A stretch of DNA of 42,267 nt from Patescibacteria group bacterium (GTDB lineage: Bacteria > Patescibacteriota > Saccharimonadia > UBA4664). A model generated the notes under the pieces. It saw nothing but the letters and a program-made list of their open reading frames with translations. It had not been told where the DNA came from and did not search any database. The translations under genes were made by a program, and so were the position numbers. Positions within the stretch are counted from its first letter, which is position 1. Each line of letters starts with the position of its first letter. Location of the stretch: assembly GCA_028288925.1 (NCBI GenBank), contig JAQGHG010000017.1, positions 1-42,267 on the forward strand, in the 5' to 3' direction. Shown here in pieces: positions 1 to 42,267 of the stretch.

Positions 1-681
1 ATGATCGTGGCGCGTACCACCGGCGTGCAGGATATTGATTGGTATTCTCGGCGCGATTATGGCCGGCCGGCCCGCAGCGCGGTGGTAGGCATGCTGCCGC
101 CGAAGCTCGCGCAGATATTGGTAAACAGTACTTCGGTGGGCGTGGTGGCCGATCCGTTCTGTGGCACCGGCGTGGTGTCGCAGGAGGCGCTGCTATTGGG
201 ACGTGAGGCTGTGGGATCGGATTTGGCGCCGGAGATGGTGGCGGCCTCGCGCGAGAATTTGACGTGGCTCGCTGAGCAGCCCGAGGCGTCCACTCCCCTG
301 CCCGCCTGGCAGGTGGAGGAAGCCGATGCGCGGCAGGTGCGGCTGCCCGAAGGTTGCGCCGTGGTGAGCGAGGGGTATTTGGGGCCGAATCAGTCGCACT
401 CCCCCGCTCCGGCCGAGCTGGCGGCTATGAAGCACGATCTCTTGGCTTTGTACAAGGAATCTTTGGCGAACTGGGCCAAACAATTGTCGAGTGGCGCCGA
501 AGTGAGTCTGTGCGTGCCGGCTTGGCGGATGGCTGGGAAATGGCACTATCTGGGGTTGGTTGACGAATTGCCGCGATTAGGCTACACTTTGAAAGGTTTT
601 AAGCATGTCCCTACTCCCCTGCTCTATGCTCGGGAGAATCAAGTAGTGGGACGGCAATTATTGTTACTGAGGAAGATTTAA
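1..681 (+). CDS. TRM11/TrmG10-like SAM-dependent nucleic acid methyltransferase, probably missing its N-terminus at the window edge
   Basis: ORF with [17 protein letters not shown] (motif I) preceded by [25 protein letters not shown], typical of the C-terminal half of TRM11-like methylases. Confidence 0.75.
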
Positions 682-685
682 TCGT

Positions 686-967
686 ATGTCACATACAAAA
701 GCCGGTGGGTCAGTCAGAAATGGTCGTAACAGCGCGGGTCGCCGGCTCGGTGTAAAGCTGTTTGGCAACCAATTTGCCCGTTCGGGTAATATCTTGGTTC
801 GTCAGCGCGGCACTCGTATGGAGGCCGGCGTAGGTGTGGGCGTAGGCGTGGACCACACGCTGTTTGCCCTACGCGACGGTATCGTGAAGTTCTCGGTCAA
901 GAAGATCGAAAAATTCACTGGTGCCAAGGTGCGCCGGACGTTTGTTTCGGTGGTCGACGAGGCGTAA
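686..967 (+). CDS. rpmA: 50S ribosomal protein L27
   Basis: [27 protein letters not shown]...[15 protein letters not shown]...[10 protein letters not shown] matches L27. Confidence 0.97.
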
Positions 968-990
968 TAGCCGCTTCGTCTGATATCAAA

Positions 991-1016
991 GGAGGCCCCA
1001 ACGGGGTCTTTTTTGT
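991..1016 (+). terminator. Rho-independent terminator after rpmA
   Basis: ggccccaacggggtcttttttg: GC stem followed by T6. Confidence 0.8.
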
Positions 1017-1031
1017 TTGCGTAGATAAGGC

Positions 1032-1060
1032 TTGTCATCGGTCCGGCGATTGATTATGCT
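1032..1060 (+). promoter_or_regulatory. sigma70-like promoter TTGTCA-N17-TATGCT
   Basis: Hexamers read directly; the -10 ends 6 nt before the Nudix ATG. Confidence 0.6.
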
Positions 1061-1066
1061 GATGAT

Positions 1067-1645
1067 ATGAACAAAAGCCGAACTACTATTCGAGACATTG
1101 TGACGCGCATGGAGCCGTTTGACGCGCGGGAACGGGAGGACCGCACCGATGTGCTGGATTGGATCGATGACGGCGCCGATCTGTTCCGGCGCCAGAAGCC
1201 GGATATTCCGCCCAAACACCTGGTGTCTTACGTCGTAGTGGTGGATGGTGCGCGCAGGTCGATGTTGCTGATGGAGCATATCGCAGCGGGATTGTGGTTG
1301 CCGACAGGTGGGCACGTAGAACCGGATGAAGATCCCTACCGGACCGCGGTGCGGGAGCTCGGGGAAGAGCTGGGCGCCAAGGCGCTTCAGGTGGCTTCGG
1401 TGGCTGATCTGCCGCTGTTCGTGACGGTAACGCAGACCCAGGGCGCGGGTATTCATACTGATGTCAGCCTTTGGTACGTCGTGGCGGGTGATGAGAAAAT
1501 GTGGCTTGATGTTGACCCGCGGGAGTTCCGGGGTTACCGGTGGATGTCTTTTGACGAAGTATTAGCCATGGACAGCGGTATGCTTGACCCGCAAACGCAC
1601 CGGTTCGTACGCAAGCTTCAGTCTAAGCTGCCTCAGGCTCCTTGA
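1067..1645 (+). CDS. Nudix hydrolase
   Basis: Nudix box GHVEPDEDPYRTAVRELGEELGA fits Gx5Ex7REUxEExGU. Confidence 0.93.
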   Translation: MNKSRTTIRDIVTRMEPFDAREREDRTDVLDWIDDGADLFRRQKPDIPPKHLVSYVVVVDGARRSMLLMEHIAAGLWLPTGGHVEPDEDPYRTAVRELGEELGAKALQVASVADLPLFVTVTQTQGAGIHTDVSLWYVVAGDEKMWLDVDPREFRGYRWMSFDEVLAMDSGMLDPQTHRFVRKLQSKLPQAP

Positions 1646-2021
1646 TGCCGAGGTGGAAGCGAATACGCTTCATGACGTCAGCGATGACGGCCTGGGACTT
1701 GACGAGGAACTCATCGGCTCCGAGGTCCTTGGCCCGCTGGCGGTCGGAAGGCTGAGAAAGCGCGGTGAGGATGATGATTTTGGTATGGGCGGTTTCCTTG
1801 GTATTGCGCAGGATGTCGAGCACATCAAAACCGGAGATCTTGGGCATCATAATGTCGAGGAGGATCAGATCGGGGTGATATCTCAACGCTTCTTGCATGG
1901 CTTCTTCGCCGTTGGGACAGTGGTGGATATCAAAGCCTTCGGCCTCCATGCGGACCTTATAGGCCGTAGCTAGCGCTAAGTCGTCTTCTACGAGCAGAAT
2001 TCGAGCCTTGTTTTCTTTCAT
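1623..2021 (-). CDS. Stand-alone response regulator receiver domain (CheY-like)
   Basis: ILLVEDDLALA..., DLILLDIMMPKISGFDVLDILR, ILTALS, LVKSQ; no output domain. Confidence 0.92.
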   Translation of the reverse strand: MKENKARILLVEDDLALATAYKVRMEAEGFDIHHCPNGEEAMQEALRYHPDLILLDIMMPKISGFDVLDILRNTKETAHTKIIILTALSQPSDRQRAKDLGADEFLVKSQAVIADVMKRIRFHLGIKEPEAA

Positions 2022-2079
2022 GGCCTAACTATACTACTCATTGCGCTTTTGCTCCAATTTAAGGGAACAGGGCGGGTTG

Positions 2080-3684
2080 TTAAGCTTTTTCTTGAGCGGC
2101 TGCTTTGATGAAGGCGTGGAAGAGCGGATGGGGCCGGTTGGGGCGGGACTTGAATTCGGGGTGGAACTGGCTTGCTACAAAGAACGGATGGTTAGCTATC
2201 TCGATGACCTCCACGAGCCGTTTGTCGGGTGATAATCCGACGAGTTTGAGGCCGGCGGCTTGGAGCTGTTCGCGGTAGGCATTGTTGAACTCGAAGCGGT
2301 GCCGGTGTCGTTCGGTGATTTTCTTGGTGCCGTAGGCTTCGGCGCTGATGGACTTGCTTTCGAGGATGCAGGGGTAGTCGCCGAGGCGCATGGTGCCACC
2401 CTTGGTTTCGACGTCTTTTTGGTCGGCCATTAGGCTGATAACCGGGTGCGCGGTGTGCTCGTCGATTTCGGTGGTATTGGCGCCGGTGAGGCCAATATCC
2501 CGGGCGAGGGCGATGACGGCCGTCTGCATTCCGAGGCAGAGGCCAAGATACGGAATATGATGCTTCATGGCGTAGCTGCCGGCGGCGATTTTGCCTTCTA
2601 CGCCGCGACTACCGAAACCGCCGGGGACCACTAGCCCGTCGTAGCCCTGGAGCAATTCGGGGTTTTCGACGATGTTTTCGGCGTCGATCCAGCAGATCTC
2701 GGGACGTATGCGGTTGGCCCAGCCGGCGGCTTTGATGGCCTCGAAGACGCAGAGGTAGGTATCTTCGTTTTCCATGTATTTGGCTACTACGCCGATCTTG
2801 AGGCTGCGATGGTCGGGATGCTTGATGAGGTCTACCAAGCGACGCCAGTCGTCGAGCTTGGCGCGGCGGGTGGGCAGGCCGAGCTGCTTGGTGATGTAGT
2901 CGCCCAGGCCGGCGGTTTCGAGCATGAGGGGTACTTCGTAGACGGTTTTGGCCGTAGGCATAGGCACGATACCGCCTTCGTCAACGTCGCAGAACAGGCT
3001 GAGTTTGTGAAGCACCGCCTGACTGACGGGGCGCTCGGCACGGGCTACGATCACGTCGGGATGTATGCCTGCTTCGCGGAGGTCGCGGACGGCGTTTTGG
3101 GCCGGCTTGGTTTTGATCTCGTGGGAAGCCTCTAGGTACGGCAAGTACACCACATGGACGTAAAGGGTGTGGTCGGCGCCGACCTTGCGGCGGATCTGCC
3201 GGATAGCCTCTAGGAAAGCCAGTGATTCAATGTCGCCGACGGTGCCGCCGATTTCCACGATGTGGAAATCGAAGCCGATGCCGGCGGCCAAGATTTGGTT
3301 GACGATCTCGCCGGTGACGTGAGGCACGATCTGGACGGTTTTGCCCAGATATTTGCCGGCCCGTTCGTCGGCGATGACATTGGCGTAGACGCGGCCGTTC
3401 ATGAGCGAGCTAGCCCGGCCCAGCTCCTCATCCAAGAAACGTTCGTAGTGGCCGAGGTCGAGATCGGTCTCGGCGCCGTCGTGGGTAACAAAGACTTCAC
3501 CGTGTTCGGCCGGGTTCATCGTGCCGGCGTCGGTGTTGAGGTATGGATCGCATTTCTGGATATTTACAGAAAAACCGCGGGCTTTAAGGATAGTTCCTAA
3601 CGACGCCGCGGTGATGCCTTTGCCGAGTCCAGAAAGGACTCCCCCTGTGACAAAGATGTATTTGGTCTGGCTTGCTTTGGCCAC
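2080..3684 (-). CDS. pyrG: CTP synthase
   Basis: KYIFVTGGVLSGLGKGITAASLG; glutaminase motif YLGLCLGMQTAVI; GTG start with GGAG SD. Confidence 0.98.
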   Translation of the reverse strand: MAKASQTKYIFVTGGVLSGLGKGITAASLGTILKARGFSVNIQKCDPYLNTDAGTMNPAEHGEVFVTHDGAETDLDLGHYERFLDEELGRASSLMNGRVYANVIADERAGKYLGKTVQIVPHVTGEIVNQILAAGIGFDFHIVEIGGTVGDIESLAFLEAIRQIRRKVGADHTLYVHVVYLPYLEASHEIKTKPAQNAVRDLREAGIHPDVIVARAERPVSQAVLHKLSLFCDVDEGGIVPMPTAKTVYEVPLMLETAGLGDYITKQLGLPTRRAKLDDWRRLVDLIKHPDHRSLKIGVVAKYMENEDTYLCVFEAIKAAGWANRIRPEICWIDAENIVENPELLQGYDGLVVPGGFGSRGVEGKIAAGSYAMKHHIPYLGLCLGMQTAVIALARDIGLTGANTTEIDEHTAHPVISLMADQKDVETKGGTMRLGDYPCILESKSISAEAYGTKKITERHRHRFEFNNAYREQLQAAGLKLVGLSPDKRLVEVIEIANHPFFVASQFHPEFKSRPNRPHPLFHAFIKAAAQEKA

Positions 3685-3766
3685 GCCACTCCTTTAAACG
3701 GTCTTTAACCGAACACTCATTGTGTCCCATCATACCTATCCAAATAGGTTAGGGCAAGCCGAAATG

Positions 3767-4939
3767 TTACCTAAGCATTTCCAAAGCCTTGTCGAGCTGG
3801 GGGTCGCGGCCGGCGTTGTAGTCGTCGGTGGTGAGCTTAACCTCGGTGTCGGGCTTGATTCCCTCTTTGTTGATGTTGACGCCGCCGGGGGTGTACCAGT
3901 GCGCTACGGTGACTTTGAGCTCGGCGCCGCCGGGGAGATTTTTGATCTCCTGGACGCTGCCTTTGCCGAAGCTCTTCTCGCCTACCAGCCTGGCCGCCTT
4001 GTTGTCGTGGAGGGCGCCGGCGACGATCTCGGAGGCGCTGGCTGAGCCGCCGTTGATGAGCACGATAGTGGGTAGGCCACGGAGGGTATTGTCGCCCGAA
4101 GCGGTGAGCTTGCTGATGGATTTGCCGCCGGTGCGTTCTTCTACTACCAGCTTGCCGGCATCAAGGAATTGGCTGGCGACCGACACGCCGGCGTCCAGGT
4201 AGCCGCCCGGATCGTTGCGCATATCCAAGATGACCTTGGTAGCGCCTTGGCTTTTGAGCTCGGTGGCGGCTTGGGTCACGAGCTTGGCGGTGTCGGGTCC
4301 GAAGCGCGAGACGTCGATGTAGGCTACGTTGCCGTCCTTCATGCTCCATTTAGCGCTGGGCACCGTGATGTCGGCGCGGGTAATGGTGACGTCGAAGGGT
4401 TCTTGCGTGCCGGTGCGTACGATTTTGAGCGTAACCTTGGTGTCGGCTTGGCCGCGAATCTTGGATACGGCGGTGTCGACGCTCATGCCGCTGGTGTCTT
4501 CGTTGTTGATACGGGCAATGATGTCCTTGGCTTTGAGGCCGGCCTTGGCGGCCGGGGTGTCGTCGATGGGCGAGACGATGGTGATGACGTTGTTCTTGAG
4601 GCCGATTTCGGCGCCGATCCCCGATAGCTTGCCGGTGAGGTCGTCGGAGAGAGTTTTGGCTTCTTTGGCGGTCATATAGACGGTGTAGGGATCGCCACCG
4701 GCGGCTACGAGGCCGGCCTTGGCGCCGTCGAGGGCCTTTTCGTCGTTGATCTGGCCGTCGAAATTGCGCTGCATGAGGGCGTAAATGTCATTAAGGCTGG
4801 AGAAGTCAGCACTTTTGACGGATTTGACAAAGGGGATGGGTAGTGTTCCGCCGTAGGTATTGCCGGCCGCGAAAGCACCAATGATCAAAACTAAGGCGGA
4901 CGATACTAGCACAAGCGGGTTGAGCTCGATTTTTTTCAA
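3767..4939 (-). CDS. S41-family C-terminal processing protease with PDZ domain
   Basis: N-terminal TM, PDZ (GIGAEIGLKNNVITIVSPIDDTPAAKAGLKAKDII), catalytic region GGSASASEIVAGALHD...GEKSFGKGSVQ. Confidence 0.95.
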   Translation of the reverse strand: MKKIELNPLVLVSSALVLIIGAFAAGNTYGGTLPIPFVKSVKSADFSSLNDIYALMQRNFDGQINDEKALDGAKAGLVAAGGDPYTVYMTAKEAKTLSDDLTGKLSGIGAEIGLKNNVITIVSPIDDTPAAKAGLKAKDIIARINNEDTSGMSVDTAVSKIRGQADTKVTLKIVRTGTQEPFDVTITRADITVPSAKWSMKDGNVAYIDVSRFGPDTAKLVTQAATELKSQGATKVILDMRNDPGGYLDAGVSVASQFLDAGKLVVEERTGGKSISKLTASGDNTLRGLPTIVLINGGSASASEIVAGALHDNKAARLVGEKSFGKGSVQEIKNLPGGAELKVTVAHWYTPGGVNINKEGIKPDTEVKLTTDDYNAGRDPQLDKALEMLR

Positions 4940-4954
4940 ACGATATTCTCCGGG

Positions 4955-6058
4955 TTAAAAGTGGATGAAACTGAGGCCGGCCGAAGGGATGGTCATCTCG
5001 CTGTATTCGCCGTTGTTGCCGTAGTTGTACTGGCTGACGTGAATCTTGCCGCCGATGACAGCTTCGACGTACATGGCATGGCCGTAGGGTCCGGCCATAG
5101 AGATGGCGATGTCGCCGGCACGGGGAGTGCTGTCCACGGGGATGCCGGAGGCGCGGGCGTTGCCGGGCCATTGGACGGCGTTGCCGCGGCCGCCCCAGTA
5201 GGGCATGTTGCGGCCGGACACGGCGACCTTGAAGGCGGTGTAGGAAACGCATTCGCGGTTGTACATGCCCCAATTGTCGGTGATGGTGTCTTGCTCGGCG
5301 TTACACCAGCGGCCGGGGTAGCCGCCGCCGCAGGTGGCGCCGCCGGTGAGGCCGCTGCCGATGTAGCGGGCAGCTAAGATGGCGGCTTGTTGAGCCTTGA
5401 GCTTGCCGATCTCGGCGCTGCTGCTTTGGACTTGCTGGTCGGCGGCGGCGGCGTTTTGCTGGGCGGTGGCGAGGAGCTGATTGACTTCGGCTTGGCTGGC
5501 GGCAAGCTGTTGCTCTTGAACCTTTTGGTCCGCCAGGATATCGGTGACCTGTTTTTGCTCTTGTTCGAGGGTTTTCTTGAGCGTCTGGATCTCACTCATG
5601 GCGGCTTGTATTTTGGATTTGACGCTTGAGCGGTACTGCTCGTTGTCGAGGAAATCGCTAATATTGGAGCTCGAAGCTAACATCTCGAGTGGTGACACGC
5701 TGGAATCGAAGTACATGGTCTTGACGATATCGCCGAGAATTTGTTTTTCTTTGGCGATCTTGAGTTTGGCTGCTTCAATGTCGGACGTAACCTTTTGATA
5801 TTTGAGCTGGTTGAGGCTGATCTGCGTCTGCAGCGCGCCGATCTGGGCGTTTAGCTGGGAGACTTTGGTCCGGTAGTTGTCGGCTTGACTGTGAAAGCTG
5901 GCCGCCTGGTCTTGCTGGGCGGAGGCTTGCTGACGCAACGCGGTGATCTGGTCGTCAAACTGGTCGGCGTAGACCGCCGCATTGCCCGAAAACAAGACCA
6001 CGGCTGCCCCTAGACTGGCCGCGGTCTTGGCTATGATGTTGGGCTTTAGGCTACGAAT
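4955..6058 (-). CDS. Secreted peptidoglycan hydrolase: coiled-coil + CHAP domain (PcsB-like)
   Basis: Coiled-coil N-terminus; CHAP-like NRECVSYTAFKVA...GNAVQWPGNARASGI...GDIAI...GHAMYVEAV. A full signal peptide appears only if initiation is at ATT (6058) or ATC (6061). Confidence 0.85.
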   Translation of the reverse strand: MRSLKPNIIAKTAASLGAAVVLFSGNAAVYADQFDDQITALRQQASAQQDQAASFHSQADNYRTKVSQLNAQIGALQTQISLNQLKYQKVTSDIEAAKLKIAKEKQILGDIVKTMYFDSSVSPLEMLASSSNISDFLDNEQYRSSVKSKIQAAMSEIQTLKKTLEQEQKQVTDILADQKVQEQQLAASQAEVNQLLATAQQNAAAADQQVQSSSAEIGKLKAQQAAILAARYIGSGLTGGATCGGGYPGRWCNAEQDTITDNWGMYNRECVSYTAFKVAVSGRNMPYWGGRGNAVQWPGNARASGIPVDSTPRAGDIAISMAGPYGHAMYVEAVIGGKIHVSQYNYGNNGEYSEMTIPSAGLSFIHF

Positions 6059-6135
6059 GATTGGGTCCCCTCCAAGGTGATTTCATCTTATCTAGGCACG
6101 TTATATCTGTCAAACCGGTTGGGTTTTATTCCGGT

Positions 6136-7050
6136 CTAGAGCTTCAGGTAGCGGCTCATGGCCAAAAGGCTTGAGAAGGCGCCGATGAAAATGCCGACTA
6201 CGAGTTCGCCCAGAATGATGAGAGCGGGATACGACCGGAAGAAGCTAATGGTGGATTCGACGTCGATGTAGCTACTGAGCCGTGGGCCGGTGCCGAGCAA
6301 CAGGGTGTACGAGAGCGCGGTCGCGACAATGGCGGCGATGATGCCATAGAGTGTGGCCTCGATGATGAATGGGCCGCGGATAAACCATTTGGTAGCACCG
6401 ACCAATTTCATGATCTCGATTTCGTCGCGGCGGGTAAAGATGGCCATGCGGATGGTGTTGAAGATGATGAGCGTCGAGATAGTCACGAAGATGATACTAG
6501 CGATGAGGCCAAGCTTAATGACGAAGTTGGAGCCTTTGATGATGTTGTTGATGGCGTCTTTGCGCGTGCCGGTGATGCTGGCAGGATTTTTGTCATCAAG
6601 CAGCGGACGGATGGCCGGCTCGGTGGTGGTTTTGAGTACACTATCGAGTTTGTTGCGGTCCTTGAGCTTGACGCTGTACGACGCCGGGAGGGTGTTGCCG
6701 GTTTCTTCGATGGCTTGGATTTGCAGAGGGTCGTTTTTGTTCTTTTCTTTGAACCGGGCGATGGCTTCGTCCTTGGAGATGTAATCAATTCCCCGGACGT
6801 TACCGGTGGCTTCTAGGCGGTGGCGGATGAGGTCGCGCTGCTCGGTGGTAATGGTGTCCTTGAGGTAGATGGAAACGTCGATCTTGTCGGTGACGCCCTT
6901 GATGGTGGACGTGAGGGCTGAGTTCGAAATGAAGGAAATAATAATTATGCACAGCGTTACGGTCATGACGGCTGTCGCGGCCGTGGAGAGCCAGGCGTTG
7001 CGCATAAAGTTGCGCGCGCCTTGCTGGATTACGCGCCATAATTGAATCAT
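6136..7050 (-). CDS. ftsX: Cell division protein FtsX
   Basis: FtsX-like permease: GARNFMRNAWLSTAATAVMTVTL...EIEIMKLVGATKWFIRGPFIIE, adjacent to ftsE. Confidence 0.95.
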   Translation of the reverse strand: MIQLWRVIQQGARNFMRNAWLSTAATAVMTVTLCIIIISFISNSALTSTIKGVTDKIDVSIYLKDTITTEQRDLIRHRLEATGNVRGIDYISKDEAIARFKEKNKNDPLQIQAIEETGNTLPASYSVKLKDRNKLDSVLKTTTEPAIRPLLDDKNPASITGTRKDAINNIIKGSNFVIKLGLIASIIFVTISTLIIFNTIRMAIFTRRDEIEIMKLVGATKWFIRGPFIIEATLYGIIAAIVATALSYTLLLGTGPRLSSYIDVESTISFFRSYPALIILGELVVGIFIGAFSSLLAMSRYLKL

Positions 7051-7743
7051 TTATTTGCCCCCTTCTAGCGTGTAACGGCCCTGCTCTTCGTCTTTGATGA
7101 TGCGCCCGCGGTTGATGGTGATGACCCGGCGTTTGAGGGCGTTGACGATTTCTTTGTTGTGCGTGGTGAGAAGCACGGTGGTGCCGAAGCGGTTGATTTT
7201 GAGCAGGAGTTCGATGATTTCCCAGGCGTTTTTGGGATCGAGGTTGCCGGTGGGTTCGTCGGCTATGAGGATCTTGGGCTGGCGGATGAGAGCGCGGGCG
7301 ATGGCGACGCGCTGGCGTTCGCCGCCGGAGAGTTCGTTCGGAAAGGCTTGCTCTTTGCTGCTCAGGCCGACGAGCTGGAGCATCTTGGGGACGGCGCGCT
7401 TGATCTCGCGGCCACGGGCGCCGGAGACCTCTAGGGCAAAGGCGACGTTCTCCCCCACCCGGCGGTTAGGCAGGAGTTTAAAGTCCTGAAATACCACGCC
7501 GATGCGCCGGCGCACGAGCGGAACGTCGCGCGGGGTGATGGTATCGTAGTCAAGCCCGCCCACGATGATTTTGCCGGAAGTATGTGATTCTTCCCGGGTC
7601 ATGAGCTTAATAAGCGTCGACTTCCCAGCCCCGCTTGAACCCACGATCGTGACGAATTCCTTGGGTTGGATGTGGAGATTGAGGCCGCTCAGCGCGACTT
7701 GCTGATTCGGGTACACTTTGGTGACGCGGTCAAAGAGGATCAT
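7051..7743 (-). CDS. ftsE: Cell division ATP-binding protein FtsE
   Basis: GSSGAGKSTLIKL, ELSGGERQRVAIARAL, ILIADEPTGNLD. Confidence 0.96.
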   Translation of the reverse strand: MILFDRVTKVYPNQQVALSGLNLHIQPKEFVTIVGSSGAGKSTLIKLMTREESHTSGKIIVGGLDYDTITPRDVPLVRRRIGVVFQDFKLLPNRRVGENVAFALEVSGARGREIKRAVPKMLQLVGLSSKEQAFPNELSGGERQRVAIARALIRQPKILIADEPTGNLDPKNAWEIIELLLKINRFGTTVLLTTHNKEIVNALKRRVITINRGRIIKDEEQGRYTLEGGK

Positions 7744-7767
7744 TTGTAATTAGTGTAGCATATGGGG

Positions 7768-8868
7768 CTACGTGGTGCTGGACCCGATTTGGCTGCTCAA
7801 GTAGGCATCGATGAAGAGCTCTAAGTCGCCGTCGAGGACATCTTGGGCCTGGCTGGTTTCGGCGCCGGTACGGACGTCTTTGACCTTGGTGTAGGGGTGG
7901 AGGACGTAGTTGCGGATCTGGCTCCCCCATTCGGCCGATTTGTCGCTGGCGCGCAGGCCGGTGAGTTCGGCTTTGTGTTGGGCTTCGAGCAGCGCGGTGA
8001 GGCGGGATTTGAGGATGGCCATGGCTTTTTCGCGGTTTTGGAGCTGGGAGCGCTCGTTTTGGATGGCGACGACGGTATTGGTGGGAATATGGGTGATGCG
8101 CACGGCCGAGTCGGTGGTGTTGACGCTTTGGCCGCCGTTGCCGCCGGAGCGGTAGACGTCGACGCGCAGGTCGCCGGGGTCGATTTCGAGCTCGGTGGTT
8201 TGCTCGAGCTGGGGCAACACTTCGACGAGGGCGAACGAGGTCTGGCGCAGATTGTCGGAGTTGAAGGGGCTCAAGCGCACCAGGCGGTGGACGCCGCCTT
8301 CGCCCTTGAGCTTGCCGTAGGCGTAGGGGCCGGTGATTTCGAAGGTGGTGCTCTTGAGGCCGGCTTCTTCGCCGGGGCTCACGGATAGCAGCTCGGCGGT
8401 GTAGCCCTGGCGCTCGGCCCAGCGCAGGTACATGCGCTGGAGCATCTGGGCCCAGTCTTGCGCGTCGGTGCCGCCGGTGCCGGCGTGGACCTCGACGATG
8501 GCGCCGGCGCGGTCGTGGGGGCCGGAGAGCTTGAGCTCAAATTCGCGACCGGCGAATTCGGCTGCCAGCTGCTCGTAGGTGCGGCCGGCTGATTCCATGT
8601 AGCTGGGTTCGGCGCCAAATTCGCGCAAAGCCTCGGTCTCGTCGTGCACGCGCCGGGCGAGATCGCGCCAGTACTCCACATGCTTGGCCAGGGCGGCTAG
8701 CTGCTGTGAGGCGGCGGCGGCTTCCTGGGGGTTATCCCAGAAGCTGGGTCGCAGCGTCTGGTTGGTGAGGTCTTCGGCGCGTTGCTCGTCGGCTTCGATG
8801 TCGAGTTTGATGACGGCGTCATCAACCTGCCGGGAGAGGCCTTCGAGTTTTCGCAGGAGTTCTTGCAT
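7768..8868 (-). CDS. prfB: Peptide chain release factor 2
   Basis: GGQ motif (SGGNGGQSVNTTDSAVRITH) and RF2 motif RLSPFNSDNLRQTSFA; start set at MQELLRKLEG. Confidence 0.95.
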   Translation of the reverse strand: MQELLRKLEGLSRQVDDAVIKLDIEADEQRAEDLTNQTLRPSFWDNPQEAAAASQQLAALAKHVEYWRDLARRVHDETEALREFGAEPSYMESAGRTYEQLAAEFAGREFELKLSGPHDRAGAIVEVHAGTGGTDAQDWAQMLQRMYLRWAERQGYTAELLSVSPGEEAGLKSTTFEITGPYAYGKLKGEGGVHRLVRLSPFNSDNLRQTSFALVEVLPQLEQTTELEIDPGDLRVDVYRSGGNGGQSVNTTDSAVRITHIPTNTVVAIQNERSQLQNREKAMAILKSRLTALLEAQHKAELTGLRASDKSAEWGSQIRNYVLHPYTKVKDVRTGAETSQAQDVLDGDLELFIDAYLSSQIGSSTT

Positions 8869-8917
8869 GGTGTACATTATACGGCATACGGCTATGTGCT
8901 CTGTCCTAAACATCAAA

Positions 8918-8946
8918 AAAGCCCTCGGTGAGGAGGGTTTTTTTGG
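8918..8946 (-). terminator. Rho-independent terminator for the LPQTG protein gene
   Basis: ccctc-ggtgag-gaggg flanked by A6 and T7. Confidence 0.7.
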
Positions 8947-8958
8947 GGAGCGTAAGGG

Positions 8959-9651
8959 TTACTTGCGCTTGCGGCTCTTGATGTAAGCCATACCGCTGCC
9001 GATCATGGCGCTCAGGCCAAGGGCGGAGGCGGCTACCGGGGCACCGGTTTGGGGCAGCACGGGCTGCTCGGTGCTGGTACCCAAGACCTCGGGGGTCGGG
9101 GTAGGCGTGGGGACTACGGGAGGAGTCGGGGTGGGGCTGGGCGTAGGCGTAGGCGTGGGGGTGGGAGTGGGAGTAGGTACTTCAACCTTCACGTAAGCCA
9201 GGTCGCAACCCTTCTGGGGCTGCTTGTGGTCGGTGGAATCACCGGTGAAACAAGCTTGGTTCTTGATAGTGACGTCGCTGGTAGCGGTCACTTTGACGGT
9301 GATGGTGCGCTCAGCGCTCTTCTTCATGCCGATGGTACCAACATTGAAGTTGTCCTGGCTGACGAGCTGGAGACCGGCGGGAAGCTGGTCGGTGATCATG
9401 GTTTTGATCATCTCGTCGCCTTTGCCTACGGCTACGTTGGAGACCGTAATGTGGTATACCAGCGTGTCGCCGGGGTGGGCGACCACAGCGGAAGCGGCGG
9501 TATCGGCCTTAGAAAGGGCCGATTGGGTGGTAACGTTCTGAACGTCCTTCCGGATGACACCCTTGGGGTGGCAGGCGGCGGCAATGCCGGTCGAGAGCAG
9601 CACCATGGCGGTGGCGGCGACCGATATTTGAGTAAATTTCTTGGTAGTCAT
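8959..9651 (-). CDS. Secreted DUF11-like surface protein with Pro/Thr linker and LPQTG anchor
   Basis: Signal peptide [35 protein letters not shown] linker; VLPQTG + TM + KSRKRK tail. Confidence 0.88.
   Translation of the reverse strand: MTTKKFTQISVAATAMVLLSTGIAAACHPKGVIRKDVQNVTTQSALSKADTAASAVVAHPGDTLVYHITVSNVAVGKGDEMIKTMITDQLPAGLQLVSQDNFNVGTIGMKKSAERTITVKVTATSDVTIKNQACFTGDSTDHKQPQKGCDLAYVKVEVPTPTPTPTPTPTPSPTPTPPVVPTPTPTPEVLGTSTEQPVLPQTGAPVAASALGLSAMIGSGMAYIKSRKRK
9100..9180. repeat. Low-complexity hexanucleotide-like tract encoding (Pro-Thr)n
   Basis: Repeated ggcgta/gggtgg/gagtgg units translating to [19 protein letters not shown]. Confidence 0.9.
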
Positions 9652-9709
9652 AGTCGTTCGTAAACTCCTTTGGTACGAAATTTCATTCGTATTTGAATGA
9701 ATGTTGAGT

Positions 9710-9738
9710 ATTATACCCAAAGATTTTACGTTTGTCAA
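9710..9738 (-). promoter_or_regulatory. Perfect-consensus promoter TTGACA-N17-TATAAT
   Basis: Minus strand ttgaca aacgtaaaatctttggg tataat. Confidence 0.9.
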
Positions 9739-9764
9739 TAGTTTTAGAGCAAAGTTACAACGGG

Positions 9765-12353
9765 CTAGTTGTTGGGTTGGAACTTGAACCTAAAGGGATT
9801 GGCGTCCGCGGGAACCTGCGGCGGGATGGGCTGGCCGGAGGCGTCCAATGGCACCGGCGTGGCGCTTCCGGGGAGGGTAAGGTTCCAGAGTTTAATCGCG
9901 GCTGGGTTGCTGTTGCAGCGCGCGGTGGGTAGAGCGCCGGCAAAGAAGACCTCATCGGTGGCGGCGTCCCAGGGGTTGGCGAGCCCACCGCCGCTGCAGA
10001 CCTTGGCCGTGGCCACGCCGGCGGGGGGCGTAAAGTTGGCTACCGGCAGGCTAGCTAGCGCGCCTTCCATGTAGTCGTGCCAGATGGGGGCGGCGCCGGT
10101 GATGCCGTCGATGTTGTTCATGGCCGAGTGGTCGTTGTTGCCGACCCAGACAGCGGTGACGAGCTGGGGCGTGTAGCCGACGGTCCAGTTGTCGCGGAAA
10201 TCGTTGGTGGTGCCGGTCTTGGCGGCGGAGGGGCGGGAGAGCAAGAGTGGCGAGTTTAAGGGGAATTCCGGCGCGCGCGAGTTGTTGTCGGAGAGGATAT
10301 TGGTAATCATATAGGCCACGCGCGGGTCGAGGGCGGCTTGGGCTTTGGCGCCGGATTTAGTGATGTCCTTGCCGTAGCGGTCTGACACTTTGGCGATCGC
10401 GCGCGGAGGGACTTTGGTGCCGTTGTTGGCGAAGGTGGCATACGCGGTCGCCATATCAATGGGGCGCACCTCTCCCCCGCCCAGCACGAGCGCCAAACCG
10501 AAGCGGTTTTCGTCTTGGAGGGTGGTAATGCCTAGGTCGTGGGCGGTCTGGATGGTGTCGTGGATCCCGGCGTATTGCAGGACTTTGATGGCGGGGATGT
10601 TGAGGGAGTTGTCGAGGGCATGGCGGAGCGATACCGAGCCATGGAATTTGAGGTCGTAGTTTTGGGGAATGTATTGGCTGCCGTCGCCGTTCGGGAGAAC
10701 GAGCGGGGTGTCGTCGACGTGGGTGGCGCCGTTCCAGCCTTTTTTAAACGCGGTGGCGTAGGCGATGGGTTTGAAGCTCGAACCGGGCTGGAGCTCGGAC
10801 ATTATAACGTTGACGTTGCCGAAGCCAGGGGCGTTGTAGTCGACACTGCCGACCATGGCCAGGATGTCGCCGGAGGTGGGTTCAAGCGAGATGAGGCCAC
10901 CATTGGTGACGTGGTGCTCGGCGAGGGCGTTTACGTGCTCGGCGACGGTTTGTTCGGCTAGGTGTTGCTTGCTGAGGTCGAGCGTAGTCTGGACGGTGAT
11001 GCCGCCTTCTTCGACGGCTTCGGTGCCGTATTGCTGGCGCAACTGGTTGAGTACGTAAAATACAAAATGCGGCGCTTGGATGTTGAGGCTCTTGGCGTAG
11101 ACCGTCATGGGGTTTGGGGCGGAGACGGTGGCGCCGGCCGCGAGTTGGAGGGGCTGGTTTTTGGCGGCTTCAGCCTGAGTCTTGGTGATCTTACCGAGCT
11201 CGAGCATGCGGCTCAGGACGTAGTCTCGCCGGCCGGTGGCAGCGCCGAGGTCGGCGTTGGGATCGAAACGGTTGGGACCAAGCGGAAGACCGGCGATTAG
11301 AGCCGATTCGCCCAGACTGAGATCGCGTGGGGCTTTGTGAAAGTAGGTTTGGCTGGCGGCGGCGATGCCCGAAGACCCTTGGCCGTAATAGACTTCATTG
11401 AGATACATTTCGAGAATTTGATCTTTGGAGTAGTGCCGCTCGAGCTCCATGGAGAGTAGAAGCTCCTGGTATTTGCGTTGGAGGTTTTTGTGCGAGGTAA
11501 GGAGAGCGTTTTTGACGAGCTGCTGAGTAAGTGTGGAGCCCCCCTCGACCCGGCTACGGTGAGTGATATCGACCCAGGCGGCCCGGGCGGTTCCACGCCA
11601 CGAGAAACCGGGATGGGCGTAGAAATCGGGATCTTCGGCGGCCAGGGTGGCGTCTTTGAGCTGCTGCGGCAGCTGCTTGAGCGGTACGACGTTGGTGGCT
11701 TGGCCACCGTAGCCTTCGTATAGCACCTGACCGTTGCGGTCGAGGATGGTGGTGCCGGTTTTCTTCTTGGCGAGCAAGGCGGCGGGGCTGGAGATGTCGT
11801 TGGCGTAGGAAGACATAGTAGAAGCGGCCGTTGATACCGCGATGGTAATAATGGCAAGGCTACCGGCGGCGGCGACGGCCAGGTAGAGCGCCCGGGCGCG
11901 GCGGCTGGATAGGGTGCGGCCGCCACGGTGGGTGTAGGCTCGCAGATCGGCGGCGATGGGCGGCGCGAAGGTGCGGGCTGTTTGGGCGCCGGATTGGGCC
12001 GCTCCCCAGGCCAACCGGCTGGTTCGCAAGAGGTAACGGGTGGCGTTCAGGCTCGCCCGGCGGCTTTGAATCGCGGTGTATGCCAGGACCTTGCGAGATA
12101 TTGTGAGCGATCGTTGACCAACGGCAAGGATGGCCTGCCGTTGGTCGGGATCAAAATGCCGGATCCGGGACCACTGGATGGTCTGGAGATGATTAATAAA
12201 ACGCTGTCCGAGCTCGGCGAGTGTAAGGGTACTCTCGTAAAGGTGCTCGCGCATATCGGGAACGGTGGCCGGGGGCGTGAGGGTAGCCGGTACACTCTCG
12301 TAAAAAGCGCTGCGGCGGGTAGGCTTGCGTTTGTGTTTCTTTGATTTGGCCAT
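9765..12353 (-). CDS. Bifunctional class A penicillin-binding protein
   Basis: Transglycosylase motifs ([35 protein letters not shown]) and transpeptidase motifs ([29 protein letters not shown]). Confidence 0.96.
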
Positions 12354-12584
12354 GGGCATTCCCGCTAGTTGAATTGGTTTAGGAGGGTGTGACTGATACG
12401 AGTTGTCACTTTCACCAATTATCGTAGCCGGTGTTGGGCGATATTACAATATGGAATTTGGCTAGGATTTTCGCATTGCTCTCCCCTTTTGCTTCCGCGC
12501 TCTGCTCCTCTGGCGTGTGTCTGTGTAGCTCTAGCCTGCGGGTGGCAACGCAGGAATATTCCGCGGCTGACAGGACCCGTAGCC

Positions 12585-14912
12585 TTAAGACTTAACGATG
12601 CGGCGGCGCTTGGAGCGGGCAGGCGCGGCGGCCAGCAGCTCTTCGGCTTGCTTGAGCTCGATCGAGGCGGGTTCGGTGTCCTTGGGGATTTTGGCGTTTT
12701 TCTTGCCGTCGGTGATGTAGGGCCCGAAGCGGCCGTTGAGGATGGCGATGGGGCTGCCTTCGAAGGTCTTGATGTGCTTGGCGGCATCGGTGGCGGTCTT
12801 CTCGGCGATGAGCTCGCGGGCGCGCTCGAGTGTGATGCTCAAGGGATCGTCGGGCTTGATGGAGGCGTAAGTGCTCCCCCACTTGATGTAGGGGCCGAAG
12901 CGGCCGAAGTTGGCGGCGATATCCTGGCCGTCCTCGGTCTGGCCGACGATGCGCGGAAGTTTGAAGAGCTCCAGGGCGTCTTCGAGGGTGACCTCGTCCA
13001 TGCGCTTGCCTTCGGGGATGGGGGCGAACTTGGGCTTCTCTTCGTTGCCGTCCTTGTCCTTGTCGGTGGCTTCGCCGAGCTGGAGCATGGGGCCGTAGCG
13101 GCCGAGGCGGGCGATGATGGGTTTGCCGGTCTTGGGGTCTTTGCCGAGCTCGCGCGCGCCGGCGGCTTCCATGCGGCTGACGCCTTCGGCGGCTTCGACG
13201 GTTTCGTGGAACGGTCCGTAGAATTCGGCGATCATGGTGTTCCATTTTTGCTTGCCTTCGGCGATTTCGTCGAATTCTTCTTCGACTTTCTTGGTGAAGT
13301 CGAAGTCGACGACGGCCGCGAAGTGCTCTACCAAGAAGTCGTTGACGAGCATGCCGACGGAGGTGGGAAAGAGTTTGTTGCGGTCGGCGCCGTAGGTCTC
13401 GATAGTGTCTTGCTCGGTGATATTGCCTTCTTTGAGCTCAAATTTCTTGACCGGGCGTTGTTTGCCTTCCAGCTCCCCTTTCACGATGTATTCGCGATCT
13501 TGGATGGTGGAGATGGTCGGGGCGTAGGTGGACGGCCGGCCGATGCCCATTTCTTCCATGCGCTTAACGAGGCTGGCTTCAGTGTAGCGGGGCTTGGGGC
13601 GGTCGTAGACTTGGATGGCCTGCATGAATTGTAGCGGCAGGTTTTGACCGACCTCCATGGGTGGCAGTATCCCCTCTTCTTCCGGCTCTTCGTCCGAATC
13701 GTGGGCCAGATAGAGCTTGAGGAAGCCGTCAAACAGCACGACTTCGCCCTTGGCGACGAATTGCTCGGGCCGGGTAGAGATGTCGATGCGGGCGGTGGTG
13801 CGCTCGAGCTTGGCGTCGGCCATCTGGGAGGCGACGGTGCGCTTCCAGATGAGCTCGTAGAGGCGGGTTTCGCCGGTCTCGCCGCTCGTGGTGGTATTGG
13901 CGAAGTTGGTGGGGCGGATGGCTTCGTGAGCCTCCTGGGCGCCGGCCGATTTGGTGGTAAACTGGCGCATCTGGTGGTACTGCGGGCCAAACTGGCTCTT
14001 GATCTGCTCGGCGGCGCCGTCGATGGCCTGGTCCGAGAGATGGACGGAGTCGGTACGCATGTAGGTGATTTTTCCGGCTTCGTAGAGGCGCTGGGAGAGC
14101 GTCATGGTCTGGCGGACGCTGAAGCCGAGCTTGCGGCTGGCCTCCTGCTGGAGGGTAGAGGTGGTAAACGGCGCGGCGGGCTTGCGGGCGGCCGGCTTGG
14201 TCTCGATGTCGGCGACCTTGAACTCGGCGCCGATGACGTCTTCCAGAAATTTGCGGGCCTCGGCGTCGGTCTTGAAGCGCGTCGGCAGCTCGGCCTTCAG
14301 CAGGGATTCGCCGGCTACCGTGAAGTCGGCGGTGACGCGGTAGGCCGATTTGGCCGCGAAGCCTTCGATTTCACGCTCGCGTTCCACGATGATGCGCACC
14401 GCCACACTCTGTACGCGGCCGGCGGAGAGCCCGCGTTGGACCTTCTTCCAGAGCACCGGCGAGAGCTCGTAGCCTACGAGGCGGTCAAGTACGCGGCGGG
14501 CTTGCTGGGCGTCCACCAGGCCTTGGTCGACGAAGCGCGAGTTGGCGATGGCCTTCTCGATGGCGGTTTTGGTGATTTCGTGGAAGGCGATGCGCTTGGT
14601 GGTTTTGACGTCGAGCCCGAGCGCCTGGCACAAGTGCCAACTAATGGCTTCTCCTTCGCGGTCTTCATCGGTCGCGAGCCAGACGGTGTCGGCGGCTTTG
14701 GCGTATTTCTTGAGTTCATTAATGCGTTTTTTCTTGTCGGGGGTAATCTCGTAGGTCGGTTTAAAATCGTGCTCAATGTCGATCGACATGCCGGACTTGG
14801 GCAGATCGCGGACATGACCGTACGAAGCCTCGACCTGGTAATCTTTACCGAGGAATTGATTGATGGTTTTGGCCTTGGCGGGGCTCTCTACTATAACTAG
14901 GTGTTTGCTCAT
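12585..14912 (-). CDS. topA: DNA topoisomerase I with topoisomerase C-terminal repeats
   Basis: MSKHLVIVESPAKAKTINQFLG; active site KITYMRTDSVHLS; C-terminal FGRFGPYIKWG-type repeats. Confidence 0.97.
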   Translation of the reverse strand: MSKHLVIVESPAKAKTINQFLGKDYQVEASYGHVRDLPKSGMSIDIEHDFKPTYEITPDKKKRINELKKYAKAADTVWLATDEDREGEAISWHLCQALGLDVKTTKRIAFHEITKTAIEKAIANSRFVDQGLVDAQQARRVLDRLVGYELSPVLWKKVQRGLSAGRVQSVAVRIIVEREREIEGFAAKSAYRVTADFTVAGESLLKAELPTRFKTDAEARKFLEDVIGAEFKVADIETKPAARKPAAPFTTSTLQQEASRKLGFSVRQTMTLSQRLYEAGKITYMRTDSVHLSDQAIDGAAEQIKSQFGPQYHQMRQFTTKSAGAQEAHEAIRPTNFANTTTSGETGETRLYELIWKRTVASQMADAKLERTTARIDISTRPEQFVAKGEVVLFDGFLKLYLAHDSDEEPEEEGILPPMEVGQNLPLQFMQAIQVYDRPKPRYTEASLVKRMEEMGIGRPSTYAPTISTIQDREYIVKGELEGKQRPVKKFELKEGNITEQDTIETYGADRNKLFPTSVGMLVNDFLVEHFAAVVDFDFTKKVEEEFDEIAEGKQKWNTMIAEFYGPFHETVEAAEGVSRMEAAGARELGKDPKTGKPIIARLGRYGPMLQLGEATDKDKDGNEEKPKFAPIPEGKRMDEVTLEDALELFKLPRIVGQTEDGQDIAANFGRFGPYIKWGSTYASIKPDDPLSITLERARELIAEKTATDAAKHIKTFEGSPIAILNGRFGPYITDGKKNAKIPKDTEPASIELKQAEELLAAAPARSKRRRIVKS

Positions 14913-15039
14913 GATGCTTACGGTATCAGTTCTTATGGTTAGTGGTCTAGGGGAAAACTATCTGGCGGCAGATCGCCGCGCACTGGGAACCGACGTTATC
15001 AGGTGGGGTGGGGCGCGTCAAGGTTAGTTTGCATGAAGG

Positions 15040-15082
15040 AGGCCCGAACGAGAGAATCATAGCGACTCTCTCGTTCGGGCCT
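15040..15082. repeat. 16-bp perfect inverted repeat / strong hairpin
   Basis: aggcccgaacgagaga-N11-tctctcgttcgggcct. Confidence 0.95.
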
Positions 15083-15116
15083 AGGTGGTGGGCCCAGCTG
15101 GCCAGGCGGTGGCCGC

Positions 15117-15335
15117 CTACTCGGGCTTGTCCCCATCGCCGCCGGTGGGCGAGTTGGGGTCGAGGTAGCCCAGCCTCTTCATTAGCGGGGTGCCGCTGAT
15201 CAAGAGGATGATTGCCAGGACGATGCCACCTATGATCTCCAGTGTCCCTCCAATACTGAGGAGAACCAGGGCCCCTACGAACGACCCTATTGCGGTGAGG
15301 ATCAGTAGGATCGGGAATTTCCTCGGCCTTTTCAT
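15117..15335 (-). CDS. Small membrane protein (two predicted TM segments), unknown function
   Basis: MKRPRKFPILLILTAIGSFVGALVLLSIGGTLEIIGGIVLAIILLISGTPLMKRLGYLDP...; AAAGG SD 6 nt before ATG. Confidence 0.65.
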   Translation of the reverse strand: MKRPRKFPILLILTAIGSFVGALVLLSIGGTLEIIGGIVLAIILLISGTPLMKRLGYLDPNSPTGGDGDKPE

Positions 15336-15390
15336 GCCTGACCTTTCGGGGTTTTGCCGTGCGGCGGCGTAGGCCGCTTTGACGTAATTC

Positions 15391-15419
15391 ATAATGACAC
15401 CTTTGATGCTATTGGTCAA
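15391..15419 (-). promoter_or_regulatory. Promoter TTGACC-N17-CATTAT
   Basis: ttgaccaatagcatcaaaggtgtcattat on the minus strand. Confidence 0.5.
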
Positions 15420-15477
15420 GCAACGAGCTCTGATCTTGAAGTCAAACTAGGTCTGGATTTATGAGAAGTTGTTAGTT

Positions 15478-15506
15478 TTGACAAACATCCTTATATATGC
15501 TAGAGT
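15478..15506 (+). promoter_or_regulatory. Promoter TTGACA-N17-TAGAGT for the DEAD-box helicase
   Basis: Direct read; followed by an ~80-nt leader with hairpin aactgcc-N9-ggcagtt. Confidence 0.6.
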
Positions 15507-15589
15507 TCTAGTAATTGTTGATCGTGAATTGCGGACCTTGTTACTGGAACTGCCAATTTGCGAGGCAGTTTAGTAAATAAAGGAACCCT

Positions 15590-16828
15590 ATGTATCCTCA
15601 GAGCTCACTCTCTGGCCGTGGCCGTAAAGGCGCACGACCGATGTTTTCGTCGAAGAATCGGCGTGGACCGCAGGTCAAATCGATTGACCCCAACAAATTT
15701 ATTAATAAGGCTACGCCTATCATTGAAGAGACGCCGTTTGTGCCCGAGCACAAGTTCGTCGATTTTGGTTTTGATAAGCGCTTGCAATTCAATATTGACG
15801 CGCATGGCTATGAGCACCCCACCCCCGTTCAGGATGGTGCTATCCCCTACGTCCAGGAAGGCCGCGACCTCATTGGCCTAGCCAACACCGGTACTGGTAA
15901 GACGGCGGCGTTTTTGCTGCCGACGATCCACCGTATGCTGCGTCACGAGGTCAAGCGCTGCTTGATCCTGGTGCCGACGCGCGAGCTGGCCATCCAGATC
16001 GAAGAGGAATTCCGCATCTTCGCGAAAGGCCTCAGCCTGTACGCTACCCTCGTGGTAGGTGGCGCTTCGATCAACCGTCAGCTGTCGCAGCTGGCGCGCA
16101 AGCCTCAGTTTATTGTGTCGACCCCCGGCCGGCTCAAGGACTTGCTGGAAAACTACGGCCAGCGCATCGACGACTTCGATGTGCTCGTGCTCGACGAAGC
16201 CGACCGCATGTTGGATATGGGCTTCATCCGCGACATCCGCTCGATCATGAGTAACTTGCGCGAAGAGCGGCAGACGCTGTTCCTGAGCGCGACGATTACG
16301 CCTGATATCGAGCAGCTCATTACGACTATCCTCAAAGACCCCGCTACCGTGAGCGTCCGCAAGGGCGAGACCAGCAGCCATGTCGAGCAGGATGTGGTGC
16401 GCGTAGAAGGCGGCAAGGAAGCCAAGGAAGAGAAGCTCGTAGAGTTGCTCTCCGGCCCGGAATTCAAGAAGGTTTTGATCTTCGGCGAGACCAAGTGGGG
16501 CGTCCAGAAGCTGGCCGACCGCCTGAATCAGCGCGGCCTCCGGGTAGCGGCGATCCACGGCAACAAGAGCCAGTCGCAGCGCCAGAAGGCTCTGAACGAC
16601 TTCAAGAGCGAGCGGGTACAAGCCTTGATCGCGACTGATGTCGCGGCTCGTGGTCTTGATATTCCCAACGTGTCACATGTGATCAACTTCGATGCTCCCA
16701 AGCAATACGAAGACTACATCCACCGTATCGGCCGTACCGGCCGGGCCGGCCAGATGGGCATGGCTCTGACGTTCGTAACGAGTGGCGCGGCGAGCTTTGA
16801 GCCTCCGCGTCCCGGCGGCCGGCGCTAA
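15590..16828 (+). CDS. DEAD-box ATP-dependent RNA helicase
   Basis: ANTGTGKTAAFLLP, PTRELA, LVLDEADRMLDMGF, LFLSATIT, HRIGRTGRAG. Confidence 0.96.
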   Translation: MYPQSSLSGRGRKGARPMFSSKNRRGPQVKSIDPNKFINKATPIIEETPFVPEHKFVDFGFDKRLQFNIDAHGYEHPTPVQDGAIPYVQEGRDLIGLANTGTGKTAAFLLPTIHRMLRHEVKRCLILVPTRELAIQIEEEFRIFAKGLSLYATLVVGGASINRQLSQLARKPQFIVSTPGRLKDLLENYGQRIDDFDVLVLDEADRMLDMGFIRDIRSIMSNLREERQTLFLSATITPDIEQLITTILKDPATVSVRKGETSSHVEQDVVRVEGGKEAKEEKLVELLSGPEFKKVLIFGETKWGVQKLADRLNQRGLRVAAIHGNKSQSQRQKALNDFKSERVQALIATDVAARGLDIPNVSHVINFDAPKQYEDYIHRIGRTGRAGQMGMALTFVTSGAASFEPPRPGGRR

Positions 16829-16845
16829 ACCCTCCGGAAGCCTAT

Positions 16846-16877
16846 AAAAAACGGCCACTACTTGTGGTCGTTTTTTT
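16846..16877 (+). terminator. Rho-independent terminator after the helicase
   Basis: acggccac-tactt-gtggtcgt followed by T7. Confidence 0.85.
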
Positions 16878-16882
16878 GTTGG

Positions 16883-17296
16883 CTAAATACTCGGTGGGCG
16901 GATAGCCCGTATGAGCAGACCGGCGATGAGACTGACGGCGACGAGGGCAGCTACGGCCGGCCAGTCGAAGAATCCACCGGTGGTGTTGATGGGCGGTTGG
17001 CCGAAGATGGCTTGGAACGGCCAGACCATCCAATTGGTGGCGGCATAGAAGAAGCTGAGGTAGCCATTGGTGGGACTGGTGGTAAATAGACCCGCGATGA
17101 GCCGGCCTACCAACAGGAGGCTTAGCAGCGTGGCTATAAGACGCACTGCTTGCTCTATGGCTGAGGGCCGGGTGTCGATAAGGTCGACTTGGCTGCGGTA
17201 GGTTTGATTTGGTATGGGCGCGGCGAGCGTTTCGCGAAACGTTTCGGAATCCTCGCGGGCGCGAGTGCGCCGGCGCACAGAGTCGGGGTCGTTCAT
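16883..17296 (-). CDS. YggT-family membrane protein
   Basis: LLVGRLIAGLFTTSPTNGYLSFFYAATNWMVWPFQAIF typical of the YGGT family. Confidence 0.75.
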   Translation of the reverse strand: MNDPDSVRRRTRAREDSETFRETLAAPIPNQTYRSQVDLIDTRPSAIEQAVRLIATLLSLLLVGRLIAGLFTTSPTNGYLSFFYAATNWMVWPFQAIFGQPPINTTGGFFDWPAVAALVAVSLIAGLLIRAIRPPSI

Positions 17297-17399
17297 AATA
17301 ACACCTCACGGTTATGCTAGAGATCATCCATCATGGCGGCAGGTGCGTCATTGAGCATTGTTACGAATTTTGAGTGGAGTTATGAGGTGGTGGAAGCAT

Positions 17400-17499
17400 G
17401 GGTCATTTTAGCTCATATATGGTATAGAACAAAACGATTTTAAGCGTGCTCAGAATGAAATTCTTATATCATATATGGGTTAAAAATGACCATTGTTCT
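17400..17499. repeat. Long imperfect inverted repeat in the clp-yggT intergenic region
   Basis: ggtcattttagctcatatatggtata...tatcatatatgggttaaaaatgacc; flanking agaacaa...ttgttct. Confidence 0.8.
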
Positions 17500-17520
17500 G
17501 GGCGGGTGAAGAGCGGATGG

Positions 17521-19914
17521 CTATGCCGGTGTGTCGGACGGGGGTGGGCTGCCGGCGAGGTGCTCGGCGTCGAGGGTAATGGTGTCGCCGGGCTTGGCGT
17601 CGCCGCGGAGGATCATGCCGGCGACGGCGTCTTCGACGCGGCGCTGAACCATGCGGCGCATGGGGCGGGCGCCCAGGCGGGGGTCGTAACCGGCTTCGAC
17701 GAGCTGGGCAACGGCGTCTTCGGTGAGCGTGACGTTAATCTTTTGATTGGCGAGGGTCTTGTTGACCTCGGTGATCATGAGCTTGACGACTTGCCCGAGC
17801 TCTTCGGGCTTGAGCGGGCGGAAGAGGACGATTTCGTCAAAGCGGTTGAGGAGCTCGGGGCGGAAGGCGCCGGAGCTGATGAGGTCGTTGGTAAATTGCT
17901 CTTCGAAGTTTTCGAGTTCCTCTCCGGCCTCGATGTGCTCGCGGATTTCGTCGGAGCCGGCGTTGGAGGTGGCGATGATGATGGCGTCTTTGAAGGAGGT
18001 GGGACGGTTTTCGAGGTCGGTGAGGTTGCCTTCGTCGAGGAGTTGGAGGAGGAGGTTGAGGATATTGGGATGGGCTTTTTCGATCTCGTCGAACAGCACG
18101 ACGGTGAAGGGATTTTGATGGACGCGGGGGAGGAAGCCGGCGGGATTTTGGGCGGCGGATTCCAGGATGCGGTCGACGTCGGCGACTTGCTGGTATTCGC
18201 TCATGTCGAGGCGGATGATGCTGTCTTCGGCGCCGAAGTAGAGCGCGGCGATGCTCTTGGCCAGCTCGGTTTTGCCGACGCCGGTGGGGCCGAGGAAGAG
18301 GAACGAACCGATAGGCCGGCGTGGGTTGGCGACGCCGGCGCGGGCCCGGCGCAGGGCGTTGGCGATGACGCTGACGGCGCGGGTTTGGTTGATCATGCGC
18401 TCGTGAATTTTGTCTTCCAGGTGCAAGAGCACATCGGACTCGGCGCCGCTGGCTTGCTGAACCTTGACGCCGAACTGGCTCTCGACGGCTTGTTGCACGG
18501 AGCGCTCGCTGATGAAGCTGCCGTCGGGGAAGTTGCAGGCGGCTTCGAGGAGCTTGAGGGCCCGGCCGGGATAAGCCTCATCGTCTAGGTAGCGGCCGGA
18601 GAGCCGGTAGGCTTCGAGCAGGGCGCTCCAGGTGGTGATGTGGTCGCGTTCCAGGGTGAGGGCGCGGTCGGCTAGCTCGCGCATGACTTCGATTTCGGTA
18701 GGCTCGGCCAGGACGAGCGGCGTGAGGAGGCTGGCCATGGCGGTGTTGGTGGCCTTGAGCCGCTGCCAGTCGCCCGGCGTGACGGCTAGCACGAGTTTGA
18801 GGCTGCGCTGTTGTAGGATGGGCAGGAGGATTTGGCTGAGGTTGACCGCGCCGGTGCCTTCGCCGAAGAAAAGTTGGGCTTCGTCGAGCGCGACCACGAT
18901 ATTGCCGGCCCGGACGGCTTCGTCGAATAGGCCGAGCACGATATTTTCGATATCGCCGGGGCCTTGGGCGCTAGAGAGGATGACCGAAGCGCTGAGTGAC
19001 ATGATCTGGTGGTGCTTGAGGCCGCCGCTCTCGATGCCTTGGAGTAAGCGATCGGCCAGGCCGAGCAGCAGCGCGGATTTGCCGATGCCGGGTTCGCCCA
19101 CTAGGATGACGCTGCCTCCCCCATTATTGAGGCCGGTCACGAGGGCGTCGAGTTGGTTGGTGCGCTCGCGGATGCTCAGATGCTGGCCGGCATATTCGAC
19201 TTCGTGGCTGAGGTTGGTGCCGAAGCGTGCGAGCAGCGGCGTAAAGCCGGCGGCCCAGTCGCGGGCAATACCGCCGTAGAGTGGCCGAACGGCGTGCTCG
19301 TAGGCATCCAAGCGGGCTAGCCAGCGGGCGCCTTCGCCCAGGTCCTCGGGCGTTAGCTTGGCGGTGGTGAGTTGCGCCGCGAGCTGCGGATTGAGGGTAA
19401 AGAAAGCGCAGACGATTACCGCGGCGGACACATGGGTCTGATTATTGGCTTGGCATAGCCTTTCTACTTCGGCCCAGAGCTCGTCGTGGTTGAGCTGCCA
19501 GCCGGCGAGGTTGGGGGTGATGGTCTCGGGCTTGAGCGCGAACCTCAGCATGAGGAAGCCGGTTTCCCAATTGCCCGTCAGCATATTCCAGAGCTCGGTG
19601 GCGGTCATGGTGGGGCGGTAGACGGCCGTGAGCTTGGGTGGCAGGAGTTGGTCGAGCGCCGTGGTGGAGCCGACGGCCACGGGTGGCAGGTGGTCCAGGT
19701 CCCGGTGTAGCCAGAGAAAGCTGGTGAGTAGCATAATCATCAGTCCGCCGAGGCTAAAGCCTTGATGGTGGCCGGTGGCGATCAGCGCGGCCGCACTTAC
19801 CAAGAGAAGAATCGCGGTAATCTGCAGAATCCGTTCTATCGCCGGCCCGAGGCCCGTGGCTATCTTGGCCTTGGCTACCCGGAGCGCGTGCGGATTAAAG
19901 GAATAATGGTTCAC
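17521..19914 (-). CDS. Membrane-anchored double AAA+ Clp-like ATPase
   Basis: N-terminal TM; D1 Walker A LVGEPGIGKSALL; D2 FLGPTGVGKTELAKSIAALYFG, VVLFDEIEKAHPNILNLLLQLLDEG, LGARPMRRMVQRRVEDAVA; GTG start overlapping the upstream stop (GTGA). Confidence 0.9.
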   Translation of the reverse strand: MNHYSFNPHALRVAKAKIATGLGPAIERILQITAILLLVSAAALIATGHHQGFSLGGLMIMLLTSFLWLHRDLDHLPPVAVGSTTALDQLLPPKLTAVYRPTMTATELWNMLTGNWETGFLMLRFALKPETITPNLAGWQLNHDELWAEVERLCQANNQTHVSAAVIVCAFFTLNPQLAAQLTTAKLTPEDLGEGARWLARLDAYEHAVRPLYGGIARDWAAGFTPLLARFGTNLSHEVEYAGQHLSIRERTNQLDALVTGLNNGGGSVILVGEPGIGKSALLLGLADRLLQGIESGGLKHHQIMSLSASVILSSAQGPGDIENIVLGLFDEAVRAGNIVVALDEAQLFFGEGTGAVNLSQILLPILQQRSLKLVLAVTPGDWQRLKATNTAMASLLTPLVLAEPTEIEVMRELADRALTLERDHITTWSALLEAYRLSGRYLDDEAYPGRALKLLEAACNFPDGSFISERSVQQAVESQFGVKVQQASGAESDVLLHLEDKIHERMINQTRAVSVIANALRRARAGVANPRRPIGSFLFLGPTGVGKTELAKSIAALYFGAEDSIIRLDMSEYQQVADVDRILESAAQNPAGFLPRVHQNPFTVVLFDEIEKAHPNILNLLLQLLDEGNLTDLENRPTSFKDAIIIATSNAGSDEIREHIEAGEELENFEEQFTNDLISSGAFRPELLNRFDEIVLFRPLKPEELGQVVKLMITEVNKTLANQKINVTLTEDAVAQLVEAGYDPRLGARPMRRMVQRRVEDAVAGMILRGDAKPGDTITLDAEHLAGSPPPSDTPA

Positions 19915-20273
19915 AATACGAGCCCCCCTACTACCATGACGGGTCCGAGGATGGGCAGAAAGGGCCAGAGTATCAGTAACAATCCGCCAAAGACGGCATA
20001 AAACAAAATGGTGGCCACAGCCGCTATGAGCACCATGACGCGTACGGTAAAGCCGACGGCGCGGGATATGGCGTTGTCGCCGAGGGCGCGGAATTTATCC
20101 TGAAGTGAGGCGCCGGGAGGCGAAATAATGCGTTTCCAGGGCTCAAAAAGCGTAGCGAGCAGAATGGGAATTGAGAAACTCAAATAGGTGGTACGAATAT
20201 GGTTTTTAAGCCGGCGAGCAGCATCGTTCCAGCCGGGACCATACCACCATTGAATAAACGCCACAACAAGCAT
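19911..20273 (-). CDS. Hypothetical integral membrane protein translationally coupled to the Clp-like gene
   Basis: MLVVAFIQWWYGPGWNDAARRLKNHIRTTYLSFSIPILLATLFEPWKR...; overlaps the clp start; TG-n-TACAAT -10 located 6 nt before ATG. Confidence 0.65.
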   Translation of the reverse strand: MLVVAFIQWWYGPGWNDAARRLKNHIRTTYLSFSIPILLATLFEPWKRIISPPGASLQDKFRALGDNAISRAVGFTVRVMVLIAAVATILFYAVFGGLLLILWPFLPILGPVMVVGGLVL

Positions 20274-20314
20274 AAGGGTATTGTACCACTGGAGTGGGTT
20301 CTCATAGAAATGGT

Positions 20315-20347
20315 TCGACCCCTCCACGGCAGGCGTAGAGGGGTCGA
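20315..20347. repeat. 10-bp perfect inverted repeat at the 3' side of the 20372 gene
   Basis: tcgacccctc-N13-gaggggtcga. Confidence 0.85.
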
Positions 20348-20371
20348 GTGGCCAGTGAGCAGGATCAACTG

Positions 20372-21130
20372 CTAAAGGGCTTGGGCGTTGGCCAGCAAGG
20401 TGGCCAAGGTGTAAACCTTCTTGGGCTTCCACGTGCTGCGTGGAGGGCTGGTGAGTTGCCGGTCTTCGCTCACCTCGATGGGGGCGGGCGGGTCGGTGAG
20501 CGGCCGGACTTTTCTCACGTTGATGGTGGCGGGTGGGTCTCGGAAGTCCGGAAGGTTCAGGGTGCCCCAACCCCCGATCTGTGCCCGTAGCTGGCCGTCG
20601 GACGTGAGGAGCTCGACCGTGATCTCGAGCAGCTTTCTGGCGTGGCCGGTGAGCAGCATGCCGAACCAGCTGTTGTCGTCGAGGTACCGGAAGATGTAGA
20701 TCACCTGGCCGCCCGGCGGCACAATGAATACCATTTCCAGGGCGAACTCCCGGTCCGACGTCAAGTCGATGGGCTGGTGGAACTCCTCGAAGGGAACGAG
20801 CATCTCTTTTTGCGGGGTACCCTCGGGCTCATCGATGAGCTGGAAGAGGACCCCGTCAACCAGCAAGGTCTTGGTCTTGCCGTCGAAGCGGAGCGTGATG
20901 GTCCGGTTCGTGATGACGTCCTGGGCCTCGATCTCGTAGATGATGCAGTCGAAGCAGACGGAGCTGATGCTTACGATCGCCAGCTGGTAGAACCGGTGGC
21001 CGTACAGCTGGGTACCTTTGGCCCAGCGGCCGATCTGGATCTCGCCGTTCGGCGCGATGGTGAGGACGAAGATTTCTCCCTTCCCGGGGCGCTCGAAGTA
21101 TATGAACTCAGTGGGCTGGGTCTTCGACAC
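20372..21130 (-). CDS. Hypothetical protein with Pro-rich C-terminal repeats
   Basis: GTG start with AGGAG SD; extended -10 TGTTATAAT upstream; no family recognised. Confidence 0.65.
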   Translation of the reverse strand: MSKTQPTEFIYFERPGKGEIFVLTIAPNGEIQIGRWAKGTQLYGHRFYQLAIVSISSVCFDCIIYEIEAQDVITNRTITLRFDGKTKTLLVDGVLFQLIDEPEGTPQKEMLVPFEEFHQPIDLTSDREFALEMVFIVPPGGQVIYIFRYLDDNSWFGMLLTGHARKLLEITVELLTSDGQLRAQIGGWGTLNLPDFRDPPATINVRKVRPLTDPPAPIEVSEDRQLTSPPRSTWKPKKVYTLATLLANAQAL

Positions 21131-21240
21131 AACTACTCCTGGGGTGTGGGCATGCGGTTTCGTGGTTAGCTCGGCGGGTTCCTTTTCCGCCGTATGAGTG
21201 GTGTGACATAAGTATTATAACACAATTCACCTCAAAACTA

Positions 21241-21269
21241 TTGACACAACTTCACTTTAGGGGTATACT
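21241..21269 (+). promoter_or_regulatory. Promoter TTGACA-N17-TATACT
   Basis: ttgaca caacttcactttagggg tatact. Confidence 0.85.
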
Positions 21270-21287
21270 TCCTCCAGCTCTCGAAAT

Positions 21288-21311
21288 GACCTTGGAAACG
21301 GGGTCTTTTTT
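21288..21311 (+). terminator. Attenuator-like hairpin + T6 in the 5' leader of the transglycosylase gene
   Basis: gacctt-ggaaac-ggggtc-tttttt starting ~12 nt after the predicted TSS. Confidence 0.5.
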
Positions 21312-21342
21312 AATTCCTGAGCTAACCGTAAACGAAAGGTAT

Positions 21343-22005
21343 ATGAGCCTCCTTTGTGTGGCCCCTATGCGTAACATTTCAAAGCTGGTGGCAACCCTGT
21401 TGCTACTAGTCACTCAGGTTCGCACCCCGATCTTACCGATTTTGGGTGATGTAGCCGCCGCGGTTAAGGCGCCTGTCGCCGAAGCCGCTGGAGTTTACGA
21501 GGTGAAACTAAATACCAATAGCGCCGTGCCTCTCGAGTTGGTGCCTGCTACCAAGCAGCCTGACTACGAGGCCGAAGTGCTAGCTCCCCTCCACCAGGCT
21601 CAGGCCGAGGCAGCTGCTAAGGCTGAAGCTAAGGCGGCCCAGGTTGCGGCGGCCAAGGCGAAAGTCGCGGCTCATGCTAAGGCTAGCGTGGTGACCACAG
21701 TGGTTCTGCCCGCGGGTAGCCACACCGACTGGATGCGTGAGGCCGGCATCGCCGAAAGCGATTTTGGCTTCGTGGATTACATTATCGACCATGAAAGTGG
21801 TTGGGGTGTGACCAAGAGCAACTATGCTGGTTCGGGCGCCTATGGTCTGGGCCAGGCCATGCCCGCCGGTAAAATGGCGAAGTTTGGCGACGACTACCTG
21901 ACCAACCCAGTAACCCAGTTAAAGTGGGCTAATGCCTACGCCGTGGGTAGCTATGGCTCGTGGGCCGGGGCTTACAGCCACTGGGCGGGTCGTCACAACT
22001 GGTAA
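21343..22005 (+). CDS. Secreted lytic transglycosylase-like protein
   Basis: Signal peptide, Ala/Lys-rich linker, C-terminal YIIDHESGWGVTKSNYAGSGAYGLGQAMPAGKM...QLKWANAYAVGSYGSWAGAYSHW. Confidence 0.85.
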   Translation: MSLLCVAPMRNISKLVATLLLLVTQVRTPILPILGDVAAAVKAPVAEAAGVYEVKLNTNSAVPLELVPATKQPDYEAEVLAPLHQAQAEAAAKAEAKAAQVAAAKAKVAAHAKASVVTTVVLPAGSHTDWMREAGIAESDFGFVDYIIDHESGWGVTKSNYAGSGAYGLGQAMPAGKMAKFGDDYLTNPVTQLKWANAYAVGSYGSWAGAYSHWAGRHNW

Positions 22006-22020
22006 ATTACGACTCTGGTA

Positions 22021-22064
22021 TCAAAAAAGACCCCAATCGCTATAGCGTGCGGGGTCTTTTTTGA
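22021..22064. terminator. Bidirectional rho-independent terminator
   Basis: tcaaaaaagacccc-N16-ggggtcttttttga, 14-bp perfect stem. Confidence 0.9.
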
Positions 22065-22212
22065 TGGCTGGCATTATACCACAAGCACAATTACAATACT
22101 TCCCTTTTCGTTCCTAAAACATGGTGGGTAGTTTGGCTATCTGTTGGACGGGTGCGGGAGTGCGGATTTGGGGTCTACGAAAGTGTGCATAACTATTTTA
22201 AGTAGGCGGTTT

Positions 22213-23157
22213 TTAGCCTACTTGATGGGTTAGGATGGTCCGAACCTCGTCGGGATTGGTGGCTTCCATGAGTTTGGTGCGCAGTTCGGCGGCGCCGGGC
22301 CAGCCGTGGACGTAGATTTTGAAGAATTTTTTGAGGGGTTGGAATGATTTAGTCGGCGATTGTTCGTAGAGGTCGAGGTGGTGGCGCAGGAGTTCGAGGT
22401 GGGCGGCCGGTGGGTGCTCGGCGGATTCGTGGGCAAAGGCGTAGATGTCGTGGAAGATGCCCCGGCCGATCATGATGCCATCGACGCCGGTTTCGGCGGC
22501 GAGTTGGAGACCGTGGGTACGGTTTTGGACATCGCCGTTGCCGATAATGACCGTCTGGGGGGCGATTTGGTCGCGTAGGGCCACAACCTTGGCGATTTCG
22601 TCCCAGCGGGCCGGTACGCGGCTCATTTCGCGCACGGTGCGGCCGTGGATGGTGAGTGCCGCCAGGTCTTGGGTGAGCAGGAAGCCGGCCCATTCTTCGG
22701 TAATGATGGTGTTTAGGCCGATGCGCGTCTTGATGCTTAGAGGCAGGCCGGGCGCGCCGGCCTTGATGGCGGCGACGATCTCGGCGACTTGGTGGTCGTG
22801 GCCGATCATGCCGCCGCAGCAGCCGCGGGCCACAATCCCCCGTTCGGGGCAGCCGAGGTTGATGTCGATGCCGGCAAATCCCAGGGCGGCGATGTCTTGG
22901 GCACTTTTGTAGTAGCGGTCGGGGTCCATGCCCCAGATCTGGGCGACAAGCGGCTGTTGGAGGCCCGGCTCGATGCGCAGCCGTTTGAGCGTGGCCTCGC
23001 GTCCGGGCGATTGCAGGCCGTCGATGGAGACGAACTCAGTAAAGAGCACATCCGGTGCGGCCGCGCGCGCGACGATCTGCCGAAAGACGGCGTCGGTGAC
23101 GTCGTCCATGGGGGCGAGCACAAAGAAAGGGTTAGGTAGCTGTTGCCAAAAACTCAT
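22213..23157 (-). CDS. dus: tRNA-dihydrouridine synthase
   Basis: LAPMDDVTDAVFRQIV, FAGIDINLGCPERGIVARGCCGGMIG, LSIKTRIGL, IGNGDV. Confidence 0.95.
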   Translation of the reverse strand: MSFWQQLPNPFFVLAPMDDVTDAVFRQIVARAAAPDVLFTEFVSIDGLQSPGREATLKRLRIEPGLQQPLVAQIWGMDPDRYYKSAQDIAALGFAGIDINLGCPERGIVARGCCGGMIGHDHQVAEIVAAIKAGAPGLPLSIKTRIGLNTIITEEWAGFLLTQDLAALTIHGRTVREMSRVPARWDEIAKVVALRDQIAPQTVIIGNGDVQNRTHGLQLAAETGVDGIMIGRGIFHDIYAFAHESAEHPPAAHLELLRHHLDLYEQSPTKSFQPLKKFFKIYVHGWPGAAELRTKLMEATNPDEVRTILTHQVG

Positions 23158-23177
23158 TATGATATTTTAGCATGTTT

Positions 23178-24023
23178 TTAACGTATCACCCACTGGCCGG
23201 CGCCTAGGTTGCGGACTTTGCCGGTGATCTCCATGAGGCTGATGATATTGGCGAATTGGGCGGCGGTGAGCTTGCTCTCTTCAATGAGGTCCTGACTGCT
23301 GGTGACGCCCTTTTGCAGGAGCTTGATGATGGCGGCTTCATCGGGGCTCTGAGCCGGCACGGGGACGGCCTCGCGGGCTTCAAAGCCGAGCTGGATGATG
23401 ACATCGCTAGCCGATGTGATGGGCACGGCGCCGGTGCGAATGAGGTTGTTGGGCCCGACCGAGAATTCAGAGGTGATGTTGCCGGGGACGGCCATGACGG
23501 TGCGACCGGCGTCTTTGGCGTCGCGGGCGGTGATGAGCGAGCCGCCCTTAACGGCTGATTCGGTGATAATGGTGGCCTCGCACAGCGCGCCGATGATGCG
23601 GTTGCGTTCGACGAAGTGGTGCTTCATCGGCACGTCCCCCACCTCGTACTCCGAGACGAGCGCGCCGCCGGAGGCCAGGATTTCCATGGCGAGCGCCCGG
23701 TGGCGGTGCGGATAGATGCGGTCGAGGCCGTGAGCCAGCACCGCCACGGTGCGGCCGCCGGCGTCTAGCGCGGCGCGGTGGGCGATGCCGTCGACGCCGA
23801 TGGCCAGGCCGCTGACGATAGTGACGCCGGCCTTGGCTAATTCGTTGGCCAATTGGTAGGTGATTTGCTCGCCGTAGGCGGTGGGGCGGCGGCTGCCGAC
23901 GATGGCTACCATGCCGTCTTTGGGTATTTCTCCTAAGGTGTAGAGGTCTTTTGGCGGTATTGCTATATTACGAAGGACGTCAGGAAAGGCGGAATCTTTG
24001 AGATTTATACGGGTAATTTGCAT
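23178..24023 (-). CDS. dprA: DNA processing protein DprA
   Basis: VAIVGSRRPTAYGEQ, IVSGLAIGVDGIAHRAAL, FVERNRIIGALCEATIITESAVKGGSLITAR; start at MQITRINLKD. Confidence 0.95.
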   Translation of the reverse strand: MQITRINLKDSAFPDVLRNIAIPPKDLYTLGEIPKDGMVAIVGSRRPTAYGEQITYQLANELAKAGVTIVSGLAIGVDGIAHRAALDAGGRTVAVLAHGLDRIYPHRHRALAMEILASGGALVSEYEVGDVPMKHHFVERNRIIGALCEATIITESAVKGGSLITARDAKDAGRTVMAVPGNITSEFSVGPNNLIRTGAVPITSASDVIIQLGFEAREAVPVPAQSPDEAAIIKLLQKGVTSSQDLIEESKLTAAQFANIISLMEITGKVRNLGAGQWVIR

Positions 24024-24030
24024 AATAGTG

Positions 24031-24059
24031 TTGACATAATTAATAAAGTGTGTTAGCAT
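24031..24059 (+). promoter_or_regulatory. Promoter TTGACA-N17-TAGCAT for a structured RNA
   Basis: ttgaca taattaataaagtgtgt tagcat. Confidence 0.65.
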
Positions 24060-24065
24060 CTTTAT

Positions 24066-24305
24066 CATACCTTCCAATCGAAGGTAAGAACCATCCAAAC
24101 ATACCACTTATTCGCCTGCAAAGATATCTGAATGCACCCTCCTTTAGATACCCTCCTGCAGGCGGATGAGTCCCTTCAATTCCCGATGCCCTTATTAACT
24201 TGCGCATTGCTCAAAACACCTCTGAGGTGAGGATTGAAGGGTGTCATAAAGACCCGAGCATGAATGTGACCACCCACTATTCATCGCTCGGGTCTTTATT
24301 TTTGC
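24066..24305 (+). ncRNA. Candidate ~240-nt structured RNA (sRNA or terminating leader)
   Basis: Stems 24068-74/24080-86, 24113-20/24157-64, 24172-80/24233-41 and a 14-bp terminator 24246-59/24286-99 followed by a T-rich tail. Confidence 0.65.
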
Positions 24306-24334
24306 CTTGTGACATAATATTAGTGATGGGAATA

Positions 24335-25390
24335 ATGAACACGTATTTATTGACGGTTTTTCCGGGCCTGGCCGGGTTGGCGGGCGAAGAACTGCTGGCG
24401 CGGACCGGCTTGAAGAGCACCGGTGTTAAGCGGGTGCGCGATCGCGAAGTAATGCAGGTGCGGTCTGAAGCGAGCCGGCCCTTACTGGATGTGCGGCTGG
24501 TCGAAGACATGTTTGTGCTGCTCGGCAAGGTGAGCTTGACCGGCCAGACGGCCGACCTGAAGGCACTGGGAGCCTCCCCGGCGTTTCGGGGTGGTCTGGC
24601 GAAGGCTGTGGCCGAGCGCGGCCCACAGGCGAGTAAGTCGCGGTTTCGGGTGGTGGTGCAGGCGGATGACGCACGTTGGCGGCTATACCGGCGGGTGGAT
24701 ACGCAGGCGGCGGCGGAGGCGGCGATAGCGCGGGCACATCCGGGCTGGCGGCTGGACCGCGAGGAAGCGCCGGTGGAAATTTGGTTGCATCAGGTGGGGC
24801 GTGAGGCGCTCGTGAGCCTGCGCCTGACGACAAACGCTCATCGCCAGCGTGGCGGCCGCGAGCAGGAACGGACGGCGGCGCTGCGGCCGACGATCGCGGC
24901 GGCTTTGGTGTACCTGAGCGTGCCGGCCGACGACGATGTGTTCCTGGATCCGATGTGCGGCACCGGTACGGTGCTGCTGGAGCGGGCGCGGGCGGGCCGC
25001 TATGGCCTATTGCTGGGTGGCGACAACGACGCGGCGGCCGTAAAGGCGGCTCTGGCCAACTTTGGGCCGCGCCACCAGCCGCGGCGCATTGAGCGTTGGG
25101 ACGCACGGCATTTGCCGCTGGAGGATGCCTCGGTGGACGCGCTGGCGACGAATTTGCCGTGGGGCCGCCAGATTGGCCGGCCGGAGGATTTGCCGGCGTT
25201 GTACCGCGATGTGTTGGCCGAGGTGGCGCGGGTGTTGCGCCCGGGCGGCCGCGCGGTGTTGCTCTCGAGCGAGTGGGAGCTGCTGAAGCGGCTTATTAAG
25301 GCTCAATCGAGGCTCAAGCAAGAGCGCACCATATCAAATATTGACGTGTTGGGGCGCCGGGCCGATATCGTGGTGTTAACCAGGTCGTAA
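24335..25390 (+). CDS. THUMP-domain RNA (guanine-N2) methyltransferase-like protein
   Basis: MNTYLLTVFPGLAGLAGEELLAR (THUMP methylase start) and FLDPMCGTGTVLLERA, ATNLPWGRQIG. Confidence 0.85.
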   Translation: MNTYLLTVFPGLAGLAGEELLARTGLKSTGVKRVRDREVMQVRSEASRPLLDVRLVEDMFVLLGKVSLTGQTADLKALGASPAFRGGLAKAVAERGPQASKSRFRVVVQADDARWRLYRRVDTQAAAEAAIARAHPGWRLDREEAPVEIWLHQVGREALVSLRLTTNAHRQRGGREQERTAALRPTIAAALVYLSVPADDDVFLDPMCGTGTVLLERARAGRYGLLLGGDNDAAAVKAALANFGPRHQPRRIERWDARHLPLEDASVDALATNLPWGRQIGRPEDLPALYRDVLAEVARVLRPGGRAVLLSSEWELLKRLIKAQSRLKQERTISNIDVLGRRADIVVLTRS

Positions 25391-25391
25391 T

Positions 25392-25985
25392 GTGACTCAA
25401 TCCCCTTCTCTAGCCCAGACGCTTGAGTTTATGCGTCTTATGCTCAAGCTGCAGGAGGTGCTGCGGGTGACGCGTCCGCCGGGCCGTGAGTATATGGAAA
25501 ATGATGCGGAGCATAGCTATCAGTTGGCCATGACGGCGTGGTATCTCAATGATGCTGCCGGGCTGGGCCTGAACCTCGAGCGTATATTGCGCTATGCCTT
25601 GGTACATGATCTGGCCGAAGCGTATGCCGGCGATGTGACGTCGTTGGACTATATCGGACGGGAGGGCAAAGACCAGCGGGAAACCGCCGCATTGAAGCGG
25701 ATCGCCGCGAAGTTTCCTGAGTTTCCGGAGCTGGTGAGCTGGGTGCGGCGTTACGATGAGCGGTCGGATGCCGAAGCGAAGCTGGTTTACGCGCTGGATA
25801 AGCTGATGCCGATGTTGCTTACCTATCTGCAGGATGGCAAAGTCTGGCACGAGTTGGGTTGGAGCCGCGAAGAGCTTTTGACGAATAAGGATAAGACTAC
25901 CCTGGCTGATCCGTTGGTACATGAATTGTGGCTTCAGTTGCGAAAATTGCTGGCAGAGCAACCGGAGTTATTTCCCCGAGCTTGA
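25392..25985 (+). CDS. HD-domain phosphohydrolase
   Basis: MENDAEHSYQLAM...ALVHDLAEAYAGDV. Confidence 0.9.
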   Translation: MTQSPSLAQTLEFMRLMLKLQEVLRVTRPPGREYMENDAEHSYQLAMTAWYLNDAAGLGLNLERILRYALVHDLAEAYAGDVTSLDYIGREGKDQRETAALKRIAAKFPEFPELVSWVRRYDERSDAEAKLVYALDKLMPMLLTYLQDGKVWHELGWSREELLTNKDKTTLADPLVHELWLQLRKLLAEQPELFPRA

Positions 25986-26010
25986 CGTTTAGTAGTCTTT
26001 GTGCTATAGT
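25982..26010 (+). promoter_or_regulatory. Promoter TTGACG-N17-TATAGT overlapping the upstream stop codon
   Basis: ttgacg tttagtagtctttgtgc tatagt. Confidence 0.7.
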
Positions 26011-26063
26011 ACTAACTACTCATTCGAGATTAACTCTCGACCCACTCTAAGTTAAGGAATTTT

Positions 26064-26804
26064 ATGGATCTAATGATCTTGGCGACGTTTTTTGTCGCGT
26101 TATTTTCAAGTATATTAAGCGGTATTAGCGGCGGGGGCGGCGGGTTTATCATGACCCCCTATTTCCTGCTGATCGGCCTGTCGCCGCTGCAAAATGTGGC
26201 GATAGGCTCGGTGTTAGGCATAGGCCTGTCTGGCAGCTCCTTGTTGGTAGTACGGGGCAGGAATCTGGTGAGCCGGCGGTTGTTGGGGCCATTGGTAGTC
26301 ATAACGGTCGTCGTGACGCTACTGGCGATGTCGGTGCTGCCCAAGGTAGGCGCTAAGTCGCTCACGATGATGATTGGCGTGCTGCTGCTTCTGTTGGTGC
26401 CGACGCTTTTCGTCAATAAAGCGGCTTTTCTGCCCGGGGCGCGTTCGCCTCGAATGGTGACGCTCGGGCATGTATTGTATGGAATATTGTTGTTTGGGAA
26501 CGCGCTATTATCCTCGGGTTTGGCGGCTTTGCTGTTTTTGCCGCTCATGTTTCTCATGGGTCTCACGGCGCTTCAGGCTAATGCCACAAAACGGGTAGTT
26601 GGCTTGGTGCAAGCCGTGTTGATATTTGCTATTTTGGCGCCCCAAGGTCTGATCGTGTGGAACCACGCGCTGGCTGGGCTGGCGGGAGCATGGCTGGGCG
26701 GTCATTTGGGTACGCATCTGGCGGTCAAGAAGGGCGACCGGTTTGTGAAAGCCGGCTTGGCGGTGGTGATGGTGCTGTCGGGGTTGGCGCTTATTTTCAC
26801 ATAG
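26064..26804 (+). CDS. TauE/SafE-family permease
   Basis: FFVALFSSILSGISGGGGGFIMTPYFLLIGLSPLQNVAIGSVLGIG...LTALQANATKRVVGL...GLAGAWLGGHLG. Confidence 0.85.
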   Translation: MDLMILATFFVALFSSILSGISGGGGGFIMTPYFLLIGLSPLQNVAIGSVLGIGLSGSSLLVVRGRNLVSRRLLGPLVVITVVVTLLAMSVLPKVGAKSLTMMIGVLLLLLVPTLFVNKAAFLPGARSPRMVTLGHVLYGILLFGNALLSSGLAALLFLPLMFLMGLTALQANATKRVVGLVQAVLIFAILAPQGLIVWNHALAGLAGAWLGGHLGTHLAVKKGDRFVKAGLAVVMVLSGLALIFT

Positions 26805-26821
26805 GTCGACTATCGACCTAT
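26801..26821. repeat. 9-bp perfect hairpin between convergent genes
   Basis: ataggtcga-cta-tcgacctat. Confidence 0.8.
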
Positions 26822-26884
26822 GGCTTCAGTGTTCTTGGGGGGCGAATTCAGTCATCTTGGCCGGACCTGTCACTTTCCTTTCGG

Positions 26885-27451
26885 TTAGCTGAGTAGATCG
26901 AAGGTTGATTCCTCGGGGGCGTCACGGACGAGCTGGTCCTGGATGAGCTTGGCTGCGTTGGTGATGAGCTTGGGGAGTTGCTCGCGTTCGTCGGGGTTGA
27001 AACCGCGTAGGACGTAGACTTCGCTGGATTCCTGGGCGCGGTCGTTGAGGCTGATCCCGGTGCGCAGGCGCAGGAAGTCCGCGCCGGTGTGCTGGATGAG
27101 CGAATTGACGCCCTGGTGGCCTCCCCCGCTGCCGCCGCGGCGGATGCGCAGGCGGCCGAAGGGCACGTCGAGCTCGTCGAAGACGGCCCAGATGTCTTCC
27201 GGAGTGAGTTTGTAAAATTGCACAATGCGCTGAACCGCCTCACCGGATAGATTCATCATGGTCTGGGGTTTGGCGAGGAGAATTTTTTCGCCGTCCAAAC
27301 TAGCGGTGGCGATTTCGGCTTTGAGCTTGGATTCGAGTTTCCAGCTGACTTCTAGATTGGCGGCGAGCTGATCGGCGACCATAAACCCGATATTATGACG
27401 GGTCCGAGCGTACTGGGCGCCAATATTACCGAGGCCAACGACTAACTTCAT
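26885..27451 (-). CDS. pth: Peptidyl-tRNA hydrolase
   Basis: MKLVVGLGNIGAQYARTRHNIGFMVAD; ATGA overlap with the der stop codon. Confidence 0.96.
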   Translation of the reverse strand: MKLVVGLGNIGAQYARTRHNIGFMVADQLAANLEVSWKLESKLKAEIATASLDGEKILLAKPQTMMNLSGEAVQRIVQFYKLTPEDIWAVFDELDVPFGRLRIRRGGSGGGHQGVNSLIQHTGADFLRLRTGISLNDRAQESSEVYVLRGFNPDEREQLPKLITNAAKLIQDQLVRDAPEESTFDLLS

Positions 27452-28797
27452 TTGCGCTTGTGATCCTTGCCGCGGCGCAGTTCGTCGCCGTGTTTGTGAC
27501 GGAATTCGAGGCGGATGGGTGTGCCGGCGAAGTCCCATTCTTCGCGCAGATTGTTTTCCAGATAACGGCGGTAGCCGAAGTGGATGAGGTCCGGGTAGGT
27601 GCAGAAGAAGGTAAAGGTGGGCGGATTGGTGCCGGTTTGGGTGACGTAATTGAGCTTGGGCAGGCGGCCTTTGAGTGCCGACGGGGGTTGTTTGTTGACG
27701 AGCTTCTCGACGAGGCGGTTGAGCGGGCCGGTGGGGACGTTGGTACGGCGGCGTTCGTCGATCTGGACGGTGAGCTCCATGAGGCGGTTGACGTTGAGAC
27801 CGTGGGTAGCGGAGGTGTAGACGAGCGGCGCCCACCAGGCAAACTGGAAGTCTTTTTTGAGGATGGCGCTGAGGTGGTCTTGGGTTTTGTCGTCTTTTTC
27901 GACAACGTCCCATTTGTTCATGACGAGGATGAGGCCTTTGCCGGCTTCGAGGATTTGTCCGGCCAGGTTGAGGTCGCCGGCGACGTGGCCTTCCTCGGAG
28001 TCCATGACGAGCGCGCAGACGTCGGCTTCGTTGATGGCGCTGAGGGTGCGCAGGGCGCTGAACTTCTCGACGCCGGGCTCGATGCGGCCGCGGCGGCGGA
28101 TGCCGGCGGTGTCGACCAGCTCGATGGCGCGGCCGTGATATTTGATGACCTCGGTGGCGACGTCGCGGGTGGTGCCGGGTACGCTGGACACGACGGCTTT
28201 CTGCTTGCCGACGAGGGCGTTGAGCAGGCTGGACTTGCCGACGTTGGGCCGGCCGATGAGGGCGAGTTTGAGCGGCGCGTTGGCGTCGGGGGCGGGCAAT
28301 TGCTCGAGGTGAACCGTAATGGCGTCGAGCAGATCGCCGGTGCCATGGCCATGGATGGCCGACGCGCCGATGATTTCGCTAATGCCGAGGCGGCGCCAGG
28401 TCTCTACCTCCGCCTGGCGGGCGGTGTCGAACTTGCCGAGCACCAGGATGACGGGTTTGCCGCTCTTGAGGGCGAGGCGGGCGGCGGTTTGGTCCTCGGC
28501 GGTGATCATGGTGGCGGCGTCTACGACCACGACGATGACCGAGGCGGTGGTGGCCATTTGCTTGATCTGGTCTTGTGCCTGCAGCTCGATCTCGCCGTCG
28601 GCTTTGGAGAGGCCGGCGGTGTCGACGAGGGTGAAGTGGTAGCCGCGCCAGTTTACGTTGCCGTAGTTGGCGTTGCGGGTGGTGCCGGCGGTGTCGTGCG
28701 TAATGGCTTGGCGCGTGCCTACCAGCCTATTGAATAGACTCGATTTGCCCACATTTGGGCGGCCCACGATTGCCACGATGGGGGTTGTTACAGCCAT
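27448..28797 (-). CDS. der: GTPase Der (EngA), double G domain
   Basis: Two GRPNVGKSSL P-loops, DTAGL and DTAGI, NKWD. Confidence 0.97.
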   Translation of the reverse strand: MAVTTPIVAIVGRPNVGKSSLFNRLVGTRQAITHDTAGTTRNANYGNVNWRGYHFTLVDTAGLSKADGEIELQAQDQIKQMATTASVIVVVVDAATMITAEDQTAARLALKSGKPVILVLGKFDTARQAEVETWRRLGISEIIGASAIHGHGTGDLLDAITVHLEQLPAPDANAPLKLALIGRPNVGKSSLLNALVGKQKAVVSSVPGTTRDVATEVIKYHGRAIELVDTAGIRRRGRIEPGVEKFSALRTLSAINEADVCALVMDSEEGHVAGDLNLAGQILEAGKGLILVMNKWDVVEKDDKTQDHLSAILKKDFQFAWWAPLVYTSATHGLNVNRLMELTVQIDERRRTNVPTGPLNRLVEKLVNKQPPSALKGRLPKLNYVTQTGTNPPTFTFFCTYPDLIHFGYRRYLENNLREEWDFAGTPIRLEFRHKHGDELRRGKDHKRK

Positions 28798-29711
28798 TGC
28801 CAGGTATGTCCAATCCAGTTAGTTAGGGTCGTGGTGGCGCCAAAGCGGTCGCTTGAGCCGAGTACGACAGTGATGACCTCGTGCCCGTTTATACGAGTAA
28901 GGCCGACGAAGCATTCGCCGGCTGCGAGGGTGTACCCTGTCTTTATACCATAATACTGACCCGAAGCCAAGAGTTTATTGGTGGTCTCCAGGTTGATGAT
29001 GCGGCCGGCGCCGCTGGTGATGGTGGCTTCGGTGTGGCCGACGGTCTGACGGATGAGTGGATTGGCGAGAGCGAGCTTGGCTATTTTGCCAAGGGCTTCG
29101 GCCGAGGCGTAGTTATCGGCGTCCTGGAGGCCGCTGGGTCCGGAGAAGCGGGTGCCGGTGATACCCCACTCCCCCATTTTGGCGTTCATCTGGGCGGCAA
29201 ACTTGACCTGGGTGCCGGCATCCCAGCGAGCCAGTGAGTCGGCGGCATCGTTGGCCGACTGGACGAGTGTGGCCTCAATGAGGCTGCTGAGGCGGTAGGT
29301 CTCGCCGGGTACGAGGCCGATACGCTCGTCCTCGGGGCCATAGGCGGGGAGTCGCGGGATGGTGACGGACTCGGCGGGACTATGGCGCGAGAGGATAACG
29401 AGGCTGGTGACGAGTTTGGTAACGCTGGCGATGGGCCGTTGGGCCGTGGGGTTCTTGCTGTAAAGTACGGTGTTGGTGGACGTATCGAAGGCTATCGCGC
29501 CGGCGGCGTCGAGCAGGAGCGGCCCGGTGCCGGCCCGGATGGGAATCGCGCCGATGCGGCCGGGCGCGGGGCTGGTCGCGGTTGCCGGCGCGGCGACCGC
29601 CGCGGTATTCGCGCCGGTATTGACGAGGTCGTGGCGGGTTTGGTCCGGCAGGCGCGACCACAATCCGGTGGCGTGCAAGACGAGGATGGCGAGTAGGGCT
29701 AGGCTCTTCAT
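28788..29711 (-). CDS. Serine-type D-Ala-D-Ala carboxypeptidase
   Basis: SVTKLVTSL (SxxK), SAND (SxN-like), YGIKTGYTLAAG (KTG). Confidence 0.92.
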   Translation of the reverse strand: MKSLALLAILVLHATGLWSRLPDQTRHDLVNTGANTAAVAAPATATSPAPGRIGAIPIRAGTGPLLLDAAGAIAFDTSTNTVLYSKNPTAQRPIASVTKLVTSLVILSRHSPAESVTIPRLPAYGPEDERIGLVPGETYRLSSLIEATLVQSANDAADSLARWDAGTQVKFAAQMNAKMGEWGITGTRFSGPSGLQDADNYASAEALGKIAKLALANPLIRQTVGHTEATITSGAGRIINLETTNKLLASGQYYGIKTGYTLAAGECFVGLTRINGHEVITVVLGSSDRFGATTTLTNWIGHTWQWL

Positions 29712-30370
29712 AGGGCCGTTACGGTCTTCCATTGGCCGGCGGCGAGGCCGGCGAGGAGGTACGGCCCCATCTGGGTGCGCTGAAGTGCTTCGACGCCGTA
29801 GCCGAGAGCACCAAATGTGCGTCGGAGCTGGCGGTTGCGGCCTTCGCTGAGGCTGACGGTGACATGGCGGCCGTCGACGTGGACGATACCGAGACGGCTG
29901 GGGCCGTCGTTTAGTTCGACGCCGGCTTCGAGACGGGTACTGTCAGCGGGGGCGAGGGGGCGGGACAGCTCGAGCTGGTAGATTTTGGATTTGCCAAATG
30001 ACGGATGGGTGTAGCGGTGTACGAAATCGCCGTCGTCCGAGAGCAAAATGAGGCCGCTGGATTCGCGGTCGAGGCGGCCGGCGATGCGCAGCCGGCGATG
30101 CTCGGGCGGAAGGAGTTCGTAGAGTGTAGGATCGTTGCCCTGGCGGACGCGGCTGGATACGTAGCCGACCGGCTTGTTGAGTATGACGTAGGCGTGAGTG
30201 GCCCGGAGGGCGAGCGCCTGACCATCGAGTGATACGACATCGTCCTCGCCGACGCTTTGGCCGAGCTGGGCGGTCTGGTCGCCGAGCCGTACACGGCCGT
30301 CCGAGATGGCGGCGTCGGCGGCGCGGCGCGACATACCGCTAGCGGCTGCCACAAATTGATTAATTCGCAT
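29708..30370 (-). CDS. RsuA/RluB-family pseudouridine synthase
   Basis: N-terminal S4 domain; GRLDRESSGLILLSDDGDF; LSEGRNRQLRRTFGALGY. Confidence 0.93.
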   Translation of the reverse strand: MRINQFVAAASGMSRRAADAAISDGRVRLGDQTAQLGQSVGEDDVVSLDGQALALRATHAYVILNKPVGYVSSRVRQGNDPTLYELLPPEHRRLRIAGRLDRESSGLILLSDDGDFVHRYTHPSFGKSKIYQLELSRPLAPADSTRLEAGVELNDGPSRLGIVHVDGRHVTVSLSEGRNRQLRRTFGALGYGVEALQRTQMGPYLLAGLAAGQWKTVTAL

Positions 30371-30887
30371 GGGGTTCTCCGACTTCCTCTGGTATGGGCG
30401 GCAGGTCGGTGGGGCTGGTGAGGCCGAAGTGTTGCAAGAAGCTGTGGCTGATGGCGTACTGAAGGGGCCGGCCGGGTTCGCGGCTGCGGCCGGCTTCTAC
30501 GATGAGCCCGCGGCCGAGCAGATTGCGTAGCATGGTTTCGGAGGATACGCCGCGGAGGGTCTCGATTTGGCTCCGGGTGAGCGGCCCGCGGTAGGCCACG
30601 ATGGCTAGCGTTTCGAGGGCGGCCCGCGACAGCTCGGCCTTGCTCTCGGCTCGTAGGAATCCGCGGACGGTGGCGGCGGTTTCGGGCGCGGTTACGAGCC
30701 GGTAGGTGCCGTTTAGCTGGCTGAGGCGCAGGCCGGTCGTGCTGAGCTGCTTCTGGAGGTCTGCCAGCGCGCGGGCGGTGTCGTCGGGCCCGGCGCCGGC
30801 GGCGCCGGCTAGCTGTGCCACCGAGAGGGGCTCGGTGGCTACAAACAAGAGAGCTTCTAGGTTGTGAATTAGGGGTGTCTCAGCCAC
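30360..30887 (-). CDS. scpB: Segregation and condensation protein B
   Basis: LEALLFVATEPLSVAQL...AALETLAIVAYRGPLTRSQIETLRGVSSETMLRNLLGRGLI; GTG start. Confidence 0.95.
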   Translation of the reverse strand: MAETPLIHNLEALLFVATEPLSVAQLAGAAGAGPDDTARALADLQKQLSTTGLRLSQLNGTYRLVTAPETAATVRGFLRAESKAELSRAALETLAIVAYRGPLTRSQIETLRGVSSETMLRNLLGRGLIVEAGRSREPGRPLQYAISHSFLQHFGLTSPTDLPPIPEEVGEPHAN

Positions 30888-31569
30888 GGTGCGCCTCCAC
30901 TCTGATAGCGCCAAAGGGATTTGGCTGCTCGACTTGGGCTAGATTTTCGCGCACGAGCTCGAGCAGGGCCAAGAAGGTAATGATTATTTCTAAGTGGTCT
31001 TCGCACTCGTCTAGGATATTTTGCAATTCAAATCCGTCCGTTAAGCGGGCTTGGAGTTTGAGACTGACGATTTGAAAACTGATACGTTTTCGCGGGAGAA
31101 CTTTTTTGGGAGCCGGTAGGACGCGCCTTAAGGCTTCGGTGAGCGCCCGGTTGAGCTGAGCGAGGGTGATATTGGGCAGCGGGAGGTCGCCTGGGCTGAG
31201 GCGTTCGGTGGCTTGGCGTTCCCAGGTAGGGGCGGCTTGTTGGCGCGAGAGGAGACGCGCGGCGGATTGGAGACGGCGGTATTCGGTGAGTTCCAAATTG
31301 AGCTGGCGCAATTCCTCGTCTTGGTCGCTGCTCGCGGTGGCCACGGGCAAGAGGGCGAAGCTTTTGATGTAGAGAAGCCTAGCTCCGAGCTGGACAAAAT
31401 CGCTCAGCTCTTCCGGCGAGTTTGATTCCAGCCGGCGGACACGCGCCAAGTATTCCGCCGTAATTTCGGCTACGGAAATGGCGGTAACTTCGAGTTTTTT
31501 GCGCTCGACAAGGTCGAGCAGTATTCCTAGCGGTCCTTCGAATTCTCCGACCGCGACCGTATGCGCCAT
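30880..31569 (-). CDS. scpA: Segregation and condensation protein A
   Basis: FEGPLGILLDLVERKKLEVTAISVAEITAEYL; overlaps scpB. Confidence 0.95.
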   Translation of the reverse strand: MAHTVAVGEFEGPLGILLDLVERKKLEVTAISVAEITAEYLARVRRLESNSPEELSDFVQLGARLLYIKSFALLPVATASSDQDEELRQLNLELTEYRRLQSAARLLSRQQAAPTWERQATERLSPGDLPLPNITLAQLNRALTEALRRVLPAPKKVLPRKRISFQIVSLKLQARLTDGFELQNILDECEDHLEIIITFLALLELVRENLAQVEQPNPFGAIRVEAHRG

Positions 31570-31615
31570 AGTCTCATCGTTATTACAATGTTATTGTACC
31601 AAGCCGCTCGTGCTT

Positions 31616-31852
31616 TTAGCGAGCCTGCCGGATGATGTCTATGCCTTGCATGAACAATATGGCGAAGCCAATCGCGGTGATAGCCGTGGTTGCTAGGGCG
31701 ATGATAGCGATATTTCTGGCTTGGTCGCCGGCGGCTGGTTCCGTGCCGTTCTCCGGCGTGTCATCGCGATATACATAGTGGCCGGCCGTGGCGGACAGGG
31801 CTTCGTAAAATTCTGTATCGGCGTCTTCGGCCGGCTGATAACTCCGCTTCAT
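31616..31852 (-). CDS. Small hypothetical single-TM protein
   Basis: 78 aa with C-terminal NIAIIALATTAITAIGFAILFM. Confidence 0.5.
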   Translation of the reverse strand: MKRSYQPAEDADTEFYEALSATAGHYVYRDDTPENGTEPAAGDQARNIAIIALATTAITAIGFAILFMQGIDIIRQAR

Positions 31853-31946
31853 AATACTTCTCCTCTGCTTAGCGTGGAAGCATTATAAGATAGCGGAATT
31901 GGGTTGGCATTGGCGGATCATGCAAATAATCAGCTAATTTTGTTCT

Positions 31947-32417
31947 CTATGCGGTTGGTGGTGTCGCAGGGGGTGACGGAGGCGTGGGCGTGGTGGGTGG
32001 CGGTGTAGGGGCGGCCGGCGCCGGGGCAACGGTGGGTGGTGTCGCTGGCGCGGCGCCGAGCGATTCTTTCACCGAGTTCACTACGTCTTCCAGGGTGACT
32101 TGTGACTTAATGAGGTATTTATTGGCGCCCAGGCTTTCGCCGCGCTGGCGGTCGGTGTCTTGGCTGAGGGCGGTCATCATAATGACTTTGGTGTCTTTGG
32201 TTTCGGGGGTGGAGCGCAGGATGTCTAGCACGTCAAAACCGGAGATCTTGGGCATCATCACGTCGAGCACGATGAGGTCGGGGCGCTCGCGTACGGCGGT
32301 GGCTAAGGCTTCTTCGCCGTCTGAGGCGGTAATTACTTGATATGCTTCGGCAGCGAACCGCGCGGAGTAGATCTCGCGTAAGTTGACGTCGTCTTCGACT
32401 AACAGAATCTTTGCCAT
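31947..32417 (-). CDS. Response regulator receiver protein with Pro-rich C-terminal tail
   Basis: MAKILLVEDDVNLREIY...DLIVLDVMMPKISGFDVLDIL...KSQ; tail PTPPPTTPTPPSPPATPPTA. Confidence 0.92.
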   Translation of the reverse strand: MAKILLVEDDVNLREIYSARFAAEAYQVITASDGEEALATAVRERPDLIVLDVMMPKISGFDVLDILRSTPETKDTKVIMMTALSQDTDRQRGESLGANKYLIKSQVTLEDVVNSVKESLGAAPATPPTVAPAPAAPTPPPTTPTPPSPPATPPTA

Positions 32418-32489
32418 TGGTAACCTTACTTTACTTAAATCGCTTGTGCTTAGCAATAGGGTTCATGGGATATGGGCCGCCTATTACTT

Positions 32490-34409
32490 CTATTGTATCC
32501 TACGTCGCTGGGTTTCGGCACTGCTTTGTGCGGCGGGGGCAGGATTGGGTGTTGGTGTGGGAGTAATCGCGGGGCCGGTTTCGGTGGCCTGGCCGGGGAC
32601 GGGCTGGGCTTGGGGCGTGTAGGCGGGTTGAACCGGGGTTGGAGGCGGGACGGTGGCTGCCGGAGCGGGGGCAGGCGCTACGCCGGGCTGCACGACTCCG
32701 CCCGGCCCGCTGGAGACGGCGGCGGTGGCGGCGGCTTCCATGCGCGAGACTTCGTCTTGGCTGAGGCGGGGCAGGGTGAAGCGGAAGTTACTTCCCTGCC
32801 CCAGTTTGGATTCTATCCAGACGCGGCCGTTGAACGCTTCGATTACGCGCCGGCAGAGGTACAGACCCAGCCCGGTGCCGCCGATGGTCCGGGTATCGGT
32901 GCTGTCGATGCGGTAGAACTTCTGGAAGAGGTGCGGGATGTCTTCGGCGGCGATGCCGAGACCGGTGTCGGATACGCTGACGGTGACGTCTTTTTCGGTG
33001 CCTTCCAGGATCACCTTGATTCCCCCTTCGGGTGTAAATTTAACGGCGTTGTCGATGAGGTTCATTACTACCTCGCGCAGCCGTTCGGGATTGACCGCTA
33101 CATAATATAGTGGCGAAATGGTCTTACCGGTTTGATTGCCTATCTGGTAGACCAGGGTGAGCTTCTTCTTCTGGACGGTAAACTGCATGTCGTCGACGGC
33201 GCTCTGGAGGAGCTTGCCCAGATTGGTGGGCTCGATTTTGGCGTTGAGTTGGCCTTCTTCGGCTTTGGTGACGCTTAGTAGGTCGCGGAAGAGCTCACCC
33301 AGGTGGGAGATGGTCTCGTGGGCTTTGGTGAGGTATTTCATAGCGCGGTCGTCGATGGTGGCGACGTTGGCGTTCATGGCCAGCGAGATATAGCCTTCGA
33401 TTGCCGCGACGGGCGTGCGCATTTCGTGGCTGGCGGTGCTCACGAATTCTTCTTTTTGGCGCTCCACTTCTTTTTCCTGGCTGATGTCGCGGAAGAGGGC
33501 GATGGCGCCGGTGGGGTTTTTGGCATCGTCGTACATGGGCGATACGGAGAGGCTGAGCTGTACTTTGCGGCCGGAGCGCGTGGTGGTGGTAAGGTTGTCG
33601 CGGACCACGGTGATTTGTTTGCTCCAGGCTTCATTGAAAGGATCGGTGAGCTCGGAGAGGGGTTGGTCTTCGGTGTTTTTGAGCTGAAGCACGGCGTTGT
33701 AGTCGATATTTTGGGCGCTGGCTTCGTCCCAGCCGGTCAGTTCCTGGGCAGCTTTGTTGAAGAGCTGGATCTTGTGGGTGCCGTCGATCACCATTACGCC
33801 TTCGCCGATGCTCGACATGATGGTATCGGCCTTGAGCTGGGCAGTCGAAAATTGTCCGGCGGTGCCGCTGGGCTTGGCGGCGCCACTGCTGCTACCGGTG
33901 GCTTTGCGGCCGCGCGAATGAACCCATTCGGCCAGCCCGGCGGCGGTGATGGTGAGGACTAGCTGCACGATGTGGTCGCGGATGTAGGGGGCGTGCAGGC
34001 CCTGCATGACGATCTCGAAGGCATAGTACGCTACGGTCAGCCCAAGTACCGTGAGTGTCTCGGCCAAGCCAAAGATGCCGGCGGCGACGATCGCCAGCAG
34101 CCACAGCGAGTAATACGGCGAGTCCAGGCCGCCGGTGGTAGTGATGACGAGCGCGAGATTGAGCGCCGTGATGAGCGTGAGGATGAGCGTGGAGAGGGCT
34201 AGGCGTTGCCGTGAAAGTATTTGATGCAGCGTGAGGTAATAGACGGCTCCGATGGCGCCCATAATGGCGGCGGCCAGTGATAATCCAGTATTTGTAAGGA
34301 TATGGGGCGAAATGCCGTAGATACTGAAGATTACCACGGCAATCACACCACCCATCGCGGCCTGGATGATGCCGAGCGTCTTCAAACTACGTAAGCGTTG
34401 ATCTGACAT
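32490..34409 (-). CDS. Membrane sensor histidine kinase with PAS domain and Pro-rich C-terminal tail
   Basis: Multiple TM, PAS, H-box STASHEMRTPVAAIEGY, N/G boxes NLIDNAVKFTPEGG...DTGLGIAAEDIPHLFQKFYR...GGTGLGLYLC. Confidence 0.95.
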   Translation of the reverse strand: MSDQRLRSLKTLGIIQAAMGGVIAVVIFSIYGISPHILTNTGLSLAAAIMGAIGAVYYLTLHQILSRQRLALSTLILTLITALNLALVITTTGGLDSPYYSLWLLAIVAAGIFGLAETLTVLGLTVAYYAFEIVMQGLHAPYIRDHIVQLVLTITAAGLAEWVHSRGRKATGSSSGAAKPSGTAGQFSTAQLKADTIMSSIGEGVMVIDGTHKIQLFNKAAQELTGWDEASAQNIDYNAVLQLKNTEDQPLSELTDPFNEAWSKQITVVRDNLTTTTRSGRKVQLSLSVSPMYDDAKNPTGAIALFRDISQEKEVERQKEEFVSTASHEMRTPVAAIEGYISLAMNANVATIDDRAMKYLTKAHETISHLGELFRDLLSVTKAEEGQLNAKIEPTNLGKLLQSAVDDMQFTVQKKKLTLVYQIGNQTGKTISPLYYVAVNPERLREVVMNLIDNAVKFTPEGGIKVILEGTEKDVTVSVSDTGLGIAAEDIPHLFQKFYRIDSTDTRTIGGTGLGLYLCRRVIEAFNGRVWIESKLGQGSNFRFTLPRLSQDEVSRMEAAATAAVSSGPGGVVQPGVAPAPAPAATVPPPTPVQPAYTPQAQPVPGQATETGPAITPTPTPNPAPAAQSSAETQRRRIQ

Positions 34410-34525
34410 TATCTGGTTCGCGCACTCACCTAACACATTATGCTTGTGGTTAATTATGGGGTCTTAGGGTGTTTCCTGCAAGCTTGAGCGTCGCGGGTGC
34501 CTCGCTCAGGGTCGGACCTAGCGAT

Positions 34526-34554
34526 TGGACAAATGGGTAAGAACCTGCTATATT
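34526..34554 (+). promoter_or_regulatory. Promoter TGGACA-N17-TATATT for tRNA-Glu
   Basis: Direct read, ~21 nt upstream of the tRNA. Confidence 0.6.
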
Positions 34555-34575
34555 TGTATGGTTTTACAGCTGTAC

Positions 34576-34650
34576 GGTCCCATCGTCTAGCGGTTAGGAC
34601 GCTGCCCTCTCACGGCGGTAACAGGGGTTCGAATCCCCTTGGGACTACCA
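34576..34650 (+). tRNA. tRNA-Glu (anticodon CUC), CCA encoded
   Basis: ggtcccatcgtctagcggttaggacgctgccctctcacggcggtaacaggggttcgaatccccttgggactacca folds as a cloverleaf; anticodon loop CTCTCAC. Confidence 0.95.
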
Positions 34651-35222
34651 TTGGAATATTCTCATGAGCCTTTAGAGCATCGAAGGCCTTTTTCGTACTC
34701 ACGCACATTGGCATTACACTGGTTCCAGAACTTTTGCCGTCATATGTTAAGCCAGCAGGAAATAACCATCTTTGGAACTTTTGTTTAACCTCTATATCAT
34801 CAAGTTCATCCCAAACGCGACCTATGCGGCTTAGGCTCGAAAAGCCAAATTCGACAATTTCAGATACGTCTTCATCCATCTCTTTATAGCTACTAATCTC
34901 CAACTTTTTCTTAGCTATCTCAACATCGTTATCAATCAGTAACTGCTTCGTCTTCTCGTCCCCGTATTGCTTGGCTTAGAGCATCTTTGAGCTCGACTTG
35001 ATACTCCAGCCCTTCTATCAAAACTCTAAACTGTGATTCAACTAGTTCCTTAGGATGGCTCGTGCCCTTCCCTCTGCATTGAGAATAGTGATACTTATGA
35101 TAAACTCCTCCATTACCGCGCGGGGAGCTACCCGTCATGTTGTGGCCCTTAGAGCAAATCAGTACATTTCTCAGCGGAAATAATGGATTAGCTTTACTAT
35201 ATTTTCGCGTTGGTTTAACGCT
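34610..35222 (-). pseudogene. C-terminal remnant of a large serine recombinase, frameshifted
   Basis: KPTRKYSKANPLFPLRNVLICSKGHNMTGSSPRGNGGVYHKYHYSQC (recombinase Zn ribbon) then, in a second frame, KQYGDEKTKQLL...ELDDIEVKQKFQRWLFPAGLTYDGKSSGTS; no catalytic N-domain. Confidence 0.8.
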
Positions 35223-35226
35223 TTGT

Positions 35227-37842
35227 CTACTCTTCTCCTAGGCCTGTTATGGCGGAGTTAACGATTGGCGCGCGATCTTCATCGCTACCGATGGTAGCCC
35301 ATTCACGAAACCCGGCTTCTAGGTTACTAGACCAACTCATTATCTGGTTTGTGACGGTAGCGAGTTCTGTCTTTGATGGTTTTTTTATTAATACATTCTC
35401 GATATGCTCTGCTGATAGCTTTCCGTAACTTGTCCCCCCGGATTCCGTCCAAAGCTGCAGCCTGCTTTGTTCGGATCGCAGGATCGCAAATAGCCAGGCT
35501 TGAGAGTATTCATTTTCGTACTCAGGTCTCAGTCGCACAACAGCTACCCCATCGGGGCTTCCGACTAGGTCTTTGTCATGATTGATAACAAACCCAATGT
35601 TTCGTCTCTCAGGGCGAACAAGGCCTACGATAATATCATTCTTTGCGAGAGGATAAACCTTATTTGATTTCCTTTCGGCTATTCTCCATGCCTTTGTGAG
35701 CGGCTGTGGTACAACCACTCCTTCCACAGCACGAATATCTAGGCCTTCGACTAATCTCCACATTTTAGACGGTTCAGTCTCATTAAGGTCTACAGTGGCC
35801 TTTACGACGTCAGCGATTGTTCCCAGGCGAATGTGCGGCAGAGACTGGATAGATTTTATGTTCTTCAATGCTCGTGGCATTAAACGACGAGGCTTCATGT
35901 CTAGATTGGAGTGAGAAAGTATATCGTCAATATGCGCACCATTCCACGTCCTGTCCCCGCCGTCTCGAACGAAAGAGAGAAAGTCCTCGGTGATGGCATT
36001 GAAATCAGATGAGACAACGGGGTGGTTCTCTGCATCTCGTATTTCTAGGCCAGTTTCCTCGTCGCGTTTGTACGTAGGTAAGAAACCGCCCCCCATTTTG
36101 AAACCAACATTCCTAACCAAGCCAGTGTGTATGGCGTAATTGTTACGTATCGCTTCGTTCAACACAGCGGGGGGGAGTTTCACGCCGGTGAGGATATTAG
36201 AACGTAGGTCGGCATCGGATTTAGCGAAGATTCTCCTCGGTAACTCTGTTAAATTCAAAATTTGTATATGTGAGACGATCCATTCCCTCACATAACCGTA
36301 GAGCGTCGTGCATAAGTACCCCTCCGGCAAAATTATTGATATCCTACCGTTATTTGCCAGCATTTTGTAGCATCGCTCAATAAATAGGATGCCAAGCTGC
36401 TGTGATCCCAAAATTTCTTCTGTCATAACCCATTTTTTGCTCGTCTCATCAATGGCCCAGACATGCCCGAGGTCATAATGTTTCAAAACATTGGGATTCT
36501 TTTCTAGCGTTTTCGCTCCAAAGGGCGGGTTGCATAAAAGAACGTCCATTTCCTGTTCCCACAAGGAATGGTTTTCAATCGAATCATCGCGGAACAAATT
36601 GGTCTGCCCATCGCGATTTAGAATCATGTTAATTATTGCCAAGTCATACGCTTTGGGATCTTTATCTATTCCAAAGATTCTTTGAACTATGTCAGCATCG
36701 CCCTTCCGAGTTCTAAATTCCAAGGCCGAAGCGAGAAAATCGGCAGTTCCCATTGCGGGATCAGCGATTTTGTCATTGGGACCTATTTGAGCCATTTCAA
36801 CCATCGTCTCAATTAGCGTCATTGGTGTGAAGTATTGATCTAGACTCTTTTTGAATACTGCGGGGACAAAGGACATAAATACTTGTTGCATAGACTCAGT
36901 GGAAGCCGATGAAAGATTGATGCCTTCTATAAGCGCAACTACTGCCCGCAGTGCTGAATCAGTTAATTCAGAAACTGAAGACGGAGAGAATAGTGTTTCC
37001 GCTCGGCTATATCTTTTGCCAGCAACTCTGTATACTTCATCAACCCTATCTCTAAAACTCGGATCAACACCCTTCAAAACCTGTAATTTCAATTCTTTTG
37101 AGGTCGACTGGGCAGCTTCTTTTTCGTCACAATACCGGGCCAGTAGTAACTTAACGGTTTCCTTATATCTCGTGTGCTCATCATTAACTCCATGAGAGCG
37201 CATGGCATTAGCTATACCGTGTAAAATCCCCACTAGGTTTTCGGCTGGCGTAAGCGTTTCAAAGATAATTGCTTTTGATTTATAAGTTGTGCCGTATTTA
37301 GGCAGGTTCGCTAGACTATCTTGAACAACTTCAGTGATTTGGCCGCCCTTGTCGCTCTTTACCGACTTTGTGAACAGAAACCTATTGATATCATCCCAAT
37401 AAACACCCAGAACATCGGTCCTCGCAAGTTGCCTCATCGCAGGCTCTAGTTGGAACTTAACGCCACCCTCTTTCTTGGAAGAATCTCGCTTTATTTCGCC
37501 GACCAACAAAGCATGGTTTAAACGCTTATCAAATGGCAAGTGCGCAAGTTCAACTACACGATCGTCATAGACGATAATGTCGCATCTGAGTGTGTTCCGT
37601 CCAGATTCTCCTAGGTGCTTTAGAATAACCGTCTCTACGTCGATTTGATTTTTTGGGTAACCACGCTCCAAAAGATATTTGATGCAGTCGATTCTTCTCG
37701 CTTCTTCCGACACAGTAAGACCATCTTTCGCCAGCATCGTGACGTTCAAAGGACCCCTTACTGGGCAAACCAGGAGAGCCTGATCAGTTTTTACCATCGT
37801 GGCGGCAATTTGTTCAACTGTTGCGATGCCTTCTTGCGCCAT
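35227..37842 (-). CDS. Single-polypeptide RM-type protein: HsdR_N-like nuclease domain + N6-adenine methyltransferase + specificity-like C-terminus
   Basis: CDIIVYDD...LLVGEIKRD (PD-ExK-like); DQYFTPMTLIETMVEMA, ADPAMGTADFLA, LLCNPPFGA; C-terminal region resembling a target recognition domain. Confidence 0.85.
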   Translation of the reverse strand: MAQEGIATVEQIAATMVKTDQALLVCPVRGPLNVTMLAKDGLTVSEEARRIDCIKYLLERGYPKNQIDVETVILKHLGESGRNTLRCDIIVYDDRVVELAHLPFDKRLNHALLVGEIKRDSSKKEGGVKFQLEPAMRQLARTDVLGVYWDDINRFLFTKSVKSDKGGQITEVVQDSLANLPKYGTTYKSKAIIFETLTPAENLVGILHGIANAMRSHGVNDEHTRYKETVKLLLARYCDEKEAAQSTSKELKLQVLKGVDPSFRDRVDEVYRVAGKRYSRAETLFSPSSVSELTDSALRAVVALIEGINLSSASTESMQQVFMSFVPAVFKKSLDQYFTPMTLIETMVEMAQIGPNDKIADPAMGTADFLASALEFRTRKGDADIVQRIFGIDKDPKAYDLAIINMILNRDGQTNLFRDDSIENHSLWEQEMDVLLCNPPFGAKTLEKNPNVLKHYDLGHVWAIDETSKKWVMTEEILGSQQLGILFIERCYKMLANNGRISIILPEGYLCTTLYGYVREWIVSHIQILNLTELPRRIFAKSDADLRSNILTGVKLPPAVLNEAIRNNYAIHTGLVRNVGFKMGGGFLPTYKRDEETGLEIRDAENHPVVSSDFNAITEDFLSFVRDGGDRTWNGAHIDDILSHSNLDMKPRRLMPRALKNIKSIQSLPHIRLGTIADVVKATVDLNETEPSKMWRLVEGLDIRAVEGVVVPQPLTKAWRIAERKSNKVYPLAKNDIIVGLVRPERRNIGFVINHDKDLVGSPDGVAVVRLRPEYENEYSQAWLFAILRSEQSRLQLWTESGGTSYGKLSAEHIENVLIKKPSKTELATVTNQIMSWSSNLEAGFREWATIGSDEDRAPIVNSAITGLGEE

Positions 37843-37867
37843 ATAACTCCATCTCTTGCTGCAATGA

Positions 37868-37895
37868 ATTATAGGTGAAAGCGGTTTTGTTACAA
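37868..37895 (-). promoter_or_regulatory. Promoter TTGTAA-N16-TATAAT for the RM gene
   Basis: Minus strand ttgtaacaaaaccgctttcacctataat. Confidence 0.6.
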
Positions 37896-37916
37896 CCTCT
37901 ACAAAATGTGGAGGTT
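37894..37916. repeat. 10-bp inverted repeat overlapping the RM promoter -35
   Basis: aacctctaca-aaa-tgtggaggtt (one G-T mismatch). Confidence 0.75.
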
Positions 37917-38055
37917 CCAGTAACTTCGGGTAGTCTTGGATGTGACCACTACGTGATAGGTTGCAGTATCGAGTATAGATCTTTCAGCTCGTGGACTAGT
38001 TGGTTCCAATTTAAAACACGGTAGTCTACCAGGAATCATATCTCTTAGAACCATT

Positions 38056-38090
38056 AATCCACCGGAACTTCAAAATAGCTCCGGTGGATT
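38056..38090. repeat. 11-bp perfect hairpin at the 3' end of thrS
   Basis: aatccaccgga-N13-tccggtggatt. Confidence 0.85.
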
Positions 38091-38099
38091 TGGTTTTGG

Positions 38100-39437
38100 C
38101 TACCGGATTTGCCGGCTGAGCAGCTCCGGCCATTCGCGCGGGATGAACGGCTTGCCGGCCGAGGCGGCGAGGATTTTTTGCACGGCCTCCTCTAGCTCGG
38201 GTGAGCCGGCGGCCTCCTTCTCTCCTATTACGATGGCATGGGGCACGAGGTCTTCGCGGGCTTGTTTGAGCTTTTTGCCGACGCTGTCGTTGCGGTCGTC
38301 GATTTCGAGGCGGACGGGCCGGCCGGCTAGCCGGGCGCTGAGCTCTTGGCAGAGGGCAATGTGCTGATCGCTCACGGGGATGAGACGGATCTGCACCGGG
38401 TGAAGCCAGAGCGGCAGGCTGCCGGGAAATCCGTCGAGCGCCATGTATAGGTAGCGCTCGATGCCGCCGGGGATGGCCGAGTGGATGATCACGGGGTGGC
38501 GGCTCTCCCCGGCTTCGTCGATGTATTGGATGCCTAGGCGCGGGGCGTTGCCGATGTCGATCTGGACGCAGGCGATCTCGCGGGACTGGCCGAGCGCGTC
38601 GATGATTTTGTAGTCGACGTTGATGATCCAATACCGGTCCTCGTGGTCATTGATGACGCCCACCAGCACGTCGCGGTCCAGTCCGGCGGCTACTTGTAGG
38701 ATTTCGGCCCGGTAGCGCTCCCAATGCGCGGGCGAGGATACTTCGATGGCGACTTCGTATTCGCGGCCGAGCTCCCGGCCGCTGGCCAGGATTTGCTCCT
38801 GGAACTTGGGAAACCACTCGAAAGCCTGCGCCACATCGCGGAAGTACGGGTGGATGTCGGGCATGTAGAACCGGCGCTGGCGGTAGAGCAGCATGCACTC
38901 GCCCCTTTGCTCGTGCCGGTAGCAGTCGGATATCGAAAAGTGCGCGAAGGGCAGGTTTCGATAGCTCAGCGCGTGCTGCTGGGCGAGGTTGAATTGCGGG
39001 TAGCTGGCGTCGTAGCTCATCACCACTTCATTGGCGCCGGATTTGAACCGGTAGAGGCGGTCGCCGTAGAGCCGCGCGTAGGCCGCCACCACGGGGTGGT
39101 CGAGGTTGAAGATGTTTGAGCCGTTGACCTCATACACGGGCAGGCCGACGCGGTGTACGAGCATGCGGGCATAGTCTTGCACGAGCCGGCGCATCAGGTT
39201 GGCCTTGAAGTCGTACTGGGCGATGCCGATGTCGGCGTTGGGCTCCCAGCCGAAGCCAAATTTCTTGGCAATGGCTAGGTAGTCCGGCTTGCCTTCGGCG
39301 CCACGATTGACTTCGTGGCGCAAGGCTTCGCGTTTGACGAACAGCCGGAAATCATCCGACCCCTCCCCCGCTTTCACATAAGCTTGGGCGTCGATGATTT
39401 GGCCGTTCTTTTTGATGACGTAATAATTGTCTTTCAT
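38100..39437 (-). CDS. thrS: Threonyl-tRNA synthetase, short archaeal-type (no TGS/editing domains)
   Basis: SYRNLPFAHFSISDCYRHEQRGECMLLYRQRRFYMPDIHPYF; HPVIIHSAIPGGIERYL; anticodon domain WLHPVQIRLIPVSDQH...DDRNDSVGKKLKQAREDLVPHAIVIGEKE. Confidence 0.88.
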   Translation of the reverse strand: MKDNYYVIKKNGQIIDAQAYVKAGEGSDDFRLFVKREALRHEVNRGAEGKPDYLAIAKKFGFGWEPNADIGIAQYDFKANLMRRLVQDYARMLVHRVGLPVYEVNGSNIFNLDHPVVAAYARLYGDRLYRFKSGANEVVMSYDASYPQFNLAQQHALSYRNLPFAHFSISDCYRHEQRGECMLLYRQRRFYMPDIHPYFRDVAQAFEWFPKFQEQILASGRELGREYEVAIEVSSPAHWERYRAEILQVAAGLDRDVLVGVINDHEDRYWIINVDYKIIDALGQSREIACVQIDIGNAPRLGIQYIDEAGESRHPVIIHSAIPGGIERYLYMALDGFPGSLPLWLHPVQIRLIPVSDQHIALCQELSARLAGRPVRLEIDDRNDSVGKKLKQAREDLVPHAIVIGEKEAAGSPELEEAVQKILAASAGKPFIPREWPELLSRQIR

Positions 39438-39445
39438 TACAGGAG

Positions 39446-39489
39446 CTCCATTTAGTAGGTGTGGACTCTGGGCGCCGTTCTAAATGGAG
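39446..39489 (-). promoter_or_regulatory. SD-sequestering hairpin immediately upstream of thrS
   Basis: ctccatttag-N24-ctaaatggag; the 3' arm carries GGAG, 8 nt before ATG. Confidence 0.75.
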
Positions 39490-39505
39490 TTTTGTGCCGA
39501 GATAC

Positions 39506-39527
39506 AAAAAACTCCCGCTGCCGGGAG
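39506..39527 (-). terminator. Attenuator terminator in the thrS leader
   Basis: Minus strand ctcccg-gcag-cgggag-tttttt. Confidence 0.88.
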
Positions 39528-39556
39528 AATTTTGAGCATTCGCAACTACCGGCAGG

Positions 39557-39613
39557 CTAGAACGTAGCTGTCGCTGTCTCGGGGATGACGATGTAGTTGG
39601 CGAAATGTTTCAT
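39557..39613 (-). CDS. thrS leader peptide MKHFANYIVIPETATATF
   Basis: ATG 7 nt after TATAAT; Thr at positions 13, 15 and 17 of 18; stop just before the antiterminator segment. Confidence 0.75.
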   Translation of the reverse strand: MKHFANYIVIPETATATF

Positions 39614-39620
39614 GGTGGTG

Positions 39621-39649
39621 ATTATAACACGCTTGAGCTTATTGGTCAA
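39621..39649 (-). promoter_or_regulatory. Promoter TTGACC-N17-TATAAT for thrS
   Basis: Minus strand ttgacc aataagctcaagcgtgt tataat. Confidence 0.85.
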
Positions 39650-40173
39650 ATCTTGGCTTTGTCGACGAGATAATGCAGCTTCACTCGTCCGCCGCTTAGC
39701 TCCTCGACGCTTTTGAAGGTGAGCTTGAGGTCGAAGTCTGCTGGGGCGAAGAGGTTTATGCCTTGGCCGATGATATGCGATTCAACTGTCAGAATAACTT
39801 CATCGATGAGCTGCTGTTTGGCAAAAGCGCTGTTAATTTCTCCGCCGCCGACCAGCAGTACGGTATCTACCTTTCCTTCGAGCTGATCCAGGACATCTTG
39901 GGGAGAGGCTGCAGGTGTGTAAATCGGGTCTAGGTTTGCTTGCGCATGTCGTGAGACGACGACTTTGTAATCGCACTTGACGTCTTCGAAGCCGAAGCCG
40001 TCGTATTGTTCGTCGACGATGTCGAGGGTTTTGCGGCCAATCACAAAATTATTATATTGTTTGGCGGTTTCCAGATATTCTAGCCAGCCTTCGTGAGATG
40101 CGTAGTCTTCCCGGCCATCCAAGCGTGCGATGTACCCGTTGGGTGTGACGACCATTGAGCAAATTACGTTCAT
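39646..40173 (-). CDS. Dihydrofolate reductase / RibD C-terminal family protein
   Basis: MNVICSMVVTPNGYIA...NNFVIGRKTLDI...VDTVLLVGGGEINSAFAKQQLIDEVILT. Confidence 0.85.
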   Translation of the reverse strand: MNVICSMVVTPNGYIARLDGREDYASHEGWLEYLETAKQYNNFVIGRKTLDIVDEQYDGFGFEDVKCDYKVVVSRHAQANLDPIYTPAASPQDVLDQLEGKVDTVLLVGGGEINSAFAKQQLIDEVILTVESHIIGQGINLFAPADFDLKLTFKSVEELSGGRVKLHYLVDKAKI

Positions 40174-40808
40174 GCTGTAAATTCCCGATATTGCGCAGCG
40201 AAATCTTGGCTCAATTCGTCCATGAGCCCACGAATCGCCGGGTCAAAGTCGAAGTAGTTATCGCGGTATTTGAGGGTGAATTCTAAGTGGGCTGGGTAGA
40301 GCACTCCTTCCGAGTATTCCAGTACTTGGAGTTTGGCTTCCCACTTGTCGATGGCCCGCACGACTTGGGCTTCGTAGGTTTTGCCGGCTTCGAATTCGAG
40401 CCATACATCGAGCAACTCCCCGCCGAGTGGTGCCGGCAGTCCGGAGAGGAGTTGTTGGGCGGCGGCGTGTTCGTTTTCAAATTTTTGTTGTTTGCGCTTG
40501 GAATTATAGGCGTGGGAATCTTGGCCGGTCCCCTCCGCGCCCAACGGGCTGGGGTCGCCGGCGATGATTTCGGGCAGATCGTGGATTAATGCCATCTGGA
40601 GGGCTTTTTCGATATTGAGCGGTTGGGATAGTTGGGGCTGAATGAGGACTACGATCATTGCCATCCGCCAGCTGTGATCGGCGTCGGAATCGTAACGGTC
40701 GCGTTGGGGGTAGTCTTTCCAATAGAACTGGCCGCGGAAGCGTTCAATTTCTTTGAAAGCTCCTATTTGCTTGGTGAAGTGATAAATTGCCCGTAGGTTA
40801 GAGCTCAT
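40170..40808 (-). CDS. HD-domain hydrolase (YfbR-like)
   Basis: DADHSWRMAMIVVLI...MALIHDLPEIIAGD. Confidence 0.88.
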   Translation of the reverse strand: MSSNLRAIYHFTKQIGAFKEIERFRGQFYWKDYPQRDRYDSDADHSWRMAMIVVLIQPQLSQPLNIEKALQMALIHDLPEIIAGDPSPLGAEGTGQDSHAYNSKRKQQKFENEHAAAQQLLSGLPAPLGGELLDVWLEFEAGKTYEAQVVRAIDKWEAKLQVLEYSEGVLYPAHLEFTLKYRDNYFDFDPAIRGLMDELSQDFAAQYREFTA

Positions 40809-40838
40809 ACAGGTAAGTATAACAGTTGGTTTTCGCGG

Positions 40839-41918
40839 CTATAAATGAGCCTTATAAAACGCCAATAGGTTCTGGAGCAAAGACGTGCGGTTCTGAATAA
40901 ATTGGTGGTCGTCGCCGGGATAGAGGTGGTAGTCTACGGGTTTGCCGGCTTTGCGCAGGGCGTCTACGAGGTGGTCGGCGAAGATTTGCGGTACAACGCT
41001 GTCTCCGGCGTCTTGGTTTACTTGGGTGGCGCCGGAGATTTGGCTCACGAAGTTGACGGCCGAGGCTTTGGCCCAGAAATCGGGATTGGTTTGGGGCGTG
41101 CCGTATCTCGCGATCAGGGCTTGCTTGGCGGTTTGGACGATGGCCGGCCGGTCTGATGCCATGGGGCTGGTGGGCCAGTGGTAGAAGATATCGTCGAAGG
41201 AGCCGACGACGCCGGCCATGAGGGCGGTGGCTTTGATGTCTTTGGACACTACGGCCGTGCGCAGGGCGGTGTGGCCGCCTAGGCTGTGGGCGAATTGGCC
41301 GACGCGCTTGGCGTTGAACCGGGGGTCTTGCTTGAGGCTAGCGATGAGGTTCATGACGTCGTAGGTGTAGACGGGTGAGAAATGGCCGCCTTCGGGCGTG
41401 CCTTGGCTGGAGCCGTGGCCGCGGAAATCGGGCTTGATGACCGCGTAGCCGGCCTGGGCGAAGGCGGTGATGAACTGGCGGTAGTCATTGCTGTTGGTGT
41501 GGTAGGCGGCGGGGTCGGTGTAGCCGTGCTCCAGGATGATGACCGGCCAGCCGCCGGCCGGCGGGGCGCCGCTCGGGACGCTTACTAGGGCATAGATTTT
41601 GAACCCATCGGATTGGTAGGAGGCGATTTGGTCATGGTAGCCGGCTTGGCCGCCGAGTTCCTGCTCTGTGGCCAGACGGCTTCCCGGGTAGTTGCGCGAG
41701 GCGATCGCGGCGATTGCCAGGGGATCGAGGGCGGGCGTGGGAGCTGGGGTTGGTGTGGTGCGGGCGATGTGGGGCCGGGGTGCCACGGCGGGCGAGGCCC
41801 GGTGGCCGGCGTAGGTGTTCCAGGCGATCGCGCTGATCGCCAATAGGCAGAGCAGACATATCAGGATGGCTAGGATGCGGGGATGCTTTATCACTTCTTC
41901 ATCATACGATATGGCCAT
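40839..41918 (-). CDS. Membrane-anchored/secreted alpha/beta hydrolase (S9/dienelactone-like)
   Basis: N-terminal TM; VIILEHGYTD, DFRGHGSSQG, FAHSLGGHTALR (GxSxG-like), GDDHQF. Confidence 0.9.
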   Translation of the reverse strand: MAISYDEEVIKHPRILAILICLLCLLAISAIAWNTYAGHRASPAVAPRPHIARTTPTPAPTPALDPLAIAAIASRNYPGSRLATEQELGGQAGYHDQIASYQSDGFKIYALVSVPSGAPPAGGWPVIILEHGYTDPAAYHTNSNDYRQFITAFAQAGYAVIKPDFRGHGSSQGTPEGGHFSPVYTYDVMNLIASLKQDPRFNAKRVGQFAHSLGGHTALRTAVVSKDIKATALMAGVVGSFDDIFYHWPTSPMASDRPAIVQTAKQALIARYGTPQTNPDFWAKASAVNFVSQISGATQVNQDAGDSVVPQIFADHLVDALRKAGKPVDYHLYPGDDHQFIQNRTSLLQNLLAFYKAHL

Positions 41919-41967
41919 GACGATGGTTATTGGTGAGAGTCCGCTACTGCGGTAAGGTTAAGTCATT

Positions 41968-42267
41968 ATGATTCATGTATCGGACGATGTATTTGAGGGG
42001 ATGGTCGAGGAGTCGGTGGCGGCGATTCCGGAGCGGTTCGCGCGGCATTTGAGCAATGTGGCGTTCATGGTGGCGGACGAGCCGACACGTGAGCAGCTGG
42101 GTGTGCATGGCATGTTGCATGGGCGCGGTACGCTTTTGGGCTTGTACGAGGGCATTCCCCTGCCCCGGCGCAATGACGGCTACAACGGGGTAATGCCCGA
42201 TGTCATCACGGTGTTTAAGGTGCCGCACGAGTTGTTTGCCGAGGATTTGGAGGGGTTGCGCCAGGGG
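41968..42267 (+). CDS. Zincin-like metallopeptidase (DUF1025-type), truncated at window end
   Basis: MIHVSDDVFEGMVEESVAAIPERFARHLSNVAFMVADEPTREQLG...LLGLYEGIPLPRR...MPDVITVFKVP. Confidence 0.75.
   Translation, partial: MIHVSDDVFEGMVEESVAAIPERFARHLSNVAFMVADEPTREQLGVHGMLHGRGTLLGLYEGIPLPRRNDGYNGVMPDVITVFKVPHELFAEDLEGLRQG

Follow-up and report, generated by a model that had tools for sequence, protein, structure and literature searches.

A probable threonine leader-peptide attenuator ahead of a second threonyl-tRNA synthetase gene in a Patescibacteria bacterium

The ThrRS2 gene and its upstream region

The window (the whole 42,267-nucleotide stretch of DNA that was analysed) contains a gene for a threonyl-tRNA synthetase, here called ThrRS2, which is preceded by a compact region with a promoter, a short leader ORF, an intrinsic terminator, and a hairpin over the Shine-Dalgarno (SD) sequence (Table 1). 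The gene had initially been annotated as thrS. It does encode a ThrRS, but model scores and the presence of another thrS gene showed that it is a second, archaeal-type enzyme without an editing domain rather than the housekeeping one. Of all models, NF003068 (archaeal-type) gave the best match (382.6 bits, below the curated cut-off of 484), covering positions 153-562 of 613, with the N-terminal part absent, while the housekeeping bacterial model TIGR00418 scored 229.9 bits, below its cut-off of 383.65. The housekeeping ThrRS of the same genome (G000:C11) is a canonical protein of 617 amino acids (TIGR00418, 628 bits) with 25% identity to ThrRS2. No thr leader was found before this housekeeping thrS, whose upstream region runs straight out of another coding gene.

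The zinc-ligand cysteine of ThrRS2 is replaced by Ser145, with His196 and His319 retained. A serine at this position, together with both zinc histidines, was present in all seven orthologs aligned. Judged by these residues, ThrRS2 is possibly zinc-independent or re-specified, and it is a putative tRNA-Thr-charging enzyme despite the serine in its zinc site. The AlphaFold prediction for the protein was of mediocre quality (mean pLDDT 63.6) and was set aside. At the zinc-cysteine position, an aspartate is found in L033 (G315:C12), a distant ThrRS of the archaeal type that is similar in size and approximately 27% identical.

ThrRS2 is rare and its distribution patchy, with occurrence in six of 393 genomes of the class, spread over five families. 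It is also carried by a GTDB contig labelled Candidatus Saccharibacteria (L032) and, outside the class, by G343 (from a phylum-wide sample) and four relatives with 50-58% identity to the G343 protein. The six class genomes, the GTDB contig, and the five cases from outside the class make up the 12 ThrRS2 loci analysed here. Close relatives of ThrRS2 were not found in plasmid and viral collections.

Table 1. Coordinates of the attenuator region and of the ThrRS2 gene in the window.
Feature	Position	Strand	Sequence	Remarks
Attenuator region as a whole	39649-39435	minus		promoter, leader ORF, segment 2, terminator, SD hairpin, in this order
Promoter, extended -10	39621..39649	minus	TTGACC-N17-TATAAT (TGTTATAAT)	11/12 consensus positions, TG-extended; -35 TTGACC 39649-39644; 17 nt; -10 TATAAT 39626-39621
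Leader ORF, predicted leaderless	39557..39613	minus	MKHFANYIVIPETATATF, then stop	ATG at 39613, 7 nt after -10 box; 18 sense codons, end TTC-TAG at 39557; counterpart at equivalent place in 12/12 ThrRS2 loci
Regulatory Thr codons	39563..39577	minus	ACA-(GCG)-ACA-(GCT)-ACG	codons 13, 15, 17
Protector helix (segments 1:2)	39539..39604	minus	UUCGC(C)AACUAC (39604-39593) with GUAGUUGCGAA (39549-39539)	MFE structure and co-variation
Segment 2, antiterminator strand	39549..39555	minus	CUGCCGG	begins 1 nt past stop codon
Segment 3	39518..39524	minus	CCGGCAG	terminator 5' arm and loop; pairs with segment 2
Intrinsic terminator (attenuator)	39506..39527	minus	CUCCCG-GCAG-CGGGAG + U6	hairpin proper 39527-39512, then T6; written CUCCCGGCAGCGGGAG-U6; hairpin and U-run in 12/12 loci
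Segment 4	39508..39515	minus	GGAGUUUU	terminator 3' arm and U-run; can pair with segment 5 (8 bp)
Segment 5, anti-Shine-Dalgarno	39486..39493	minus	AAAACUCC	
Sequestering hairpin (5:6)	39446..39489	minus	CUCCAUUUAG (39489-39480) with CUAAAUGGAG (39455-39446)	between terminator and ThrRS2; masks SD GGAG 39449-39446; consensus fold of 8 loci
ThrRS2, archaeal-type threonyl-tRNA synthetase	38100..39437	minus		445 aa; catalytic core and anticodon-binding domain, editing domain absent

The promoter, the ATG of the 18-codon ORF 7 nt behind it, and the ACA, ACA, and ACG codons near the leader end were all located as the initial annotation had described them, as was the complementarity of segment 2 to segment 3 inside the terminator. 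A competing upstream pairing, given as agctac/gtagtt, was correct in that a protector exists, but the helix found is longer. In the eight aligned loci, the TGnTA-A-T of the extended -10 was invariant and lay 6-7 nt upstream of the ATG, the -35 being poorly conserved; the gap between -10 box and ATG was 5-9 nt in the four later loci and, likewise, across all 12. Such a gap is too short for any SD, which makes a leaderless leader the natural reading. Based on promoter spacing, transcription would start at the leader AUG (+1) or within a few nt of it.

Conservation, co-variation, and folding of the leader

The initial annotation had proposed that orthologous loci be searched for Thr-rich leader ORFs and for covarying antiterminator and terminator strands. 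Both were found in 12 of 12 loci: each combines a short leader ORF, in which 2-6 codons specify Thr, with an adjacent segment 2 and a terminator, the sequences differing between loci (Table 2). The leader stop was 0-2 nt from the antiterminator strand in all 12, and terminator U-runs ranged from U5 to U8. Threonine accounted for 42 of the 198 non-start leader codons, an excess that is partly selected because leader ORFs were chosen with a requirement for at least two Thr codons. ACA or ACG made up 26 of the 28 leader Thr codons in the first eight loci; ACC represents 52% of the Thr codons in the genome.

Table 2. Leader ORFs and segment 2/3 strands at the ThrRS2 loci.
Locus	Leader ORF	Segment 2/segment 3
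Window	see Table 1	CUGCCGG/CCGGCAG
L003	MIYSIISDQPTTTTVLS	
L032	MIYSINSNQATTTTVLS	CCGUCGGG/CCCGACGG
L035	MKNHMNNKNIVLKTTTQTTRV	
L063	MIYSVISNQSTTTTVLS	
L064	MIYSIISNQAKTTTVLS	
L065	MINRINNANQSTTRSL	UCGUCC-U-GG/CC-G-GACGA, one mismatch
L066	MISRISNHLQTMTTLLS	
L178	MENVRRLHVNRSTTTTTTL	CCUGUCGGG/CCCGACAGG
L179	MKYILRSHNLATATLKA	
L180	MRLNNKIQAIHITTAMA	UUUUGCGGG/CCCGUAAAA
L181	MKNLNYSYNLNATTLTT	

In a MAFFT alignment, the leaders of the window and of L035 were out of register, so that co-variation is underestimated by pair counts made on this alignment. It was assessed instead by permuting cognate strands, with segments delimited by eye, equally for cognate and non-cognate pairs. For nine divergent loci, the cognate 2:3 pairing had the lowest total duplex energy of 362,880 permutations; for eight loci, 18 of 40320 permutations reached the cognate energy, many of them swaps of near-identical sequences. 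The protector, in which leader codons ~3-9 pair with the stretch directly 3' of segment 2, also co-varied, its cognate energy being beaten or tied by 6 of 40320 (eight loci) and 30 of 362880 permutations (nine divergent loci). A consensus fold of eight loci contained the pairing of leader end and segment 2, the terminator, and the sequestering hairpin.

To represent different ribosome positions, nascent RNA was folded with segment 3 already made and segment 4 not yet, and with the ribosome front 12 nt past the start of the A-site codon. Whichever Thr codon occupied the A site, 6-10 expected 2:3 pairs were predicted in 11 of the 12 loci and 3.5-7.0 in L181. With the stop codon there instead, these fell to 0-2.5 in the 12 loci, a loss that follows from the stop codon abutting segment 2. 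When no ribosome was present, the protector blocked 2:3 pairing in 11 of 12 loci; the exception was L180, which lacks a strong protector and in which the antiterminator formed even without a ribosome. At equilibrium, the terminator roughly equalled or exceeded the antiterminator in stability and won in most loci, indicating that the switch depends on the co-transcriptional order of synthesis, as in known attenuators. Equilibrium folding of the whole leader, which mostly yielded the terminator, was rejected as a switching test because it is uninformative for a kinetic switch.

Segments 4 and 5 suggest a possible second layer. Complementarity between them was seen in eight of eight loci. When the antiterminator was forced, the probability of 4:5 pairing was 0.5-0.9 in six of these eight, compared with ~0-0.14 when the terminator was forced. 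Forcing the antiterminator raised SD exposure up to 0.4-0.57 in L003, L032, L064, and L066, whereas the window gained little (0 to 0.13), L065 did not gain, and L035 has no SD. Two related elements described below, L076 and L077, preserve 4:5 through different sequences (CUCUUUUAU/AUAAAAGAG, 9 bp, in L077), and with both included the cognate energy was reached by 24 of 5040 permutations. Overall, a domino in which the terminator 3' arm swaps to 4:5 and unmasks the ThrRS2 ribosome-binding site appears about as probable as its absence.

Proposed mechanism and alternative explanations

These features together point to a ribosome-mediated transcription attenuator that very probably senses charged tRNA-Thr and controls the spare ThrRS2. 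The initial annotation had recognized the logic of thrL/pheM-type attenuation, and this reading gained computed support from the 12 of 12 loci, the co-variation, and the ribosome-position folding. RNA polymerase would start at the leader AUG or a few nt away. With ample Thr-tRNA, a ribosome reaching the stop codon would cover segment 2, the 3:4 terminator would form, and transcription would end before ThrRS2. When Thr-tRNA is scarce, as a result of threonine starvation or because the main ThrRS fails or is inhibited, ribosomes would stall on the Thr codons with their front clear of segment 2, thus allowing 2:3 pairing and read-through. If no ribosome were present, the 1:2 protector would hold the switch off. 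In the less certain second layer, retention of segment 3 by 2:3 pairing would leave the terminator 3' arm free to pair as 4:5 and expose the ThrRS2 SD.

An alternative arrangement would be an ordinary terminator of the upstream gene, accompanied by an ORF and a promoter that arose by chance, with ThrRS2 transcribed from elsewhere. An upstream gene with a RibD_C domain indeed lies on the same strand as the leader and ends at 39646. In addition, a strict promoter-ORF-terminator pattern (TGnTAnnnT, 5-8 nt, ATG/GTG, 8-35 codons, terminator) is insufficiently rare in one genome: it occurs three times in the own 1.218-Mb genome, compared with 0.75 times on average in a set of 12 Markov genomes, so that the single-genome case is suggestive. 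However, all 12 orthologous loci share the arrangement with differing sequences, 2:3 and protector co-vary, and the terminator of L032 cannot serve the gene upstream of it, which lies on the opposite strand. A role as terminator of the upstream gene was rejected on these grounds, and the chance explanation as a whole is extremely improbable. Hardly more credible is an erm-like arrest peptide, in which the nascent chain or an antibiotic, rather than hungry Thr codons, would cause the stall. According to PMC6851288 and PMC9226507, antibiotic-inducible leaders of Bacillus subtilis combine transcription and translation attenuation and also have a short ORF, an antiterminator, and an SD hairpin. 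The leader peptides studied here, however, differ among divergent groups and have in common only their Thr codons, in variable number (2-6) and spacing, and the ThrRS gene behind them.

Control might instead be mainly translational, with opening of the SD hairpin as the decisive event and termination as a minor one. Consistent with this explanation, the 5:6 hairpin over the SD was kept in seven of the first eight loci, but strong terminators with U5-U8 were present in all loci, and L035, which has no SD, nevertheless retains leader and terminator. We consider predominantly translational control unlikely, albeit less so than the other two alternatives, and retain transcription attenuation as the preferred reading.

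Known systems and related elements

The system shares with attenuators of the Escherichia coli thrL/trpL/pheM type a leader rich in regulatory codons, mutually exclusive protector, antiterminator, and terminator, and a stop codon sited such that a terminating ribosome covers segment 2. Unlike these, it has an ORF that appears to be leaderless, acts on the gene for a duplicate aminoacyl-tRNA synthetase (aaRS), has fifth and sixth segments that reach the SD, and resides in a CPR-type host. The translational operator of E. coli thrS consists of anticodon-arm-like hairpins ahead of the SD to which ThrRS binds; in the window, the SD is likewise covered by a hairpin.

Bacillus subtilis thrZ encodes a second ThrRS that is T-box-controlled and induced when Thr-tRNA is short. 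Its sensor is uncharged tRNA bound directly by RNA, whereas no T-box or other Rfam family was found at the window leader. Another second ThrRS with defective editing that is made under stress, Anabaena T2, keeps its zinc ligands and is Zur-controlled, in contrast to ThrRS2 with its missing zinc cysteine and its putative RNA attenuator (PMC4787780). By analogy with T2 and thrZ, a role of ThrRS2 as a stress back-up for tRNA-Thr charging is plausible.

Attenuation of thrS by a Thr leader had been called unusual in the initial annotation. A precedent exists in Streptomyces lividans TK24, in which a leaderless ThrL has been annotated upstream of thrS, although its mode of termination is unclear (PMC8079986). 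Both have a Thr-containing leader ORF and a ThrRS gene downstream; transcription begins at the start codon in S. lividans and is predicted to do so here. The S. lividans leader (MKRVRPFLETTPGFVPAR) has two Thr residues and one hairpin without a U-run, and was described in one species (PMC8079986), whereas the present system has a clear terminator, an antiterminator and a protector that co-vary in 12 loci, a divergent ThrRS2, and possibly a translational layer. Among aaRS genes, leader-peptide attenuation has been established or proposed for pheST, trpS, leuS, and hisS (PMC1262725, PMC2965389). These include candidate classical attenuators of Streptomyces trpS and leuS (PMC1262725) and His leader peptides that control duplicated aaRS genes, the hisS paralogs of bacilli (PMC2965389). 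They concern other amino acids and other phyla, and leader-peptide control of thrS was not found in the consulted parts of these two surveys.

No description of leader-peptide attenuation in CPR/Patescibacteria, whose regulation is almost unexplored, was found in the literature searched. New aspects are the group of organisms, the fact that the synthetase is a divergent duplicate, the completeness and strong co-variation of the attenuator, and possibly control at the level of translation as well. That a switch has been maintained by compensatory changes in such tiny genomes suggests active monitoring of tRNA charging by these cells, and the attenuator points to a trigger for a second ThrRS that lacks an editing domain and a full zinc site. 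The predicted domino, if true, would join transcriptional and translational control in one compact amino-acid-sensing RNA.

When the 393 class genomes were searched with a covariance model of the leader, matches at E <= 1e-24 came from the six ThrRS2 carriers and from no other genome; since these six belonged to the training set or lay close to it, the informative part of this result is the lack of strong matches elsewhere. The next matches (E 3.5e-5 to 2e-4) were L075, L076, and L077, the first of which is probably due to chance. L077 (G513:C1:4197-4375, minus) has a like attenuator layout ahead of an orphan gene whose 111-aa product has no Pfam match: a leader (MNNCLFGLKKKLQP, then stop) with three AAG Lys codons, the antiterminator pair CGGUUGG/CCAGCCG directly past the stop, a terminator, and an SD region. 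In L076 (G708:C19:3246-3421, plus), a like layout with leader MTLCCSTTSKRIQP and stop is followed by a reading frame that ends after three codons, and this element may be left over from a gene that has been lost. These two elements indicate that the family may extend beyond ThrRS2.

With a broader model, R2, confident new elements beyond the training set were not found; one weak match was L160 (G564:C49, near 15732-15852, plus; leader ATG ~1460). It consists of TGCTATAAT, 6 nt, and the ATG of a leader (MSMFYQLHAHMLPSRLA, then stop), with ACUGGCGU complementary to ACGCCGGU in the terminator behind; the next gene is, by eye, phosphoribosyltransferase-like. L160 looks real by eye as another candidate leaderless leader-peptide attenuator. 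A far-reaching scenario would unite these observations in a horizontally moving CPR emergency cassette, with a leaderless Thr sensor, a six-segment domino, and an editing-free, zinc-independent ThrRS that replaces a starved, metal-depleted, or poisoned zinc-dependent housekeeping ThrRS, and with L076, L077, and L160 as related attenuators; we regard this as speculative and rather unlikely in its entirety.

Elsewhere in the same genome (G000:C9:61624-61770, plus), TGTTATGAT is followed after 6 nt by a leader (MNYRRANLCACTCHPHGRSV, then stop) with three Cys codons and by a terminator (CCUCCC-CACC-GGGAGG-U6), ahead of a threonine-dehydratase-like gene; a GGGAGG shortly before the leader stop is able to pair with CCUCCC. 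An upstream leader was not seen in the two homolog regions examined. The sole Rfam match in the window at gathering threshold was a tRNA gene (34576-34647, plus), which overlaps a mechanically called ORF on the opposite strand. Positions 35227-37842 (minus) encode an 871-aa protein that combines an N6-adenine methylase core with a weak match to HSDR_N_2 at its N-terminus and may be a fusion of restriction and modification enzymes.
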